Below, one piece after another: positions 1-64,000 of a stretch of 64,000 nt of DNA. The notes beneath the pieces were generated by a model. The model saw nothing but the letters and a program-made list of their open reading frames with translations. It was not told the DNA's origin and searched no databases. Both the position numbers and the translations under genes were made by a program. The stretch comes from Synechococcus sp. RedBA-s (GTDB taxonomy: Bacteria; Cyanobacteriota; Cyanobacteriia; PCC-6307; Cyanobiaceae). The stretch covers positions 1 to 64,000 of the forward strand of contig NZ_JAGQBF010000012.1 of assembly GCF_024345495.1 (NCBI RefSeq), read 5' to 3'. The first letter of the stretch is position 1, and every line of letters begins with the position of its first letter.

Positions 1-123
1 GGCCAGAAACGCCTCCCAGGGAACCGTGGTCTCCATCTCATCCAAGAAGCGCTGGCGACGCGTCCTCTTTTTGGCGTAGGTCTGCTCGTAGTCCGTGAAG
101 CCCAGCTGGAGAGGGTCGGCCAT
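1..123 (-). CDS. IS5-type transposase, N-terminus only (cut by window edge)
   Basis: Reading leftwards from ATG at 123, the frame is open to the window edge and begins MADPLQLGFTDYEQTYAKKR, followed by a basic stretch ending ...RRQRFLDEMETTVPWEAFLA. This resembles the N-terminal region of IS5-family DDE transposases, which is a recognition by memory of the family. Only about 41 residues are visible, so the catalytic triad and intactness cannot be judged. Upstream of the start (124-190) is non-coding DNA that probably holds the element's end, including the string CTGAAAAACCC on the minus strand. Confidence 0.75.
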   Translation of the reverse strand, partial: MADPLQLGFTDYEQTYAKKRTRRQRFLDEMETTVPWEAFLA

Positions 124-662
124 CCGTTCCAGTCTCAGTACTAGATCTGGACTGATTTTAGCGGGTTTTTCAGGGGTTCCTTAATCGGACGGAGTCTACT
201 GTGGCGAGAGCTGAGGGTGATCCCCTGAGCGGCTGACCGTCAAATTGTCCCAAGGGGATTGAGTCAGTGGTCAAGAAGCTTTTTACACGCTTTGCGGTAG
301 GGATGTGTAGCAACAGTCACAGTCACAGCCAAGAACACTATGCGGGTACCTTTGTAGGGCCTGTTCTTTGCTGCGCGGAAGAGGTGTCGTGCTGTGATCC
401 ACCGAGGGATGTCTCTGTGGCGGCGCTTCGTCTGGTGAGTCAGGCGGATTGAAGCCCTGCTGATGTAAGCAGGTCTTGCATGGGTGTTAATTTTTTCACA
501 GCGTGTCGGCCTCGCGGAGATAGGCTGCCTGCCAGCCCCTTGGCAAACCGGCAGGACGTCCCTCGTCGCGGTGAGGGCAGCTGATTGGCGGAGATGTTTC
601 CTTAGGAGTTTGCTGAAAAACCCTGCCACCTCTGCGAAAATGGGGCAACTGCCCAAGTCGTG
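124..662. other. Non-coding stretch between two IS remnants
   Basis: No convincing gene is seen here. Both edges look like IS ends: the minus strand near 165-183 and the plus strand near 601-627 each contain CTGAAAAACCC a short distance upstream of a transposase start. Open frames in the middle (for example 267-452) have no recognisable protein similarity and no good ribosome binding site, so they are not called. The middle portion may be flanking DNA that separated two insertions. Confidence 0.5.
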
Positions 663-1151
663 ATGCGAGGTCAGCAGGAGCGCAGTGGCTCCCTGTTCAC
701 CTACCTGTTGATCGAGGAGCGGATCCCGGCCAGCCATCCACTCCGGAGGATCCGGAGGCGGGCGAATCAGGCTCTGGATTGACTCAATCCCACCTTCTGT
801 GAGCTGTATGCCTTAGAAGGTCGCCCATCGGTGCCGCCGGAGCAACTGCTGCTGGCCTCGTTGTTGCAGGCGTTCTACGGGATCCGCTCGGAGCGCCTGC
901 TGCTGGAGCAGCTCCACTACAATCTAATGATTCGATGATTCGTGGGCTTGAGCCCCGACGATCCGATCTGGCACCCCACCACGTTTACCAAGAACAGAGA
1001 CCGGCTCTTGAGCGAGCAGGTGATGGGCAAGGTTCTGGAGAAGCTGATGTGGGCACAGGAGGTGAAACCCTTGCTCAGTAACGAGCACTTCTCAGTGGAC
1101 GGTACCCAGGCCTGCAGCCTGCTGCAGGCCTGGGCTTCTCACGCGACGCTG
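663..1151 (+). pseudogene. Degenerate IS5-family transposase (DUF772-like N-terminal domain)
   Basis: From ATG 663 the frame reads MRGQQERSGSLFTYLLIEER, typical of IS5-family transposases with the DUF772 N-terminal domain. It is interrupted by TGA at 780-782 and again at 936-938, where a tryptophan codon (TGG) is expected. It continues with a long recognisable stretch (VGLSPDDPIWHPTTF..., NEHFSVDGT). The homology ends near 1150 after QAWASHATLE, where the catalytic region should follow. At 1105-1134 there is a 13-bp perfect hairpin with a 4-nt loop, which adds a few codons after SVDGT. The element is dead: two stops and no DDE core. Confidence 0.8.
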
Positions 1152-1478
1152 GAGCCCCCTCTGCCAGGAGTCATGGCGGCCGCCCTCGTGAGTGCCTTTC
1201 CTGATCGACCCGCCGGCTTCTGGCCACAAGGCGGCCTGGCACTTCGGGTCGCTGACAGTGGCCCTGGTTTTCTGCCCAACCCCAGGGGGCCAGATCAGCT
1301 CCTGTTGAGCAGCTCAAATCCAGGAGGCTTCGGTCTGGGTCTGTTCATGGTTCGTACTGCCGCGGACAATCACGGTGCGACGATCAGCTTCAGACATTCC
1401 AGGCTGGGGGGCGCTGAGGTCGTGGTCAGCTTTCTGGCCCGCATGGTCCGGACACCCACGTCGTTTCGAGCTGGCTGA
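1152..1478 (+). pseudogene. Histidine-kinase ATPase-domain fragment fused to the transposase remnant
   Basis: The same reading frame as the transposase remnant changes character after about 1150. It contains VADSGPGF (G1 box) and GGFGLGLFMVRTAADNHGA (G2 box), followed by LGGAEVVVSFLA and a stop at 1476-1478. These are the hallmarks of the C-terminal half of a HATPase_c domain of a two-component sensor kinase. The N box, dimerisation helix and sensor part are absent. An IS probably landed in or recombined with a kinase gene, leaving only the 3' end. Production of protein from an internal GTG at 942 is possible but cannot be shown. Confidence 0.7.
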
Positions 1479-2111
1479 GTGCTCCATCTGCTCAGATGAG
1501 CGCTATCGCCTGTTGGATCTGGACGCCACCTTGGTTGGAGTGCTCATGGACTTCACCAGCAGCCGGACGGTAGTCAACTTCAGACTGGATTCAACTGCGG
1601 CCTCTAGACTTGCCAGAGTTAAGACGGCAACCATCACGATCACGGCGGGCTTGGCTCTGCTGGAAAGGGGCTTCTTTTGACCCTGTGCCGGCAACCAAGG
1701 GGAGCAGGCTTCGTATTTCGTTATTATTTGTGCTCCGAAGACTGGGCTCATTCATATCTTAAAATCCGTGAGGTGGAGCTGCATCTCTCTATGTGGGTGT
1801 CTTTGCCGACCGGTGCCTACCTGAAATGGTGTAGTTCTGCGGTAATTTCGCAAGTCACGCCGGGATCGACCTGGCCCGGCGCCGCGTTGATCCGGGCCTC
1901 CGTCGGTTGCGTGAAGTAGTGCGGCAGTTCGCTCTTTAGTCGTTCGGAATTTGCAAGATTGGCTTAGAGTGGCTCTCCGGCCTGTCGATTATCGGCGCCT
2001 GGCCTGGCCTGGCTTGTCGTTCGGTCTGATCGCCGGTCAGTGATCTGCTCAGGATTGCGTCATCGGCCAGATCGCCCCAACCCTCAGACCTCTTCATCTG
2101 TTGACCCCTCC
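1479..2111. other. Intergenic region without a recognisable gene
   Basis: About 630 bases lie between the kinase fragment and the next clear gene. Short open frames exist on both strands (for example 1503-1751 minus and 1677-1919 plus), but none has recognisable motifs, a convincing ribosome binding site or a continuation of the kinase homology. It probably contains the promoter of the downstream membrane protein and more decayed DNA. Confidence 0.5.
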
Positions 2112-3356
2112 ATGTCGATTGCAGCTGGAAGCCGGTTTCTCTTTGATTCGCCGCTCAGCAATCCGAGAGTGGCTCGGCTGATCGCGATTGTTTTGGCAAT
2201 TCTTGCCGAGGCCTCGCTGATTGTCCTCGTCAAGTTCCAGCTGATGAGCCTGGCCCCCAGCTCCCTGGGTGTGTTTCTGCGTGCTCTGCTGGTGTCCGGA
2301 TTGCTGTCGATCATTCCCTTTGCGGCTCTATGGTTCTTGGACCGTCGTGAGCGGGAATCGATATGGCTTTATATCGTGATGTTTCTCTGGGGAGCTCTCA
2401 TAGCTACCGGCATTGCATCCCCAGTCACTGGAATATTGTTTCCAAAGGCAACTCAACTCGCCTCGCTCCACTCCGATATCCTGAGGCAGGTGACACAGAA
2501 TTCGGGACCCACCTTTGCTGCGATGTTGCTAACACCGGCAATCGAAGAGTTTGTAAAGGGGCTGGGTGTGTTCGTCGTGTTTCTTCTGCTTAAGTCCGAA
2601 TTCGACGGCGTCCGAGATGGATTTATCTATGGGGCATTAATTGGAATTGGCTATAATCTGATTGATTCCTCATTCTATCTTGCCAAGGCCTATGCCCAGA
2701 CTGGAGTGGCGCCGTGGTGGCAGTATCTAGTCACCCACCATTCCTTGATGGGCTTTGGTGGCCACGCTCTCTACACCGGCCTGTTTGGGATGGGTCTGGG
2801 TCTCGCTCGCCAGTCGGCGATTCCCTGGCAGCGAATTGCGGCTCCTGTTCTTGGTTGGCTCACCGGATTGTTGGCCCACATCACAGGAAGCCTGATGGGG
2901 CTCCTGACGATCTTTCTGGCTGTTTCAGTCGTCGGCAAGAGTCTTGTCGCACCGTTCAGCCCTGGATCTGACCTGTTCTCCAACCCCTCCTTCTGGGCAC
3001 TTCTACTTTCGGGTGGCTACATCAGTTTCTTTTGGTCATTTCCATTCGTGGCCCTTGCAGGCCTGATGCTCTGGAGGAGCGGTGAATGGGAGCGGCAGGT
3101 GATCCGAGATGAGCTGGTAGATGAGGTTGAGCCTGTGATTACGTTGCAGGAGTATCAAGCTGTTCTGGCTGATCGGATGTTGCACACTCGTCGGATCCAG
3201 GGAATCAGCAAGTCGCTGTCGGCTTCGATCGTGAATGCCCAGAATGAGCTTGCAATCCGAAAATGGCGCCTCAGTCACCATGGAAAGGATCCAGCTGCCG
3301 ATCCGCTCGTTGCATCCTGGAGAGAGGAAATCACACGGCTTCGAGCAGGCACCTGA
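2112..3356 (+). CDS. PrsW-like intramembrane metalloprotease (CPBP/PrsW superfamily)
   Basis: This is a 414-residue polytopic membrane protein starting MSIAAGSRFL at the ATG. An upstream in-frame GTG at 2040 would add 24 unlikely residues. Diagnostic motifs are the glutamate pair in PAIEEFVKG (E145, E146), DGFIYGALIGIGYN (from residue 169), GGHALYTG (H218) and a later LAHITG (H256). These match the predicted metal-binding residues of the PrsW family, whose founding member cleaves an anti-sigma factor in Bacillus. The last ~100 residues after the membrane segments are cytoplasmic-like and charged. No anti-sigma factor gene lies beside it; the neighbour is an ion channel, so the substrate is unknown. 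The PrsW assignment is firm on motifs and inferred for activity. Confidence 0.8.
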   Translation: MSIAAGSRFLFDSPLSNPRVARLIAIVLAILAEASLIVLVKFQLMSLAPSSLGVFLRALLVSGLLSIIPFAALWFLDRRERESIWLYIVMFLWGALIATGIASPVTGILFPKATQLASLHSDILRQVTQNSGPTFAAMLLTPAIEEFVKGLGVFVVFLLLKSEFDGVRDGFIYGALIGIGYNLIDSSFYLAKAYAQTGVAPWWQYLVTHHSLMGFGGHALYTGLFGMGLGLARQSAIPWQRIAAPVLGWLTGLLAHITGSLMGLLTIFLAVSVVGKSLVAPFSPGSDLFSNPSFWALLLSGGYISFFWSFPFVALAGLMLWRSGEWERQVIRDELVDEVEPVITLQEYQAVLADRMLHTRRIQGISKSLSASIVNAQNELAIRKWRLSHHGKDPAADPLVASWREEITRLRAGT

Positions 3357-3522
3357 ATCGTGAGTTCAGTGTGCGTGTGGATCGTCAGATTTTGCATTGA
3401 TCTGAGTGGTCTTCCTTGTAACGCACTGAACCCGTTTTCAGCAGCCAGGTCTGGCTAGGATGGCTTTGCAAGAGCAAGCTCGCCTGCCACTGATGCACAG
3501 GGGGTTTTAGAATCCATCCCTC

Positions 3523-5028
3523 ATGATGGCCATCCTGTCCAATCTAGCGATTGCCATTGGGCTGCAGATTGTGCTGCTCACCGTTCGGCTGGTGAGCAAC
3601 AGGCGCCGTATTCCCCTGATTCCGGTGCGGCTGCCTAGCGTTGCCATCTGGCTCTGGCTGATCCTCTCGAGCCTGCCGGATTCGCTGGTCGTCCTGCGCT
3701 TACGCCCCTGGCTAGCGAGTGCGCTGCTGCTAAGCCAGTCCTATGCGGCTCTCCAGTTGTTGGTCTGGTGCACCCTGGAGGTGCCCAGTTCCCTGGCCTG
3801 GTGGCCGCGGCCACCGAAGATCCTGCGGGATCTTGGAATGTTGCTGGTCGCTGCAGTCATCACCGTGATAGTCCTGCAGGAACAGGCAAAGATCAATGTG
3901 GTGGGACTGGTCACCACCTCCGCCATCCTGACAGCGGTGATCGGTCTGGCGGCTCAGGAGTCTCTCAAGGACCTCTTTGCCGGAATCGTTCTGCAGGTCG
4001 ATTCCCCGTTCCAGGAGGGGGACTTCATCAGTGCAGGGAATGGGATTGAGGGGTGGGTCGTCTCACTGACGCTGATGAGCACCCGCCTTCAGCACGTTCA
4101 CGGGGCTCTGATCACCATGCCCAACAGCAAGATGTGGAGTACTGAGATTCGACGCTTCGGTCCCAGAGGTCCGATCGCGCGTGAGATTCATCTCAATCTC
4201 GATCTTGATCTCCCGCCGGAGAAGGCGACGACTGTGCTCACCCAGGTGGCCAGGGCCAATCCCCTTGTCTTGAGTGACCCGGAGCCGACAGCCTTTGTGT
4301 ATGCCTATGCGGATCATGCGATCACCTATGAGCTGGAGGTCTGGCAAGAAGACCCTACGGACAATGGATTTGATGTCCTGAGGGGGCAGTTGCTGGCCCA
4401 GATCTGGTATGCGCTTGAGCGAGCCGGCAGAACCCTCCCCTACCCGGTTCGTGAACTGCGCCCGAAGGCCAGGCCGGCCGCGATTGATGATCCCGCCGGT
4501 TACGACCTGCCATCTCGACTCGACTTGCTCAGGCAGAATGTTTTGTTTACCCATCTCAGCTCCGGGCAACTGGAGAAGATCGCGCCGCTGACCCGTTGTC
4601 TTCGCTACGCGGTGGGAGAGTCGATCATCGTCGAAGACGACCGAGGAGACGCTCTCTTTCAACTGGTCCGCGGCAGCGTTGAAGTGATCAAGCGGATGGG
4701 TGATGGGAGCACGAAGACGGTTGCTCAGCTGGGAGTCGGAGCGATCTTCGGGGAGATGAGTGTGTTCAGTGACCTTCCCCGCAGTGCCAGCGTCCGTGCA
4801 CTGCAGGAATGCGTGCTTCTGGAGGTGGAACGCGATGACCTCAGGCCCGTGCTTGAAGGTAATCCCAGGCTGGTGGAAGAGCTTGCTCTGCTAGTGAGTG
4901 AGCGCCGGGCCCAGCTCACCAGCTTGAGTCAGGAGGTCAGGCAGGCGCAGACGAATCAGCTGATCGACCAGATGCTGAAAATCTTCTCGACCCTAACTGG
5001 TGGGAATCCTGATGTTCGTCCAGGATGA
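3523..5028 (+). CDS. MscS-type mechanosensitive channel with C-terminal cyclic-nucleotide-binding domain
   Basis: The 501-residue protein has N-terminal hydrophobic segments, then an MscS core (about residues 105-310) with the pore-lining and beta-domain stretch GLAAQESLKDLFAGIVLQVD near residues 141-160 and MPNSKMWS near 199-206. A separate domain (about 335-460) carries the cNMP phosphate-binding cassette FGEMSVFSDLPRSASV at 409-424, with the conserved glutamate and arginine (R420). This architecture is that of the bacterial cyclic-nucleotide-gated (bCNG) branch of MscS channels. That branch is usually not strongly stretch-gated, so ligand gating is the likely role. It is a single gene with its own 166-bp upstream spacer. 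Confidence 0.88.
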   Translation: MMAILSNLAIAIGLQIVLLTVRLVSNRRRIPLIPVRLPSVAIWLWLILSSLPDSLVVLRLRPWLASALLLSQSYAALQLLVWCTLEVPSSLAWWPRPPKILRDLGMLLVAAVITVIVLQEQAKINVVGLVTTSAILTAVIGLAAQESLKDLFAGIVLQVDSPFQEGDFISAGNGIEGWVVSLTLMSTRLQHVHGALITMPNSKMWSTEIRRFGPRGPIAREIHLNLDLDLPPEKATTVLTQVARANPLVLSDPEPTAFVYAYADHAITYELEVWQEDPTDNGFDVLRGQLLAQIWYALERAGRTLPYPVRELRPKARPAAIDDPAGYDLPSRLDLLRQNVLFTHLSSGQLEKIAPLTRCLRYAVGESIIVEDDRGDALFQLVRGSVEVIKRMGDGSTKTVAQLGVGAIFGEMSVFSDLPRSASVRALQECVLLEVERDDLRPVLEGNPRLVEELALLVSERRAQLTSLSQEVRQAQTNQLIDQMLKIFSTLTGGNPDVRPG

Positions 5029-5110
5029 ATTCAACCTGCTTGAGTCTGCATGCTCGCCCGTCTGACTGAATTGAAGGGCGTCTGACGGCAGACCCTGCCT
5101 ACACATAGAA

Positions 5111-5140
5111 AAGCCCATGCCGAATGGCATGGGCTTGGAA
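5111..5140 (-). terminator. Rho-independent terminator of amt
   Basis: A perfect 11-bp stem (5111-5121 paired with 5126-5136) with a 4-nt loop lies just beyond the amt stop codon. Read on the minus strand the hairpin is followed by TTTTCT, the expected uridine tract. It sits between two convergent genes, so it may also attenuate read-through from the channel gene. Confidence 0.8.
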
Positions 5141-5160
5141 CTTAAGAATTGTGCAATAAA

Positions 5161-6606
5161 TCAGTGGCTCGTAGTTGCGAAATCTGGATAGGCCTCCATG
5201 CCATGCTCGCTGATGTCCAGGCCCGTGATCTCCTCTTTTTCGTGAACACGGATTCCATCAAACATCACGGCCAGAAGATTCCAGACGATGATGCCTGTGA
5301 CGATGGCTTCAGCGGCGATGGCGAAGGCTCCGACCAGTTGGAGGCCGATCTGGCCGAACCCGTGACCAGTGAACAGTCCATGCTTGGTGGAAAAGACACC
5401 TACAGCCAGTGTTCCCCAGAGTCCGCAGGTGCCGTGAACGGACCAGGCACCCACCGGATCATCGATCTTGAGGCTGTCGACCCAGCTGACCGATAAGACC
5501 GCCAAGGTGCCGCCGATGGCGCCCACGATCCAGGAGGCAGGCATGGAGATGTCGTTGCAGACAGCCGTGATGCTCACCAGTCCGGCCAGGATGCCGTTGA
5601 TGGTCATCGAGAGGTCCGGTTTGCCGGATCTGAGCTGGGAAACAATGGTGGCGGCAATGCCTCCTGCTGAAGCGGAGAGGGTGGTGGTGACGCAGATGTA
5701 AGGAACGTTCTGATTGAACGCCAACTCAGATGCGCCGTTGAACCCATACCAACAGACCCAGAGGAGCAGGGCTCCCAGTGTGGCGATCGACAGGTTGTGA
5801 CCAGGAATGGCCTGAGGCTTGCCCCCGACAAATTTACCGATCCGGGGGCCGAGAATGATGGCTCCAACCAAGCCGCCCCATGCACCCATTTGGTGCACGG
5901 CTGTGGTGCCGGCGAAGTCGATGAAACCAAGCTGCTTGAGCCAGCCTGCCGAGTTCCAGATCCAGGCCGCGCCGATCGGATAGATGATGCCGCACTTGAT
6001 CGCTGAGAACAGAACGAACGGTGTGAACTTGATCCGCTCAGCCACCATCCCGGAAACAATGGTCGCCGAGGTTCCTGCGAAGGCAGCCTGGAAGAGGAAA
6101 TCAAGACTGGGAACCAGTTTGGCCTCCTTGACCATGTCGGCCGTCACCGTTGGATCGAAGAACAGTCCATTGAAGAACAGCCAGCCGCCGGCAATGGAAT
6201 TGCCGTACATCAGTGAATAGCCGACCAACCAATAGGCGGTGACAGCGACCCCAAAAACAATCAGGTTCTTGGCGAGAATATTGACGGCATTCTTGGACCG
6301 GCAGAGTCCGGCCTCCACCATCGCGAACCCGGCGTTCATGAAAATAACGAGAATCGCCCCAATCAGCACCCAGAGGTTATTGGCGAGAAACGCAGCCGTG
6401 AGTTCAGGGAGCTCGGCGGCGTGGGCGGAGAGGTTGAACACTCCGAGGCCGAAAAGGGCCAGGGGTACACAGGCCAGCCAGGTCAGTGTGCGGGAACTGG
6501 ACAGCCCGCGAACGCTGCGTAGCAGCAATTCGGGAGCCTCAAGCAGACTCGCCTCCTGGAGAAGCCGCGGTCGGCGTCCCCCAGAGGTGTGAGGAGCAAC
6601 TGTCAT
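5161..6606 (-). CDS. amt: Ammonium transporter Amt
   Basis: The 481-residue protein imports ammonium across the cytoplasmic membrane. After a cleavable-looking N-terminal segment ending near LSAHAAELPE, the classic Amt series begins: NNLWVLIGAILVIFMNAGFAM, VEAGLCRSKNAVNI, and further on GTTAVHQMGAWGGLVGA (conserved pore histidine) and DDPVGAWSVHGTCGLWG (second conserved histidine). The ATG at 6606 is chosen because the reading frame upstream is unlike Amt sequence. It stands alone with its own terminator. An imperfect inverted repeat at 6705-6721 lies in its promoter region. NtcA control is expected for cyanobacterial amt genes, and ntcA is present in this window. Confidence 0.95.
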   Translation of the reverse strand: MTVAPHTSGGRRPRLLQEASLLEAPELLLRSVRGLSSSRTLTWLACVPLALFGLGVFNLSAHAAELPELTAAFLANNLWVLIGAILVIFMNAGFAMVEAGLCRSKNAVNILAKNLIVFGVAVTAYWLVGYSLMYGNSIAGGWLFFNGLFFDPTVTADMVKEAKLVPSLDFLFQAAFAGTSATIVSGMVAERIKFTPFVLFSAIKCGIIYPIGAAWIWNSAGWLKQLGFIDFAGTTAVHQMGAWGGLVGAIILGPRIGKFVGGKPQAIPGHNLSIATLGALLLWVCWYGFNGASELAFNQNVPYICVTTTLSASAGGIAATIVSQLRSGKPDLSMTINGILAGLVSITAVCNDISMPASWIVGAIGGTLAVLSVSWVDSLKIDDPVGAWSVHGTCGLWGTLAVGVFSTKHGLFTGHGFGQIGLQLVGAFAIAAEAIVTGIIVWNLLAVMFDGIRVHEKEEITGLDISEHGMEAYPDFATTSH

Positions 6607-6704
6607 GGATCGGAACGTCCTACAGAGTTGTAGTGAGAGAGGGGGGATCACGCCCGAGGGCGTAGGTACCCGGCAAAGATGGACGCTGCCGCACCACATG
6701 CTGG

Positions 6705-6721
6705 TTGTATTTGCTACACAA
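6705..6721. promoter_or_regulatory. Inverted repeat upstream of amt (possible regulator site)
   Basis: TTGTATTTGCTACACAA is a near-palindrome about 100 bp upstream of the amt start. It has GTA and TAC half-sites, but only 5 bases apart, rather than the 8 of the NtcA consensus. It may be an operator or a degenerate NtcA site, and its function is not established. Confidence 0.3.
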
Positions 6722-6737
6722 TTTCTGATCGGATCGC

Positions 6738-7532
6738 TTACTGAGGTCCCTCGGGGTCCCTGGGGATCAGCTGGGCCACTCCAATCCAGCTCACGGCCTC
6801 GGCGCTGAAGTGGTAGCGCAGGGGCAACACCTCAACCCCCGCCGAGAGGGCCTCCCGAAACAGCTCCCCGTAGAGGGGATCGGCTGAATCCCCCGGTGCG
6901 AAGCTCGTCACATCGGCGCGGCTCAGGCAGGGAACGAGCAGGCCCCGGGCTTCGCTCCCCAGGGCCATCAGCTCCCGGAGGTGCTTCTGGCCCCTCTCGG
7001 TGACGGTGTCAGGGAAGAGGGCCAGCTCCCCCCGGCTCCAGGTGGTGTTTTTCACCTCCAGGTAGATGGGGCGTGGGTCGGCGGCATCGGCGGTCGGGCT
7101 CAGCAGCAGATCGATCCGGCTGCGGCGGCCTTCGCCGTAGGCCACCTCGGCGCGGATCGAGCCGATCGGCCCGATCCAGGGCTGCAGGCAGCCCGCTTCG
7201 ATCGTGGCCCGCACCAGCCGGTTCGGCAGCATCGTGTTCACCCCCACCCAGCAGGGCTCGCCGTCGCTGCCGCTCACCAGGGCCTGCTCCCAGGTCCAGG
7301 CCAGCTTGCGCTCGGGCCTGGGGTCGTGGCGCAGGCGTACCTTCCCGCCCGGGAGGAGCACACCGGTCATGGGACCGGTGTTGGGGCAATGGGCGATCAC
7401 CACCTGGCCGTTGGCCAGTTCCACATCCGCCAGGAAACGCTTGTAGCGGCGCAGCAGCACCCCCTCCACCAGGTTCTGCAACGGCAGGATCAGCGTGCCG
7501 GCGGGTCTGGGGAAGAGCTTCAAATCCGGCAT
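6738..7532 (-). CDS. sfsA: DNA/RNA nuclease SfsA family protein
   Basis: The 264-residue protein matches SfsA throughout: VEGVLLRRYKRFLADVELANG near the N-terminus, HCPNTGPMTG, RIDLLLS and YLEVKNTTW (the acidic and lysine residues of the nuclease-like core), then FPDTVTERGQKHLREL. SfsA was named for sugar fermentation stimulation in E. coli, and the family has a PD-(D/E)xK-like nuclease fold. The gene is transcribed towards amt. It ends 131 bases upstream of the amt start, which is where the amt promoter must lie. It is divergent from murJ. Confidence 0.93.
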   Translation of the reverse strand: MPDLKLFPRPAGTLILPLQNLVEGVLLRRYKRFLADVELANGQVVIAHCPNTGPMTGVLLPGGKVRLRHDPRPERKLAWTWEQALVSGSDGEPCWVGVNTMLPNRLVRATIEAGCLQPWIGPIGSIRAEVAYGEGRRSRIDLLLSPTADAADPRPIYLEVKNTTWSRGELALFPDTVTERGQKHLRELMALGSEARGLLVPCLSRADVTSFAPGDSADPLYGELFREALSAGVEVLPLRYHFSAEAVSWIGVAQLIPRDPEGPQ

Positions 7533-7628
7533 CGAGTCAAGGGCTGGCCAGGGGGTGCCGGCTCAGGCGTCCATGGTGCCGCTCGGTCGGTGGGTCTCTC
7601 TGCGGGCGGCGGGGAGGAGAATCCCCCG

Positions 7629-9269
7629 ATGGATGGGGCCCAACGGCCTGACTGGATGGCGAAATCCCTGCGGCGCATCGCCCTGATCGTGGCGCTGGCC
7701 ACGGCTCTGAGCAAGGTGGCCGGTCTGCTGCGACAGCTGGTGATCGCCGCCGCCTTCGGGGTGGGAGCTGCTTACGACGCCTACAACTACGCCTACGTGC
7801 TGCCCGGTTTCCTGCTGATCCTGCTGGGGGGCATCAACGGGCCGTTCCACAGCGCCATGGTGAGCGTGCTGGCCCGCCGTCCCCGCGAGGAGGGGGCCCA
7901 TGTGCTGGCGGCGATCAACACCCTGGTGGGGGTTGGCCTGCTGGCGGTGACGTTGTTGCTGGTGGTCGCAGCCGACCCGTTGATCTCCCTGGTGGGGCCT
8001 GGGCTGGGGGACGAGCGCCACGCCATCGCCGTGCTGCAGTTACGTTGGATGGCGCCAATGGCCCTGTTTTCGGGCTTGATCGGCCTGGGCTTCGGGGCTC
8101 TCAATGCCGCCGACGTGTTCTGGCTGCCGTCGGTGAGCCCGCTGGTGTCGAGCGTGGCGATGATCGGCGGCATCGGCATTCTCTGGTGGCAGTTGGGCCC
8201 GGCGATCACCCTGCCCGCCACGGCGGTGATCGGCGGCGTGGTGCTGGCACTCACCACCACCCTGGGTGCGCTGCTGCAGTGGTTGATCCAGCTGCCCGCC
8301 CTGGCGAAGGAGGGGTTGAATCGGTTCCAGCTCGTCTGGGATTGGCACCACCCTGGCGTCAAGGAGGTCCTTCAGGTGATGGGTCCGGCCACGCTTTCCT
8401 CGGGGATGCTCCAGATCAATGTGTTCACCAGTCTGTTCTTTGCCTCGGGGATGGTGGGTGCGGCGGCCGGCCTGGGTTACGCCAACCTGCTGGTGCAGAC
8501 ACCGCTGGGCTTGATCTCGAACGCCTTGCTCGTGCCGCTTCTGCCGGTGTTCGCCCGGCTCACGGCCCCAGCCGACCGGTCTGCACTGCTGGCCCGCATC
8601 CGCCAGGGATTGATGCTCTCGAACGCCAGCATGCTGCCGCTGGGGGCCTTGATGGTGGGTCTGGCCGGTCCGATCGTGGGCCTGGTCTACAAGCGGGGGG
8701 CCTTTGATGTGGGTGCGGCCCAGCTGGTGACGAGCCTTCTGATCGCTTACGGGATCGGCATGCCCGCTTACCTCGGCCGTGATGTGATCGTGCGCGTCTT
8801 CTATGCCCTGGGTGATGGCACCACGCCATTCCGCTTCTCCCTAGCCGGGATCGGCTTCAATGTGATCTTCTGCTGGTTGTTCGTCGGGGGACCCACCCCC
8901 TGGGGGCTCCAGCTACCGGCGTTCAACTTCGGCGCTGCCGGGCTGGTGATGGCCACGGTGGCGGTGAATGTGCTCACCTGCGCGGGATTGCTGCTGGCGC
9001 TGCAACGGCGACTTGGGGGCCTGCCCCTGCGGGTGTGGGGCCGGGACAGCCTCTGGCTGCTGCTGGCCGCCCTGGCTGGGGGTCTGGCCGCCTGGGTGCT
9101 CTCCAGCCTTGTGGCCTGGCCAGGCGGACTGCTGGGCCAGCTGCTGCAGTGCGCCCTGAGTGCCGGCCTGGGGCTGACGCTCTACGGCCTGATCGCCACC
9201 TGGGCGGGGGTGCCCGAGGCCCGCGATCTGGTTCTGCAGGTGCGCGGGCGTCTCAGTCGGGGTTCCTGA
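7629..9269 (+). CDS. murJ: Lipid II flippase MurJ (MviN family)
   Basis: The 546-residue polytopic protein flips the peptidoglycan precursor lipid II across the cytoplasmic membrane. Family signatures include SLRRIALIVALATALSKVAGLLRQ at the start, GPFHSAMVSVLARR, a central PLGLISNALLVPLLPVFARL and GMPAYLGRDVIVRVFYALGDG. The ATG at 7629 is preferred because a GAGGAGA ribosome binding site lies eight bases upstream; ATG 7656 is an alternative. It is divergent from sfsA and its 3' end overlaps the next, convergent small gene by 17 bases. Confidence 0.94.
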   Translation: MDGAQRPDWMAKSLRRIALIVALATALSKVAGLLRQLVIAAAFGVGAAYDAYNYAYVLPGFLLILLGGINGPFHSAMVSVLARRPREEGAHVLAAINTLVGVGLLAVTLLLVVAADPLISLVGPGLGDERHAIAVLQLRWMAPMALFSGLIGLGFGALNAADVFWLPSVSPLVSSVAMIGGIGILWWQLGPAITLPATAVIGGVVLALTTTLGALLQWLIQLPALAKEGLNRFQLVWDWHHPGVKEVLQVMGPATLSSGMLQINVFTSLFFASGMVGAAAGLGYANLLVQTPLGLISNALLVPLLPVFARLTAPADRSALLARIRQGLMLSNASMLPLGALMVGLAGPIVGLVYKRGAFDVGAAQLVTSLLIAYGIGMPAYLGRDVIVRVFYALGDGTTPFRFSLAGIGFNVIFCWLFVGGPTPWGLQLPAFNFGAAGLVMATVAVNVLTCAGLLLALQRRLGGLPLRVWGRDSLWLLLAALAGGLAAWVLSSLVAWPGGLLGQLLQCALSAGLGLTLYGLIATWAGVPEARDLVLQVRGRLSRGS

Positions 9270-9519
9270 GGGTCACCCGGCGCTCCTCGCGCACCTGCAC
9301 TGGGATCTCCAGGTGGCTGCGGCCGAGCATCTGGGGGCCATCCACCGAGAAGATCCGCGCCTCGATACCGAACTCACGAAAGGCGGTCTCCAGTTCCTGG
9401 ATCAGCGCCTTCTCCACCTGGGCCTCGGCGTCGACGACCTTGCCGATCAAGCGGCCGCCGAGGGGTCCGATGCGCTGCCGGACCACCTCTCGGGCATTGG
9501 TGACCTCGATGACCAGCAT
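9253..9519 (-). CDS. Small conserved hypothetical protein
   Basis: The 88-residue protein begins MLVIEVTNAREVVRQRIGPL and has a mixed alpha/beta character with no membrane segment or signal peptide. I do not recognise a named domain. It is likely real because the frame has sensible composition and an ATG start, and it sits head-to-tail with two other minus-strand small cyanobacterial genes (DUF3181 and a two-TM protein). Its last 17 bases overlap the end of murJ on the other strand. Confidence 0.6.
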   Translation of the reverse strand: MLVIEVTNAREVVRQRIGPLGGRLIGKVVDAEAQVEKALIQELETAFREFGIEARIFSVDGPQMLGRSHLEIPVQVREERRVTLRNPD

Positions 9520-9614
9520 CCAACGCCTGCAACGGGTTTGAACCCTATTCGCAGCCCATCTCCCAGGCCGGCCCTGTCGCGCTTCTTCAGCCGCGGCAGC
9601 GCGCCCTTGGGGCC

Positions 9615-9905
9615 TCAGTCGCCGATGGCGTCAAGGATGTCTTCGAGGTCGCGCAACTGCCCGGGGGGTAGCAGGCGGGCCAGGGGCAGGCGGCTGGAGC
9701 CGCCGCCGATCGGCACCTGTACCGCTTCAAGGGCCTGGCGGGCGCAGACCTCTGGGCCCTGATCGAGGCGGGCGGCGCATTCGATCGCCAGGGTCTTGGC
9801 CAGACCGGCGTCGCCCAGGTACAGATGCCAGCTGGCCACCTGGATGTAGAGGCGGTCCGCCAGGGCCAGGCTCAGCTCCTCGAGTTCCGTTGCCGTCAGG
9901 CTCAC
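9615..9905 (-). CDS. DUF3181 family protein
   Basis: The 96-residue soluble protein reads MSLTATELEELSLALADRLY and continues IQVASWHLYLGDAGLAKTLA. This matches the small cyanobacterial family DUF3181, whose function is unknown. It lies 15 bases from the next upstream gene on the same strand, suggesting a short operon with the two-TM protein and possibly the 88-residue protein. Confidence 0.75.
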   Translation of the reverse strand: MSLTATELEELSLALADRLYIQVASWHLYLGDAGLAKTLAIECAARLDQGPEVCARQALEAVQVPIGGGSSRLPLARLLPPGQLRDLEDILDAIGD

Positions 9906-9920
9906 TGCAGTGGTGCGCGC

Positions 9921-10178
9921 TCAGGCTTCACCTTGGTCGAGGGGCTGGGTTCGTGGCCGCAGCCGCAACACGATGATGAGGTGCAGCAGCCAGAGCGCCC
10001 CCCAGGCCAGGCTCAGCCAGCTCAGGTGCACCCAGGGATGGCGCAGCCCCTGGACGAACCACAGGCCCGTGTTCACGGCGGCGAACAGGCCGCCGTGCAG
10101 GCAGAGGTTGACCACCCGCTCGTAGTGGCAATAGGTGGGGTCGGCGGGGTCGGCGGGGCCGTACCAGCGGATCGGCAT
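9921..10178 (-). CDS. Small two-transmembrane protein (2TM-like)
   Basis: The 85-residue protein starts MPIRWYGPADPADPTYCHYE and contains two hydrophobic segments (roughly residues 25-45 and 50-72) separated by a short loop, ending in a charged tail. This is the 2TM-domain layout seen in small cyanobacterial membrane proteins. The start at 10178 is preferred over the longer frame to 10274, whose added residues are low-complexity and run to the edge of the tRNA gene. Function is unknown. Confidence 0.6.
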   Translation of the reverse strand: MPIRWYGPADPADPTYCHYERVVNLCLHGGLFAAVNTGLWFVQGLRHPWVHLSWLSLAWGALWLLHLIIVLRLRPRTQPLDQGEA

Positions 10179-10274
10179 GGGGGAAGGGAGACGCAGTGGC
10201 TGCGATGGCGGGCTCGATTGTGCCCCGGCAACAGTTGACGGATGGCCCCCCCGTGCGGTGAGAATGCTTGGCAT

Positions 10275-10348
10275 GCGCTTGTAGCTCAGCGGATTAGAGC
10301 ATCTGACTACGGATCAGAGGGTCGGGAGTTCGAATCTCTCCAGGCGCG
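10275..10348 (+). tRNA. tRNA-Arg (anticodon ACG)
   Basis: A full cloverleaf is visible. The 7-bp acceptor GCGCTTG pairs with CAGGCGC (one G-U), followed by discriminator G. The D arm is GCTC/GAGC, the anticodon stem is TCTGA/TCAGA enclosing CTACGGA, and the T arm is GGGAG-TTCGAAT-CTCTC. The anticodon ACG reads arginine CGN codons after A-to-I editing by TadA. The 3' CCA is not encoded. Confidence 0.95.
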
Positions 10349-10355
10349 CTTGTCA

Positions 10356-10383
10356 ACCGTCCGACATCGGGCGGTTTTTTCTT
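10356..10383 (+). terminator. Terminator after tRNA-Arg
   Basis: A 7-bp stem (10356-10362 with 10369-10375, one G-U pair) and 6-nt loop are followed directly by a run of six T residues. It separates tRNA-Arg from glyA. Confidence 0.85.
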
Positions 10384-10414
10384 GGCTGGGTTCTCGACAG
10401 GGTGATTTCTTACG

Positions 10415-11734
10415 ATGGGAAGCTCGCGCCTTGCTGTCGATCCCATGGTGGATGCCACCGGTACGCCCCTGAACCAGTCCCTGGCGGCCGGGGACCCCGC
10501 CATCGCCGCCCTGATCGGTCGTGAGCTGGACCGTCAGCAGAGCCATCTGGAGCTGATCGCCAGCGAGAACTTCACCTCCAGGGCCGTGATGGAGGCCCAG
10601 GGGTCGGTGCTCACCAACAAATACGCCGAAGGCCTGCCCCACAAGCGCTACTACGGCGGCTGTGAGCACGTCGATGCGATCGAGGAGCTGGCGATCGCCC
10701 GGGCCCGCCAGCTGTTCGGGGCCGCCTGGGCGAACGTGCAGCCCCACAGCGGAGCCCAGGCCAACTTCGCCGTGTTTCTGGCCCTGCTCCAGCCCGGCGA
10801 CACGATCCTGGGCATGGACCTCTCCCACGGCGGTCACCTCACCCATGGTTCGCCGGTGAATGTCTCGGGCAAGTGGTTCAAGGCGGTCCATTACGGCGTC
10901 GATCCCCACACCCAGCAGCTCGACTACGACGCCATCCGGACCCTGGCCGAGCAGCACCGCCCCCGCTTGATCATCTGCGGCTACTCCGCCTATCCCCGCA
11001 CGATCGACTTCGCGGCCTTCCGCTCGATCGCCGATTCAGTCGACGCCTTCCTTCTGGCCGACATGGCCCACATCGCCGGCCTGGTGGCGACGGGTGCCCA
11101 TCCCAGCCCCGTCCCCCATTGCCATGTGGTCACCACCACCACCCACAAGACCCTGCGGGGTCCCCGCGGCGGGCTGATCCTCTGCAATGACGCCGAGTTC
11201 GGCAAGCGCTTTGACAAGGCCGTCTTCCCCGGCAGCCAGGGGGGTCCCCTGGAGCATGTGGTGGCCGCCAAGGCGGTGGCCTTCGGTGAGGCCCTGCAGC
11301 CCTCCTTCCGCACCTACAGCCAGCAGGTGATCCGCAATGCCCAGGCCCTGGCCACTCGGATCCAGGAGCGGGGCATCGCCGTGGTGTCGGGTGGCACCGA
11401 CAACCACCTGGTGCTGCTCGACCTGCGCTCGATCGGTCTCACCGGCAAAGTGGCCGACCTGCTGGTGAGCGAGGTCAATATCACGGCCAACAAGAACACC
11501 GTGCCCTTTGATCCGGAATCGCCCTTCGTCACCAGTGGTCTGCGCCTGGGCACGGCCGCCCTCACCACCCGCGGTTTCGATGCCGACGACTTCGTCGAGG
11601 TGGCCGATGTGATCGCCGATCGGCTGCTCCACCCCGAGGACAGCGTGATCGAGTTGCGCTGCCGCGAGCGGGTGCGTGCCCTCTGCGCGCGCCATCCGCT
11701 CTATGGGCCGAGCCGCATCCCCCAGCCGGCCTGA
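10415..11734 (+). CDS. glyA: Serine hydroxymethyltransferase
   Basis: GlyA is a PLP enzyme that interconverts serine and glycine and charges tetrahydrofolate with a one-carbon unit. The 439-residue sequence carries all landmarks: [42 protein letters not shown], and the PLP lysine in [14 protein letters not shown] (K245 with this start). It is close to the usual length. An alternative start is ATG 10445, since the first ten residues are not obviously conserved. The gene sits alone between a terminator and the transferase gene. Confidence 0.96.
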
Positions 11735-11841
11735 CTCCCACTGCCTAAGCTGAGTCCTCGATCCGGTCTCTGCATGGCACCCCCCGCGTCGTTGCCACCA
11801 GCGTTGCCCAGCAGAGGCAACCCGATCCTCGGCAGCGGCCT

Positions 11842-13047
11842 GTGAGCATGGCCTCCAGTCCGCTCGCTGCGGCCTTCCTGACCCTCGTGATCGCAGCGCT
11901 GCTCACGGCGCTGGTGGTGCCGATTGTGCGTCGCATGGGGCTGCGCTACGGCCTGATCGATCCCCCGGATTCGCGCAAGCAGCACGACATCCCGATGGTG
12001 CGGCTGGGGGGAATCGGCATGGTGGTGGGCTTTTCCCTGGCCCTGGCGATCACCTGGGCCCTGGGGGGGTTCGGCACCCTGACCCCGGACCGGGACCAGC
12101 TGATCTGGACCACCCTGGCCGGCGCTCTCTGTTACTTCGTAATCGGGCTGGCCGATGACCTCTTTGCGCTGCCACCCCTGCCGCGCCTGGCGGGTCAGGT
12201 GGCGGTGGCGGTGGTGGTCTGGAGCGAGGGGGTGCGCATCGGAGCGATTGATCTGCCGCTGGGATGGTTCGGTCTGCCGTCGCTGGCCTTTCCCCTGCCC
12301 GACAGCCTCAGCCTGCTGGCCACGGTGATCTGGTTGGTGGGCATCACCAACGCCATCAACTGGATCGATGGCCTCGACGGCCTGGCCGCCGGCGTGGGTG
12401 GCATCGCCGCGGTGGGGTTGCTTTCGGTGAGCTTCAGCCTGCAGCAGAGCGCCGCCGGCCTGCTCGCCGCCGCGCTGGCCGGCGCCTGCCTCGGTTTCCT
12501 GCGCCACAACTTCAACCCCGCCCGCATCTTCATGGGCGATGGTGGCTCCTATTTCCTTGGGTTTGCCCTGGCGGCGATCAGCATCGTCGGTCCGGCCAAG
12601 GGGCTCACCACCGTGAGCTTGCTGTTCCCGCTGCTGATTCTCTCGCTACCCCTGGCCGACATGTCAGCAGTGATCATGGGCCGCCTCAGCGAGGGGCACT
12701 CCCCCTTCTATCCCGATCGGCGCCATCTCCATCACCGGCTGCTGCGGGCCGGCTTCAGCCATCGCCGCACGGTGCTGTTGATCTACGCCTTCACCCAGTG
12801 GTTGGCTGCCCTGGCCCTGGTGGCGGCCAACGTGGAGCTGCGCTTCCTCTGGCTGGCACTGGCCACCGCCGTGCTGATCGGCGCCGTGATGGGATCCAGG
12901 CGCCAGCGCCGCTTGCCGGGGGATTCCGCCGTTGACAGCACATCGGCGGTTTCCCCAGGGCCTTCGGCTTCCGCCTCAGTGGCGGCCCCCTCCAACTCCG
13001 TTCCCTGTGATGCCGGCCGTGACCCAAGCCTTGATCCAAGGCCCTGA
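11842..13047 (+). CDS. MraY/WecA-type undecaprenyl-phosphate sugar-phosphate transferase
   Basis: The roughly 400-residue polytopic protein belongs to the polyprenyl-phosphate N-acetylhexosamine-1-phosphate transferase superfamily. Motifs include the N-terminal [20 protein letters not shown], the membrane-interface aspartates in [28 protein letters not shown], and [12 protein letters not shown], followed by a [13 protein letters not shown] motif. The RKxH and HHR motifs point to the WecA/TagO branch, which starts O-antigen or wall glycan synthesis, rather than MraY itself. The start is GTG 11842 or ATG 11848. Its low-complexity C-terminus overlaps cinA by 38 bases. Confidence 0.88.
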
Positions 13048-14329
13048 GAGCGGCGGCAGCGAAATCCTCTGCATCGGCACCGAGCTGCTGCTGGGCAACA
13101 TCCTCAACGGCAATGCCCGCTGGCTGGCGGAGCAGCTGGCGGGCCTGGGGCTGCCCCACTACCGCCAGTCGGTGGTGGGCGACAACCGCGACCGCTTGAT
13201 CGCCATGGTGCGGGAGGCCTCCAGCCGCTGCCGGCTGCTGATCTGTACCGGTGGCCTTGGACCCACCCCCGATGACCTCACCACAGAGGCCCTGGCCGCC
13301 GCCTTCTCCACCCCGCTGGAGGAGCGCCCTGAGGTGTGGAGCGACATCCAGGCCAAGTTCGCGGCCCTGGGCCGCATCCCCTCGCCGAGCAACCGCAAGC
13401 AGGCCCTGCTGCCTGTGGGAGCGGCCGTGCTGCCCAACCCGCTTGGCACGGCCCCCGGCATGATCTGGAGCCCCAGGCCCGGTTTCAGCCTGCTCACCTT
13501 CCCCGGAGTGCCCTCCGAGCTGCGGGCGATGTGGGCCGCCACCGCGGCGCCCTGGCTGCGGGGACAGGGCTTGGCGGAGGGGGTGTTCGCCAGCCGGATC
13601 CTGCGCTTCTGGGGGGCGGGGGAATCGCGACTGGCGGAGCAGGTGGCCGACCTGCTGGAGTTGGCCAATCCCACCGTGGCCCCCTATGCCGGCACCGGTG
13701 AGGTGAAGCTGCGGATCACGGCCCAGGGCTCCACGCTCCCCCAGGCCGAGGCACTTCTGGCCCCGCTGGAGGCTGAGCTGCGCCAGCGGCTGGGGGCCTG
13801 GTTCTACGGCGTCGATGACGACAGCCAGGCTTCCTGCTGCCTGGAGCTGCTGCGGCGGCGCGGGGAGACGCTGGCGGTGGCAGAATCCTGCACCGGTGGT
13901 GGGCTGGGCGCGGCCCTGGCGGCGGTGCCCGGTGCTTCCGATGCCTTCCTCGGGGGGGTGATCGCCTATGCCAATTCCGTCAAGCAAGGCCTGCTGGGGG
14001 TGCCTGCCGCCACGCTCGAGGCCCATGGGGCGGTGAGTGATCCGGTGGCGATCGCCATGGCCGAAGGGGCGCGGCGGGTCACCGGCAGCAGCTGGGCCCT
14101 GGCCCTCACGGGCGTCGCCGGCCCGGGCGGTGGCAGCCGCGACAAGCCTGTGGGGCTGGTGCACATCGCCCTGGCTGGGCCCCAGGGCAGCACCAGTGAG
14201 GGGGTGCATTTCGGCGCTGGCCGCAGCCGCGACTGGATCCAGGTGGTCAGCGCCGGTGAGGCCCTCAACCGCCTGCGCTTGCGTCTGCTGGCCCAGACCC
14301 AGACCGATGGCCAGGCCCCCCGGACCTAG
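13010..14329 (+). CDS. cinA: CinA family protein (NMN amidohydrolase/competence-damage type)
   Basis: The 439-residue protein starts [11 protein letters not shown]. It has the MoCF-like N-terminal domain ([35 protein letters not shown]) and the C-terminal CinA domain ([44 protein letters not shown]). Homologues hydrolyse ADP-ribose or deamidate NMN in pyridine-nucleotide recycling. Its start lies inside the 3' end of the transferase gene, and its end is 28 bases before leuC, so co-transcription is likely. Confidence 0.93.
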
Positions 14330-14357
14330 GCTGGTGTGTCTTGGTTGTGGGGACACG

Positions 14358-15791
14358 GTGAGCGCCGGCACGCTGTACGACAAGGTCTGGGACCGGCACT
14401 GCGTGGCGGAGCTGCCTGGAGGCTCCACCCAGCTGTTCATCGGCCTGCACCTGATCCATGAGGTGACCAGCCCTCAGGCCTTCGCCGCCCTGCGCGACCT
14501 GGGCCTGGGCGTGCGTCACCCCGAGCGCACCGTGGCCACGGTGGATCACATCGTGCCCACCACCTCCCAGGCACGGCCCTTTGCCGATCCCCTGGCCGAG
14601 GAGATGCTCGCCACCCTGGAGCGCAACTGCGCCGAGCACGGCATCACCCTGCACGGTCTGGGCAGCGGCCGCCAGGGCATCGTCCACGTGATCGCCCCGG
14701 AACTGGGCCTCACCCAGCCGGGTATGACCGTCGCCTGCGGCGACTCGCACACCTCCACCCACGGGGCCTTCGGCGCGATCGCCTTCGGCATCGGCACCAG
14801 CCAGGTGCGGGATGTGCTCGCCAGCCAGAGCCTGGCGATGAACAAGCTCAAGGTGCGCCGCATCCTGGTGGAGGGCCGCCTGCAGCCAGGCGTGTTCGCC
14901 AAGGATCTGGTGCTGCACATCATCCGCAGCCTGGGGGTGAAGGGCGGTGTGGGCTACGCCTATGAATTCGCTGGATCCTGCATTGAGGCCCTCTCGATGG
15001 AGGAGCGCATGACCCTCTGCAACATGGCCATTGAAGGGGGCGCCCGCTGCGGCTATGTGAACCCCGATGCCACCACCTTCGCTTACATCCAGGGCAGGCC
15101 TTTTGCCCCCGAGGGAGCGGCCTGGGATCGGGCGGTGGCGTGGTGGAGCAGCCTGGCCAGCGGAGCTGAGGCCGTATTCGACGACGAGGTGGTCTTCGAG
15201 GCCGGCACGATTGCCCCCACCGTCACCTGGGGCATCACCCCAGGTCAGGGCATCGGTGTGGACGAGTCGGTGCCCAGCCTGGCCGATACCCCGGTGGATG
15301 AGCGTCCGCTGGCGGAGGAGGCCTACCGCTATATGGACCTCCAGCCCGGCATGCCGATCGCCGGAGTCCCGATCGATGTCTGCTTCATCGGCAGCTGCAC
15401 CAACGGTCGCCTCAGTGACCTGCAGGCGGCGGCTGCCGTGGCCCGGGGTCGTCAGGTGGCCCCGGGCCTCAAAGCTTTTGTGGTGCCGGGTTCGGAGCAG
15501 GTGGCGGCTGCCGCCGAGGCCGAAGGTCTCGATGCCGTGTTCACGGCGGCGGGCTTCGAATGGCGCGAGCCTGGCTGCTCGATGTGCCTGGCGATGAACC
15601 CCGACCGCCTGGAGGGTCGCCAGATCAGCGCCAGCTCCAGCAACCGTAACTTCAAGGGCCGCCAGGGTTCCGCCTCCGGCCGCACCCTGCTGATGAGCCC
15701 CGCCATGGTGGCCGCCGCCGCCGTCACCGGTCGGGTGAGCGATGTGCGCGACCTCCTTGCCCTCGTGCCCCTCCAGGTGCCGGTGGGCTGA
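14358..15791 (+). CDS. leuC: 3-isopropylmalate dehydratase large subunit
   Basis: LeuC isomerises 2- to 3-isopropylmalate in leucine synthesis, together with LeuD. The 477-residue frame from GTG 14358 starts with the family-typical [13 protein letters not shown]. It shows [20 protein letters not shown], and the [4Fe-4S] cysteines in [10 protein letters not shown] and GCSMCLAMN, all intact. In-frame starts further upstream (ATG 14307, GTG 14334) would add residues that homologues lack. It is followed 63 bases later by leuD. Confidence 0.96.
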
Positions 15792-15854
15792 GCGCCGCCG
15801 CCGGTCTCCCCCTTGATCCGCCCCTTGCCCCGGTTCCGTGCCCCGCCTCCTGCC

Positions 15855-16481
15855 ATGAGCAGCTCCCTGCCCCCCAGGCCCTTCCCAGCCGGCCCCATCG
15901 CCAGCGTCACCGGCACCGCTGTGGTGGTGCGCGGCGATGACATCGACACCGATCGGATCATCCCGGCCCGTTTTCTCAAGTGCGTCACCTTCGAGGGACT
16001 GGCTGAAGGGGCCTTCGCCGATGACCGCACCGAGCTGGCCGGGGCCCATGCCTTCGACCGGGCGGAGCACCAGGGGGCCTCGCTGCTGCTGGTCAACCGC
16101 AATTTCGGCTGTGGCTCCAGCCGCGAACATGCCCCCCAGGCCTTGATGCGCTGGGGCATCCGGGCCGTGGTGGGCGAAAGCTTTGCCGAGATTTTCTACG
16201 GCAACTGCTTGGCGCTCGGCCTCCCCTGCCTGACGGCCGGCCACGACACCATGCGCGCCCTGCAGGAGGCGGCCCTGGCCGCCCCCACCGCGCCCCTCTG
16301 CTTAACCCTGGCCGATGCCACCCTCGAGGGCTACGGCCAGCGCTGGCCTCTGGAACTTCCCGCCGGGCCGCTGCAGATGCTGACCACGGGCCAGTGGGAT
16401 GCCACCGCTCAGCTGCTCTCCCACCACGCCGAACTCAGCCGAACCCTGGGGGCCCTGCCCTACGCCAACGGCTTTCACTGA
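15855..16481 (+). CDS. leuD: 3-isopropylmalate dehydratase small subunit
   Basis: The 208-residue partner of LeuC contributes the swivel domain of the aconitase-like enzyme. Signature segments are VVRGDDIDTDRIIPARFLK, LVNRNFGCGSSREHAPQAL and VGESFAEIFYGNCLALGLPC. The ATG at 15855 gives a short leader before the conserved domain. It is adjacent to and co-directional with leuC, as expected for the leuCD pair. Confidence 0.96.
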   Translation: MSSSLPPRPFPAGPIASVTGTAVVVRGDDIDTDRIIPARFLKCVTFEGLAEGAFADDRTELAGAHAFDRAEHQGASLLLVNRNFGCGSSREHAPQALMRWGIRAVVGESFAEIFYGNCLALGLPCLTAGHDTMRALQEAALAAPTAPLCLTLADATLEGYGQRWPLELPAGPLQMLTTGQWDATAQLLSHHAELSRTLGALPYANGFH

Positions 16482-16513
16482 GCGAGCTGGTCATCGCCGC
16501 CCAGGCCTGAGGC

Positions 16514-19500
16514 TCAGAAGGGGGTTCGGCCTGGTCCGCCAGCCCCACTGAGCTGGGGACGGAAGGGAGCGAAGGGCACCCCCGTACCCTTGAAGCCGAA
16601 GTCGTTGAGGCGGAGCCGCACCCCGCCGATGCCCTCATAGGGGCTGTAGAAGACGCTGAAGGCGTAGGCACGGCGCTGCCAGCGCAGTTCCACGTAGGAC
16701 CCGGTCAAGTCGCCGTAGTTCGGTGAGGAGGGGTCCACGTTGACGCCGATCCCCCCGTTGAACAGCAGCGGACCGGCGATCTGCTGGGTGAGCCCGATAC
16801 CCACCGTGCCCAGATCGACCGCCGCGTCGAAACCGAAGGGGCTGAGGCCATTGCGCAGGGTGATGCCGCCAGTGACCGTGAGCTGGGTGAAATCAAAGAA
16901 GCGCTTGTTGAAGTGCCCCAGGGTGAGGGTGGGTCCACCGGAGATCGAGAAGGTGTTCTGGTAGGTGCCGTCGCCGAAATAGGCCAGGCTCCCCGAAAGA
17001 TTGGTGTTCAGGGCCAGGCCAGGCACGATCGGCTCAGGGGAATAGCGCAGAGCCCCATTCGGCGTAGAGGGCAGGGCACGGCCACGCCAGAGCTGCAGAG
17101 AGCTGTTGAGTGATCCCACCGCGTTAGCACGCCAGAGCTGGGCAAAATTCGTGGATTCCTCTCCGTTGCTGAGGAATTCATTGCTCTGGTAGTTGCCAAG
17201 GCCCACCCGCCAGAAGTAGCGGTTGCTGAGCTTGCCCCAGTTGGGGAGGGTCTCTTCTTTCTCCAGGGAAGCGCCGTAGGCCGAATAGATGTCTTGCTCA
17301 CCGAGGGATCCATTCCAGATCCTGAAGCGGTAGGCACCGAAGAGACGGGCCGTGGTGGAGCCCACCAGGGGGAGATTGATGTTGCGATCCAGCTGGCCCC
17401 AGCTGCGGGTGCCGTTGGAGATGTTCTCAGGATTGAAGGTGGAGATGTCGAGGTTCAAGCTGGTGTCGAAACCCAGCAGTTGCGTCTTCAGCCGGGCTTC
17501 AAGGCCAAACAGATCACCCAGGGTGTTGTCCTGGCTGACCGTGGGGCCACCAGCCTGGCCGCCTGGGATGGGATAGCTGTCGGTGGTGCCTTGGTAGGCA
17601 CGCTCGAGCATGAACTGGGGCTCCAGTTGCAGGGTTCCCTTCTCGCCGATGCGGATCGGCCGCAGGCGGCGGCCCACGTAAATGCCATCGCGGTCTTCCT
17701 GATCGACCCCAAGCACCCAACGGTTCTCCACCTCCTGTTGCTTGCGGACACGCGTGCGCGAGGTCACGGGAATGGCGAGGCGGTCTTCCAGGATCAGCCG
17801 GTTGCGTCTGGAGGTGATCAGCAGGTCGCCGTTGGCATCCTGGTTGACCACCACCTGATCCGCATCCATCCACGACTGGGCCGGCGTGAAGGGGTCGTTG
17901 CTGAAGCTGGCCCGGTCGCTGCGCCAGCCGTTGGCGGTGAGTACGATCCTGGCCGCCTGATAGCGCAGATGGGTCAGGGTGCCCTGTACAGCCTGGGGAG
18001 TCTTTTCCGAGCTAAGCCGCCTGACCTGTGGTGGGCGGGACGGTCCGAAGTCGCTGTCCTGATCGGTGGCCACATCATCGTTACCACCGCCCTGACGACG
18101 GCGCTCGATCACCAGACCTTCCCGTTGCTGTACCCCGGAGATGCGCTGCTCGATGGCGGCGGCGGCGGCGGCGCGCTGACGCTCCTGCTCGCCCATGGCG
18201 CGGAACGACGCTGGACGCCGGGCCGGGGTGCTCTGGGCACCATCAGCCCGGCTGTCTGACGTCGACGGGTCTTGCGCCGGCACCTGTGCCTCACCGCCCA
18301 TGGCCACCTGCTCAAGCGCTTCTGGGAGGGAGCGGGGGCGATCTGGCGGCTCGGCTCCACGGTTGGGGCAGCCCTTGGCCGGACGCAGCGTGGCCTGCGG
18401 ATCCCCCTCGGGCGGTGGATCGCCGCCGAAGCGATAGCGCAGGCCCAGCAGGTAGGCGTTGCTGCCCTCCCTGACGCCGTTGTAGGTGCCGAAAGCGCCG
18501 GAGCGGTGGTGAATCCGCCCCACCATCGACCACTGAGGCGAGAAGGAGCCCTCGATCTCGAAACCCAGGTAATTGAGGAAGCGGGCCGACTTCTCCCGGT
18601 AGGTGTCCTCGTACTTGCTGAGGTTGGTGTTCAGGCTCACCCCCTGCACGAAGCCCAGGCTCAGCCAGGGTTGGAGCCAGGCCCGCAGTCCGATGCCGCC
18701 GGTGAACTCGCCGAAGGTCTGGGCGGAGGTGGAGAGGTTGGCCACCTCCGCGGACGTGAAAGGTCCGAGGTAACGACCGCCTTTCTGGGCCGAAGCCCAG
18801 TGCCCGAGCGCATTGAAATCGAGTTCAAGCGCGAAAGGGCCGGCCTTGATCAGTCGCTTCTGCAGCCCGGCGCCCAGCACCCGCTCCGGCCGGAAGACCC
18901 CCTGTCCGAAGAAGGTCTGGCCGAAATCGGAGTGGAACATCTGCCCGCCCCAGAGGGTGGCGCTCCAAGGGTGGGGGTGCCAGTCGGGAATCTCGGGCAG
19001 CAGCGTGGGGCAGGCGATCGGCTCGGGCTCAGGGAGCGGCTGGGAGGGGGGCTGCTCGATGTCGAGGTCTTCGAGGCTGGTCTCGAGGTCGAGAACGCCG
19101 TAGACGTCCTCCATCTCCCCTTCGCCCTCGATCAGGCCGTAGCGGAACAGGCTGCCCTGCAGATACTGCTGGCCACGCCAGAAGCGAACACTGCCCGTGG
19201 CGTAAAGGGTGCGGGTGGTGGTGTCGTATTCGATCCGATCCGCCATCAGCCGGCCACCGGCCAGCACGGCCTTGGCCTTGCCGGTGGCCACGTAGCGGTT
19301 GATCACCACGTCGAACCCCTGTTGATCGGCGCTGATCCCCAGTTCCTTGGGCGGGGTCCTGGTGACAGGGCCTGAAGGAGCGGGGTCGCTGGCCGCCGCC
19401 GCAGGCGGATCGGTCTCAGCGGGTTTTAACCCGAGCGGTTCGGGGCCAGTCGGTGCAGCGCCAGTCGGTTCAAGGCCAGATGGTTCGGCTGTGGCAGCCC

Positions 19501-19693
19501 CGGATTCAGCAGCGGTGCTGTGCTGCGGCGCGCTCGGAACGAGCGGATCGCCACTGCTGACGTCCGCACCGCTTTGAAGGGCAGGTGGGACGTCTGACTC
19601 GAGGGTCTGGGCCCGGCTCACCGCCGGTGTCGCCAGGGTTACCGCGCCCACAAGCCCGATGGTCCACCGGATAAGCCTTGCTGAGGGCACCAC
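16514..19693 (-). CDS. DUF3769 family outer-membrane protein (LptD/OstA-like)
   Basis: The very large protein (1059 residues) starts at GTG with a signal peptide ending near AVSRAQ. A proline/alanine-rich linker follows, then an OstA-like segment (about residues 115-205) with YVATGKAKAVLAGGRLMADR and ATGSVRFWRGQQYLQG. Long stretches rich in alternating polar and aromatic residues follow, typical of an outer-membrane beta-barrel. The end (GGVRLRLNDFGFKGTG...) matches the cyanobacterial DUF3769 family. By architecture it may act in LPS or other outer-membrane assembly, but this is inference. A low-complexity insertion with many Q/R/A residues lies near residues 480-540. It follows psbI on the same strand. 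Confidence 0.75.
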   Translation of the reverse strand: MVPSARLIRWTIGLVGAVTLATPAVSRAQTLESDVPPALQSGADVSSGDPLVPSAPQHSTAAESGAATAEPSGLEPTGAAPTGPEPLGLKPAETDPPAAAASDPAPSGPVTRTPPKELGISADQQGFDVVINRYVATGKAKAVLAGGRLMADRIEYDTTTRTLYATGSVRFWRGQQYLQGSLFRYGLIEGEGEMEDVYGVLDLETSLEDLDIEQPPSQPLPEPEPIACPTLLPEIPDWHPHPWSATLWGGQMFHSDFGQTFFGQGVFRPERVLGAGLQKRLIKAGPFALELDFNALGHWASAQKGGRYLGPFTSAEVANLSTSAQTFGEFTGGIGLRAWLQPWLSLGFVQGVSLNTNLSKYEDTYREKSARFLNYLGFEIEGSFSPQWSMVGRIHHRSGAFGTYNGVREGSNAYLLGLRYRFGGDPPPEGDPQATLRPAKGCPNRGAEPPDRPRSLPEALEQVAMGGEAQVPAQDPSTSDSRADGAQSTPARRPASFRAMGEQERQRAAAAAAIEQRISGVQQREGLVIERRRQGGGNDDVATDQDSDFGPSRPPQVRRLSSEKTPQAVQGTLTHLRYQAARIVLTANGWRSDRASFSNDPFTPAQSWMDADQVVVNQDANGDLLITSRRNRLILEDRLAIPVTSRTRVRKQQEVENRWVLGVDQEDRDGIYVGRRLRPIRIGEKGTLQLEPQFMLERAYQGTTDSYPIPGGQAGGPTVSQDNTLGDLFGLEARLKTQLLGFDTSLNLDISTFNPENISNGTRSWGQLDRNINLPLVGSTTARLFGAYRFRIWNGSLGEQDIYSAYGASLEKEETLPNWGKLSNRYFWRVGLGNYQSNEFLSNGEESTNFAQLWRANAVGSLNSSLQLWRGRALPSTPNGALRYSPEPIVPGLALNTNLSGSLAYFGDGTYQNTFSISGGPTLTLGHFNKRFFDFTQLTVTGGITLRNGLSPFGFDAAVDLGTVGIGLTQQIAGPLLFNGGIGVNVDPSSPNYGDLTGSYVELRWQRRAYAFSVFYSPYEGIGGVRLRLNDFGFKGTGVPFAPFRPQLSGAGGPGRTPF

Positions 19694-19790
19694 ATCTCCA
19701 AGACCGCGGCCGATCCTGCCATGCCCCCGCAGAGGCTGGTGCTCCGCTCAGGTGGGTTGGTTCAGTGACCCCACCTGGAGCCACTGACCC

Positions 19791-19910
19791 TCAGTCTTCG
19801 AGGTCCTTGCGGCTGGGGGTGCGGCTGGGATCGCTGGCCAGGAAGCCGAAGACGAAGATGCCGATGAAGAAGAAAACGACCGAGTAAACGGAGATCTTGA
19901 GGGCGAGCAT
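19791..19910 (-). CDS. psbI: Photosystem II reaction-centre protein I
   Basis: This short gene encodes 39 residues: [20 protein letters not shown] followed by [19 protein letters not shown]. It has the single transmembrane helix and the conserved SDPxRxPxRKDLE tail of PsbI, a small subunit next to D1 in photosystem II. It lies upstream of the DUF3769 gene on the same strand, and is divergent from the alpha-mannosidase gene. Confidence 0.95.
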
Positions 19911-20011
19911 GGTTCCGTCCGGCGGGTGACAGGGAGTGACAGGCGCCAGGTGGGGCCTGAACGACCCTGCGGCAGCGGCATCATCCTATGGGTCACTGAT
20001 GGCCGGGATCG

Positions 20012-23000
20012 ATGACGCAGGCCCTGGACCCCCAGCTTCCCCCTGAGATTGAAACGTTTCGATCACGTTCGAGACTCGACCTGCTCGCCGCCTGGCAGAG
20101 GCAGGGCGCTGATGGCTCCTGGCAGGGCGCCCTGGCCGACCCCTGGGCCCGGCTGCATCGCCCCGACTGGCATGCCCGCGGGCTGATCGCCTGGCCGCGG
20201 GGTGGACAGACCCAGCGCCTGGTGCAGGAGCTGAGCTGTCCCCCCGGTTGGCGTGGCCGGGCTCCGGCGCTGGCCCGTCTGGCCCTGCGCTGGTGGGCTG
20301 ATGCCGCCGAACTCCGGGTCGACGGCCGCACCGTTCACCGCGGTGATCTCTTTGACAGCTCCTGCCGCTGGGCCCTGCCGCAGCGCTGGTGGGAGGGGGA
20401 GCCGCTGCGCCTGGAGCTGGAGCTGCGCAGCCCGCTCCACGACGACGGCGCCCTGATGCTCAGCCGGATCGAGGCGGAGCCCCTGGATCCGGCTGACCCG
20501 GATGGTCTGCTGGTGGCCACGCGGCTGGAGCTGGAGCAGCTGCGCCAGGCCGCGCCTGCTGGACCGCCCGGTTCGTTCCACCTGCTCGGCCATGCTCACC
20601 TTGATCTGGCCTGGCTCTGGCCTGTGGCCGACACCTGGCAGGCCGCCGAGCGCACCTTCCGCTCGGCCCTCGATCTGATCGAGCAGCACCGGGACCTTCA
20701 CTTCGGCCATTCCACGCCGGCGCTCTACGCCTGGCTGGAGCGTCACCGGCCCGAGCTGTTCGAGCGGATCCGCGCCGCCATGCGCGCCGGCCGCTGGGAG
20801 CCGATCAATGGCCCCTGGGTGGAGAGCGATTGTGTGCTCCTCGATTCCGCCTCGCTGCTGAGGCAGTTCCAGGAGGGGCAGGCCTACAGCCGCCAGACCT
20901 TCCCCGAGTGGGAGCACCAGCTGGCCTGGCTGCCCGACAGCTTCGGCTTCGCCGCCGGCCTGCCGGCGGTGGCGGCGGCCACCGGTGTGCGCTGGTTCTG
21001 CACCCACAAGCTGGCCTGGAACGCCACCAACCCTTTCCCCCACCGGCTCTTCCGCTGGCGCAGCCGCTGTGGCGCCGAGGTGCTGGCCCTGATGAGCGCC
21101 CCGATCGGCACCGATGGCGATCCCCTGGCAATGGAGCGCTACCGGCTGGAGTGGCAGGCGGCCACGGGCGACGCCGAGGCCCTGTGGCTGCCGGGGGTGG
21201 GGGACCACGGCGGCGGGCCGACCCGCGAGTTGCTGGAACAACTGGACCTCTGGCGTGACGACGAGGCCACAGCACCCCAGCGGCACGGCACCCTGCGCGA
21301 CTACCTGCAGCGGCTGGAGCCCCTGGGCGCCCAGCTGCCCGTCTGGCGCGATGAGCTCTACCTGGAGCTGCACCGGGGCTGCGCCACCAGCCGCCCCGAC
21401 CAGAAGCGCCACAACCGCAGCCTGGAGCGGTTGCTGCGCGAGGCCGATCTCGCCAGCGCACTGCTGGGGGAGCCAGCCAATCCTGCGGAGCCGGATGGCT
21501 GGCGGGAGCTGCTGTTTCAGCAATTCCACGACATCCTGCCGGGCACCTCCATCCCGGAGGTGTTCGAGCAGGCCGAACCCCAGTGGCGGGCGGCTCGCCG
21601 CCAGGCATCCCGCCGCCGCGACAGGGCGCTTCGGGCCTGGCTGGAGCCCGCTGGGGCCAAGGCCCAGGAGCAGGGCTGTGAGGTTGAGCGGGGCGGCGAG
21701 GCGGAACCGTGGTGGTGGGTTCAGCTGCAGCCCCTGCCGCCGGCCCCCCTCACCCTGCGCCTGCCTTCGGGCCACTGGAGCCTTGGGGGGCAGCCCCTGC
21801 CCTCGCAGGCCGCCCCATCGGGCGGCCACTGGGTGCAGCTGCCCTCCCCCGGCGGTGTGGTGGCCCTCCAGCTCAGCCGTCAACGCCAGCCGCCTGGGGC
21901 GCTGCCGCCGCTGGCCGCTGCCGCCTCGATCGTCAATCCGGTACGGCTGGAGAGACTTGGGGCCGGCGAGCGCTGGCGTCTGGGCAATGGCCTGCTCTGG
22001 GCCCAGCTCGGCCCCCTCGGCCTTGAGCAGCTCTGGGGGGGCGACCACAGTCCCCAGCTGGCCGAGCCGCTGCAATGGCGCCGCTGGATCGATCGCGGTG
22101 AGTTCTGGGATGCCTGGGATCTGGCCGCCGACTACCGCCAGCACCCCCTGCCCCTGCACTGGGAGCCGGGCCCGATGCAGGCGGAGGTGGGTCCGCTTTG
22201 CAGCCGCCTGGTCTGGCGCGGCTGCTGCGGCGCCAGCGCCCTGCGCCTCGATCTGCAGCTGCGGGCCGGTTGCCCATGGCTGGAGCTCAACCTGCGGGTC
22301 GACTGGCGCCAGCGCCATGAACTGCTGCGCCTGGAGCTGCCGCTGCAGCATCAGGCCGTGCGCTGGGCCGCCGACACCAGTGCGGGCGTGATCGAGCGGA
22401 TCGCGGCGACCGCCACGGCACGGGAAGCCAGTCGCTGGGAGGTGCCGGCCATCAGCTGGCTGGCGAGTCAGGCCGCAAGCGGTGGCCTGGCGGTGCTGCT
22501 CGATGGGCCCCAGGGGGTTTCCTGCAGCCCTGAGGCCCTCGGGGTTTCGTTGCTGCGTGGGCCCACCTGGCCCGATCCCGGGGCCGACAACGGACCCCAG
22601 CGCCTGCGTCTGGCGCTGATGCCCTGTGCCCAGGGCTGGCGCCAGGCCGGGGTGGCGGCGGCGGCGGTGCGTTTCCGCGAGCCCTGCTGGCTGAGGCCGG
22701 TCGAAAGCTCGGCCACTGCCCTTGGCTCGGCTCAGGGCTTAGCCAAAGTCGCTGTGCCTGGGTCGGTGCTGCGGCTGGGGCATCCCGACCTGCGCCTGAT
22801 CAGCCTCGCCAGCGAAGGCGAAGGCCTGGCGCGGCTGACTGTGCAGAACCTCTCCCCCTGCCGTCGCTGGCTTGAGCTGGCAGGCCAGTGGGAGGTGCTG
22901 GAGCGGATCGACGGGCTGGGGGCTCCCCTGACGGCGGCGAGCGGAGCAGAGACTGCCAGTTCAGCCGATGGAGACATCACCCGCTTGGCGCCTTGGCAGC

Positions 23001-23047
23001 TGGCCAGCTGGCGGATCAGTCGTCGTGGTCGTCGAAAGGATCCGTGA
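20012..23047 (+). CDS. Glycoside hydrolase family 38 alpha-mannosidase
   Basis: The 1011-residue protein resembles GH38 alpha-mannosidases. The zinc-binding motif GHAHLDLAWLWP (H194, H196, D198) is followed by the catalytic nucleophile region LPDSFGFAAGLPAV (D309), FCTHKLAWNATNPFPHRLF, GVGDHGGGPTRELL and QQFHDILPGTS. The second half is the beta-sandwich typical of the family. No signal peptide is seen, so it probably acts in the cytoplasm on mannosides or glycerol-linked mannose compounds. It is wedged between psbI and psbN, and its last 32 bases overlap psbN on the opposite strand. Confidence 0.9.
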   Translation: MTQALDPQLPPEIETFRSRSRLDLLAAWQRQGADGSWQGALADPWARLHRPDWHARGLIAWPRGGQTQRLVQELSCPPGWRGRAPALARLALRWWADAAELRVDGRTVHRGDLFDSSCRWALPQRWWEGEPLRLELELRSPLHDDGALMLSRIEAEPLDPADPDGLLVATRLELEQLRQAAPAGPPGSFHLLGHAHLDLAWLWPVADTWQAAERTFRSALDLIEQHRDLHFGHSTPALYAWLERHRPELFERIRAAMRAGRWEPINGPWVESDCVLLDSASLLRQFQEGQAYSRQTFPEWEHQLAWLPDSFGFAAGLPAVAAATGVRWFCTHKLAWNATNPFPHRLFRWRSRCGAEVLALMSAPIGTDGDPLAMERYRLEWQAATGDAEALWLPGVGDHGGGPTRELLEQLDLWRDDEATAPQRHGTLRDYLQRLEPLGAQLPVWRDELYLELHRGCATSRPDQKRHNRSLERLLREADLASALLGEPANPAEPDGWRELLFQQFHDILPGTSIPEVFEQAEPQWRAARRQASRRRDRALRAWLEPAGAKAQEQGCEVERGGEAEPWWWVQLQPLPPAPLTLRLPSGHWSLGGQPLPSQAAPSGGHWVQLPSPGGVVALQLSRQRQPPGALPPLAAAASIVNPVRLERLGAGERWRLGNGLLWAQLGPLGLEQLWGGDHSPQLAEPLQWRRWIDRGEFWDAWDLAADYRQHPLPLHWEPGPMQAEVGPLCSRLVWRGCCGASALRLDLQLRAGCPWLELNLRVDWRQRHELLRLELPLQHQAVRWAADTSAGVIERIAATATAREASRWEVPAISWLASQAASGGLAVLLDGPQGVSCSPEALGVSLLRGPTWPDPGADNGPQRLRLALMPCAQGWRQAGVAAAAVRFREPCWLRPVESSATALGSAQGLAKVAVPGSVLRLGHPDLRLISLASEGEGLARLTVQNLSPCRRWLELAGQWEVLERIDGLGAPLTAASGAETASSADGDITRLAPWQLASWRISRRGRRKDP

Positions 23048-23156
23048 GCTGCTTGGAGGGTGGGCCGAAGGCGGTATAGACACCGAAGCCGGTGAGGGCA
23101 AGGAGCGCCACCAAAACGGTGATCGCCACAGAGATGGCTGGGGAGGTTTCGCTCAA
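23016..23156 (-). CDS. psbN: Photosystem II assembly protein PsbN
   Basis: This short gene encodes 46 residues starting, from a TTG codon, (M)SETSPAISVAITVLVALLA and ending ...GFGVYTAFGPPSKQLTDPF then DDHDD. The conserved GFGVYTAFGPPS motif and acidic tail identify PsbN, which helps early photosystem II reaction-centre assembly. No ATG or GTG is available at the right place, so TTG 23156 is the likely start. It is divergent from psbH, as is usual, and overlaps the end of the mannosidase gene by 32 bases. Confidence 0.9.
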   Translation of the reverse strand: MSETSPAISVAITVLVALLALTGFGVYTAFGPPSKQLTDPFDDHDD

Positions 23157-23347
23157 GGGTGGTGTCTGGGGAGGGACAGGCCGGACTCAGGCCGGGTTGC
23201 GGCGGCGCGGCTTCAGGCAGCGATGGCGGCAGGCGGAGCCCCGAGGGTTCGCCGGTCCGTCACAACTGCGGATGAGGGCTGCACCTGCCGCCGCTCGACC
23301 CTTACAGTAACGGTCTTGACCCCTGTGCCAGAGAGGACACCACAGCC

Positions 23348-23548
23348 ATGGCTCAACGCACTCCCCTGGGAAACCTGCTGCGTCCCCTGAACTCGGAGTA
23401 CGGCAAGGTCGTGCCCGGCTGGGGAACCACTCCGGTCATGGGCATCTTCATGGCGCTGTTCCTGGTCTTTCTTCTGGTGATCCTCCAGCTCTACAACCGT
23501 TCCCTGCTCCTCGACGGCATCACCGTCAACTGGAACGGCATGGGCTGA
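23348..23548 (+). CDS. psbH: Photosystem II protein PsbH
   Basis: The 66-residue protein begins [20 protein letters not shown] and continues [18 protein letters not shown] with one transmembrane helix and a short lumenal tail. This is the standard PsbH layout, stabilising the QB/bicarbonate side of photosystem II. Its 191-bp divergent spacer with psbN holds both promoters. The next gene, tatA-like, is 50 bases downstream. Confidence 0.97.
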
Positions 23549-23598
23549 TCGTCGGGATCATCACTTCGCCGCTGCTCCTCACCTGAGACCTCTCCTCC

Positions 23599-23970
23599 AT
23601 GAACTTCTTCGGGATCGGTCTGCCGGAGATGGCGGTGATCGCCGCCATTGGCCTGCTGGTTTTTGGACCCAAGCGCCTGCCTGAGCTGGGCCGCAGCCTG
23701 GGCCGTACCCTCAAGGGTTTCCAATCGGCCTCAAGGGAGTTTGAGCAGGAGTTCCGCAAGGCTGTCGACACGGAAACCGTTTCGGCCACCAGCCTGGGTT
23801 CCGAAGCCTTGGCGGCCGAACCCCTGGCCGCGGCCGCGAATTCTTTGCCAGCCCCGGATAACAGCCCAGAGGCCAGCGCTGCCGAAGCCCATGCCGGAAC
23901 CGGGGTTGTGGCGGCTGTCGCTGAGCCGCAGGACCTGCCCTCTCCCAACGCCTTCTCCTCCTCCAGCTGA
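23599..23970 (+). CDS. tatA: Twin-arginine translocase TatA/TatE family protein
   Basis: The 123-residue protein starts MNFFGIGLPEMAVIAAIGLL, giving a short lumen-side segment and a transmembrane helix. The invariant FGPKRLPELGRSLG amphipathic helix follows, then an extended acidic/alanine-rich tail. It forms part of the Tat channel for folded proteins in plasma and thylakoid membranes. The TatA versus TatB/Hcf106 distinction cannot be made from sequence alone, but the GLPEM start is TatA-like. Confidence 0.88.
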   Translation: MNFFGIGLPEMAVIAAIGLLVFGPKRLPELGRSLGRTLKGFQSASREFEQEFRKAVDTETVSATSLGSEALAAEPLAAAANSLPAPDNSPEASAAEAHAGTGVVAAVAEPQDLPSPNAFSSSS

Positions 23971-24020
23971 GCGTTGGTGCTGAAACCCGCTGTCTGCCTG
24001 TCCCCAGGCGGCCGTCTGCG

Positions 24021-24647
24021 ATGACCTCCACCGCTGCAGCATCGGCCGACCTGCAGCTGCTGGTCGGTCTCGGCAATCCCGGCGCGAAGTACGACCAGAC
24101 CCGCCACAACGTGGGCTTCATGGCCCTCGATCAGCTCGCCCGCCGTGAGGGGGCCTCCTTCCGGGCCAACGGCAAGCTGCAGGGAACCATCGCCGACCTC
24201 GGTCAGGGCTCCGATCGCCTGCGGCTGCTCAAGCCCAGCACCTTCATGAATGACAGCGGCCGCTCGATTAGGGCCACGCTCGACTGGTTCGGCTTGCGCC
24301 CCGAGCAGATGCTGGTGCTGGTGGATGACATGGATCTGCCCCTGGGGCGCCTGCGCCTGCGCCGCTCCGGCAGTGCCGGCGGCCACAACGGCCTGCGCAG
24401 CACCATCAGCCACCTGGGCAGCCAGGACTTCGCCCGCCTGCGCATCGGCATCGGTGCCCCGGCCCTGGACCCAGCCCTGCGCAAAGCCCGTACGATCTCC
24501 CATGTGCTGGGTCGCTTTGAGGCCGACGAGCTGCCCTTGCTGCAGCAGGTGCTGATCGAGGTGCTCGATGGTGTCAGCTTCACCCGCCGCTGGGGATATG
24601 AGCGGGCGGCCACGCGCCTGAACAGTTTTCAACCCACCCCTGGTTGA
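24021..24647 (+). CDS. pth: Peptidyl-tRNA hydrolase
   Basis: The 208-residue enzyme releases peptides from prematurely detached peptidyl-tRNA. It shows LLVGLGNPGAKYDQTRHNVGF with the catalytic histidine (RHNVGF), KPSTFMNDSGRS, VLVDDMDLPLGRLRLRRSGS and the AGGHNGLRSTI motif. The first nine or so residues precede the conserved domain. It is 50 bases downstream of tatA and 36 upstream of the DUF3146 gene, probably in one transcript. Confidence 0.95.
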   Translation: MTSTAAASADLQLLVGLGNPGAKYDQTRHNVGFMALDQLARREGASFRANGKLQGTIADLGQGSDRLRLLKPSTFMNDSGRSIRATLDWFGLRPEQMLVLVDDMDLPLGRLRLRRSGSAGGHNGLRSTISHLGSQDFARLRIGIGAPALDPALRKARTISHVLGRFEADELPLLQQVLIEVLDGVSFTRRWGYERAATRLNSFQPTPG

Positions 24648-24683
24648 CGCTGGCTTCACCTCCACGCTCCATGACCTGATCCC

Positions 24684-24941
24684 TTGAGCCGCCTGCCCGC
24701 CACCACCGCCCAGTTGCGGGTGCTGCACCAGAGCTTCAGCCATCAGCTGCTGGAGGGGGAGGTGGCCGCCGGCGGCTTCCACTGGACCTTCTGCTGGGCC
24801 TTCGGCCGCGGAGAGCTCACGGTGGAGCCCTCCCTGGGCCGTGCCCTGATCCAGGACGCCCTACTGCGCTTTCTGTTGCAGGTGGACTATCAGCTTGAGC
24901 CCGGCGGTGACTATGCCTTCACCGTGCGGGCCAAGTTCTAG
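24684..24941 (+). CDS. DUF3146 family protein
   Basis: The 85-residue soluble protein starts at TTG 24684 (SRLPATTAQLRVLHQSFSHQ) and ends LEPGGDYAFTVRAKF. This matches the small cyanobacterial DUF3146 family of unknown function. An ATG slightly upstream runs into a stop, so TTG is the only reasonable start. It is convergent with the YqgF-like gene, 7 bases apart. Confidence 0.75.
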   Translation: MSRLPATTAQLRVLHQSFSHQLLEGEVAAGGFHWTFCWAFGRGELTVEPSLGRALIQDALLRFLLQVDYQLEPGGDYAFTVRAKF

Positions 24942-24948
24942 GGCCGCT

Positions 24949-25398
24949 TCAACGGGTCTCCGGCGCCTTAGCCAGGGGGTGGCCCAGCTGTCGCTCCAGC
25001 AGCAGCTGGGCCACCACGTCATCCCAGTCGCGGGGTGGCTGACGCAGGCCCTGGGGCAACAGCCGCCGCCAGCCGCGGGGCTGGTGCAGGTCCCAGAAGC
25101 GCTCTCTGGCGGCCAGGGTTGAGCCATACTCCTCCACCAGCAGCACTGGTGCCAGCGGCTCCAGCCTCCGCCGCCAGAGGGCGCTGCCGGTACCGTTGCC
25201 AAGGATCACCGCGGTCACTTCGCCCTGGCTGAGCCAGGCTTCCAGTCGGTCCCAGGCCTGCTCAGGGGGGATCACCAGCGCTTCGAGTAGCCGCCGCCTG
25301 GCCCGGTCGGTGCGCACCAGACCACATTTGCTGCGACCTGGATCAAGTCCGGCCAGGGCGCCCTGGCTGGGCAGCTCCGGGGCGGGCGGCGGCGTCAT
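24949..25398 (-). CDS. RNase H-fold protein of the YqgF/RuvX type
   Basis: The 149-residue protein has the RNase H-like beginning GLDPGRSKCGLVRTD, with the first catalytic aspartate. Then come VILGNGTGS, LVEEYGSTLAARERFW and a final DWDDVVAQLLLERQLGHPL with the late aspartates. YqgF-like proteins process pre-16S rRNA or resolve junctions, and this one is a divergent cyanobacterial member, so the exact role is open. Its ATG overlaps the stop of the DUF3084 gene by 4 bases, a translational-coupling arrangement. Confidence 0.7.
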   Translation of the reverse strand: MTPPPAPELPSQGALAGLDPGRSKCGLVRTDRARRRLLEALVIPPEQAWDRLEAWLSQGEVTAVILGNGTGSALWRRRLEPLAPVLLVEEYGSTLAARERFWDLHQPRGWRRLLPQGLRQPPRDWDDVVAQLLLERQLGHPLAKAPETR

Positions 25399-26645
25399 GG
25401 ACGCCCGGGACCCTGGGGACCCTGCCGCTCCAGTCGAGGCTCGCTTGGGCCCACCGCCAGGCGCAGTTCCAGCACCAGCGGATCGGGTGTTTCGGCGTCA
25501 CGGACCGCCACGGCCTCGAGGGTCACGGTCTGACCGGGGGGGCGCTCGCTCAGTTCCCTCCCCAGCCGGTTGAAGGTGGCCACATCGAACTGAACACCAT
25601 CGGCGATCGAGCCCTGGCGCTGGGCCTTGGCGAAGGAGGCCGCCAGCAGCAGGTTGAGACGGTTGCGCACCTGCTCACTGGAGCGTTCATTGCCCTCCAG
25701 CACCGTGGAGGCCATCAGGTCACCCCGTCGCAGCACCTGGCGGTTGGGTCTGAGGTCGGGGAAGCCCAGCACCTGGTCCTCGCCGCGCAGCACGTTGGCG
25801 GCCGAGAGGATGCTCACCACCCAGGGCCCGCCGCGGGAGAGGCGCGTTTCCAGGGTGGCGATGTCCTGGCGAGGCACCAGCAGGATCTGGCGGTTGGGGG
25901 TTTCCGCGGGCAACACCCGCTGGAAGGCATTGAGATTGGCCTGCCGTAGCAACGCCACCACTGCCGCATTGGCTTCGGTGGCGTTGCGGGGATTCACTTT
26001 GGCGCTGGCGAGGGGTTGACCGCTGCTGATCACCACATCGCCGCGGCGCAGGGCGATCAGTTTCCCCTCCAGTCCTTTGAGTTCTCTTTCGCCGGCCGTG
26101 ATCAGGCCGCGCACCCTCGCCAGTTCCGTTTCAGTTTTGCGGATGTCCTGGTCTCTAGCGCGGATGTCTCTGTTGAGGCGGTCGCGCTGGGCCAGCAGTT
26201 CCTGCCGCTGGGCCTGCAGGGGCTTGAGTTCACCGCGCAGCTGGCGCGCCTGGATCTCGGCGGCGGTGAGCTGACGGCGGGTCTGCTCGCGGTCGCGGCG
26301 GGCACGCTGCAGGGCCTCTTCCACCCGGGCCTGCTCCTGGCGGCTGAGACGCAGATTCCTCTCGCTGCGCCGCAGGGTGGTGCGGCTCTCCAGCAGCCTG
26401 GCCTGCAGGGCGTCGAGTTCGAACAGCCCAACGCGCAGGCGTTCGCTCACCGCCAGCATCAACCCGAGCGAGACGGCACTGATCAGGCTGCCCGTGAGCA
26501 CGGTGATCAGCACGGCTGTCTTGCGCGGCCGCAGGTTGAACAGGCTGAGCCTGGCTTTGCCCACCCGGCTGCCGAGCCGATCGCCCAGGGTGGCCAGCAC
26601 GCCTCCAAGGGCCAGGAGGGCCAGAATCAGCAGCCAGCCAGACAC
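25395..26645 (-). CDS. DUF3084 coiled-coil membrane protein
   Basis: The 416-residue protein has two N-terminal hydrophobic segments (about residues 3-20 and 45-67) and a long coiled coil (about 75-205) rich in R, E, Q and L. A globular region with NRQILLVPRQDIATLETRL and FNRLGRELSERPPGQTVTLEAV follows. This is the DUF3084 layout seen mostly in cyanobacteria, function unknown. It is the first gene of a two-gene unit with the YqgF-like nuclease and lies 45 bases downstream of ntcA. Confidence 0.82.
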   Translation of the reverse strand: MSGWLLILALLALGGVLATLGDRLGSRVGKARLSLFNLRPRKTAVLITVLTGSLISAVSLGLMLAVSERLRVGLFELDALQARLLESRTTLRRSERNLRLSRQEQARVEEALQRARRDREQTRRQLTAAEIQARQLRGELKPLQAQRQELLAQRDRLNRDIRARDQDIRKTETELARVRGLITAGERELKGLEGKLIALRRGDVVISSGQPLASAKVNPRNATEANAAVVALLRQANLNAFQRVLPAETPNRQILLVPRQDIATLETRLSRGGPWVVSILSAANVLRGEDQVLGFPDLRPNRQVLRRGDLMASTVLEGNERSSEQVRNRLNLLLAASFAKAQRQGSIADGVQFDVATFNRLGRELSERPPGQTVTLEAVAVRDAETPDPLVLELRLAVGPSEPRLERQGPQGPGRP

Positions 26646-26690
26646 AGTGCTGTGCGTGAGGGTCCAGTATCCGCCGTGGCGGCTCCCGCT

Positions 26691-27419
26691 TCAGCTGAAG
26701 CGCTTGGCCAGGGCCACTGGATCGAAGACTGTGATTTTCTTGCGGTCGATCTGCACCAGCCCGGCCTGACGCAGATCGCCCAGCAGGCGGGTGATCGTCA
26801 CCCGGGTGGAGCCGATCGCTTCGGCGATAGCCTGATGGGAGAGTCGCAAGTCGATTGTGATGCCTTCGGTGCCGGGCACGCCGAAATCCCGGCAGAGCAC
26901 TAACAGGAAACTCACCAGCCGTGACGACATGTCACGGTGGGTGAGGGTTTCGATCATGGTCTCGGTCTGCAGGATCCGCGAGGAGAGGCCCTGCAGGAGC
27001 AGCAGACCCACGGCGGAGTCCTGCTCGATGGCCCGGCGCACCGAAGACGCTGGCGCCGCCACCAGCTCCACGCGGGTGAAAGCCACTGCGTGATAAAAGC
27101 GATCCGAGCGCTGGCCGGTAAGCAGAGAGAGCACGCCAAACAGGCTGTTTTCCCGCAGCAGGGCCACAGTGATCTCTTCGCCCGATTCGTACACCCGCGA
27201 GAGCCGCACGGCTCCACGACGCAGGAGGTAAACCCGTTCAGCCGGATCCCCGGGGAAAAAGATCGTCTTTCCCCGCTCAACGGTTTCGAGCACGCAACCA
27301 CTCAGGCCACGCATCACATCCAGCAGCGTGATCGCTCCGTTGGCGGCAGCGGCGAGGCCTATGGGGGCCGGTGTCGATGGGCCGCCGGTGCGACTGAATC
27401 CGCGCATCGCGCCAACCAT
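26691..27419 (-). CDS. ntcA: Global nitrogen regulator NtcA
   Basis: NtcA is the Crp-family activator that senses 2-oxoglutarate and turns on nitrogen-assimilation genes. The 242-residue frame has the effector domain ([54 protein letters not shown]). The near-invariant helix-turn-helix [24 protein letters not shown] and the terminal [10 protein letters not shown] follow. The ATG at 27419 is chosen; 27407 is an alternative, and upstream starts add non-conserved residues. The N-terminal extension is longer than in freshwater model strains. Targets in the window could include amt. Confidence 0.95.
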
Positions 27420-27472
27420 GTTTCGGCGGAGCAGGTGTGAGATGGACGGTAAGGATCGCCCATGGCGCGCCC

Positions 27473-27488
27473 TGTAGTCACCGACACT
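27473..27488. promoter_or_regulatory. Possible NtcA-type half-conserved site upstream of ntcA
   Basis: TGTAGTCACCGACACT lies 54-69 bp upstream of the ntcA start. It matches GTA-N8-TAC with one mismatch (CAC for TAC). Autoregulation is known for ntcA in other cyanobacteria, but the match is weak and not exclusive. Confidence 0.25.
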
Positions 27489-27626
27489 AATCAATCGCAT
27501 CCATTCAAGCCCGGCCAAGCCTCGTCCGGGGTTGAAGTACAGGTGTTCGCGCTAGGGATGGTGGCTGAGGCTTGCTGGCGGCCCGGACACCGCTACATTC
27601 GGGTTCGCGCTTCCCTTGGGGTGTTG

Positions 27627-28220
27627 ATGACGGCCAGCCTGCGCAACGCCTCCACCGAGTCGCGCCATTCCCTGCGCGCCCTTGGCACGTCCCGGCCGGT
27701 GCCGCCCCGGCCCAGGCCGGCGCTCGCCAGGCCCGAAGGCTTGCTTCAGGTGCACACGGCTCCCTTCCGCGGCAGTTTCGGTGGGGTGTTCAGTCAGGCC
27801 CTGCGCAGTGCCGGGCTGGGCAGCCGGGTGCTGATCAGCCAGTTTCTCAAGGGCGGGGTGGAGCAGGGACCAGAGCACAGCCTCAGCCTCTGTGGCCGGC
27901 TGCAGTGGTTGCGTCCGGCGGTGCCCTCCTGCCTCACCCAGCCCGCCGCCGAGGAGCAGGAGCCGGTACGTGTCGCCGTTCAGGAGGTGTGGGCCTTCAG
28001 CCGCGACCAGCTGCTGGGGGCCGCCGTGGAGTTGATGGTGCTCGATGAACTGGGGCTGGCCATTGAGCTGGGTTTTCTCGCTCCCCAGGAGGTGATCAGC
28101 ACCCTGGAGCAACGGCCGGCCCACCTGGATGTGATCCTCACGGGCCCGTCCATTCCCCTGGAGCTGCTGGCCATGGCTGATCAGGTCACCCAGTTGCGGC
28201 GGGGAGGTGCCCCGTGCTGA
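27627..28220 (+). CDS. Cob(I)alamin adenosyltransferase-like P-loop family protein (degenerate Walker A)
   Basis: The 197-residue protein resembles the CobO/BtuR fold: GLLQVHTAPFRGSFGGVFSQ occupies the nucleotide-loop position, followed by SAGLGSRVLISQFLKG. Later segments AVELMVLDELGLAIELGFL and HLDVILTGP match the family's DE and TG(R/P) motifs. The Walker A loop normally reads GxGKGKTTA, but here the lysine is gone, so adenosyltransferase activity is doubtful. The start at 27627 follows a proline-rich leader. Its stop overlaps the dcd start, so the two are translationally coupled. Confidence 0.65.
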   Translation: MTASLRNASTESRHSLRALGTSRPVPPRPRPALARPEGLLQVHTAPFRGSFGGVFSQALRSAGLGSRVLISQFLKGGVEQGPEHSLSLCGRLQWLRPAVPSCLTQPAAEEQEPVRVAVQEVWAFSRDQLLGAAVELMVLDELGLAIELGFLAPQEVISTLEQRPAHLDVILTGPSIPLELLAMADQVTQLRRGGAPC

Positions 28221-28807
28221 AGAGCGACCGCTGGATCAACACGCTGGCGGCGGAAGGGATGATCCAGCCCTTCCAGTCCAGCCTGGTGCGACATCTGCAG
28301 CCGGAAACCAGCTCCAGCCCGGTGCTGAGCTTCGGCTGCTCCTCCTACGGCTACGACCTGCGCCTCTCTCCGCGGGAATTCCTGATCTTCCGCCACGTGC
28401 CCGGCACGGTGATGAACCCGAAGCGGTTCAATCCAGACAACCTCGAGCCCGCCCCCCTCCATCACGACGAGGATGGTGACTTCTTTATCCTGCCGGCCCA
28501 TTCCTATGGCCTAGGCGTGGCCCTGGAGAAGCTGAAGGTCCCGCCCATGATCACTGTGATCTGCCTGGGCAAGAGCACTTACGCCCGGCTGGGCATCATC
28601 GTCAACACCACTCCGGCGGAGGCCGGCTGGGAGGGCCATCTCACCCTCGAGTTCAGCAACTCATCCGGCGCCGACTGCCGGATTTATGCTAACGAAGGCA
28701 TCACCCAGTTGCTGTTCTTTGAAGGCGATCCCTGCGACACCACCTACCAGGATCGCGCCGGCAAGTATCAGCATCAGCCCGAGAGAGTCACCCTGGCCAG
28801 GGTCTGA
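28214..28807 (+). CDS. dcd: dCTP deaminase
   Basis: The 197-residue enzyme turns dCTP into dUTP for dTMP synthesis. It starts at GTG 28214 with LKSDRWINTLAAEGMIQPF, then SFGCSSYGYDLRLSPREF and the catalytic block GKSTYARLGIIVNTTPAEAG followed by WEGHLTLEFSN. The gene lies close to thyX, which makes dTMP from dUMP, so the two enzymes serve consecutive parts of thymidylate supply. It overlaps the upstream gene by 7 bases. Confidence 0.94.
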   Translation: MLKSDRWINTLAAEGMIQPFQSSLVRHLQPETSSSPVLSFGCSSYGYDLRLSPREFLIFRHVPGTVMNPKRFNPDNLEPAPLHHDEDGDFFILPAHSYGLGVALEKLKVPPMITVICLGKSTYARLGIIVNTTPAEAGWEGHLTLEFSNSSGADCRIYANEGITQLLFFEGDPCDTTYQDRAGKYQHQPERVTLARV

Positions 28808-28808
28808 C

Positions 28809-29228
28809 TCAGCGCAGTCCCATGGCCCGACGCACCTGGCCGATGCAGGGCAGCCCGCTTGGGCAGAGCCGGATCAGCCGGCCATTGACCACGAAAGGGG
28901 TGTCGGCGCTTGAATCGGCCGAAGCTCTACTCGCCATGGGGGCTTCTGTTTCCCCTGAAAAGTTCCCCGAGGAGGTTGGGTCTGGGGTGCCGTCATTCCC
29001 ATTCCAACTGCTATCCCTACCGCCAAGGCCTTGGAGCCGGCCTTCGACCGATTGCAGCAGGTTGCCGTAGCCAGGAGCGGAGCCGCCCTGGAGGGTTCCC
29101 TGGATGGCCGCCGCTCCCGCCGCGTCGATCAGCGTCTGGCTCCTGGCCGCAGGCGCGACCACAAGCATCATGAGCACCAGCAGAGGTAACAGCGGCAACG
29201 GCAGCGGCAACGACAGTGGCGGTGGCAT
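28809..29228 (-). CDS. Small secreted hypothetical protein
   Basis: From ATG 29228 the 139-residue product has a proline/leucine-rich signal peptide (MPPPLSLPLPLPLLPLLVLM then MLVVAPAARSQ). A low-complexity middle rich in G, S and T follows, and a short conserved-looking end FVVNGRLIRLCPSGLPCIGQ with two cysteines. No domain is recognised. A longer frame to 29333 exists, but its extra residues precede the signal peptide. It lies next to thyX on the same strand, 59 bases downstream of it. Confidence 0.55.
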   Translation of the reverse strand: MPPPLSLPLPLPLLPLLVLMMLVVAPAARSQTLIDAAGAAAIQGTLQGGSAPGYGNLLQSVEGRLQGLGGRDSSWNGNDGTPDPTSSGNFSGETEAPMASRASADSSADTPFVVNGRLIRLCPSGLPCIGQVRRAMGLR

Positions 29229-29287
29229 GGCGGGGCTTGCAGAGGCTTTTGCAGGCACAGGTCGGCTCGGCAGATCGGCAGGGGTGC

Positions 29288-31378
29288 TCAGGGGGCCAGG
29301 CGCGCTTTGTGCAGCCGGGCTCGGCTGTACCAAGCAGCGAACTCAGGAGCCCACGCCTCCAGGTGGGGCCACATCAGGTCACAGAGCTGACGGATTTCGA
29401 GCTGCGCATCCAGCTTCGCGCGCAGGTCGAGGAAATGCAGAAACGCCCGCAGGCTGAAGCTCACCACGAAGTGCTGGCGGTAGTCGAACGGCAGGATGCC
29501 GCGGGCGTGCTCCTCGGCGAAGCCAGCATCGAGCAGGTCGCGGTAGCGCTCGGCGGCGGCACGGCAGAGATCGAGATCGATGACCCGCTGGGCGTCGTCG
29601 TAGAGGTACTTCTTGCCCTGGCGGTCGCTGTAGGCGCCAACAGGGCGTAGATAGAACACTTCTTCTAGGTCCAGTTCGCCATTAGCGGCCTGGCAGATTC
29701 TGTCGCCTGTGTAGCGCATCGAGTTGTGCACCACCAGGCCATTCGCCACGAAGTTGTGCCACGGCGCTTCCACTTCAAGGTCGTAGGTGGTCTGGGTGCC
29801 CAGGAACTCCACCTTCACCACAGTGAGCGGATGAGCGCGCAACTTGCGGCCTTGCGGGCGGGGTTTGCTGGCCCAGGCAGAGACCGGTGCGCGTTGCTCT
29901 CCCCACGCTTCGGCGAAAGTGGCTTCCTGATGATGCGCGTGGATGAAGGTATGGCAGGGCTGGCACAAGGTCACCAGGTTGTCGCTTGCCAACTCCAGTG
30001 ACGGATCGGCATAGACCGGCACTAGATGATGGGCCTGAAGTTGCTGGTTGCTGCCCCGTTGTCCGCACCGCTGGCAGGTGTAGTCGAAGCGCCGGTGAAT
30101 TTCGGGGGCGATCTGGCGTGTCCAGGCGCCGGTCAGCACCCGATCACTCGACACTCCCCCTTTCCAGAAGGGAGAAGCGGCTCCCCGTTTCGTGATTCGG
30201 TGGGCATGGGCGCGGCGTGCCTCACGTGAGGCGTCGCTGAGCTGAAGGGCATAGCCGGCTCGGTCTTTGTTCCATGGGGTCATCCCTTTGCGGAATCCCG
30301 GTGGGCGGCAGTTCAGGCTCAGCCTGTAGTGGTACACCCACTTCTTGATGGCCTCCACCGAGCAACCCGCCAAGGCCGCCATCTCATCGGCATTGAGGTT
30401 TTCCTTCAGCTTCTGCTCAAGCCATAGCCGCTGGCGATACAGCGCTTCAGGCTGGTGGTTCCAGGGTTTCTTGCCGGATTGAAAGCGAGTCTGGCGTTGT
30501 GGAAGCTCAATCTGGTGGCGCCGGGCCCATTCGCGGATCGTGATGGGTCTGCAGCCCACCTGTTCTGCCATTTCCTTCGCGGTAAGACCGGCAGCGCACT
30601 GGCGCTCTAGCCAGGACTTGTCGCGGTAATCGCCGGTGCCGGCAGCCACCAACCCGTTGGCGAGCACTTGAGCGGTGCGGCGGAAGCTGCGCACGTGGCC
30701 ATCGTTGCGAGTGACGAGGCCGACCGCCTCACCCATGGTCTGCCAGCCATCGGGCGTCAGCACACGGTGGTTGGTGGTGCAATCCAGTGTGCGTCCGTCT
30801 TCCATGGTGACGCGATACACCGGTTGCTCTCCGCTGCACATCACGTCCTTGATGTGGCTGGTCTGGAACAGGCCGGTGTCTTCGTTCAATACCCGGAGAC
30901 GCATGCGCTTCAGACGCTCGCGGCAGTCGCGGCGGTATTCACCAGGGGGCTCCCCCTGGCGGCCACGCACGGCCCGATGCCGCACGGCCTTCTCCCCATT
31001 CGCCCAGAGGTCATGCAGTTCAGCGATCGCCAGCTTGCGCAGCGCGCCGGAAGCCTGCACGAACGTGACCTGCGTGCTGCCTGCCAAGCACTGCACATCA
31101 AAACTCACGCCAACCCGATGGGTGCGCGCCTGCTGCATCACCGAATGGGGAAACCAGCCCACGTTGAGCACGATCTGGGCATGCTCCAGGGGGCCGTAGT
31201 GGCCGCGCTCGCCGGAGAGCAGGCGCTTGACGCAGATCTCGCCCGCCGTGCGTTCATCGGGCCATTCGGCGCGGTCAGCCGCGACGAACCCCTCGCTGTA
31301 GTCCTGGTGCATGGCGGCATAGACGCACTGCTGGGGGTTGGGAGTTGCGGCGATCAGCTCGACCCGGAAACGGTCCAT
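29288..31378 (-). CDS. thyX: Flavin-dependent thymidylate synthase ThyX precursor containing an intein
   Basis: The 696-residue open frame is ThyX split by an in-frame intein. N-extein residues 1-96 carry the substrate and FAD-binding start of ThyX up to QQARTHRVGVSFDVQ. C-extein residues 553-696 resume at SMRYTGDRI and continue to the usual end. Joined, they give a 240-residue ThyX with the intact RxHRxxxxSxxxxSMR signature, so dTMP is made from dUMP with FADH2 and methylenetetrahydrofolate only after protein splicing. No thyA is seen here. The frame is uninterrupted, so splicing is expected to restore function. Confidence 0.93.
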   Translation of the reverse strand: MDRFRVELIAATPNPQQCVYAAMHQDYSEGFVAADRAEWPDERTAGEICVKRLLSGERGHYGPLEHAQIVLNVGWFPHSVMQQARTHRVGVSFDVQCLAGSTQVTFVQASGALRKLAIAELHDLWANGEKAVRHRAVRGRQGEPPGEYRRDCRERLKRMRLRVLNEDTGLFQTSHIKDVMCSGEQPVYRVTMEDGRTLDCTTNHRVLTPDGWQTMGEAVGLVTRNDGHVRSFRRTAQVLANGLVAAGTGDYRDKSWLERQCAAGLTAKEMAEQVGCRPITIREWARRHQIELPQRQTRFQSGKKPWNHQPEALYRQRLWLEQKLKENLNADEMAALAGCSVEAIKKWVYHYRLSLNCRPPGFRKGMTPWNKDRAGYALQLSDASREARRAHAHRITKRGAASPFWKGGVSSDRVLTGAWTRQIAPEIHRRFDYTCQRCGQRGSNQQLQAHHLVPVYADPSLELASDNLVTLCQPCHTFIHAHHQEATFAEAWGEQRAPVSAWASKPRPQGRKLRAHPLTVVKVEFLGTQTTYDLEVEAPWHNFVANGLVVHNSMRYTGDRICQAANGELDLEEVFYLRPVGAYSDRQGKKYLYDDAQRVIDLDLCRAAAERYRDLLDAGFAEEHARGILPFDYRQHFVVSFSLRAFLHFLDLRAKLDAQLEIRQLCDLMWPHLEAWAPEFAAWYSRARLHKARLAP
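29723..31090 (-). mobile_element. ThyX intein with HNH homing-endonuclease domain
   Basis: The 456-residue intein starts with Cys (C97 of the precursor) and ends HN before the extein serine. This is the class 1 splicing arrangement: N-terminal block CLAGSTQV, block B TTNHRV (intein residues 105-110), and C-terminal VEAPWHNFVANGLVVHN. Between the splicing halves are two HTH-like repeats (around 170-195 and 232-256) of the NUMOD type. An HNH nuclease follows: CxxC at 339-342, HH at 354-355, CxxC at 376-379. All catalytic and splicing residues look intact, so it may be mobile. The insertion point is inside the ThyX active-site signature. Confidence 0.93.
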
Positions 31379-31423
31379 GGGGCTGCAGGGCAGGGGAGAA
31401 GTGGCGGTGGGCTCAGCGGTGGC

Positions 31424-32014
31424 TCAGCCGTGGCTGCGGGGGCCGGCCTGGGCTGGTGGGACCAGGTCAGTGCCCTGGGTGTTGCCCTGGGCCTCGCCGC
31501 CGCTCAGCGGCGAGAGGTTGCCGACGCCAGCCAGCAGCGGCAGGGGGGTGGCCTCGATCAACGCGGCCATGATCGAGGCCAGCTCAGGGCGGCTGCGGGC
31601 CCCCAGGGAGCGCCCGATTGCCTTGCCGCTGCGGTCGAACAGCTCCAGCTGGGGGATGCCGTTCACCGCGTAGCGATCGATCTCCGGACTCCAGCGTGGA
31701 TTGTCCACATTCAGCAGCACCACGTTGAGCTCGCCGCGGTGCTGGCCCTCAAGGGCCGCCATCGCCGGCGCCATTGAGCGGCACGCTTCGCACCAGTCGG
31801 CGTAGAACTCCACGACCGTGGGTTTCCCACTGGCGAGGGCCAGGGGCAGCTCCGGCGAGCGCCGGGCCAGTTGCTCCAGCGGTGCCTGGGGCTGCAGGCC
31901 TCCACGCAACCCGAACAGCAGCAAGGCCAGGACAGCAGCGATGGCGGCCAGCAGCATCCGCTCCCGTCGCCCCAGGGGGGAGCTGGCATCAGCCGCGGGG
32001 TTGGGCAGGGTCAT
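31424..32014 (-). CDS. Membrane-anchored thioredoxin-like protein (TxlA/HCF164 type)
   Basis: The 196-residue protein has an N-terminal transmembrane anchor (about residues 20-38) and a thioredoxin fold with the active site EFYADWCEACRSMAP. IDRYAVNGIPQLELFDRSGK then carries the cis-proline. The WCEAC spacing and preceding FYADWCE match cyanobacterial TxlA and chloroplast HCF164, which reduce apocytochromes or other lumenal thiols. Start ATG 32014 is chosen over 32125, whose added residues look like read-through. It is divergent from the ferredoxin pair. Confidence 0.85.
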   Translation of the reverse strand: MTLPNPAADASSPLGRRERMLLAAIAAVLALLLFGLRGGLQPQAPLEQLARRSPELPLALASGKPTVVEFYADWCEACRSMAPAMAALEGQHRGELNVVLLNVDNPRWSPEIDRYAVNGIPQLELFDRSGKAIGRSLGARSRPELASIMAALIEATPLPLLAGVGNLSPLSGGEAQGNTQGTDLVPPAQAGPRSHG

Positions 32015-32160
32015 CGTGACGGGCGGGGAACCTGAACCGACGGCACTCTGGCAGCTCTGCCGCGGCTGCCGGGGCTGCCGGCTCGGGGCTGCCGGTCTCC
32101 TGGAGGACGGGCGGCCAGTCTGCAAAGGCTCGATAGCATGGGTCTTCCCTCCAGGCTGCG

Positions 32161-32574
32161 GTGAAGCGTCGCCTCACGATTCACTTCCCGCGCGAAACGG
32201 TGCATCACCCGATCACCTACCGGCTCGCCGTGGATTTCGATATCGCCGCCAAGATCCTTCGGGCCCAGATCGCCCCCAACCAGAGCGGCACCATGGTGGT
32301 GGAGCTCTCGGGCGACATCGACGAGCTCGATGCCGCCGAGCAGTGGCTGGAGGACCTGGGCCTGGGCCTGGATCGCGCCCCCGGTGAAATCCGCATCGAC
32401 CGCGGCCGTTGCGTCGATTGCGGCATCTGCGCCAGCGTCTGCCCCAGTGGTGCCCTTCGCAGCCGCCCGCCGGCCTGGCGGCTGGAGTTCCGGGCCCAGC
32501 ACTGCCTGGTGTGCGAGCAATGCATCCCCAGCTGTCCCCTGGATGCCATCGGTCTGGTGCTGGAGGCCCGATGA
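32161..32574 (+). CDS. NIL-domain ferredoxin-like protein
   Basis: The 137-residue protein starts at GTG 32161. Residues 1-75 form a NIL-domain-like alpha/beta fold (HFPRETVHHPITYRLAVDFD). Residues 80-135 carry two 4Fe-4S motifs, CVDCGICASVCPSGAL and CLVCEQCIPSCPLDAI, with all eight cysteines. NIL domains occur with methionine transporters, and here the domain is joined to a bacterial ferredoxin, a known fusion. The stop codon overlaps the start of the next gene (ATGA), suggesting coupled translation. Confidence 0.85.
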   Translation: MKRRLTIHFPRETVHHPITYRLAVDFDIAAKILRAQIAPNQSGTMVVELSGDIDELDAAEQWLEDLGLGLDRAPGEIRIDRGRCVDCGICASVCPSGALRSRPPAWRLEFRAQHCLVCEQCIPSCPLDAIGLVLEAR

Positions 32575-33089
32575 GCCGTGTGATCGGCGGCATCCTGCGT
32601 CTGGCCCTTCTGCCCCTGCGGGCGCCGTTCCTGCTGGTGCTCCTGCTGGTGAGCATCTATCTGGGCATCCACTGGGTGGTCAACGCACCACAGCAGGGCC
32701 TGTTCAATGCCGAGCAGGATCCTGTCCACGGTCTGTACTGGACGGTGGAATGTCTGCAGGCGGTGCTGGTGGTGGTGGTGGCCTCGGTGCCCGATCTGCT
32801 GCTGAGTCAGCTCTCGGCACTGATGGCTGCCAGCCGGGTGGTCACCCTGATCATCAGCCTGTTGCTGGTCACCGTCGGGGGCCTCTATCTGCTGCACCTC
32901 AGCGCCCTCGCCGACGTGGTGATCCTGGCCGCGGCGGTGCTGCTGGCCCGGCTGGATCTCATCCGCATCAAAGTGGTCCCTTCGCCCCTGTTCGCGGCCT
33001 TCGCGCTCTCCGGCTACGTGATGCTCGGCGTCTGGATCGGCCGCCTGTTGCAGCTCGGCGGTCTGCTGACGGGGTCGAGCGACGCCTGA
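32571..33089 (+). CDS. Conserved membrane protein paired with the NIL-ferredoxin
   Basis: The 172-residue protein has four to five hydrophobic segments (MSRVIGGILRLALLPLRAPF at the start, then LVLLLVSIYLGIHWVV, AVLVVVVASVPDLLLSQLSA, VVTLIISLLLVTVGGLYLLH and VVILAAAVLLARLDLIRIKV). No named domain is recognised. Its ATG overlaps the ferredoxin stop, so it likely acts with it, perhaps as a membrane partner in electron transfer; that role is inference. It ends 11 bases before the convergent lytic transglycosylase. Confidence 0.7.
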   Translation: MSRVIGGILRLALLPLRAPFLLVLLLVSIYLGIHWVVNAPQQGLFNAEQDPVHGLYWTVECLQAVLVVVVASVPDLLLSQLSALMAASRVVTLIISLLLVTVGGLYLLHLSALADVVILAAAVLLARLDLIRIKVVPSPLFAAFALSGYVMLGVWIGRLLQLGGLLTGSSDA

Positions 33090-33099
33090 GGCCGGCCGA

Positions 33100-35109
33100 T
33101 CAGCAACTGCGCCTGGGCTTCTCCTGATAGCCCCAGAGATTGCCCAGCACCTTTTTGACGTAAAGACGGGTTTCCGGGTACGGGATCGCCTCCACCCAGA
33201 GTTCCGGCTCGCTCTGCAGTCGGGAGTCACGCCAGCCGGCGACGGCGCCTGGACCGGCGTTGTAGCTGGCGATCACCAGAAAGGGGTCGCCAGCCCAGAA
33301 GCTGAGCAGCTGGCTGAGGTATTTCGCCCCCAGTTCGGCATTGAAGGCGGGCTCCCGCAGCTGATCGCCGCTGACCGCCCCCCCGGCCAATTCCGCCGCC
33401 GTTTCCGGCATCAGTTGGAGGAGGCCAATGGCCCCTGCCACTGATCCCACCCCTGGGGTGAAGCGCGATTCCTGCCGCGCCACCGCCAGCAGCAGGGTGG
33501 GGTCCAGTCCATGGCGGGCCGCCGATGCGGTGAAGGCCTCGCCATGGCGCAGCGGCAGCAGCGCCCGCTGCAGGGGCAGGGTGGTGGGGCAGGTGCCTCC
33601 GGCCCAGCGCAGGTTCGCCTCATCCAGCTGGCCAAGGCCGGTCCAGTCGTCGCCGACGCCCTGCCGCAGCCGCCCCTCCAGGGTCAGCTCCTGGGGGGAG
33701 CTGGGGGTGGCCGATGGACGCTCCTGCCGCCAGTGCTCCCAGGCCTCGAGGTTGAGGGCCAGGCGCCAGAGCTGATCAAGCTGGGGCTGACCACTCTCCA
33801 GGGGCCGCCAGGGCTGGGCCGGCAGGGCGATGGGGCCGCTGGCCCTCAGCCGCAGTTCGGGCCGTTCGCCCAGCTGAACCCGGCTGCGCCAGGCGTAGTA
33901 ACTCCAGGGCACCCGCTGCAGCACCGCCTGCCAGCTGCGGCGGGCGGCGGGCTGCTGTCCCAGCTGCTGCTGAGCCATGCCCTGCCAGAACAGCTGGCGC
34001 ACCGCCAGGGGCGGCGGCAGGCTCTCGGGCGGCAGGGCCTGCAACAGCGCCAGGGCGTCGGCGGCTTTCCCCTTGAGCAGGGCGGTGCGGGCCAGCTCCC
34101 ACTGCAGGTCCCAACTGGCGGGATCCTGGGGCCAGCGCCGCAGCACCGATCGCCAGTTGCCACCACCATCCAGCACCAGCCTGGCCTGCACCGGCGCGCT
34201 CTGGCGCAGGGGTTCCGGCAGCTGCAGCAACTCGGCCGGGGTCACCGTGGGGGCGGGGGTCTGGGCCAGCAGGCGCACGGCCTCCAGGGCTTCGGGCCGC
34301 TGGCTCTGGCCTTGGCTGAGGGCCAGCAGACGCGCCACCCCGGCCTTGGTTTCGGCGGGGCTTCCCTTCAACAGAGCGCGGCCGATCTCCAGCTCCTGGC
34401 CAGGCTCGGCCCGCCCCGATCCCAGGCAGCTCAGGGCCCTGGTGCTGTCCCCCAGCCGGGCCAGACCCGCCGCCAGCGTGCCCCGCTCGGCGGCGCCCAG
34501 GGGCGTCGCTGGCCGGGAGCAGATCTGGCGCAGGCGACCGTCCGCTCCGGGCCAGCGCGGACCCCAGCGAGCAAGATGCAGGGCCCCCTGCTGGCGCTGG
34601 ACGGGCTTGGGCCCCAGCTCCAGGGCGGCCGCCAGGGCGGCGGGATGGGCCGGGAAGCGACGCAGCAGCTCGAGGCGTTGCCTCGGATTCTCGCGGCCGA
34701 GGGAATAGAGCGCATCGGCGCTGGAGGGAGCCTGGGGGAACCGCTGCAGCAGCTCCTTCCACTCGGAGCTGGCCGAGAGGCCCTGGGCTTCCAAGGCCAA
34801 GGCCTCTCGCTTCAAGGCCACAGGGGCCAGTGGGCCCGGTCCCCAGCCCTGCCCCTGCAGCAACTGGATCTGGCGGGCGGGGTCGTCGCTGCTGGTGGCG
34901 GGCAGGAGCAGCAGGCTGGCCTCCCGCCGCCGCTCGGGATCGGGATCCCAGCGGCGGATGCGCTCCAGGCTGAGGGTTGAGATCTCAGGGGAGAGTAAGG
35001 GCCGCTGCAGCAGCAGCAGGCGCCCCAGCAGGAGCACTCCGGCGCAGCCGGCCACGGCGAGGGCCAGCGGCAGAGGCCCGCGGCGGCCGACAGGGGTGGG
35101 ATTTGGCAC
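33100..35109 (-). CDS. Soluble/anchored lytic transglycosylase (Slt70-like)
   Basis: The roughly 669-residue protein begins at GTG 35109 with a hydrophobic anchor (LPLALAVAGCAGVLLLGRLL). A long alpha-helical superhelix rich in A, L and R follows, then a C-terminal SLT domain. That domain has ARHGLDPTLLLAVARQESRF with the catalytic glutamate, AIGLLQLMPETA and NAGPGAVAGWR. It cleaves peptidoglycan glycan strands with anhydro-muramyl ends. It faces the convergent ferredoxin/membrane pair, and glmM downstream of its divergent promoter makes UDP-GlcNAc precursors. The exact start is uncertain. Confidence 0.85.
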   Translation of the reverse strand: MPNPTPVGRRGPLPLALAVAGCAGVLLLGRLLLLQRPLLSPEISTLSLERIRRWDPDPERRREASLLLLPATSSDDPARQIQLLQGQGWGPGPLAPVALKREALALEAQGLSASSEWKELLQRFPQAPSSADALYSLGRENPRQRLELLRRFPAHPAALAAALELGPKPVQRQQGALHLARWGPRWPGADGRLRQICSRPATPLGAAERGTLAAGLARLGDSTRALSCLGSGRAEPGQELEIGRALLKGSPAETKAGVARLLALSQGQSQRPEALEAVRLLAQTPAPTVTPAELLQLPEPLRQSAPVQARLVLDGGGNWRSVLRRWPQDPASWDLQWELARTALLKGKAADALALLQALPPESLPPPLAVRQLFWQGMAQQQLGQQPAARRSWQAVLQRVPWSYYAWRSRVQLGERPELRLRASGPIALPAQPWRPLESGQPQLDQLWRLALNLEAWEHWRQERPSATPSSPQELTLEGRLRQGVGDDWTGLGQLDEANLRWAGGTCPTTLPLQRALLPLRHGEAFTASAARHGLDPTLLLAVARQESRFTPGVGSVAGAIGLLQLMPETAAELAGGAVSGDQLREPAFNAELGAKYLSQLLSFWAGDPFLVIASYNAGPGAVAGWRDSRLQSEPELWVEAIPYPETRLYVKKVLGNLWGYQEKPRRSC

Positions 35110-35173
35110 GGACAGGGCAGGGCAGGCCGCTGGAGCTTTGGCATTCTGGGGTTTGTGTCTTCCTCTCAGGCCT

Positions 35174-35386
35174 GTGCCCCTGTCCTGGCCCCGCTGGTCG
35201 GCCCAACTCCCTGGTGCCACAGGGCGCCGCCGGGCGCTGCTGGTGCTCGGAGTGGCACTGGGCGTCTACGTGCTGAGGCCGCTAATCCCCCTGCTCTGGG
35301 TGCCGGGATGGGTGGTGGGCGGTCTACTGCTCTGGGCGGTGATCGAGCTGCTGCGCTGGGCCTGGTGGCCGAAGCGCTGGCGCTGA
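35174..35386 (+). CDS. Small membrane protein upstream of glmM
   Basis: This short frame of about 70 residues runs from GTG 35174 (PLSWPRWSAQLPGATGRRRA) into a long hydrophobic region and ends RWAWWPKRWR. It has two hydrophobic segments (LLVLGVALGVYVLRPLIPLL and WVVGGLLLWAVIELLRWAW) and no recognised domain. Membrane-protein character, a position 54 bases upstream of glmM and the same direction support it being real. The evidence is compositional only. Confidence 0.45.
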   Translation: MPLSWPRWSAQLPGATGRRRALLVLGVALGVYVLRPLIPLLWVPGWVVGGLLLWAVIELLRWAWWPKRWR

Positions 35387-35440
35387 GCTGTGGTGGCGGC
35401 GGTCGGTCGGCTTAGCCTGAATTCCTTCCTCCCCCACCTG

Positions 35441-36850
35441 ATGCTGGAGCTGGCTTCGTCCCCCATCGGCGCCCCCCTCGGGGAGGCCTGCACCGGTTTC
35501 GGTACCGATGGCATCCGGGGGCAGGTAGGCAGCCTGATCACACCGCTGCTGGCCTTGCAGGTGGGCTACTGGTGCGGCCGGGTGCTGCCGGCGGAGCGCC
35601 CGGTGCTGATCGGCATGGACTCCCGCAACAGCGGCCCGATGCTGGCCGCTGCCCTCACCGCCGGGCTGACCGCCGCCGGGCGGGAGGTGTGGAACCTGGG
35701 GCTTTGCCCCACTCCCGCCGTGCCCGGCACGATCCGCCGGGTCGGAGCCGCCGGTGGCCTGATGGTCTCCGCCAGCCACAACCCTCCTGGCGACAACGGC
35801 ATCAAGGTGTTCGGGCCGGCCGGCGACAAGATCGATCGAACCCTGCAGGCGGCGATCGAAGCAGGGCTGCGCGGAGACGAGGCCGCCACGATCCAGACCA
35901 CGGGCCTGAGCGGCCCCCACGGCTGTGGCCCGGCCCATCAACGAGAGGATCTGCTCGAGAACTACCGCGAAGCGCTGATCGCCAGCGTCGCCGGGCGGCG
36001 TCTGGATGGCTGCCGCATCGTGCTGGATCTCTGCTGGGGCTCAGCCACCGCCTGCGGCGCCGAGGTGTTCCAGGCCCTGGGTGCCGACCTTACGGTGCTG
36101 CATGGCGAACCTGATGGACAGCGCATCAATGTGTCCTGCGGCAGCACCCACCTGGAGGCCCTGCGCCAGGCGGTGCTGCACTCAGGTGCCCAGATGGGCT
36201 TCGCCTTCGATGGCGATGCCGATCGGATGATGGCGGTCGACGGCAAAGGCCGGGTCGTCGATGGCGACCAGGTGCTCTACCTCTGGGGGGGGGAGCTGCT
36301 GGAGAGTGGCGACCTGCCTGGCCGGCTGCTGGTGGCCACCGTGATGTCGAACCTGGGCTTCGAGCGGGCCTGGCAGGCCCGGGGCGGCCTGCTGCAGCGC
36401 ACCGATGTGGGGGATCAGCACGTGCATGCGGCGATGGCCGCAAGCGGGGCCGGCCTCGGGGGCGAGCAGTCGGGCCATATTCTCTCGGCTCAGCACGGCA
36501 TGAGCGGCGACGGTCTGCTCACCGCCCTGCAGGTAGCCACCCTGATCCACAACGGCACCGGCTCGCTGGCCGACTGGATGGAAGCCAGCTTCGAGCCCTA
36601 TCCCCAGGCCCTGGTCAACGTCACCGTGCCCGACCGGAGCCGCCGCCAGCAGTGGCAGCGCTGCGACCCCCTGCGCCAGGCCGTCGAGCAGGCCGAGACG
36701 GCTATGGCCGGCAGCGGCCGGGTGCTGGTGCGCGCCAGCGGCACCGAACCGCTGCTGCGGGTGATGGTGGAGGCGGCGGAGCAGCAGGCTGTCGATCACT
36801 GGTCGTCGCACCTGGCGGAGCTGGCCGCGGCTCACCTCAACCGGGCCTGA
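35441..36850 (+). CDS. glmM: Phosphoglucosamine mutase
   Basis: GlmM interconverts glucosamine-6-phosphate and glucosamine-1-phosphate on the way to UDP-GlcNAc for peptidoglycan and LPS. The 469-residue frame from ATG 35441 has FGTDGIRGQVG, the phosphoserine loop GLMVSASHNPPGDNG (S112 is the likely phosphorylated serine), the metal-binding FAFDGDADRMMAVD, and VRASGTEPLLRVMVEA for substrate phosphate. GTG 35390 upstream would add 17 non-conserved residues. It overlaps the convergent kinase-like gene by 14 bases. Confidence 0.95.
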   Translation: MLELASSPIGAPLGEACTGFGTDGIRGQVGSLITPLLALQVGYWCGRVLPAERPVLIGMDSRNSGPMLAAALTAGLTAAGREVWNLGLCPTPAVPGTIRRVGAAGGLMVSASHNPPGDNGIKVFGPAGDKIDRTLQAAIEAGLRGDEAATIQTTGLSGPHGCGPAHQREDLLENYREALIASVAGRRLDGCRIVLDLCWGSATACGAEVFQALGADLTVLHGEPDGQRINVSCGSTHLEALRQAVLHSGAQMGFAFDGDADRMMAVDGKGRVVDGDQVLYLWGGELLESGDLPGRLLVATVMSNLGFERAWQARGGLLQRTDVGDQHVHAAMAASGAGLGGEQSGHILSAQHGMSGDGLLTALQVATLIHNGTGSLADWMEASFEPYPQALVNVTVPDRSRRQQWQRCDPLRQAVEQAETAMAGSGRVLVRASGTEPLLRVMVEAAEQQAVDHWSSHLAELAAAHLNRA

Positions 36851-37871
36851 GCGCACCGGGGTCAAGCGAAGTGGAGTTGGGCGCGGCCTCGGGCTTCTTC
36901 ATGGTGAGAAGCCCGGCGGCCAGTTGCAGGGCCCCCTGGCAGGCATCTCCGCGGGGAGGCACCAGCTGGGCCTGCGGTAAGACCAGCCTCAGGCGGCGTT
37001 GATAGGCCGCGCTGAAGAGGCTGAGGTGTTCCAGGGCCCCGCCCAGGCCGCAGACCTCGCCGCCTTCAAGGTCCAGGGTCCGGGCCACAGCCGCCACCAG
37101 CTCCACCAGTCCCCGGGCCGAGCGCTCCAGCACTGAGTTGGCGTCGGGATCGCCGGCTTCCGCCAGGGCATGCACCGCCGGGGCCAGCCGTGCGAAGCCG
37201 GCGGCGCCGAAGCCTGGCTCCACCACCATCGCCTTGATCCGCTGGGGGGTGATGGTGCCGTCCCCCAGGGCCGCCCAGAGGCGGCTGCGAAAGTCGCTCT
37301 CGTGCCGTCGGCCGTCGGCCATCTCCAGAGAGCGGATCAGGGCATCGCGGCCGATGTCGCAGGCGGAGCCGGCCTGATCCAGCAGCCAGCCCCAGCCACC
37401 GCAACGGTTCACGTTCCCACTGCTGGTGCGCCCCAGGGCGATGCAGCCGGTGCCGCTGATCACCACGATGCCAGGGCCGCCGCCGAAGGCGCCATGCAGG
37501 GCGGTGCGCTCATCTCCGCTCACCAGCACGCGCTCCAGCGTTAACCCGAGCGCAGCGGCGGCCAGGGTGGTGCCGAGGCGCTGCACCGCGCTGCCCTGCT
37601 CGATACCGCTGGCCCCAACGGCAGCGGCCTGCAGGGCCGTGGACAGGGTCTGCTCACCCTTGCTGGCAGCAGCGGCGCGGGCCCGCTCCAGGCTGATGCT
37701 CAGGGCGGCGCTGAAGCGCTCCTCGCCAGCGGCGGCCGCCAGATGGCTCACCCCAGGGCCGTCGCCTTCACCCAGCACCCGAAGGCTGCCGTCGCTGCGG
37801 CGCAGGGCCAGCCGGCAGGTGGTGTGGGTCTGGCCGGCATCGAAGCCCGCCAGCAGGACCGGCTCAGTCAT
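36837..37871 (-). CDS. BadF/BcrA-family kinase, N-acetylglucosamine kinase-like
   Basis: The 344-residue actin/Hsp70-fold kinase has LLAGFDAGQTHTTCRLAL (phosphate-1 loop), VVISGTGCIALGRTSSGNVN (phosphate-2), GWGWLLDQAGSACDIGRDAL and VCGLGGALEHLSLFS. This resembles mammalian and bacterial N-acetylglucosamine kinases rather than the benzoyl-CoA reductase activases, which have cysteine ligands absent here. Its position convergent with glmM fits amino-sugar recycling. Its start overlaps the end of the ictB-like gene by 8 bases. Confidence 0.8.
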   Translation of the reverse strand: MTEPVLLAGFDAGQTHTTCRLALRRSDGSLRVLGEGDGPGVSHLAAAAGEERFSAALSISLERARAAAASKGEQTLSTALQAAAVGASGIEQGSAVQRLGTTLAAAALGLTLERVLVSGDERTALHGAFGGGPGIVVISGTGCIALGRTSSGNVNRCGGWGWLLDQAGSACDIGRDALIRSLEMADGRRHESDFRSRLWAALGDGTITPQRIKAMVVEPGFGAAGFARLAPAVHALAEAGDPDANSVLERSARGLVELVAAVARTLDLEGGEVCGLGGALEHLSLFSAAYQRRLRLVLPQAQLVPPRGDACQGALQLAAGLLTMKKPEAAPNSTSLDPGALRPG

Positions 37872-39210
37872 CTGTCGCCGTCGCCGCCGGCAGGGTGGCG
37901 AGGGTGGCGAGGCAGAACCAGCCGGTGAGCTGTACCTCCGGGCGGAAGAAGATCGTGTCGGTGAGGCCCTGGACGCAGAGGCCCAGGATGGCCGCCACGG
38001 CCCCCAGTGCCGGCAACACCTGGGGATGCTCACGCCCCAGCTGAGCCACGCCCTGGCGCAGGCTGCACTGCAGCAGGCCCAGGCCTGCCAGCAGGCCGGG
38101 GATGCCCCCCTCCACCGCCAGCTCCAGGGGGATCGAGTAGGCGCTGAGGGCGTTGAACTTCGGTTGCTGGTACAGCGGATAAATCAGGTTGAAGATCGTG
38201 TTGCCGGGGCCGATGCCCAGCCACGGCCGGTCCTGGATCATCTGCAGCGCCGCCATCCAGACGTTGATGCGGAAATTGTTGGAGCTGTCTTCCCGGCCCG
38301 CCACAAGGCTCAGTACCCGCACCCGCAGGGGTTCGATCTGGCTCACGGCCAGCACCAGCACCAGGCCACCCCCTAGCAGCAGCAGCAGGGGAAACAACCG
38401 GCGCAGCAGGGGTGACCAGTGGCGGCTGGCCCGCAGAGCCAGCAGCAGGGCCAGGCTGCCTGCGGCCGCCACCATCCCCAGCCAGCCACCTCGGCTGTAG
38501 GTGAGCAGCAAGGCCACCGCACCGCTCAAAAGCGCCGAGAGAGCGTAGAGGCGAGCCATGGGGCGCCGCCAGCGCAGCAGGGCCACCGCCGCCAGGGGCA
38601 GGATCGGCAGCAGGTAGCCCGCCAGCAGATTGGGGTTGTCGAGGGTGCTGTAGATGCGCACCGTGCCTTCTGCCACCGAGTTCGGATCCGACCAGCGGGC
38701 CAGGGCCGAGCTGTCGCCGTAGAGCTGACGGATGCCGATCACCGCGGTGATCAGTCCCCCGCCCAGCAGGGCCGCCACGATCCGGTCCCACCAGGGGGGA
38801 GCACTGGCGAGCAGCTGGCGCATCAGGGCATAGACGCCCAGGTAGCTGAGCAGCTTGAGCAGGCCCTTGGCCGCGGCGGTGGGAACGGGAGAAAAGCCGG
38901 TGGCCAGCACCGCCACCGCCAGCATCACAAGCAGCCAGCCGCTGATCGGGCCGATGCGGCCGGCGGGGGTGCAGAGGGCCCAGATCAGCCAGAGCAGGCC
39001 ACTGGCGACGATCAGCAGACTCAGCCCAGCCCGGGTGACCAGCGGCAGCCCAGCCATCAGCGCGCAGAGCACCAGCCCGCAGAGCAGGGGCAGGTGCCGG
39101 GCCAGGGGGCCGGCCGAGGATCGGGCGAGCAGGCCCTGCCAGCGCAGCAGCCAGGGCACGCGCCCCTCCCGCTCCGCAGAGGCGATGGCGTGGGCGGTGG
39201 GGGTGGACAT
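37864..39210 (-). CDS. IctB-family O-antigen-ligase-like membrane protein
   Basis: The 448-residue polytopic protein has an N-terminal cytoplasmic lead, about ten hydrophobic segments, and the Wzy_C/O-antigen ligase core: YSRGGWLGMVAA, then NNFRINVWMAALQMIQDRPW and GIGPGNTIFNLIYPLYQQP. In cyanobacteria this subgroup is called IctB. A role in inorganic-carbon accumulation was proposed, but the sequence equally supports a glycan ligase. Its ATG overlaps the trmB stop by one base. Confidence 0.85.
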   Translation of the reverse strand: MSTPTAHAIASAEREGRVPWLLRWQGLLARSSAGPLARHLPLLCGLVLCALMAGLPLVTRAGLSLLIVASGLLWLIWALCTPAGRIGPISGWLLVMLAVAVLATGFSPVPTAAAKGLLKLLSYLGVYALMRQLLASAPPWWDRIVAALLGGGLITAVIGIRQLYGDSSALARWSDPNSVAEGTVRIYSTLDNPNLLAGYLLPILPLAAVALLRWRRPMARLYALSALLSGAVALLLTYSRGGWLGMVAAAGSLALLLALRASRHWSPLLRRLFPLLLLLGGGLVLVLAVSQIEPLRVRVLSLVAGREDSSNNFRINVWMAALQMIQDRPWLGIGPGNTIFNLIYPLYQQPKFNALSAYSIPLELAVEGGIPGLLAGLGLLQCSLRQGVAQLGREHPQVLPALGAVAAILGLCVQGLTDTIFFRPEVQLTGWFCLATLATLPAATATDD

Positions 39211-39881
39211 CAGTGGCCGGCGGGGCTGGCCGACGGATTATGGGCGCCTTCGGCCCTGCGGCGGTAGAGCACCCGGTACACAGGCAGACCCTGGGCGAGC
39301 ACGATCCGCTCCCGCTCCGTCGGCACTGGCAGAGGGTTGTCAGTCCGCCAGGGGCGCCCATCTTCCGCTGGCCGGAGGAACCAGCCGCTGGCTTCGCTGA
39401 GGGCCACCATCGGCTCGATCACCGCGGTCACATCGCTCTGCAGGAACAGCTCGCCCCCCGCGGCCAGGGCCGCTGCCAGAGCCTCCAGTAGATCGCTCTG
39501 CAGCACCCGTCGCTTGTGGTGCCGGCTCTTGAACCAGGGGTCGGGGAACTGGATCGTCACCCGCTGCAGCCGCCCGGCCGGCAGGGCCCGCAGCCAGCCC
39601 AGCAGGCTCACATTGGCGTTGCAGAACAGGAAGCGCAGGTTGTTGCTGGCCTGCGCCAGGCGGTCGCGTTCGGCGGCCTCCACCAGCGGCCGGCGGATCT
39701 CGACCCCCAGGAAGTTCCACCCAGGCTGGAGCGGTGCCATCGCCAGCAGGAAGCGGCCGCGGGCACTGCCGATGTCGAGGTGGAGAGGTTGTTGTGGCCG
39801 CTCGAACAGGTCCTTTGGAGCTGGCAGCTCAAGCGGTTGCTGGTGCACCCGCGAGAGGGGGTTGACGTGCTGGCGCACCAC
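39210..39881 (-). CDS. trmB: tRNA (guanine-N7-)-methyltransferase
   Basis: The 223-residue SAM-dependent enzyme methylates G46 of tRNAs. It has [17 protein letters not shown] (SAM motif I), [50 protein letters not shown] and [13 protein letters not shown]. The start is GTG at 39881. It follows the FIST gene by 3 bases and precedes the ictB-like gene with a one-base overlap, so the four minus-strand genes are probably one operon. Confidence 0.95.
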
Positions 39882-39884
39882 CGC

Positions 39885-41192
39885 TCAGGCCTCCGGCGGC
39901 TCTGCTGATACCGCGGCGTCCGGGCGGGGCACCAAGAAGCCCCAGCTGGCGGTGTAGCCATGCAGATAAGTGCTGCCCGCCACTGGCCCGATCTCGCCGT
40001 TGCAGAAGGCCCCGGCCATGGGCAGCTCCGGAAACTCCCCCTGGGCAATCCTCACGTCGCCATCGGCTTCGCCGTAGAGGCCCTTGCCCCGGCCCAGACA
40101 GGCGAAGAGCAGGCCCGCCAGGGGCGGCTCGGATCCCCTGGCCTGACTGCGCAGCAGTTGCCGCAGCTCCTGGCGGGAGGCGTCGGCATCGCGCAACTGG
40201 AACTGCACCTGTTGGCCCACCCGCAGGCGTTCGGCCACCGCCACGGCTCCGTTGCGGGGATCCACCCCGATCAGATTCCTGACCAGAAAGGCCGTGGTCT
40301 CGCCGTTGTCGCCACCGCCGGCAAGGTTGAAACTGTTGCGGGCCACACCGAGGAAGAGCGAGTGGCGCACCAGTTCCCGCTCGGCGGGGTTGAGGGTCTG
40401 CAGGATCGTCTGCAGGCAGTTCACCGGTGTGTTCTGCTGGTCGCCGCGGCTCAGCTGCAGCACCACATTGCGCTCAGCCTGCTCGATCTCGAACACAGGA
40501 CCGATCGGTCGGCAGCCCTGGGCGACCACCGGATCGATGGTCCAGCTGCCGCCGATCAGGCAGCCCACGGCGCCGGTCACCACCCGGTCGTCGAACAGCA
40601 GGGATCCATGGCTGGCGCTGTGGGGGCCGGCGATCCCCCCCACCTTGGCCAGGCCCGGGAAGGCGTAATCCAGGCCGCTGATCAGATCGTTGATGGCCTG
40701 GCAGGTGGGGTCCACCAGCAGCACCATGGCGTTGGCCCGCGCCGGATCGGCCCCCACCCAGTCGATCCAGACGCGACTGTCGCCATCGAGATCGGGCAGC
40801 TGATCGGTGTCGAGCTCGAACAGCTGCAATTCGGCTCCCGGCAGGCGCAGCAGCATCACGCTCAGGGCCGGCTCCTGCTCCACCTCATGGGCGCTGCCGC
40901 CCGCCCCGGTGCCCACCACGCCACCGCCGGCGGCACCCAGCCAATGGCGGGCCTTCAGACGGGAGCGCAACAGAGGCATCAGCCGCTGCAGGTCGCTGGC
41001 GTAGCTGGTGGAGCAGAACACCAGGGCCAGGTCCGCCTCGCCCCGGACCGCGGCGCCGAAGCCCTTGGCATTGAGCTGCTGCACCACCTCGCTGACGGCG
41101 TCTTCGAGGGAGGGCAGACGTGAGAGCGACGTGCGGCAGGACGCCTGCTCATCACCGCGGCGGAGCCAGGAGAACAGGGGAGGCGCAGGCAT
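39885..41192 (-). CDS. FIST-domain small-ligand sensor protein
   Basis: The 435-residue protein begins MPAPPLFSWLRRGDEQASCR (ATG 41192; a TTG just upstream is in frame). It carries a FIST_N domain (DLALVFCSTSYASDLQRLMP, GAAGGGVVG) and FIST_C domain (GIDPRNGAVAV-type region, LLFACLGRGKGLYGEADGDV, GAFCNGEIGPVAG). FIST proteins are proposed sensors of small ligands, with no known enzymatic step. No signalling partner is fused to it or adjacent. Length and ending (YLHGYTASWGFLVPR) fit the family. Confidence 0.85.
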   Translation of the reverse strand: MPAPPLFSWLRRGDEQASCRTSLSRLPSLEDAVSEVVQQLNAKGFGAAVRGEADLALVFCSTSYASDLQRLMPLLRSRLKARHWLGAAGGGVVGTGAGGSAHEVEQEPALSVMLLRLPGAELQLFELDTDQLPDLDGDSRVWIDWVGADPARANAMVLLVDPTCQAINDLISGLDYAFPGLAKVGGIAGPHSASHGSLLFDDRVVTGAVGCLIGGSWTIDPVVAQGCRPIGPVFEIEQAERNVVLQLSRGDQQNTPVNCLQTILQTLNPAERELVRHSLFLGVARNSFNLAGGGDNGETTAFLVRNLIGVDPRNGAVAVAERLRVGQQVQFQLRDADASRQELRQLLRSQARGSEPPLAGLLFACLGRGKGLYGEADGDVRIAQGEFPELPMAGAFCNGEIGPVAGSTYLHGYTASWGFLVPRPDAAVSAEPPEA

Positions 41193-41214
41193 CAACTGAA
41201 CCTACTGGTGAAGC

Positions 41215-41865
41215 ATGGCGCGGATAATGGCGCCTTCCCGTACCCAAGCTGTGCCCGACCTGCTGTACCGCACCCTGGTGTGGCTCGACTTCCGTCTGGC
41301 GGTGGTCTTCACCCTGGGTCTGCCCCTGGTGCTGCTGATCTGGGCGGCGTGGCGGCGGGAGGGGGCGCTGCTGCGGTTGATGGGCATCTATTGGAAGGTG
41401 GCCAGCCTGTCGGCGATCGCGGTGCTGTTGTTCGTCGACGCCCGGCCCCTGGCCTATCCGCTGATGGTCGTGGCCAAGCTGCTGATGGTGGCGTCGCTCT
41501 GGTTCTGGGTGGATCTGAACGAGGAACTGGCTGATCTGCCCCCCTGGCGGCCGCTGCCGCTGGCAGTGCGCAGCTGGCGCTGGGCGCTCACGGCCTTCGG
41601 CCTTCTGGGGGCCGCACTGGGAGTGGGTGCCATGGGCTGCGGTCTTGGCGCGGCGGGCACGGCCTTCTGCCAGGCCTGGCTGGAGGCGCCCCGTCGCCTG
41701 CACGGTGGGGCCGCCCAGGTGTTCTCCTTCGTGTTCGGCGCCGACCTCACCCCCACCCTCACCGCCTTTTTCGGCTATCTGGCCCTGGTGGCCTACGTGG
41801 TGGGCCTGCTGCAGTGGATCCTGGTACGTCTGCCTCGCCAGGGGCGGGTGGCTGGAGGGTTCTGA
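41215..41865 (+). CDS. DUF3177 family membrane protein
   Basis: The 216-residue protein has four to five transmembrane segments: LVWLDFRLAVVFTLGLPLVL, LRLMGIYWKVASLSAIAVLL, YPLMVVAKLLMVASLWFWVD, and a last one before the end. It matches cyanobacterial DUF3177, function unknown. The start is 41215 or 41227. Its stop TGA overlaps the start ATG of the next gene (TGATG), a coupling arrangement. It is divergent from the FIST gene. Confidence 0.8.
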   Translation: MARIMAPSRTQAVPDLLYRTLVWLDFRLAVVFTLGLPLVLLIWAAWRREGALLRLMGIYWKVASLSAIAVLLFVDARPLAYPLMVVAKLLMVASLWFWVDLNEELADLPPWRPLPLAVRSWRWALTAFGLLGAALGVGAMGCGLGAAGTAFCQAWLEAPRRLHGGAAQVFSFVFGADLTPTLTAFFGYLALVAYVVGLLQWILVRLPRQGRVAGGF

Positions 41866-42188
41866 TGGTGGTCGCTTTGCTGGCCCAGCTTGAAGCGATC
41901 AGCCGCGGCCGGCCTGACCGCGTCCTGCGTCTGCGGGGCACTCTCCCCTCGTTGGTGGGTCCAGGGGACAAAGAAGCGATAGAGGAGGAGTTTGAACTGC
42001 TGATCTTCCGAGGCTTTTCCAGCAGCGTGACCCATCCCACCGCCTTCGATCCCGATCAGCCGGCGCTGCCTGAGGGGGCAAGCCTGGAGAGCGCCGAGCT
42101 CCTGCAGGGGCCAATGAACCCAGAGTCTGAGCTGGTGCTGGCCGGACCAGAGCCGGCGGAGAGATTCCTGGATCCTGACCGCTGGTGA
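41865..42188 (+). CDS. Conserved hypothetical acidic protein coupled to DUF3177
   Basis: The 107-residue soluble acidic protein begins MVVALLAQLEAISRGRPDRV and ends RFLDPDRW. It has a short N-terminal conserved-looking region (LRLRGTLPSLVGPGDKEAIE then EEFELLIFRGFSSS), with several acidic residues and no membrane segment. I do not recognise the family. The ATG overlaps the upstream stop, so it is probably co-translated with DUF3177. The stop codon lies in the 5' arm of a strong hairpin (42170-42214). Confidence 0.65.
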   Translation: MVVALLAQLEAISRGRPDRVLRLRGTLPSLVGPGDKEAIEEEFELLIFRGFSSSVTHPTAFDPDQPALPEGASLESAELLQGPMNPESELVLAGPEPAERFLDPDRW

Positions 42189-42214
42189 GTTTCGTTCACC
42201 AGCGGTCAGGATCC
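42170..42214 (+). terminator. Long perfect hairpin over the stop codon of the 107-residue gene
   Basis: A 19-bp perfect stem (42170-42188 with 42196-42214) with a 7-nt loop begins inside the coding sequence and includes the TGA. No uridine tract follows, so it is not a textbook terminator, but it would be a strong transcript-end or stabilising structure. It marks the boundary between core genes and the lower-GC accessory stretch. Confidence 0.6.
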
Positions 42215-42751
42215 ACCCGACGCCGCGTGATTCGAACTTCTGTGATTTGGCCCGTAGACGTGAATATTAGTCATTGCCAAGAGATTTAAGGGCTATTTCT
42301 TATTATGGCAAGGATTATTGTGTTGCTGGCTAAGTCACCGTCTTCGTCATATTTTTCGCTGCTAAGTTAATGCTTGCTGCAGCGGGACTCAGATGTTGAT
42401 GTACTGGCTGTCACGAACGAAATGCTTCGCCAAGATGTAGGTCTCGAGGTTGGCACAAGATGAGGGGTATTTTGGAGTTCTGGTGGGCGGTACTTCTGTT
42501 TAGATGGAGCGTGGTAAGCCCGTAGGCGTCTGGCGGGCCGTGGTCGATTGATTGGCCGAGTTCAGTTGATCAACTCATTTTAGCGAGCGCTGGAGTGGCG
42601 AGAGCTAATGTGTAAAAAGTTCAGTGAATTGGAGAACACCAGGGGGCGGAACGTGCTTCATCCCTAGCTCCATACTCGAATAAGTTTGAAGCTTCAATGC
42701 CCCGGCATGGCGTCGTCAGGCGTGATGCTGGGGCACTCCGCTGATCTTGGC
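42215..42751. other. Low-coding intergenic stretch at the start of the accessory region
   Basis: This stretch is visibly less GC-rich than the neighbouring core genes and has frequent stops in all frames. I see no gene, tRNA or IS end. A fragment near 42227 (GATTCGAACTT) faintly resembles a tRNA T-loop but does not fold. It may be decayed foreign DNA. Confidence 0.5.
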
Positions 42752-43078
42752 TCAACCCATTCCGGCCTTGTCTTTTACATCTTCGACGGCATTCCGGACT
42801 TTGGCCTCGGCCTGCTTCGCCTTGCCGGCGAGGCGATCTCCCTGATTGCCAGTGACGTTGCCAATCGATTCCTGGGTCTTGCCCTCGAACTCCTTGGCGC
42901 CGGCCTTGACGCGGCCGGCGGTGGCGGCCAGGGGCAAGCCGGAGGCGCTGAGGGTGAAGGCTGCTGAGGCCTGGCCGGGAGTGCTCAAGGCCGGCGTGGC
43001 AATCAGCACCAGCAGGCTGAAGACCAGGCCAAGGCAAGTGGCGGCCAGCTGGCGCAGAAGGCGAAGTTGGTGATTCAT
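42752..43078 (-). CDS. CsbD family protein with signal peptide
   Basis: The 108-residue protein starts MNHQLRLLRQLAATCLGLVF with a hydrophobic signal region ending near STPGQASAA. A CsbD-like repeat follows: AGRVKAGAKEFEGKTQESIG, NVTGNQGDRLAGKAKQAEAK. CsbD-type proteins are small general-stress proteins in many bacteria, with no enzyme activity known. The ATG at 43078 is used; an in-frame TTG lies just before. It sits beside a second CsbD gene. Confidence 0.75.
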   Translation of the reverse strand: MNHQLRLLRQLAATCLGLVFSLLVLIATPALSTPGQASAAFTLSASGLPLAATAGRVKAGAKEFEGKTQESIGNVTGNQGDRLAGKAKQAEAKVRNAVEDVKDKAGMG

Positions 43079-43159
43079 GGTGATCAAGGCGAAGGGGGAT
43101 GAGAATTAGCGCTTAACTAGACTCTATTGCGGTAACCAGAATGTCTCATATTATTTGAG

Positions 43160-43177
43160 CATCAGTGATCACTGATG
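43160..43177. repeat. 18-bp perfect palindrome inside the truncated DUF1328-like ORF
   Basis: CATCAGTGATCACTGATG is its own reverse complement. It covers the stop codon of the 19-residue truncated ORF and lies 82 bases upstream of the signal-peptide CsbD gene on the minus strand. It could be an operator, part of a recombination site, or a hairpin. Confidence 0.6.
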
Positions 43178-43221
43178 GCCCAGATCGCAATGACAAAAAA
43201 GGTTATGGCGTAGTTCAGCAT
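43162..43221 (-). pseudogene. Truncated DUF1328-like small membrane protein (19 codons)
   Basis: The minus strand has AGGAG nine bases before ATG 43221 and then reads MLNYAITFFVIAIWAISDH before TGA. The first twelve residues match the start of the tiny stress-associated membrane proteins of the DUF1328/YtjA type, normally about 50 residues, which continue with a hydrophobic helix and GF..IA motif. Here the frame ends abruptly at an 18-bp palindrome (43160-43177). It lies between two CsbD genes, which often accompany DUF1328 genes. Confidence 0.5.
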
Positions 43222-43231
43222 GACGGGACTC

Positions 43232-43417
43232 CTAAGGAGTGTTGATGAGTTGAGTGATCTCTTGCTGACTCTTGCCGAGCTTCTTCTGCAGATGGCCCAG
43301 CAATTCTTCTTCCTGTCCCTCGGTGTAGGCCAAGTCGTCATCGGTGAGATCGGCGAACTTCGGCCTGAGCTTTCCTTTCAATTCATGCCATTCACCTTTG
43401 AACTGGAGTTTGTTCAT
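43232..43417 (-). CDS. CsbD family stress protein
   Basis: The 61-residue protein is MNKLQFKGEWHELKGKLRPK then FADLTDDDLAYTEGQEEELL and GHLQKKLGKSQQEITQLI. It is a clean CsbD domain of ordinary length, with the WxELKGKLRxKxxxLTDDDL signature. It lies 10 bases upstream of the truncated DUF1328-like ORF on the same strand. Together with the sigma factor downstream it suggests a stress-response neighbourhood. Confidence 0.9.
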   Translation of the reverse strand: MNKLQFKGEWHELKGKLRPKFADLTDDDLAYTEGQEEELLGHLQKKLGKSQQEITQLINTP

Positions 43418-43809
43418 GATCAGGTCCGCAAGGGTGTGAGATCAATGCCAGAGCATGTGGCACGGCCAGATCGCTGCTTGAGCAAATCCTTTCGCCTGTC
43501 ACGCCATAGCCCCTCTCCTTTCACCATGGGCCTGAAACTGGTGTTTGAGCGCTGTAGATGTGCCCCATATCCACGGCGCCATCAACGCTCAATGCTTTGA
43601 GCTGGCGCGGCTGTGTTGCCCTGATCCTGTGAACTTCTGTTCTGTGTCAGTAATTCCCATTGTTCGGTGCAGCGCCACTGGTTCGTGTCTACGTTTGAAC
43701 TAGGAACAGGTTGCTGCAACGCCCCTGCTGCGACACCTTGGTGGCCGCAGATTTGCATTCTGAGCGTTAACGGACGCGGGATGCCAATTGATTCTTCGAG
43801 AGCACGTCG
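43418..43809. other. Divergent intergenic region, promoters of CsbD and GT4 genes
   Basis: Nearly 400 bases lie between the divergently transcribed CsbD and glycosyltransferase genes. No convincing ORF is seen. It probably contains promoters for both directions, but no consensus element was identified with confidence. Confidence 0.5.
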
Positions 43810-44889
43810 ATGCGGATCGCCCAGATTTCACCACTGTTTGAAAGTGTTCCGCCGCTGCGATATGGCGGAACGGAACGAGTTGTTCACTATCTGACAGAAG
43901 AATTTGTCAACCGTGGTCATGAGGTCGTGCTGTTTGCCAGCGGTGATTCACTCACCAGCGCTGAGCTCTTCCCCTGTGTGCCGCGAGCCCTCAGGCCGGC
44001 CGGCTATCGGGGCGATCTACGGGTGCCCGAGGATCGCCAGCTTGATCAGGTGATCGGTCAGCTCGATCGCTTTGACATTCTCCATTTCCATACCGGCCAT
44101 GGCCTCCACCCCGGCATCGCCCGCCTGCCGGTGGCGCAGCTCCACACCTTGCACGGACCCCTGACGGGTCCGGAGATGGCCCAGCTCCACGGGGATTCCG
44201 ATCCGGTGCCCCTGGTGTCGATCTCGGAATCCCAGCGGGCGCCTCTGCCTGGGGCTCACTGGCTCGGCACCATTCACCATGGTCTGCCCACCGATCTGTA
44301 CCGCTTCCAGCCGTCACCCTCCGAGTACCTGGCCTTCGTGGGGCGGATTTCACCCGAGAAGCGTCTTGACCGTGCCATCTCCATCGCCAACGCTCTGGGT
44401 CTGCCCCTCAAGGTGGCCGCCAAGATCGATGCCGTTGATCTGGATTATTTCCACACCACAATTGAACCTCTGTTGCGTGACAGTCCCCTGGTGGAGTTCA
44501 TCGGGGAGGTCGATGATGCCGGCAAGCAGGAGCTGCTCGGCAACGCCCTGGCTCTGCTGTTCCCGATCGACTGGCCCGAACCCTTCGGCTTGGTGATGAT
44601 CGAAGCCAACGCCTGCGGTACGCCCGTGATCGCCTGGCGCAACGGCTCCACCCCCGAGGTGATCCGACCCGGCCACAACGGACTGCTGGTGGAAACGATC
44701 GAGGAGGCCGTGACGGCGGTGCGGGGAATCGAGCGACTGGATCGCCGGCGTGTTCGCCATGATTTCGAGCAGCGCTTCACAGTCGCCCGGCAGGCGGCCG
44801 ACTACGAACGTCTCTTCCAACGCCAGATCGAGGCCCGTCGCAGTCCCTCCCCGGCCAGGCTCCTTGCCACGTGTTCCCATGCCGCATGA
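43810..44889 (+). CDS. Family 4 glycosyltransferase
   Basis: The 359-residue GT-B protein starts MRIAQISPLFESVPPLRYGG, the N-terminal domain of many GT4 enzymes. It later shows FVGRISPEKRLDRAISIANA, LFPIDWPEPFGLVMIEANAC and GTPVIAWRNGSTPEVI, which carry the nucleotide-sugar EX7E-type motif. The acceptor cannot be deduced. Its end overlaps the debranching-enzyme-like gene by 11 bases, so both are likely used in one glucan or compatible-solute pathway. Confidence 0.88.
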   Translation: MRIAQISPLFESVPPLRYGGTERVVHYLTEEFVNRGHEVVLFASGDSLTSAELFPCVPRALRPAGYRGDLRVPEDRQLDQVIGQLDRFDILHFHTGHGLHPGIARLPVAQLHTLHGPLTGPEMAQLHGDSDPVPLVSISESQRAPLPGAHWLGTIHHGLPTDLYRFQPSPSEYLAFVGRISPEKRLDRAISIANALGLPLKVAAKIDAVDLDYFHTTIEPLLRDSPLVEFIGEVDDAGKQELLGNALALLFPIDWPEPFGLVMIEANACGTPVIAWRNGSTPEVIRPGHNGLLVETIEEAVTAVRGIERLDRRRVRHDFEQRFTVARQAADYERLFQRQIEARRSPSPARLLATCSHAA

Positions 44890-46999
44890 TCTGCTCCCCC
44901 CGTTCGTACTCAAGGACGGAGAAACCTTCGCGATGCTCGATCGCCGGGGTGAAATCTGCCCCGAGACCCATCCCGATTCCGGCATCTATCACCGCGGCGC
45001 TCGCCATGTGAGCCGCTTGGAACTCCTGCTCTGGGATCAGTCCCCGATCGTGCTGAGCTCCGCCGAGAGCGAGGAGATGGGGCTTCACGTTAGCCATCTC
45101 AGCAACGACATCGATGGGCCCGGTGCGCCCCCGCCCGGTTCCGTGCACCTGAAGCGCAGCACTGTCCTGACCCCCACGAGCTGTTTGCAGGCCCTCGATT
45201 TCACCAGTTACCTGGGCGGTGCGGTGTTGCTGCCGTTGACCCTGCGCTTCGACGCCGATTTCCGTGACATCTTCGAGATCCGTGGACACCAGCGTCCGCA
45301 GCGCGGCCGCACGGTCCACCAGCACACCCAGGACTTCCTGGAAGTGGCTTACGGCGGGCTTGACGGGGAGGATCGCCGCACGCTCCTGCGGGTGGAAGGT
45401 GTGGCGGCGGAGGTGGGTGAAACCCACATCAATCTGATCCTGCAGCTGGAACCTCGCTGCACCCGTCGCGTCCATCTCCTGCTTGATTTCCATCCCGCCG
45501 GCGCTCGTGTCGCGGTTGATGATGCCTTTGATGCCGCACTCGCGGCGACGAACGAGCGTTTGCGCGACAGCCACCGCCAGGCAGCCTCCATCGCCACCGA
45601 CAACCAGGCGTTCAACTGCTGGGTGGCCCGCTCCATGTCGGATGTGCATCTGCTCTCCAGCCAGCTCGAGCACGGCCTCTACCCCTATGCCGGCGTTCCC
45701 TGGTTCAGCTGCCCCTTCGGCCGTGATGGGCTGATCACCGCCCGCCAGATGCTCCTGGTGGAACCGCGCCTGGCCCGCGGCGTGCTCGGCTACCTGGCGG
45801 ATCAGCAAGCCATCCACCTCGACCCCGCGGTGGATGCCGAACCCGGAAAGATCCTGCATGAAGCCCGTCTGGGCGAAATGGCGGCCCTGGGGGAGGTGCC
45901 CTTTGCCCGTTACTACGGTTCGGTGGATGCCACGCCTCTGTTCCTGATCCTGGCGGGCGACTACCTCCTGCGCAGCGATGACAAGTCCTTCATTGACCAC
46001 CTGCGGCCGGCGCTGGACCAGGCTCTGGCCTGGATCAGGGCCGCCGAAGCGCGTAGCCAGGACGGATTCCTGCGCTACCAGTGCGCCGCCCAAGGCGGCC
46101 TTCGCAACCAGGGTTGGAAGGATTCCGATGATGCCATTCACCACGCCGACGGCCGCCTGGCCGAGGGTTCAATCGCCCTTTGCGAGGTGCAGGCCTACGC
46201 CTACGGGGCCCGCACCGCCATGGCGGGCATTGAGCATCGCTTCGGACGTGCCGCCGAAGCCGAGCAATTGCGCGAGGAAGCTCATCAGCTGCGCCGTCGC
46301 TTCCACGCAGCCTTCTGGTGCGATGCCATCGGCACCTATGCCCTGGCACTCGACGGAGAGGGCACACCCTGTGCAGTGCGCAGCTCCAACACGGGCCACT
46401 GCCTCTGGACCGGCATCGCCAGCCGTGACGCGGCTGCGTCGGTGGCCCGCCAGCTGCTTGCACCCACCAGCTTCAACGGCTGGGGCGTGCGCACTCTCGA
46501 TGAACGAGAGGCCCGTTACAACCCGATGAGTTACCACAACGGCTCAATCTGGCCCCACGACAACGCCTTGATCGCCCTGGGCCTGGCCCGCTACGGCCAC
46601 ATGCCAGAGGCGATGCGAATCCTCACCGGCTTGTTCGACACGGCCCGGGCAATACCGCAGTTCCGGATGCCCGAGTTGTTCTGCGGATTCCCTCGTCGCG
46701 ATGATGAAGCCCCCACCCTCTACCCGGTGGCTTGCAGCCCCCAAGCCTGGGCCAGCGGCTCGGTGTTTGGTTTGCTGGAAGCGATCACCGGAATGGGCAT
46801 CGGTCGCGACCCCGAAACGGACCGGGTGCAGGTGCTGTTCCGCAAGCCGGTGCTCCCGAAGGGCATCAACCTGCTGGAAGTCAACGGGCTGCGGCTCGGC
46901 GAGGAGGAGATCGACCTGCAACTGCATCGCAGCGATCATGACACCGGCGTCTTGGTACGACGGCGAACGCCCGGTGTTGATGTGATGATAACCAAGTGA
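44879..46999 (+). CDS. Amylo-alpha-1,6-glucosidase / glycogen-debranching-like enzyme
   Basis: The 706-residue protein begins MPHDLLPPFVLKDGETFAML with a GDE_N_bis-type N-terminal domain (HRGARHVSRLELLLWD). An (alpha/alpha)6 catalytic barrel follows, with PWFSCPFGRDGLITARQML, EARLGEMAALGEVPFARYYG, DGFLRYQCA, GWKDSDDAIHHADG and NPMSYHNGSIWPHDNALIAL. This architecture is shared by glycogen-debranching-like glucosidases in stress-related clusters. Its start overlaps the GT4 stop, and CsbD and a sigma factor are nearby. Confidence 0.85.
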   Translation: MPHDLLPPFVLKDGETFAMLDRRGEICPETHPDSGIYHRGARHVSRLELLLWDQSPIVLSSAESEEMGLHVSHLSNDIDGPGAPPPGSVHLKRSTVLTPTSCLQALDFTSYLGGAVLLPLTLRFDADFRDIFEIRGHQRPQRGRTVHQHTQDFLEVAYGGLDGEDRRTLLRVEGVAAEVGETHINLILQLEPRCTRRVHLLLDFHPAGARVAVDDAFDAALAATNERLRDSHRQAASIATDNQAFNCWVARSMSDVHLLSSQLEHGLYPYAGVPWFSCPFGRDGLITARQMLLVEPRLARGVLGYLADQQAIHLDPAVDAEPGKILHEARLGEMAALGEVPFARYYGSVDATPLFLILAGDYLLRSDDKSFIDHLRPALDQALAWIRAAEARSQDGFLRYQCAAQGGLRNQGWKDSDDAIHHADGRLAEGSIALCEVQAYAYGARTAMAGIEHRFGRAAEAEQLREEAHQLRRRFHAAFWCDAIGTYALALDGEGTPCAVRSSNTGHCLWTGIASRDAAASVARQLLAPTSFNGWGVRTLDEREARYNPMSYHNGSIWPHDNALIALGLARYGHMPEAMRILTGLFDTARAIPQFRMPELFCGFPRRDDEAPTLYPVACSPQAWASGSVFGLLEAITGMGIGRDPETDRVQVLFRKPVLPKGINLLEVNGLRLGEEEIDLQLHRSDHDTGVLVRRRTPGVDVMITK

Positions 47000-47422
47000 T
47001 GAACGGGCTCAGGCAATATCCGAAAAGCCCACTAGAATCTAATACAATCTCAAGGCTGCGACTGTATTAGATGGTCCGCACCGACACCGGCGCGAAAGTG
47101 GATCCTTGGAAATCAATGTAATCGCGGTAATCCACGATCTTCCGAAGGCACCGAAATGCAGATGGGTGCTGTCGGAAAAGACGGACTCGATCCCCTTGAT
47201 CTTCAGGCCCATGGTCCACTCAATCAAGGCCCTCTCGCCGCTAAGTATCACGGCACCGGGCTCGGTCAAGCGTCATCAGAGCAGAGCATCAGGCCTTCCT
47301 GGACAACTTTTAACAGGGGGTGTGAGGTGTTAGATCCCCGACGGCCATCGCTACGCCCATGATCAAAAGAAGCCATCAGCGCCGGGCCATGCGGTGGTTG
47401 CGATTGAGTCTGTATAACCTTG
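47000..47422. other. Intergenic stretch with an inverted repeat and an uncertain ORF
   Basis: It begins with an inverted repeat (47037-47072). A minus-strand frame from 47269 (TTG) to 47039 reads TEPGAVILSGERALIEWTMG and LKIKGIESVFSDSTHLHFGA, which looks protein-like but has no recognised family and no ATG start. The plus-strand frames look random. The region may hold a small orphan gene or an IS remnant. Confidence 0.4.
47037..47072. repeat. 10-bp inverted repeat downstream of the debranching-enzyme gene
   Basis: ATCTAATACA (47037-47046) and TGTATTAGAT (47063-47072) are perfect inverted repeats with a 16-nt spacer. Possible readings are a terminator without a T run, an operator, or the end of a lost mobile element. 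Confidence 0.5.
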
Positions 47423-47701
47423 TTAGCGAGCAGCCTGGAGGTTCGGGCATGGGGCGTTCCAGAGCTTCAGCAGTTTGAGCGCTTGATCGATTTCCCCTCC
47501 GGACTTCAGTTGATTTATCGACAACTGAATCCGTTCGCAGTCGACCTGTTTTTCAAGCCGGACTCGTTGCGCCCTGAGATCCTGCAGTTCCCGTTCTGCC
47601 TGCTGACGCTTGGCCTCCTGCTGGACCATCACAGCCTGGCGCTGGCTCGCTCCCGCTTCAGTGTTGGCAGCGTCCGGCCAGTTGCCGGCTGGTGGCGGCA
47701 T
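47423..47701 (-). CDS. Small coiled-coil hypothetical protein overlapping the sigma-factor 3' end
   Basis: From ATG 47701, preceded by GGGAG, the 92-residue frame has a proline-rich start and a heptad-rich coiled coil (MVQQEAKRQQAERELQDLRA then QRVRLEKQVDCERIQLSINQ) ending LKLLKLWNAPCPNLQAAR. It overlaps the last 73 bases of the sigma gene in another frame, so it would be translated after it. No family is recognised. It could act as a small regulator of the sigma factor, but that is inference only. Confidence 0.5.
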   Translation of the reverse strand: MPPPAGNWPDAANTEAGASQRQAVMVQQEAKRQQAERELQDLRAQRVRLEKQVDCERIQLSINQLKSGGEIDQALKLLKLWNAPCPNLQAAR

Positions 47702-48570
47702 CCATCTCCCTGAGCTGTAGGTGTGAGTTGACGGCGCAGCTTGCGCAGGACTCTCTGTTCAAGACTCTGCACCTGACCCTTGCTCATCCCCATCGAGCCG
47801 GCCACCTCGGCATAGGAACGGCTCTCCTCAGTGCCAAAGCGAAGCTGGAGTAGATGCTTTTCACGACTATCGAGAGCTTGAACATGTCTAAGAAGCCATT
47901 GATAGTCGTCATTGGGTGTTAGGCTCTTTTCGTCGCGGATTAGATCCATCAGGCATGTATCCTCACCCATGATTCCAGCCTTTTGGTCGAGTGACGTGGT
48001 GCGGCACTGCCGTACAGTGCGTAATGAATTCCCCACACGTCGTTCTGATTCTCCGAGACGAACCGCCATGATGCGGGTGGAGAGAGCCTGGTCGGAGGAG
48101 GCTTGCAGATGTTCAGCACGGAAGGCGAGATTGAGTATCGTCTTTGGAATCCTGATGCCGTGGCCACCTTCACGCATGGCCTGCGTGACCGCCTCGCGAA
48201 TCCACCAGAAGGCATAGGTGGAAAATTTGTAGCCGCGGGTGGGATCGAACAGTTCAACTGCTCGGATCAATCCAAGATTGCCGGCCTGCAGAAGGTCAAG
48301 CATCTCTAGTTGGAGGCTGCCGATCCGGTCCTTATACTTGAGGCCGATCAGCGCCACCAGCCTGAGGTTGGCGGATACCATGCGGCTCTTGGCCCCGGTG
48401 CCACCTTTGATCAGAGCCTTTGGTGGATTGGCATGGTTGAGCCACTCCTGCACGAGTCCGGCCAGATGCAGTTCTTCATCAGGAGCCAACAGTGGAGTGC
48501 GTTTGATCCGTCTCAGATAGTCGTTGAGACCATCGCCGGCAGCGTTCCTGCTCGGACGAGTTTTATGCAT
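47629..48570 (-). CDS. Alternative sigma factor of the sigma-70 family (group 2-like)
   Basis: The 313-residue protein has region 1.2 (DGLNDYLRRIKRTPLLAPDE) and region 2 (MVSANLRLVALIGLKYKDRI, DLLQAGNLGLIRAVELFDPT, RGYKFSTYAFWWIREAVTQA). Regions 3 and 4 follow (VQALDSREKHLLQLRFGTEE then SRSYAEVAGSMGMSKGQVQS). It is more divergent than primary RpoD and lacks a long N-terminus, so it is a group 2 or similar stress sigma factor. Position in the CsbD/GT4 region fits that. Its 3' end overlaps a small coiled-coil ORF. Confidence 0.88.
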   Translation of the reverse strand: MHKTRPSRNAAGDGLNDYLRRIKRTPLLAPDEELHLAGLVQEWLNHANPPKALIKGGTGAKSRMVSANLRLVALIGLKYKDRIGSLQLEMLDLLQAGNLGLIRAVELFDPTRGYKFSTYAFWWIREAVTQAMREGGHGIRIPKTILNLAFRAEHLQASSDQALSTRIMAVRLGESERRVGNSLRTVRQCRTTSLDQKAGIMGEDTCLMDLIRDEKSLTPNDDYQWLLRHVQALDSREKHLLQLRFGTEESRSYAEVAGSMGMSKGQVQSLEQRVLRKLRRQLTPTAQGDGCRHQPATGRTLPTLKRERASARL

Positions 48571-48939
48571 ATTCCCTCAGAAGAGTTGGTCTCGTTGGCT
48601 TCTATTTGTTAGGCGTTTTATTCACTTATTCATGCTAGAACGCATCCACTGGACCCGAGGATGGCAGACAGCTTGTCAGCATGTTTATGTGATACATGCG
48701 CTTTCCTTGCCTCCGGCTTGCTGGCTTGATGAAGGTGCGCAGACCATTGCTGGTTGGCTCCCAAAGGGAGCGGATCTTTGCACCAACCCAGTGGAACGAC
48801 CCAGCGCGGCTCCTGTGTTGCTGATGTGTTCCTGCTGGCGAAGACCCATCAGAAGCGATTCCTCTTCCCCATTCAGTCCATGCCATTGAGCTGGGATGCC
48901 CTCTGCTGTCCTCTCCCCTGAGCTAGCTACCCGCTTCTT
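48571..48939. other. Intergenic region upstream of the sigma factor
   Basis: This stretch holds the sigma-factor promoter and no convincing gene. Open frames here (48635-48886 minus; 48524-48889 plus) lack recognisable domains and sound starts. Confidence 0.5.
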
Positions 48940-49215
48940 TTAGACTGAACCGCCCATCAAGCCGTCCTCGACGTCTGTAGTGATTCCGCAATCATTGTAG
49001 GCCGATGCTGGCGGGAATCCCGGATCTTGCAGCCATTCCACCAGCAGACGTCGAACCTGGCTGGCTGAGGCCAAGGGCGATAGAGCTGATGTGATGGCAG
49101 AGTCTGCCAGAATCTCTTGCTGGAGATCTTCCAGAGCGCAAGAGATGACTCGATGCAATACATAACTCCTGGAATCGAGTTCACCGAGTTGACTGCGTCG
49201 TCTTTCTGTCATCAT
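48940..49215 (-). CDS. Hypothetical protein
   Basis: The 91-residue frame begins MMTERRRSQLGELDSRSYVL and ends DCGITTDVEDGLMGGSV. It has a helical, charged composition with an acidic end and no membrane segment. No family is recognised and no strong ribosome binding site precedes the start. It is listed because composition is protein-like in an otherwise gene-poor stretch. Confidence 0.35.
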   Translation of the reverse strand: MMTERRRSQLGELDSRSYVLHRVISCALEDLQQEILADSAITSALSPLASASQVRRLLVEWLQDPGFPPASAYNDCGITTDVEDGLMGGSV

Positions 49216-49322
49216 TCAGGAGAAATTCAGAGCTTAGGCAGCAGAGTGACTTGTAGTGCAGTGCTGGCGAGTGAATCTCTAGGCAGCGAGGCCCACTCGG
49301 AGTTTCAAGTTGTGAGGTCTGG

Positions 49323-49541
49323 TCAGGCCATGGTCACGAGATTGTCTGAAACAATGACTTTCATGGGAGTGGAGCAAATCTTGTGCCCATATCTGGAAGG
49401 GGCGTAGTCGACCGCTGTACGGAGGGTTTCCAGGTAAACAGTCAGAGTGCCCTCAACACTGGTTCCCAAGGCTTCCGCAACGTGCTGTATCACGTCGACA
49501 GTCCCTGGAGAAAGACTGAGTTCAACGATTAGTTTATCCAT
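49323..49541 (-). CDS. Small hypothetical protein
   Basis: The 72-residue frame begins MDKLIVELSLSPGTVDVIQH and continues VAEALGTSVEGTLTVYLETL, ending SDNLVTMA. A purine-rich stretch (GAGGAAGGGAAG) precedes the ATG. The beginning is amphipathic, resembling a small DNA-binding or antitoxin-like protein, but there is no firm family match. Confidence 0.4.
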   Translation of the reverse strand: MDKLIVELSLSPGTVDVIQHVAEALGTSVEGTLTVYLETLRTAVDYAPSRYGHKICSTPMKVIVSDNLVTMA

Positions 49542-49887
49542 GCCGTTTTCTTCCCTTCCTCTTCAGGATAGTCAGAGAGATGTGAGAGGGATATCGTCGA
49601 TCTGCCGTCGATTCGAGGCTGATCTGCGGGGTGTTCGGCTCAGGTATGCCGATTCTGAGCACTGTTGCGTTTTGGCCAGGCATGAATGGGGGTTGCCCCC
49701 TACTGTCTGCGGCCGCGATAGCCGCCAGCCTGGTCCATGCCTCGCTGCTGGCATGCCATCAAGGCGCAACAGCGTTAGGTTGAGTCTGTAAGGGGTGCGG
49801 TCCCATTGATGCTCAATTGGCCCGCCCTGCTGGTCGCACGCAATGACCGATCGTTTCTTTTGATGGAGTCAAGGAGAGGAAGCGACC
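49542..49887. other. Gene-poor stretch before the RHH pseudogene
   Basis: No gene can be supported here. A purine-rich ribosome-binding-like segment (AAGGAGAGG) at 49871-49879 belongs to the frameshifted ribbon-helix-helix gene starting at 49888. Confidence 0.5.
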
Positions 49888-50170
49888 ATGAGAAGTGAGC
49901 ATCGAGTTTCCTCTGCTTTCCGCTCTCCCGTACGCATCAGTATCACCATCCCAGACAGCGTTCATGAGGGATTGGCTCAGATTGCCAACGAACAAGGGCG
50001 ATCCCCTTAGCAATCTGGCGGCCTATCTGCTGGAGTGGGCCCTCTCAGAAGAACAGAACTGCCAGTTGATTCTTCATCAGATTTCATCAGAGGGGCGCCC
50101 CTCACCTGCTGGACTGCCGATGCACCAGCCGTCTTCTCAAGGTCAGGACACCCAGCCTGATCGGGATTGA
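49888..50170 (+). pseudogene. Frameshifted ribbon-helix-helix (CopG/Arc-like) DNA-binding gene
   Basis: From ATG 49888 (AAGGAGAGG upstream) the frame reads MRSEHRVSSAFRSPVRISIT then IPDSVHEGLAQIANEQGRSP before TAG. The next frame continues NKGDPLSNLAAYLLEWALSE. Joining the frames at the CCCC run (50003-50006) gives RISITIPDSVHEGLAQIANE then QGRSLSNLAAYLLEWALSEE, a typical small cyanobacterial ribbon-helix-helix protein. Removing one C restores the frame. Either a real mutation or a sequencing error could explain it. Downstream residues to 50170 may not be part of the original gene. Confidence 0.65.
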
Positions 50171-50229
50171 CCACGGGATCCAAGCCCTGGCTCCAGACTG
50201 GGACCGCATCAAGCCCTGACCAGCCCCTC

Positions 50230-53247
<3,018 letters not shown>

Positions 53248-53289
53248 GGCTCCGGGAGGGCAGCAAGGGCGAATTATCGACCCCAGCCC

Positions 53290-53928
53290 TCAGGGTCTGT
53301 CGTCGTCATCGGTCGTCGGCTCGGCGCCGGCTTCCCCAACGGCGGCTGCAGCGGCGTCCGCCGCTGGCCCCTGAACTGAATCCACCACTGGGGAAGCGTC
53401 TGGGCTCTGTGCACCTGCCTGCTCGACCAGCTGCTCGATTTCGGCGAACGACTCCACGGTGGTCACGTTGGTGTCGCTGGCTTCGGGCTCGGGACGCACC
53501 CAGCGCTTGCCGCTGGTCTGGACCTTGGCGCTGGCTTCGCGCCGCTCTTTGAGCCAGGTGCTCAGGACCCCCAACTTGGATCCCGCCAGGGCGATCAGCC
53601 CCATCAGGGCGGCGCTGAGTTGTTGCAGGCTGGTGCGCCAGCGCTCCACGCCGGTGAGGCGTACCTGCTCTTCGCGACTGAGCTGGCGCCAGCGGCCCAG
53701 GCTCACCTCCGTGCTCAGCCGGCCGATCAGCAGGCCGCCGCAGAGCACGGCCAGCATCGGGGCCCCGCTGAGGCGCTCGGCGCTGGTGACCAGCACCAGG
53801 CCCAGCACCAGCACCAGGGCGCCCCATACTGAATCGCGGGGGCGGCTGAGCTCGGGCACCAGCAGCGGCAGCAGCAGCACCAGCAGACCGGCAAGAAGTG
53901 CCAGGGATCCACCGAGGGTGGCGAGCAT
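53290..53928 (-). CDS. Ycf66-like membrane protein
   Basis: The 212-residue protein begins MLATLGGSLALLAGLLVLLL and has three hydrophobic segments (about residues 5-25, 35-53 and 58-70). A charged region rich in R, E and Q and an acidic alanine-rich tail follow. The pattern LVPELSRPRDSVWGALVLVL recalls the Ycf66 family found in cyanobacteria and some plastids, but the match is by memory and moderate. The start at 53928 avoids overlap with tRNA-Leu, which a longer frame would create. It is upstream of ileS on the same strand. Confidence 0.55.
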   Translation of the reverse strand: MLATLGGSLALLAGLLVLLLPLLVPELSRPRDSVWGALVLVLGLVLVTSAERLSGAPMLAVLCGGLLIGRLSTEVSLGRWRQLSREEQVRLTGVERWRTSLQQLSAALMGLIALAGSKLGVLSTWLKERREASAKVQTSGKRWVRPEPEASDTNVTTVESFAEIEQLVEQAGAQSPDASPVVDSVQGPAADAAAAAVGEAGAEPTTDDDDRP

Positions 53929-53982
53929 GGCGACGGAAGCGGCGGTGCGGCCATTCTGAGCCGCTCGATAGAGTTGGGTTAC

Positions 53983-54064
53983 GCCCACCTGGCGGAATTG
54001 GTAGACGCGCTGGTTTTAGGTACCAGTGGCTTCGGTCGTGGGGGTTCAAGTCCCCCGGTGGGCA
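53983..54064 (+). tRNA. tRNA-Leu (anticodon TAG)
   Basis: The 82-base class II cloverleaf has acceptor GCCCACC paired with GGTGGGC plus A. The anticodon stem CTGGT/ACCAG encloses TTTAGGT (anticodon TAG), followed by a long variable arm and T arm GGGGG-TTCAAGT-CCCCC. It reads leucine CTA/CTN codons. Confidence 0.95.
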
Positions 54065-54072
54065 TCGCTGAA

Positions 54073-54687
54073 TCAGCGCAGTTGCAGGGCCAGTGGTGCG
54101 AAGGCCACCAGGCCGCCGCCGAGGGCCAGGGCCACTGCCAGCCTGGTTGTGACGCTGCAGGGGAGACGGCGCAGCACCAGCACCGTGCCACCGCTCACCA
54201 GCAGCGAGCCCACGAAGGCCCCCAGCCACCAGGAGAGGGAGTTGTGATCACTGGGTGCTTCCAGCCCGTGCAGCATGGCGTGCACGGCCACGGCGGCGGC
54301 CACCAGGCCCCCCCAGAGGCTGAGCCGTGGGCTGGACCCCTGGCGCTCGGCCCAGAGGATTGAGCCGGCCACGACGGTGATGGCCAGGGCCGCCAGAAGC
54401 TCCGCGAAGGGCAGGCTACCGCCCATCGCTCCGAACACGCCACCGGCCACGGCGCCCGCCAGGGCCCAGAGCAGCAGGGTGGAGGAGATGGCGGCGGAGG
54501 CGGCGCCCACACCGATCAACAGCAGCAGGTGGTCGAGGCCGGTGAGGGGGTGCAGGAAGCCAGAGCCGATGCCCCCATGGGCGAAGCCATGGGCCTGGGC
54601 CGGCTGGGCGGCCAGGGCAAAGGCCACAGCGGCCAGGCCGCCGTAGAGGGCGAGGGAGGTGGTGCTGGTGCTGGGAGCTCGGTTCAT
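54073..54687 (-). CDS. HupE/UreJ-type metal transporter (cobalt, inferred)
   Basis: The 204-residue membrane protein has a signal-like start (MNRAPSTSTTSLALYGGLAA...AQAHG). The motif HGFAHGGIGSGFLHPLTGLD then HLLLLIGVGA follows, whose histidines are the usual metal-site residues of HupE/UreJ proteins. Several further membrane segments follow. HupE/UreJ proteins transport nickel or cobalt. The cobalamin riboswitch upstream (54733-54872) points to cobalt for B12 synthesis. Start ATG 54687 is used; a much longer frame would cover the riboswitch. Confidence 0.88.
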   Translation of the reverse strand: MNRAPSTSTTSLALYGGLAAVAFALAAQPAQAHGFAHGGIGSGFLHPLTGLDHLLLLIGVGAASAAISSTLLLWALAGAVAGGVFGAMGGSLPFAELLAALAITVVAGSILWAERQGSSPRLSLWGGLVAAAVAVHAMLHGLEAPSDHNSLSWWLGAFVGSLLVSGGTVLVLRRLPCSVTTRLAVALALGGGLVAFAPLALQLR

Positions 54688-54732
54688 CGTGGGGGAACGG
54701 TCCGCGCCGGTGGGTTGGGGAACTGAGACGGC

Positions 54733-54872
54733 GAGCGTTCTGACTGAAGGGACGCCCAGGGGGAACCCAATCACAGCTGCGGGACAGTGCCGGATTCGAC
54801 GGGGCCAGAAGGGCCCCACCACACCGGTCTTTCCTCGTTGCCTCCAGGGTGTGAGCCACTGGAACCGTCGGT
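54733..54872 (-). promoter_or_regulatory. Cobalamin (adenosylcobalamin-type) riboswitch upstream of hupE
   Basis: On the minus strand, the leader contains conserved cobalamin-riboswitch elements in order: GGTTCCAGTGGCTCACACC, then GAGGAAAGACCGGTG, the B12-box region AATCCGGCACTGTCCCGCAG (54774-54796) with the CTGTGA that follows, and AGTCAGAACGC at the 3' end (54735-54745). A GGGGCCC...GGCCCC hairpin lies in the middle. It ends 45 bases before the hupE start, consistent with ligand-dependent repression of translation or transcription. Confidence 0.9.
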
Positions 54873-55011
54873 TGCATTCTGAACCTTGCTGGCCGGCCTG
54901 GCTGTTCCTGGCCTGATCGGCCTGTGCGCCGGCGTCTGCCGTGTTCGCTGGCACTGACCTTGGCCATGCAGCGCACAGTCGACAACGGGCTTGCTGCCTA
55001 GCTTCCGAGCC

Positions 55012-55194
55012 ATGGACACGTCTTTGACTAACGCTCACGGCGCCGCCCCTGAGCCGATCCCGTTGCTCCCCCTCGGGGTCTGCATCGATGAGCCCTGGGC
55101 TTCGGGGCAACGCAAGCGCTACCTGGCCAGCCTGGACCCGGCCCTCGGTACCGCTCAGGCCTGGACCCCCGCAGGGCTGGAGGCCAACCGCTGA
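55012..55194 (+). CDS. Small hypothetical protein
   Basis: From ATG 55012 the frame gives 60 residues (MDTSLTNAHGAAPEPIPLLP then LGVCIDEPWASGQRKRYLAS). It is soluble, proline-containing and not recognised. Its end overlaps the 3' end of the racemase-like gene on the opposite strand by 40 bases. It may be real or chance. Confidence 0.35.
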   Translation: MDTSLTNAHGAAPEPIPLLPLGVCIDEPWASGQRKRYLASLDPALGTAQAWTPAGLEANR

Positions 55195-56282
55195 CGGCCC
55201 TCCGCCGTTGCCTGGATCGGGGCCTCGATCAGGGTTTGGGCCACGAAGGGTGAGGTCATCGCCCGCAGCAGGGCGCTGTAGTTGAGATCGAAGCCCAGCT
55301 CCGCTCCCACCGCCACGGCCACGGAGCCGGTGTCGAGCACCAGATGGTCACTGCTGGCCCCCAGCAGGGTCATGCCCGCCGGCAGCGTGAGCCCTGCGGC
55401 ATCCACATCCTGAAGGCCCAGGGCCACCAATGCCCGCCAGCGCTCGCCCCGATCAACCCGGGCGGGCGGGGCGCCGAAGGCTCCCTGCTGGCATTGGCCC
55501 CAGGGCAGGGTGGGTTTGAGATTGGCTTCGATCACCTCGGCCACCAGGCGGAAGGCATCGGTGCGCAGACCAGGAATCGGGCGGCGCTGCAGCGGTTCGC
55601 GGCCCAGCAGGATCGCCTCGCCGAGGCGCAGATTGTTGATCCTCCCCGGCGTCCCTCCGGTAAACAGCCAGGGGAGATTGGCGGAGTTTCCGCCCGACAC
55701 CAGCGGCAGCACGAGGCCGAAGCGGGTCTCCAGACCCGTGGCCAACGACGAGAGCTGGGCCATCGAGGCCTGGGAGGGCACCACGCCGTTCTGACAGGCC
55801 AGGTTGGCGCCGATGCCGATCAGGTCCAGGCCGGGCAGGCGCAGCAGGCCCGCCGCAATCCCCTCCAGCCGCTCCGGCAGGATCCCCTCGCGTAGATCGC
55901 CCAGCTCCACCATCAGCACCACACCGTGGCGATGGTCCTGATCGATCGCCGCCGCCGAGAGCAGGTCCAACACCGCCGGCTCGGTGTTCAGACTGATGTC
56001 GGCCTGGGCCACCACCTGGGCCACCTGGCTGGGCATGGGCGAGCGAATCAGGGTCAGTGGCAGGGTCAGGCCGCTGCGCCGCAGGGCCGCCAGGGTTTCG
56101 ATGCGCGGCTCGCCGATCCCACTCACCCCGGCCGCCGCCAGCACCGCCGCCACCTGGGGCAGCCCCAGGGTGGCTTTGGTGATGGCCGTGAGGGACACCC
56201 CCCTGGCGGTGAGGCGAGCCACCAGGCTGCGGGCGTTGTGGGCGATGCGGTCGAGGTGGATCTCCAGCCTCGGGGCGCTCAA
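55155..56282 (-). CDS. PLP-dependent alanine/ornithine racemase-like enzyme
   Basis: The 375-residue TIM-barrel PLP protein begins MSAPRLEIHLDRIAHNARSL, as in the alanine-racemase N-terminal family. The likely PLP lysine is in LTAITKATLG. VLMVELGDLREGILPE and GIGANLACQNG follow, then SGGNSANLPWLF and NNLRLGEAILLG. This resembles amino-acid racemases of the Orr type rather than Alr. Its ATG overlaps the DUF1611 gene by 4 bases, so the two form a unit for D-amino-acid metabolism. Confidence 0.82.
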   Translation of the reverse strand: MSAPRLEIHLDRIAHNARSLVARLTARGVSLTAITKATLGLPQVAAVLAAAGVSGIGEPRIETLAALRRSGLTLPLTLIRSPMPSQVAQVVAQADISLNTEPAVLDLLSAAAIDQDHRHGVVLMVELGDLREGILPERLEGIAAGLLRLPGLDLIGIGANLACQNGVVPSQASMAQLSSLATGLETRFGLVLPLVSGGNSANLPWLFTGGTPGRINNLRLGEAILLGREPLQRRPIPGLRTDAFRLVAEVIEANLKPTLPWGQCQQGAFGAPPARVDRGERWRALVALGLQDVDAAGLTLPAGMTLLGASSDHLVLDTGSVAVAVGAELGFDLNYSALLRAMTSPFVAQTLIEAPIQATAEGRQRLASSPAGVQA

Positions 56283-57400
56283 GAGCCGAGGCGGGCGGCT
56301 GTGGGTTGCAGCTCGGGGAAGGCGCCGACCACCATGTCCACCAGGCGTTGCGGGGAGCGCTTGAGGGCATCGGTGGCGGGCAGACCCAGCTCGATCCCGT
56401 AGAGGGCGATTGCTGCGGTCACTTCCGCTTCGCCCATGCCTTCGTGGTTGAGGCAGAGACCGATCACCCGTGTGGAGGCGAAGGTCTCGATCAGGGCGAT
56501 CTCGCTGGCCGGCGTTGGCATCGGGATCTGGGGGAAATCGCTCAGCCAGTGGCGCATCGGCGCGTGCTGCAGGAGCACGGCCTGGGGCTGCGATCCCCGC
56601 AGGATGTAGGCCGAGCTGAGGTAGGCCGGGTGACTGAGCGCCCCCTGGCCTTCGATCACGATCACCTCTGGATGCTCCGCCTCCCAGGCCTCCACCACCG
56701 CGGCCTCCACTTCGCCGGAGGCGTACTGGCAGGGAATCGCATCGAGGGCGAGGCCATGGCGGGCCCCCTGCATCAGTCCGGTCTGGCCGGTGCCCACCAT
56801 CACCGCCTTGATGCCGGCGTCGTTGAGGGCCCGGGTGAGGATCACGGCCGTGGTGCGTTTCCCCACCGCCCCATCCGTGCCGAGCACGGCGATGCGGCGG
56901 CAGGGAAGAGAGGAGATACGGCCGCTGAACATGCGCAGATCGCTCAGGCTCGGTGGCCGCCGGATGTCGCTGATGCTGACGTGGTGATCCGCCGCCGTCC
57001 TGGCGAATTCGGCATCGTCGTTGAGGAATTCGTGCAGCCCATTGATCAGATGCAAGCCGGCGCGGATGGCGCTCAGCAACACGTGCTTCTGCTCAGGTAC
57101 GAGCCTGCCGCTGGCCGGAGCCATGCCGACGATCATCAGATCGGCCTTGCCCCCGCACTGGGCCAGGGCCTCGCTGAGATTGGCGCAGACGGGAATGCCC
57201 CGGGCCACGCCATCGAGCACCATGCCGGCATCGTTGCCGGCCATCTGGCTGTCGATCACCGCCAGAATGCGGTAGGCCTCTGAATGGCGCACCAGGCCAT
57301 TGGCGGTCTTGCCGTCAATGCGGCCGAAGTTGCCTTCGCAATAAATGATCGCCGTGGGATTCGGCGGCAAGCCAACTCCCGCTCGTAGAGGGTTGGTCAT
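56279..57400 (-). CDS. DUF1611 (DgcN-type) P-loop protein
   Basis: The 373-residue protein begins MTNPLRAGVGLPPNPTAIIY. It has ILAVIDSQMAGNDAGMVLDG and the P-loop-like VLGTDGAVGKRTTAVILTRA, then VMVGTGQTGLM and VIVIEGQGALSHPAYLSSAY. This is the DUF1611 family; some members (DgcN) take part in D-glutamate/D-amino-acid breakdown as an N-acetyltransferase. Pairing with a racemase-like gene through a 4-base overlap fits such a role. A 16-bp palindrome lies 43-58 bases upstream of its start. Confidence 0.85.
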   Translation of the reverse strand: MTNPLRAGVGLPPNPTAIIYCEGNFGRIDGKTANGLVRHSEAYRILAVIDSQMAGNDAGMVLDGVARGIPVCANLSEALAQCGGKADLMIVGMAPASGRLVPEQKHVLLSAIRAGLHLINGLHEFLNDDAEFARTAADHHVSISDIRRPPSLSDLRMFSGRISSLPCRRIAVLGTDGAVGKRTTAVILTRALNDAGIKAVMVGTGQTGLMQGARHGLALDAIPCQYASGEVEAAVVEAWEAEHPEVIVIEGQGALSHPAYLSSAYILRGSQPQAVLLQHAPMRHWLSDFPQIPMPTPASEIALIETFASTRVIGLCLNHEGMGEAEVTAAIALYGIELGLPATDALKRSPQRLVDMVVGAFPELQPTAARLGS

Positions 57401-57442
57401 TCGATGGCACTCCTGATATCGGGCTCAGAGGAGGCGACCGAA

Positions 57443-57458
57443 TGGTCCGCTCGGACCA
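57443..57458. promoter_or_regulatory. Palindrome upstream of the DUF1611/racemase pair (candidate operator)
   Basis: TGGTCCGCTCGGACCA is a near-perfect palindrome (7-bp arms, 2-nt centre). It is 43-58 bp upstream of the DUF1611 start, where an operator would be expected. No regulator gene is adjacent. Confidence 0.45.
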
Positions 57459-57536
57459 GATCGAAGCGGGGATACCAGCGGTCTCCGCTAAGTGTGGCGA
57501 GCTGCTCCAGCCTAGGGCAGCCCTCAGAACAGCGGC

Positions 57537-58190
57537 TCAGCCCTTCCAGCCGGCCAGGCGTGAGGCCGCCGCGGAGCGGGCCAGGGCGCGGGCCGCCGGC
57601 AGCGCCGGCCCCAGGCAAAGGGAGCTGAAGGGCGGCAGGCAACGGCTGCGCAGCCAGGCCCCCCAGCGGAATTCATGGAAGGGGATCAGCGGTGCCGGCG
57701 CGATCACCCGCTCCTGCTTCAGCTTCCAGACCAGGCTGCGGTAGGGGTCGTCTTCGAGCTCCAGCAGGCTCTGGGGCAGCCGCTCGGGCGGCCAGGGGCC
57801 TTGGCCGCGGCCGTCGTGCAGGTAGAGCCAGCCACGCTCGGCCAACGCCTCCAGCACCAGCTGCGGGTGGTCGTGGGGCAGTTGCAGCACCACATAACCG
57901 AAAGCGGTGGCCTCGGGCTCGATCTCCAGCAGGCTGCGCAGGCGGTGATGGCGGTCCACCATCCAGTGGGTGCCGGATCGGGCCCGCACCAAGGGCACAG
58001 GTTTGCGCCTGAGGTAGCGCCGCCGTTCCTTGCGCGACTCAGCGGCGAACTCAGCCTGGCGCTGGCGGATCTCGGCCAGGCCGATGCAGAGCTGCGTGGG
58101 CCGGAGCTCGGCCACCGCCACCTCCACCAGGCTGTCCGGCCCCTCGGGTGGCGGCGGCAGGGGGTCGTAGGGGGAGAGTGGCAGCACCAT
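57537..58190 (-). CDS. ParB-like nuclease-domain protein (ParBc_2 type)
   Basis: The 217-residue protein has VEVAVAELRPTQLCIGLAEI, VRARSGTHWMVDRHHRLRSL and later LYLHDGRGQGPWP. The LRPTQ...G and DRHH pattern is that of the stand-alone ParB-like domain family (ParBc_2), not chromosomal ParB, and there is no ParA nearby. Function is unknown. It lies between the DUF1611/racemase pair and a Nif11-domain gene on the same strand. Confidence 0.8.
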   Translation of the reverse strand: MVLPLSPYDPLPPPPEGPDSLVEVAVAELRPTQLCIGLAEIRQRQAEFAAESRKERRRYLRRKPVPLVRARSGTHWMVDRHHRLRSLLEIEPEATAFGYVVLQLPHDHPQLVLEALAERGWLYLHDGRGQGPWPPERLPQSLLELEDDPYRSLVWKLKQERVIAPAPLIPFHEFRWGAWLRSRCLPPFSSLCLGPALPAARALARSAAASRLAGWKG

Positions 58191-58202
58191 GGCGACGATG
58201 GC

Positions 58203-58454
58203 TCAGCGCAGCTGATCGCGCTTCAGGTGAACCCGGATCAGCTTTTCATCCATCAGCCCCAGCCGGGCCGTGGGGGCTTCGTTGCAGCGGTTGAACAGTT
58301 CCACCAAGGCAGCGGCTGAGAAGCTGTGCCCCCGCTCCTGAGCCAGCCGCGCCACGTCCTCGGCTGACTCCACCAGATTCAGCGCTTCGCGCAACTCCCC
58401 GTCGGAGTTGATTTGGGCGAGAAAAGCAAAGATGTCGTCGCGGTCCTGGCTCAT
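58203..58454 (-). CDS. Stand-alone Nif11-domain protein
   Basis: The 83-residue protein starts MSQDRDDIFAFLAQINSDGE then LREALNLVESAEDVARLAQE, with RGHSFSAAALVELF completing a Nif11 domain. Nif11 domains form leader peptides of some RiPPs in cyanobacteria, but this protein lacks a double-glycine cleavage site and a cysteine-rich core: its tail (APTARLGLMDEKLIRVHLKR) is charged, and no maturase is adjacent. A stand-alone, non-precursor Nif11 protein is most likely. Confidence 0.75.
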   Translation of the reverse strand: MSQDRDDIFAFLAQINSDGELREALNLVESAEDVARLAQERGHSFSAAALVELFNRCNEAPTARLGLMDEKLIRVHLKRDQLR

Positions 58455-58581
58455 GACCTGCAGTGGATTCGGCCGTTCCACTCTCCACCCCGGCAGGCGG
58501 TTGACCGCCCGACGGTCGGGGGTTTCATCGGCTTGGGCGGTCTGTGGCGACGACAGGCTACCCCTGAGAATGAATCCAGAT

Positions 58582-58611
58582 CTTGAAGCAAGCTTAACCA
58601 GGCCATAAATT
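58582..58611 (+). promoter_or_regulatory. Pho-box-like tandem repeats upstream of pstS
   Basis: CTTGAAGC, CTTAACCA and CATAAATT are 8-mers spaced by 3 bases each, matching the 11-bp periodicity and PyTTAAPyPyT/A consensus of cyanobacterial PhoB/SphR boxes. The middle repeat is perfect, the outer two are partial. It lies 53-82 bp before the pstS start. Confidence 0.6.
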
Positions 58612-58663
58612 GTGCGGGGTGGGCTCGTTGCTATGCAGTAATCGCCCCCCTTTGGCGCTTGTG

Positions 58664-59644
58664 ATGACCTTCGCGAAGAAGGCCTTTGTCTTCAGTGTTC
58701 TGACCGCGCTTGGTGCTGGTGCCGCCGCTACGGCTCAAAACACCCTCAACGGTGCGGGAGCCACCTTCCCCTCTCCCTTCTACCAACGGGCCTTCTCTGA
58801 TCTGGCCAGTGGCGGTGGCCCTCAGGTCAATTATCAGTCGGTTGGCTCCGGAGCCGGCGTGCGCCAGTTCATTGCCGGCACGGTTGATTTCGGTGCCACT
58901 GATGAGCCGATCGGCTCTGCCGATGCCGCCAAGGTGAAGCGGGGTGTGGTGCAACTTCCCACAGTGGGCGGCACGATTGCCATCGCTTACAACAAGCCGG
59001 GTTGCGCTCTCAAGCTCACCCAGAAGCAGGCGGCTGAGGTCTTCTTGGGGGTGATCAGCGACTGGAAGCAACTCAAGTGTGCCCCCGGCAAGATCACCGT
59101 GGTGCATCGCTCCGATGGCTCCGGCACCACCTTCGCTTTCACCAACTCCCTCTCCGCCTTCTCGCCGGCTTGGAAGAGCAAGGTGGGTGAGGGCAAATCG
59201 GTGAAGTGGCCCGTGGGTGTGGGCGGCAAGGGTAATGAGGGCGTCGCCGGTGTGGTTCAGAACACCCCGGGTTCCATCGGTTACCTCAATCAGGCTTTCG
59301 TCAAGGGACCGATCAAGGCGGCAGCCCTGCAGAACAGGGCGGGCAAGTTCGTGATGCCCAACCTGAAGAGTGGTGCGGCGGCCCTGAACAACATCCGCCT
59401 CAACGCCAGCCTCGCCGGCGAAGATCCCAATCCCGCCGGTGCTGACAGCTACCCCATCGCCACCCTCACCTGGGTGCTGGCGTACAAGAGCGGCAATGGT
59501 GCCAAAGCTCCGCGCATTCGCCAGGCGATTGCCTTCCTGCTGAGCCCCAAGGCCCAGGGCAAAGCCGATGACCTCGGTTATGTCCCCCTGCGCGGCACGG
59601 TGCTCAATTCGGCCAAGAAGGCCGTAGGCAACATCGGCTCCTGA
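58664..59644 (+). CDS. pstS: Phosphate ABC-transporter substrate-binding protein PstS
   Basis: The 326-residue exported protein begins MTFAKKAFVFSVLTALGAGA, a signal peptide ending near AATA. LNGAGATFPSPFYQRAFSDL follows, then SVGSGAGVRQFIAGTVDFGA, TDEPIG, HRSDGSGTTFAFTNSL and TPGSIGYLNQAF, all PstS phosphate-binding signatures. It captures phosphate for the Pst importer; the permease genes are not in this window. The ATG at 58664 is preferred to upstream starts. A Pho box precedes it. Confidence 0.95.
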   Translation: MTFAKKAFVFSVLTALGAGAAATAQNTLNGAGATFPSPFYQRAFSDLASGGGPQVNYQSVGSGAGVRQFIAGTVDFGATDEPIGSADAAKVKRGVVQLPTVGGTIAIAYNKPGCALKLTQKQAAEVFLGVISDWKQLKCAPGKITVVHRSDGSGTTFAFTNSLSAFSPAWKSKVGEGKSVKWPVGVGGKGNEGVAGVVQNTPGSIGYLNQAFVKGPIKAAALQNRAGKFVMPNLKSGAAALNNIRLNASLAGEDPNPAGADSYPIATLTWVLAYKSGNGAKAPRIRQAIAFLLSPKAQGKADDLGYVPLRGTVLNSAKKAVGNIGS

Positions 59645-59680
59645 GGCCATGGCCCCTTGGGGCCCGGGGGGCGGTGAATC

Positions 59681-59710
59681 CTTAGTCAAGGGTTAACCGC
59701 CCCCTTCTCT
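59681..59710 (+). promoter_or_regulatory. Pho-box-like repeats upstream of the PtrA-like regulator
   Basis: CTTAGTCA, GTTAACCG and CCTTCTCT are spaced by 3 bases, giving 7/8, 6/8 and 5/8 matches to the Pho consensus. The site is 61-90 bp before the Crp-like gene and just after pstS, suggesting the regulator is itself phosphate-controlled. The match is weaker than the one before pstS. Confidence 0.45.
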
Positions 59711-59770
59711 TGTCTTTGCTTTCCTGTCGGTCGTCGTCCATACACTCCGTGGTGTCAGCGGAGATAGGCC

Positions 59771-60406
59771 ATGGTTTCAACTCCCTTTCGCGATGCGGGC
59801 CGCAGCGATGCGATCCGTGAGGTACTGGAAACCAGTTACCGGCAGCGGCAGCTCCTGCACATCGGCGCCGGCAGCGCGGTTCCGCTACTGAAGAACACCA
59901 TCTGGCTGGTGGTGCGCGGCATGGTCAAACTCGAAGCCGTGACCATCCACGGCGATCCGCTGCTGCTCGGCCTGGCCGGCCCGAATGAGCCCTTCGGTGA
60001 ACCCCTCACCAACGTTCAGGCCTATGAGGCCTGCACCCTCACCGATTCCGACCTGCTCTGCCTCACCTGTGCCGAGATCGAGCAGGCGCCCCATCTGGCC
60101 ATGGCGGTGATGCAGGCCGTGATCAGCCGTCACCGCCAGGCGGAAACCCTGCTCTCCCTGCTGGGGCTGCGGCGGGTGGAGGAGCGGGTGCGCGGTTTCC
60201 TGGAACTGCTGGCCCAGGACTACGGCCAGGCCTGCGAAGACGGTCTGCGCCTCAACCTGCGCCTCACCCATCAGGAGCTGGCCAGTGCCCTCTCCACCAC
60301 CCGCGTCACGGTCACGCGGGTCATCGGCTTGCTGCGCGATGAGGGCTGGCTCAAGATCGATGGCCAGCGCCATCTGGTGATCAGCCACCTGCCTCGGATG
60401 GCCTAA
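59771..60406 (+). CDS. Crp/Fnr-family regulator, PtrA-like
   Basis: The 211-residue protein has a cAMP-binding-domain-like N-terminus (residues 1-120) lacking the full phosphate-binding cassette of CRP. A helix-turn-helix follows: LRLTHQELASALSTTRVTVT then RVIGLLRDEGWLKIDGQ. Its place between pstS and phoB recalls PtrA of marine Synechococcus, a phosphate-linked Crp-type activator. Sequence alone does not prove orthology, but context is strong. It ends 34 bases before phoB. Confidence 0.85.
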   Translation: MVSTPFRDAGRSDAIREVLETSYRQRQLLHIGAGSAVPLLKNTIWLVVRGMVKLEAVTIHGDPLLLGLAGPNEPFGEPLTNVQAYEACTLTDSDLLCLTCAEIEQAPHLAMAVMQAVISRHRQAETLLSLLGLRRVEERVRGFLELLAQDYGQACEDGLRLNLRLTHQELASALSTTRVTVTRVIGLLRDEGWLKIDGQRHLVISHLPRMA

Positions 60407-60440
60407 TTTGAGTGTTCAGCTCGCGGGCTCGGACGATCCC

Positions 60441-61145
60441 ATGCCCCGCCTGCTCATCGTTGATGACGACGACGGCATCCGCCACACGCTTGAAGAGGCA
60501 CTGGCACAGGAGGGATTTGAGGTGGCCTGCGCCGCCGATGGTCGGCAGGCGATTCAGCAGATTGATGCGTCCCAGCGCCAGGGTTCAGCCAGCTTCGATC
60601 TGGTGTTGCTGGATCTGATGCTGCCCGGGGTCGGCGGCCTGGATGTGTGCCGTCATCTGCGCCGCGGTGATGCCCACACGCCGATCCTGATGGTGAGCGC
60701 CCGCGACACGGAAACGGATCGGGTGCTGGGGCTGGAGCTGGGCGCCGACGACTACCTGGTCAAGCCATTCGGGCTGCGCGAGCTGGTGGCCCGCTGCCGC
60801 GCCCTTCTGCGCCGCAGCCAGCAGACCCTGGAGCGCTTCCCTGTCGGCGAGATCATTCACCATGGGGAGCTGAGTCTTTTCCCCGATGAGTTCCGTATCA
60901 CCCGCGGGGGGGCAACGGTGAACCTCTCCCCGAAGGAATACCGGCTGGCGGAGTTCTTCATGCAGAACCCGGGCCGCGTCTGGAGCCGCAACCAGTTGAT
61001 CGATCAGGTCTGGGGCACCGACTACGTGGTCGACACCAAGACCGTGGATGTGCACATCCGCTGGCTGCGGGAGAAGCTCGAGGTCAATCCCTCAGCGCCC
61101 GAGCACATCCTCACGGTGCGGGGCTTCGGCTACCGCTTCGGTTGA
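60441..61145 (+). CDS. phoB: Phosphate response regulator PhoB (SphR)
   Basis: The 234-residue OmpR-type regulator begins MPRLLIVDDDDGIRHTLEEA with the receiver domain: acidic pocket DDD and phospho-acceptor in LVLLDLMLPG (D58), and lysine in LVKPF. A winged helix follows (VNLSPKEYRLAEFFMQNPGR, VDTKTVDVHIRWLREKLEVN, TVRGFGYRFG). It activates Pho genes on phosphate starvation. TTG 60408 is an alternative start; ATG 60441 is preferred for direct match to the family. The kinase gene starts 10 bases after its stop. Confidence 0.93.
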   Translation: MPRLLIVDDDDGIRHTLEEALAQEGFEVACAADGRQAIQQIDASQRQGSASFDLVLLDLMLPGVGGLDVCRHLRRGDAHTPILMVSARDTETDRVLGLELGADDYLVKPFGLRELVARCRALLRRSQQTLERFPVGEIIHHGELSLFPDEFRITRGGATVNLSPKEYRLAEFFMQNPGRVWSRNQLIDQVWGTDYVVDTKTVDVHIRWLREKLEVNPSAPEHILTVRGFGYRFG

Positions 61146-61155
61146 GCCCGGGGCC

Positions 61156-62322
61156 ATGACCCTGCTGCTGGCCCTGGGCCTTGGCATGCTGCTCGGCTGG
61201 CTGATCGCCCGGGGCCGTGGGCCCCGCTGGGGGCGGGGCGAGGCCGATGAGAGGAGCATCAGGCCGCTGCTGCCGGGGCTGGGGCGGCTGCAGTTGCTGG
61301 CCTGGCTGGAGGGGGCACCCCAAGGCTGGCTGGTGCTCGACGCTCAGCAGCGCATCCAGGCGATCAACCCGCGGGCGGAGCGCCTGCTGCAGCTCCCCGC
61401 CGATCGACTGGTGCGGGGGGAGCCCCTGCGCGCCGTGATTCAGCAGATGGATCTCGAGGAGGCGATCCGGCTGGTGGGTCGCCGCGGCCGGCCCCAGCGG
61501 CTGGAGTGGTGCCAGGGCAACGAGCCGCTGGAGGCCGTGCTGCTGGCGGGTGGTGAGGGCTGGGTGGCGCTGTGGATCAACAGCCGGCGATCCCTGGAAT
61601 CCCAGCTGGATCAGCAGAGCCGCTGGGTGAGTGACGTGGCCCACGAGCTCAAGACTCCCCTCACCGCACTGATGCTGGTGGGGGAGCGGCTGGCGACGGA
61701 GACAGGCAAGGAGGCTGCCACCACTGGCGCCAGTGGTGGCAGCAGCAGTTCTGTGCTGGTGGATCGCCTGCAGCGGGAGCTCAAGCGGCTGCAGGAGTTG
61801 GTGGGCGATCTCCTGGAGCTCTCCCGCCTGGAGAACAGCCTTCCGTTGGATGAGAGCCGCTACGAGGTGCTCGACCTCTGGGAGCTGGCCGATGAGGCCT
61901 GGAGCAGCCTCAGGCCCCTCGCCGAAAGCCGCGGCGTCCGGCTGATCACCGGCCAGCGCCAGGCCAGCTTGCTCTGGGCCGATGCCTCAGGGCTGCACCG
62001 TGCCCTGCTCAACCTGTTTGAAAATGCCCTGCGCTACAGCCCCGGTGGCGGAGTGGTGGAGCTGAGCGTGGGCAGCAGCGGCCTTTGGTGGGAGCTGGAG
62101 GTGCGCGACCACGGACCTGGCCTCAGCCAGCAGGACCTGGAGCATCTGTTCGAGCGCTTCTACCGGGGTGACCCGTCGCGGGTGCGCAGCCAGCAGTCCG
62201 GCAGTGGCCTGGGCCTGGCGATTGTGCAACAGATCGCTCTCACCCATGGCGGCCGGGTGCAGGCCCGCAACCATCCCGACGGCGGCGCCGCGATCGAGCT
62301 GGTGCTGCCCAAGGGGGTCTGA
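61156..62322 (+). CDS. phoR: Phosphate sensor histidine kinase PhoR (SphS)
   Basis: The 388-residue kinase begins MTLLLALGLGMLLGWLIARG, a membrane anchor. A PAS-like region (GAPQGWLVLDAQQRIQAINP) follows, then the H box WVSDVAHELKTPLTALMLVG (phospho-His about residue 163), N box ALLNLFENALRYSPGGG, G1 VRDHGPGLS, F box LFERFYRG and G2 SGSGLGLAIVQQ. Close pairing with phoB and pstS defines the role. A low-complexity GASGGSSSS insertion lies after the H box region. Confidence 0.93.
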   Translation: MTLLLALGLGMLLGWLIARGRGPRWGRGEADERSIRPLLPGLGRLQLLAWLEGAPQGWLVLDAQQRIQAINPRAERLLQLPADRLVRGEPLRAVIQQMDLEEAIRLVGRRGRPQRLEWCQGNEPLEAVLLAGGEGWVALWINSRRSLESQLDQQSRWVSDVAHELKTPLTALMLVGERLATETGKEAATTGASGGSSSSVLVDRLQRELKRLQELVGDLLELSRLENSLPLDESRYEVLDLWELADEAWSSLRPLAESRGVRLITGQRQASLLWADASGLHRALLNLFENALRYSPGGGVVELSVGSSGLWWELEVRDHGPGLSQQDLEHLFERFYRGDPSRVRSQQSGSGLGLAIVQQIALTHGGRVQARNHPDGGAAIELVLPKGV

Positions 62323-62328
62323 GCGGCC

Positions 62329-62583
62329 TCAGGGGCAGGGTTTGGCGAGAGTGCCCCAGTTGGCCACCAGATCGGCCAGCCAGGCCTGCAGGGCTTTCAG
62401 GATTTCGGGGCGCAGGCGGTAATAGACCCAGCGACCCTCCTTTCGGTCGGCCAGCAGCCCCGCCTGTTTGAGCACCTTGAGGTGAAACAAAAGCTTCGAC
62501 TGGGCCAGGCTCAGGTCGGTGACCAGATCACAGACGCCAGCGCTCACCGCCGGCCAGGGACTGTGGATCACCTGCAGTCGCAC
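62329..62583 (-). pseudogene. arsR: ArsR/SmtB-family repressor, 5'-truncated
   Basis: The readable part (84 residues from GTG 62583) has the winged-helix core SAGVCDLVTDLSLAQSKLLF then HLKVLKQAGLLADRKEGRWV. Upstream in the same frame, GALWGDPVRLQVI continues the homology, but no start codon exists before an in-frame stop 18 codons back. The GTG falls inside the first conserved helix, so the true N-terminus is missing and the gene is likely truncated. It faces a broken arsJ on the other strand. Confidence 0.6.
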
Positions 62584-62724
62584 AGGATCTCCCCAAAGGG
62601 CTCCTGAGCGGTCGTGCGGTGTTCCAGGGGTTGATCACCTCCAAACCGCGATCAGCGCGGATCGTCAGGGTTGACCTTGGTGGTCGCCTGGCAAGCAGCG
62701 CACCCCGAGCAGACAACTTTCCTG

Positions 62725-63259
62725 AGGGGTCCCGGCGCCCGTGATGTCTGGTTCGTGGTGGCCCCGCCGGTGTTCCTGCAGGCGGCCCTGGGTTGGAAGT
62801 ACTGGGAGGTGGGTGGCGCCCTGGGCCTCTGGGTGATCGGCTACGGGATCATTCAGGCCTCAGTGCCGGCCCTGCGGCGCAGCTGGGGCATAAGTGGCCC
62901 ACCAGGGGCGTCTGCTGTGCAGTTCTGGAGCGCCGTGTTGACGGCCATCCCCGGCCTGATCGTCATCAGCCTGTGGCGCGAGGTGGGTAATCCCGGGGTG
63001 GCGCTGGTGGTGGGCCTGGCGGCCTTTCGGTGCGGTGTTCGCTATGAATTCCTCGATCAACAGCTCCATGGTGCTGGCCTACACCGATGCCGAATCGGTG
63101 AGCCTCAACGTGGGCTTCTATTACATGGCCAATGCGGCCGGCCGGCTGCTGGGCACCTTGCTCTCCGGCGCCCTGTTCCTGGCTGGTGAGCTTGCGCCTG
63201 CCCGTGCTGGCCCGGCAGCAGCCTGGCTGGTGCCCGTAAGGTGGGGAGCCGTTTGTTGA
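62725..63259 (+). pseudogene. arsJ: ArsJ-type organoarsenical MFS efflux transporter, truncated and frameshifted
   Basis: Frame 1 has GARDVWFVVAPPVFLQAALG then WKYWEVGGALGLWVIGYGII, characteristic of the second half of ArsJ. At a TTT run (63025-63027) the frame shifts by one base: homology continues in another frame with VFAMNSSINSSMVLAYTDAE then SVSLNVGFYYMANAAGRLLG and ends at a stop at 63259. The first part of the protein (about 200 residues) is absent. ArsJ normally exports 1-arseno-3-phosphoglycerate made by a partner GAPDH, whose gene is not seen here. The locus looks dead. Confidence 0.75.
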
Positions 63260-63275
63260 GGCGTGGTCTGCGGCG

Positions 63276-64000
63276 ATGACCCAAATGTTGGCCCTGTCGC
63301 CGGAACCTGCCATCGATCCTTCGCCCTCAGGCGCCTCCATCCGCTCGGTGCCGAAGGAGTTCCTCGATCCACCCGCGGCCTGGAACCCCACCGTGGGTCT
63401 GTTTCTTGGCGGCTACGGGCTGGCGGCGCTCACCATCTGGGGCTGGTTCGTGCCCCAGTGGCCGCTACCGCTGCTGCTGGGCCTGGGTTTCCTGGCCCTG
63501 CACCTGGAGGGCACCGTCATCCACGACGCCTGCCACAACGCCGCCCACCCCAGCCGCTTCTGGAATGCGCTGATGGGCCATGGTGCCGCGCTGCTGCTGG
63601 GCTTCAGCTTTCCTGTGTTCACCCGGGTGCATCTGCAGCACCACGCCCACGTCAATGATCCGAAGCGCGACCCCGATCACATCGTCTCCACCTTCGGGCC
63701 GCTATGGCTGATCGCCCCGCGCTTCTTTTATCACGAAGTTTTCTTCTTCCGCCATCGCCTCTGGCGTAAATGGGAGTTACTGGAGTGGGGCGTGGCCCGC
63801 GCAATTTTCATTTCGATTGTGCTGGCCGCCTTCAAATTCAACTTTGAGCCGTTCATCTTCAACTGCTGGTTCGCGCCAGCTCTGATGGTGGGCGTCACCC
63901 TCGGGCTGTTCTTTGATTACCTTCCCCACCGCCCCTTCAAGTCGCGCAACCGCTGGCATAACGCCAGGGTCTATCCCAGTCGGCTGATGAACTGGCTGAT
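63276..64000 (+). CDS. crtR: Beta-carotene hydroxylase CrtR (3' end beyond the window)
   Basis: The frame from ATG 63276 (MTQMLALSPEPAIDPSPSGA) is open to the window edge, so at least 241 residues are visible. The membrane diiron-hydroxylase histidine boxes are HDACHNAAH and HLQHHAHVND, followed by FDYLPHRPF. RSVPKEFLDPPAAWNPTVGL and the transmembrane segments match CrtR of cyanobacteria, which makes zeaxanthin from beta-carotene. The remaining C-terminus is not visible. Confidence 0.92.
   Translation, partial: MTQMLALSPEPAIDPSPSGASIRSVPKEFLDPPAAWNPTVGLFLGGYGLAALTIWGWFVPQWPLPLLLGLGFLALHLEGTVIHDACHNAAHPSRFWNALMGHGAALLLGFSFPVFTRVHLQHHAHVNDPKRDPDHIVSTFGPLWLIAPRFFYHEVFFFRHRLWRKWELLEWGVARAIFISIVLAAFKFNFEPFIFNCWFAPALMVGVTLGLFFDYLPHRPFKSRNRWHNARVYPSRLMNWL

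Follow-up and report, generated by a model that had tools for sequence, protein, structure and literature searches.

The ThyX Precursor and Its Intein

The window (the whole stretch of 64,000 nt of Synechococcus sp. RedBA-s DNA analysed here) contains, on the reverse strand, an open reading frame (29288–31378) that encodes a ThyX precursor of 696 aa without internal stop. The precursor is interrupted by an intein of 456 aa (29723–31090, reverse strand; precursor residues 97–552), which is flanked by Q96 and S553. The N-extein (residues 1–96; 31091–31378, reverse strand) ends in THRVGVSFDVQ, and the C-extein (residues 553–696; 29288–29722, reverse strand) begins with SMRYTG. The Pfam family Thy1 (7e-38, split into two halves) and the NCBIfam thyX equivalog TIGR02170 (1.4e-50) match both exteins and are complete once these are joined; together with 91–95% identity to the uninterrupted ThyX of congeners, this confirms the identity of the host protein. 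As its +1 residue, the intein uses the final serine of the ThyX signature, which reads RxHRxxxSxxxxSMR (RTHRVGVSFDVQ^SMR), i.e., one residue fewer than the RxHRxxxxSxxxxSMR given in the original prediction.

The prediction of an intact class 1 intein inside this signature is borne out by the open frame, the splicing residues, and the profile matches. The N-terminal splicing half (intein residues 1–150; 30641–31090, reverse strand) starts with C1 (CLAGSTQV) and contains the block B motif TTNH, while the C-terminal half (intein residues 410–456; 29723–29863, reverse strand) contains HNF and ends in VVHN (H455 and N456), followed by Ser+1; all residues expected of class 1 are thus present. Intein_splicing (Pfam, 1.6e-9) and intein_Cterm (TIGR01443, 5.9e-6) exceed their cut-offs, and intein_Nterm (2.2e-4) scores 22.2 bits, slightly below its cut-off of 24.5. 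An AlphaFold2 model for which 45 members of the family were used (mean pLDDT 84, pTM 0.53) agrees with these assignments in that its splicing domain, including the strands of the N-terminal half, is matched in the PDB by DnaB, RecA, and DnaE inteins. The Ssp and Npu DnaB and Mtu RecA inteins (1mi8, 4o1r, and 2in9) thus have a splicing fold in common with the ThyX intein; however, they reside in other host genes, and what was matched are mini-inteins or splicing domains that lack an HNH nuclease.

The precursor would be expected to self-splice through an acyl shift at Cys1, transfer to Ser+1, and cyclisation of the terminal Asn, yielding a ThyX of 240 aa. A search for thyA in the host genome (97% complete) found none, while the identical search matched 9 of 14 controls; because of this absence, ThyX is presumably the only thymidylate synthase of the cell, and splicing looks essential.

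The Nuclease Region

The region between the splicing halves contains two helix-turn-helix (HTH) repeats followed by an HNH core, as had been proposed. Repeat 1 (intein residues ~157–197; 30500–30622, reverse strand) gives a weak match to HTH_17, with model helices at 158–166, 171–178, and 182–191, and repeat 2 (intein residues ~220–260; 30311–30433, reverse strand) a weak match to HTH_28, with model helices at 221–229, 234–241, and 245–254. The repeats are real, each with three helices in the model, where they precede the HNH core; since pTM is only 0.53, the model does not reliably show how the nuclease is positioned against the splicing domain. The label "NUMOD-like" that had been attached to them is unsupported, as no NUMOD Pfam family matches at E ≤ 1. 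Repeat 1 is conserved in the full-length family described below, while repeat 2 is deleted in one relative (L126) and in many decayed forms.

The HNH core (29939–30076, reverse strand) matches PF01844 above its cut-off (1.4e-8) and retains all catalytic and zinc residues (CxxC, HH, N, CxxCH, and H), in agreement with the complete nuclease originally proposed. The HTH and HNH part also aligns, over precursor residues 249–477, with the phage HNH endonucleases of PHROG 8446 (9e-25); these share the HTH-plus-HNH architecture, but are described as an HNH endonuclease family and not as part of an intein. The same core matches the model of the IscB RNA-guided nuclease (NF040563, 5e-8), far below the cut-off, which probably merely reflects the common HNH type.

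A Family of Inteins at a Single ThyX Residue

Comparison with the thyX inteins of other cyanobacteria, which had been recommended, found relatives at the exact site across cyanobacteria. In the host family, 7 of 251 sampled genomes (the host included), representing six genera, matched; a larger search with the exteins pointed to five more intein carriers in genus g6, and a search with the entire precursor confirmed them. Scanning a single genome for each GTDB species yielded 131 candidates, of which 79 loci were kept, all cyanobacterial except for one from an actinobacterial metagenome-assembled genome (MAG). Every cyanobacterial ThyX intein readable within a single open reading frame is inserted at the identical residue (SFDVQ^S), and the window intein fits this allele by both its insertion residue and its homologous splicing domain. 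Suspected second thyX copies in G103, G143, and G278, indicated by extra matches, turned out to be merely weak fragments.

An alignment of 77 inteins (the window copy, 74 cellular, and two viral) showed identical boundaries throughout, and all 77 retain Cys1, the block B His, the penultimate His, and the terminal Asn. By our reading of the residue table for these 77 sequences, 40 (the window copy included) have both HTHs and the HNH, one of them (L123) without one zinc cysteine; 11 have a single HTH with a complete HNH; and 26 have a nuclease that is partly or wholly lost or lacks a catalytic residue, down to a length of 211 aa, with the splicing residues kept. Most of the loci L117–L195 thus resemble the window copy in insertion residue and splicing residues, and 39 of the aligned inteins besides it also share the two-HTH HNH nuclease, whereas the 26 with a truncated or damaged nuclease and the 11 with a single HTH differ from it. 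Cyanobacteria and their phages harbour at least 77 related ThyX inteins at this residue; the window element is not rare but a member of a family widespread at its exact site. Full-length relatives are 54–70% identical to the window intein; the sampled genomes, genome_contigs, and viral_contigs yielded no intein above 70%. In L126 (the same locus as G044), HTH repeat 2 is deleted and the HNH motif HH is changed to HQ in a frame that remains open; the sequence indicates a nuclease caught in decay.

Several comparisons point to transfer of the intein between relatives. In the intein tree, L118 and L124 form a fully supported pair that is absent from the ThyX tree, and inteins with one HTH are intermingled with two-HTH forms among close Nostoc ThyX sequences; both trees are quick trees with SH-aLRT support only. 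Intein dS is lower than ThyX dS for L117/L152, L118/L124, L119/L122, and L120/L119 (bootstrap 0.99 or more), but not clearly so for L120/L122, and it is higher than ThyX dS for L120/L123 and for both pairs that include the window copy. Among pairs with unsaturated dS, which are mostly between copies of other species, dN/dS is 0.09–0.15 for the HNH and 0.17–0.37 for the HTHs; within the family, the function of the nuclease is thus maintained by purifying selection.

A Divergent Tract around the Insertion

thyX is present in all nine genomes of the genus examined and carries the intein only in the window genome, being uninterrupted in all eight other congeners. With the intein removed and the flanks joined, the locus is 96.1% identical over 9.5 kb to that of a sister species (G035), with collinear genes on both sides. 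Identity to the sister is 96.2% in the flanks and 98.3% in the 3′ part of thyX, but falls to 85.4, 91.8, and 81.2% in segments around the insertion. Of 868 intervals of 440 nt, the one around the insertion has the lowest identity (87.0%; the lowest elsewhere is 92.3%), and mismatches number 56 of 431 positions at the insertion compared to 289 of 8810 in the background (p = 8e-17), from which a variable stretch between thyX and dcd (+430 to +800) was excluded. The edges of the tract lie at approximately −330 and +85, beyond which thyX is again 98.3% identical to the sister. We consider this a probable co-conversion tract, with a 5′ side (offset 0 to −330; 31091–31421) that is 85–92% identical to the sister, as compared to 96% in the flanks, and a 3′ side (offset +1 to +85; 29638–29722) that is 81% identical.

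In the 85 nt downstream of the intein, the window copy is 74–79% identical to the other seven congeners, which are 81–99% identical to each other; here the window copy, rather than the sister, is the stronger outlier. In the upstream segment from −330 to −110, the window copy is 98.1% identical to another congener (G102), as compared to 87.8% in the flanks, and the sister is also divergent, at 82–87% to all congeners. The 21 pairwise comparisons among the other seven congeners show no comparable drop: in most, these segments equal or exceed the flanks in similarity, and the comparisons that involve G076 are slightly lower in the downstream 85 nt, as in thyX generally. A search of 400 genomes of the family for a donor of the downstream tract found none, the best match being the sister species itself (87%).

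The tract looks like co-conversion accompanying a recent homing event: the nuclease would cleave the corresponding site of a thyX allele without intein, and repair on an intein-bearing template would copy the intein together with some flanking exon, which suggests that the window copy jumped in recently. We thus regard it as likely that the window holds a full-length class 1 intein, probably active, whose homing endonuclease is of the two-HTH HNH type; the window lineage most likely gained this copy after splitting from the sister species. The sequences themselves show the anatomy and intact residues, the empty congener alleles, a recombinant tract with the insertion at its centre, purifying selection on the nuclease of relatives, and transfer among these; splicing, DNA cutting, and the direction and donor of the event are what we infer. 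Because the sister is also unusual upstream, the direction of the event is not proven; the segment from −330 to −110 makes the sister look odd, and the tract may therefore partly reflect an exchange in that species.

The same observation favours a reading that we consider rather unlikely, namely that the intein is an old, vertically inherited resident and that precise replacement by an empty allele removed it from the sister and from the ancestor of the seven remaining congeners, leaving a mosaic tract. The deep branching of the window intein within the Cyanobiaceae intein clade, and its dS above that of ThyX in comparisons with relatives, are also in line with long residence, and by parsimony loss in two lineages is just one step worse than a single gain. 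However, at least two precise losses would be required, and neither the stronger divergence of the window copy in the 85 nt downstream nor the 98% identity of its upstream tract to G102 (against a background of 88%) fits this history well. Still less probable, in our assessment, is an intein that splices but whose nuclease is dead or dying, even though relatives at the same site display all stages of decay, including the L126/G044 copy with its open frame and without HTH2 and one catalytic His; the window copy keeps all HNH and zinc residues, both HTHs, and the open frame, and appears to have arrived recently. That the insertion is an assembly or MAG chimera could be suspected from a genome in 61 contigs and from the sharp tract edges, but this is very improbable given the frame preserved at both junctions, boundaries identical in 76 relatives, and flanking genes ~96% identical to, and collinear with, the sister on both sides. 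Recent gain of a probably active intein remains our preferred reading, and the original view of the element as a good candidate for active homing gains backing from the flank evidence, dN/dS, and the conflict between trees. The region that separates thyX from the dCTP deaminase-like gene (28900–29290) is only 76–78% identical or unaligned even against the 96% identical sister.

Relation to Known ThyX Inteins

In 2004, Liu and Yang reportedly described a Trichodesmium erythraeum (Ter) ThyX intein, in a paper (cited in PMC4649490) whose title also mentions a group II intron in that gene. The Ter element is likewise an intein in a cyanobacterial ThyX. A mini version of the Trichodesmium ThyX intein splices to ~100% in E. 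coli (PMC3620165). Since that intein is published and splices, the kind of element found here is already known. In the parts of the open literature on cyanophage and cyanobacterial ThyX inteins and homing that were accessible, no paper on the SFDVQ^S allele could be identified. As far as could be checked, three findings are new: the series at one residue across the phylum, its copies in phages, and the window genome's recombinant tract.

A single residue of a probably essential gene displays the whole homing cycle (empty, freshly invaded, intact, decaying, and mini), with stages that span the phylum and its phages, and the sequence evidence for recent homing is unusually direct. The window genome and its sister form a close invaded/empty pair for measuring homing, co-conversion length, and target recognition; the nearest second pair is L123 and the empty L096, 95% identical over thyX.

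Phage Copies and Neighbouring Insertion Sites

Viral contigs also carry the SFDVQ^S allele. A mini-intein of 234 aa is present at this site in L012 (and L197); the L012 copy matches the mini-inteins of two hosts of Planktothricoides type (L172 and L174) at 93% identity, its ThyX is 88% identical, and it adjoins phage-like genes, which is most simply explained by a phage having acquired the whole gene. Another viral contig (L011) carries an intein of 352 aa that is nearest to Planktothrix (66%), yet its ThyX is nearest to Leptolyngbya-type sequences. Most other viral thyX genes have an empty site.

ThyX inteins that are related or similar, but lie five residues upstream (RHRxx^S[FY]), were found in L191, L199, L038, and L238 (StAugustine gp63); their sources are an actinobacterial MAG, two viral contigs (one of them of 212 kb), and a mycobacteriophage. 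Insertion thus makes use of both of two adjacent serines within a single ThyX motif. Mycobacteriophage C1 ThyX (TdS) inteins have been listed (PMC5050341). These inteins and StAugustine gp63 resemble the window intein in the HNH and the C-terminal splicing half (~34% identity across the final 136 residues), but the gp63 intein is inserted five residues upstream (HRIA^SYNEESGRY), is smaller, and does not include the two HTHs. A tentative possibility is that thyX-carrying cyanophages act as shuttles, with intein-bearing phage thyX homing into the sole thymidylate synthase gene of the host, and that the family has shifted between the two serines, which lie 15 nt apart.

A different intein-like ThyX insert was observed in seven viral loci (L014, L015, L019, L020, L029, L033, and L062) at a third site, GHYG^CYS; this insert ends in GN before CLEHP, and its GFFxGDG segments look like those of a LAGLIDADG-type nuclease.
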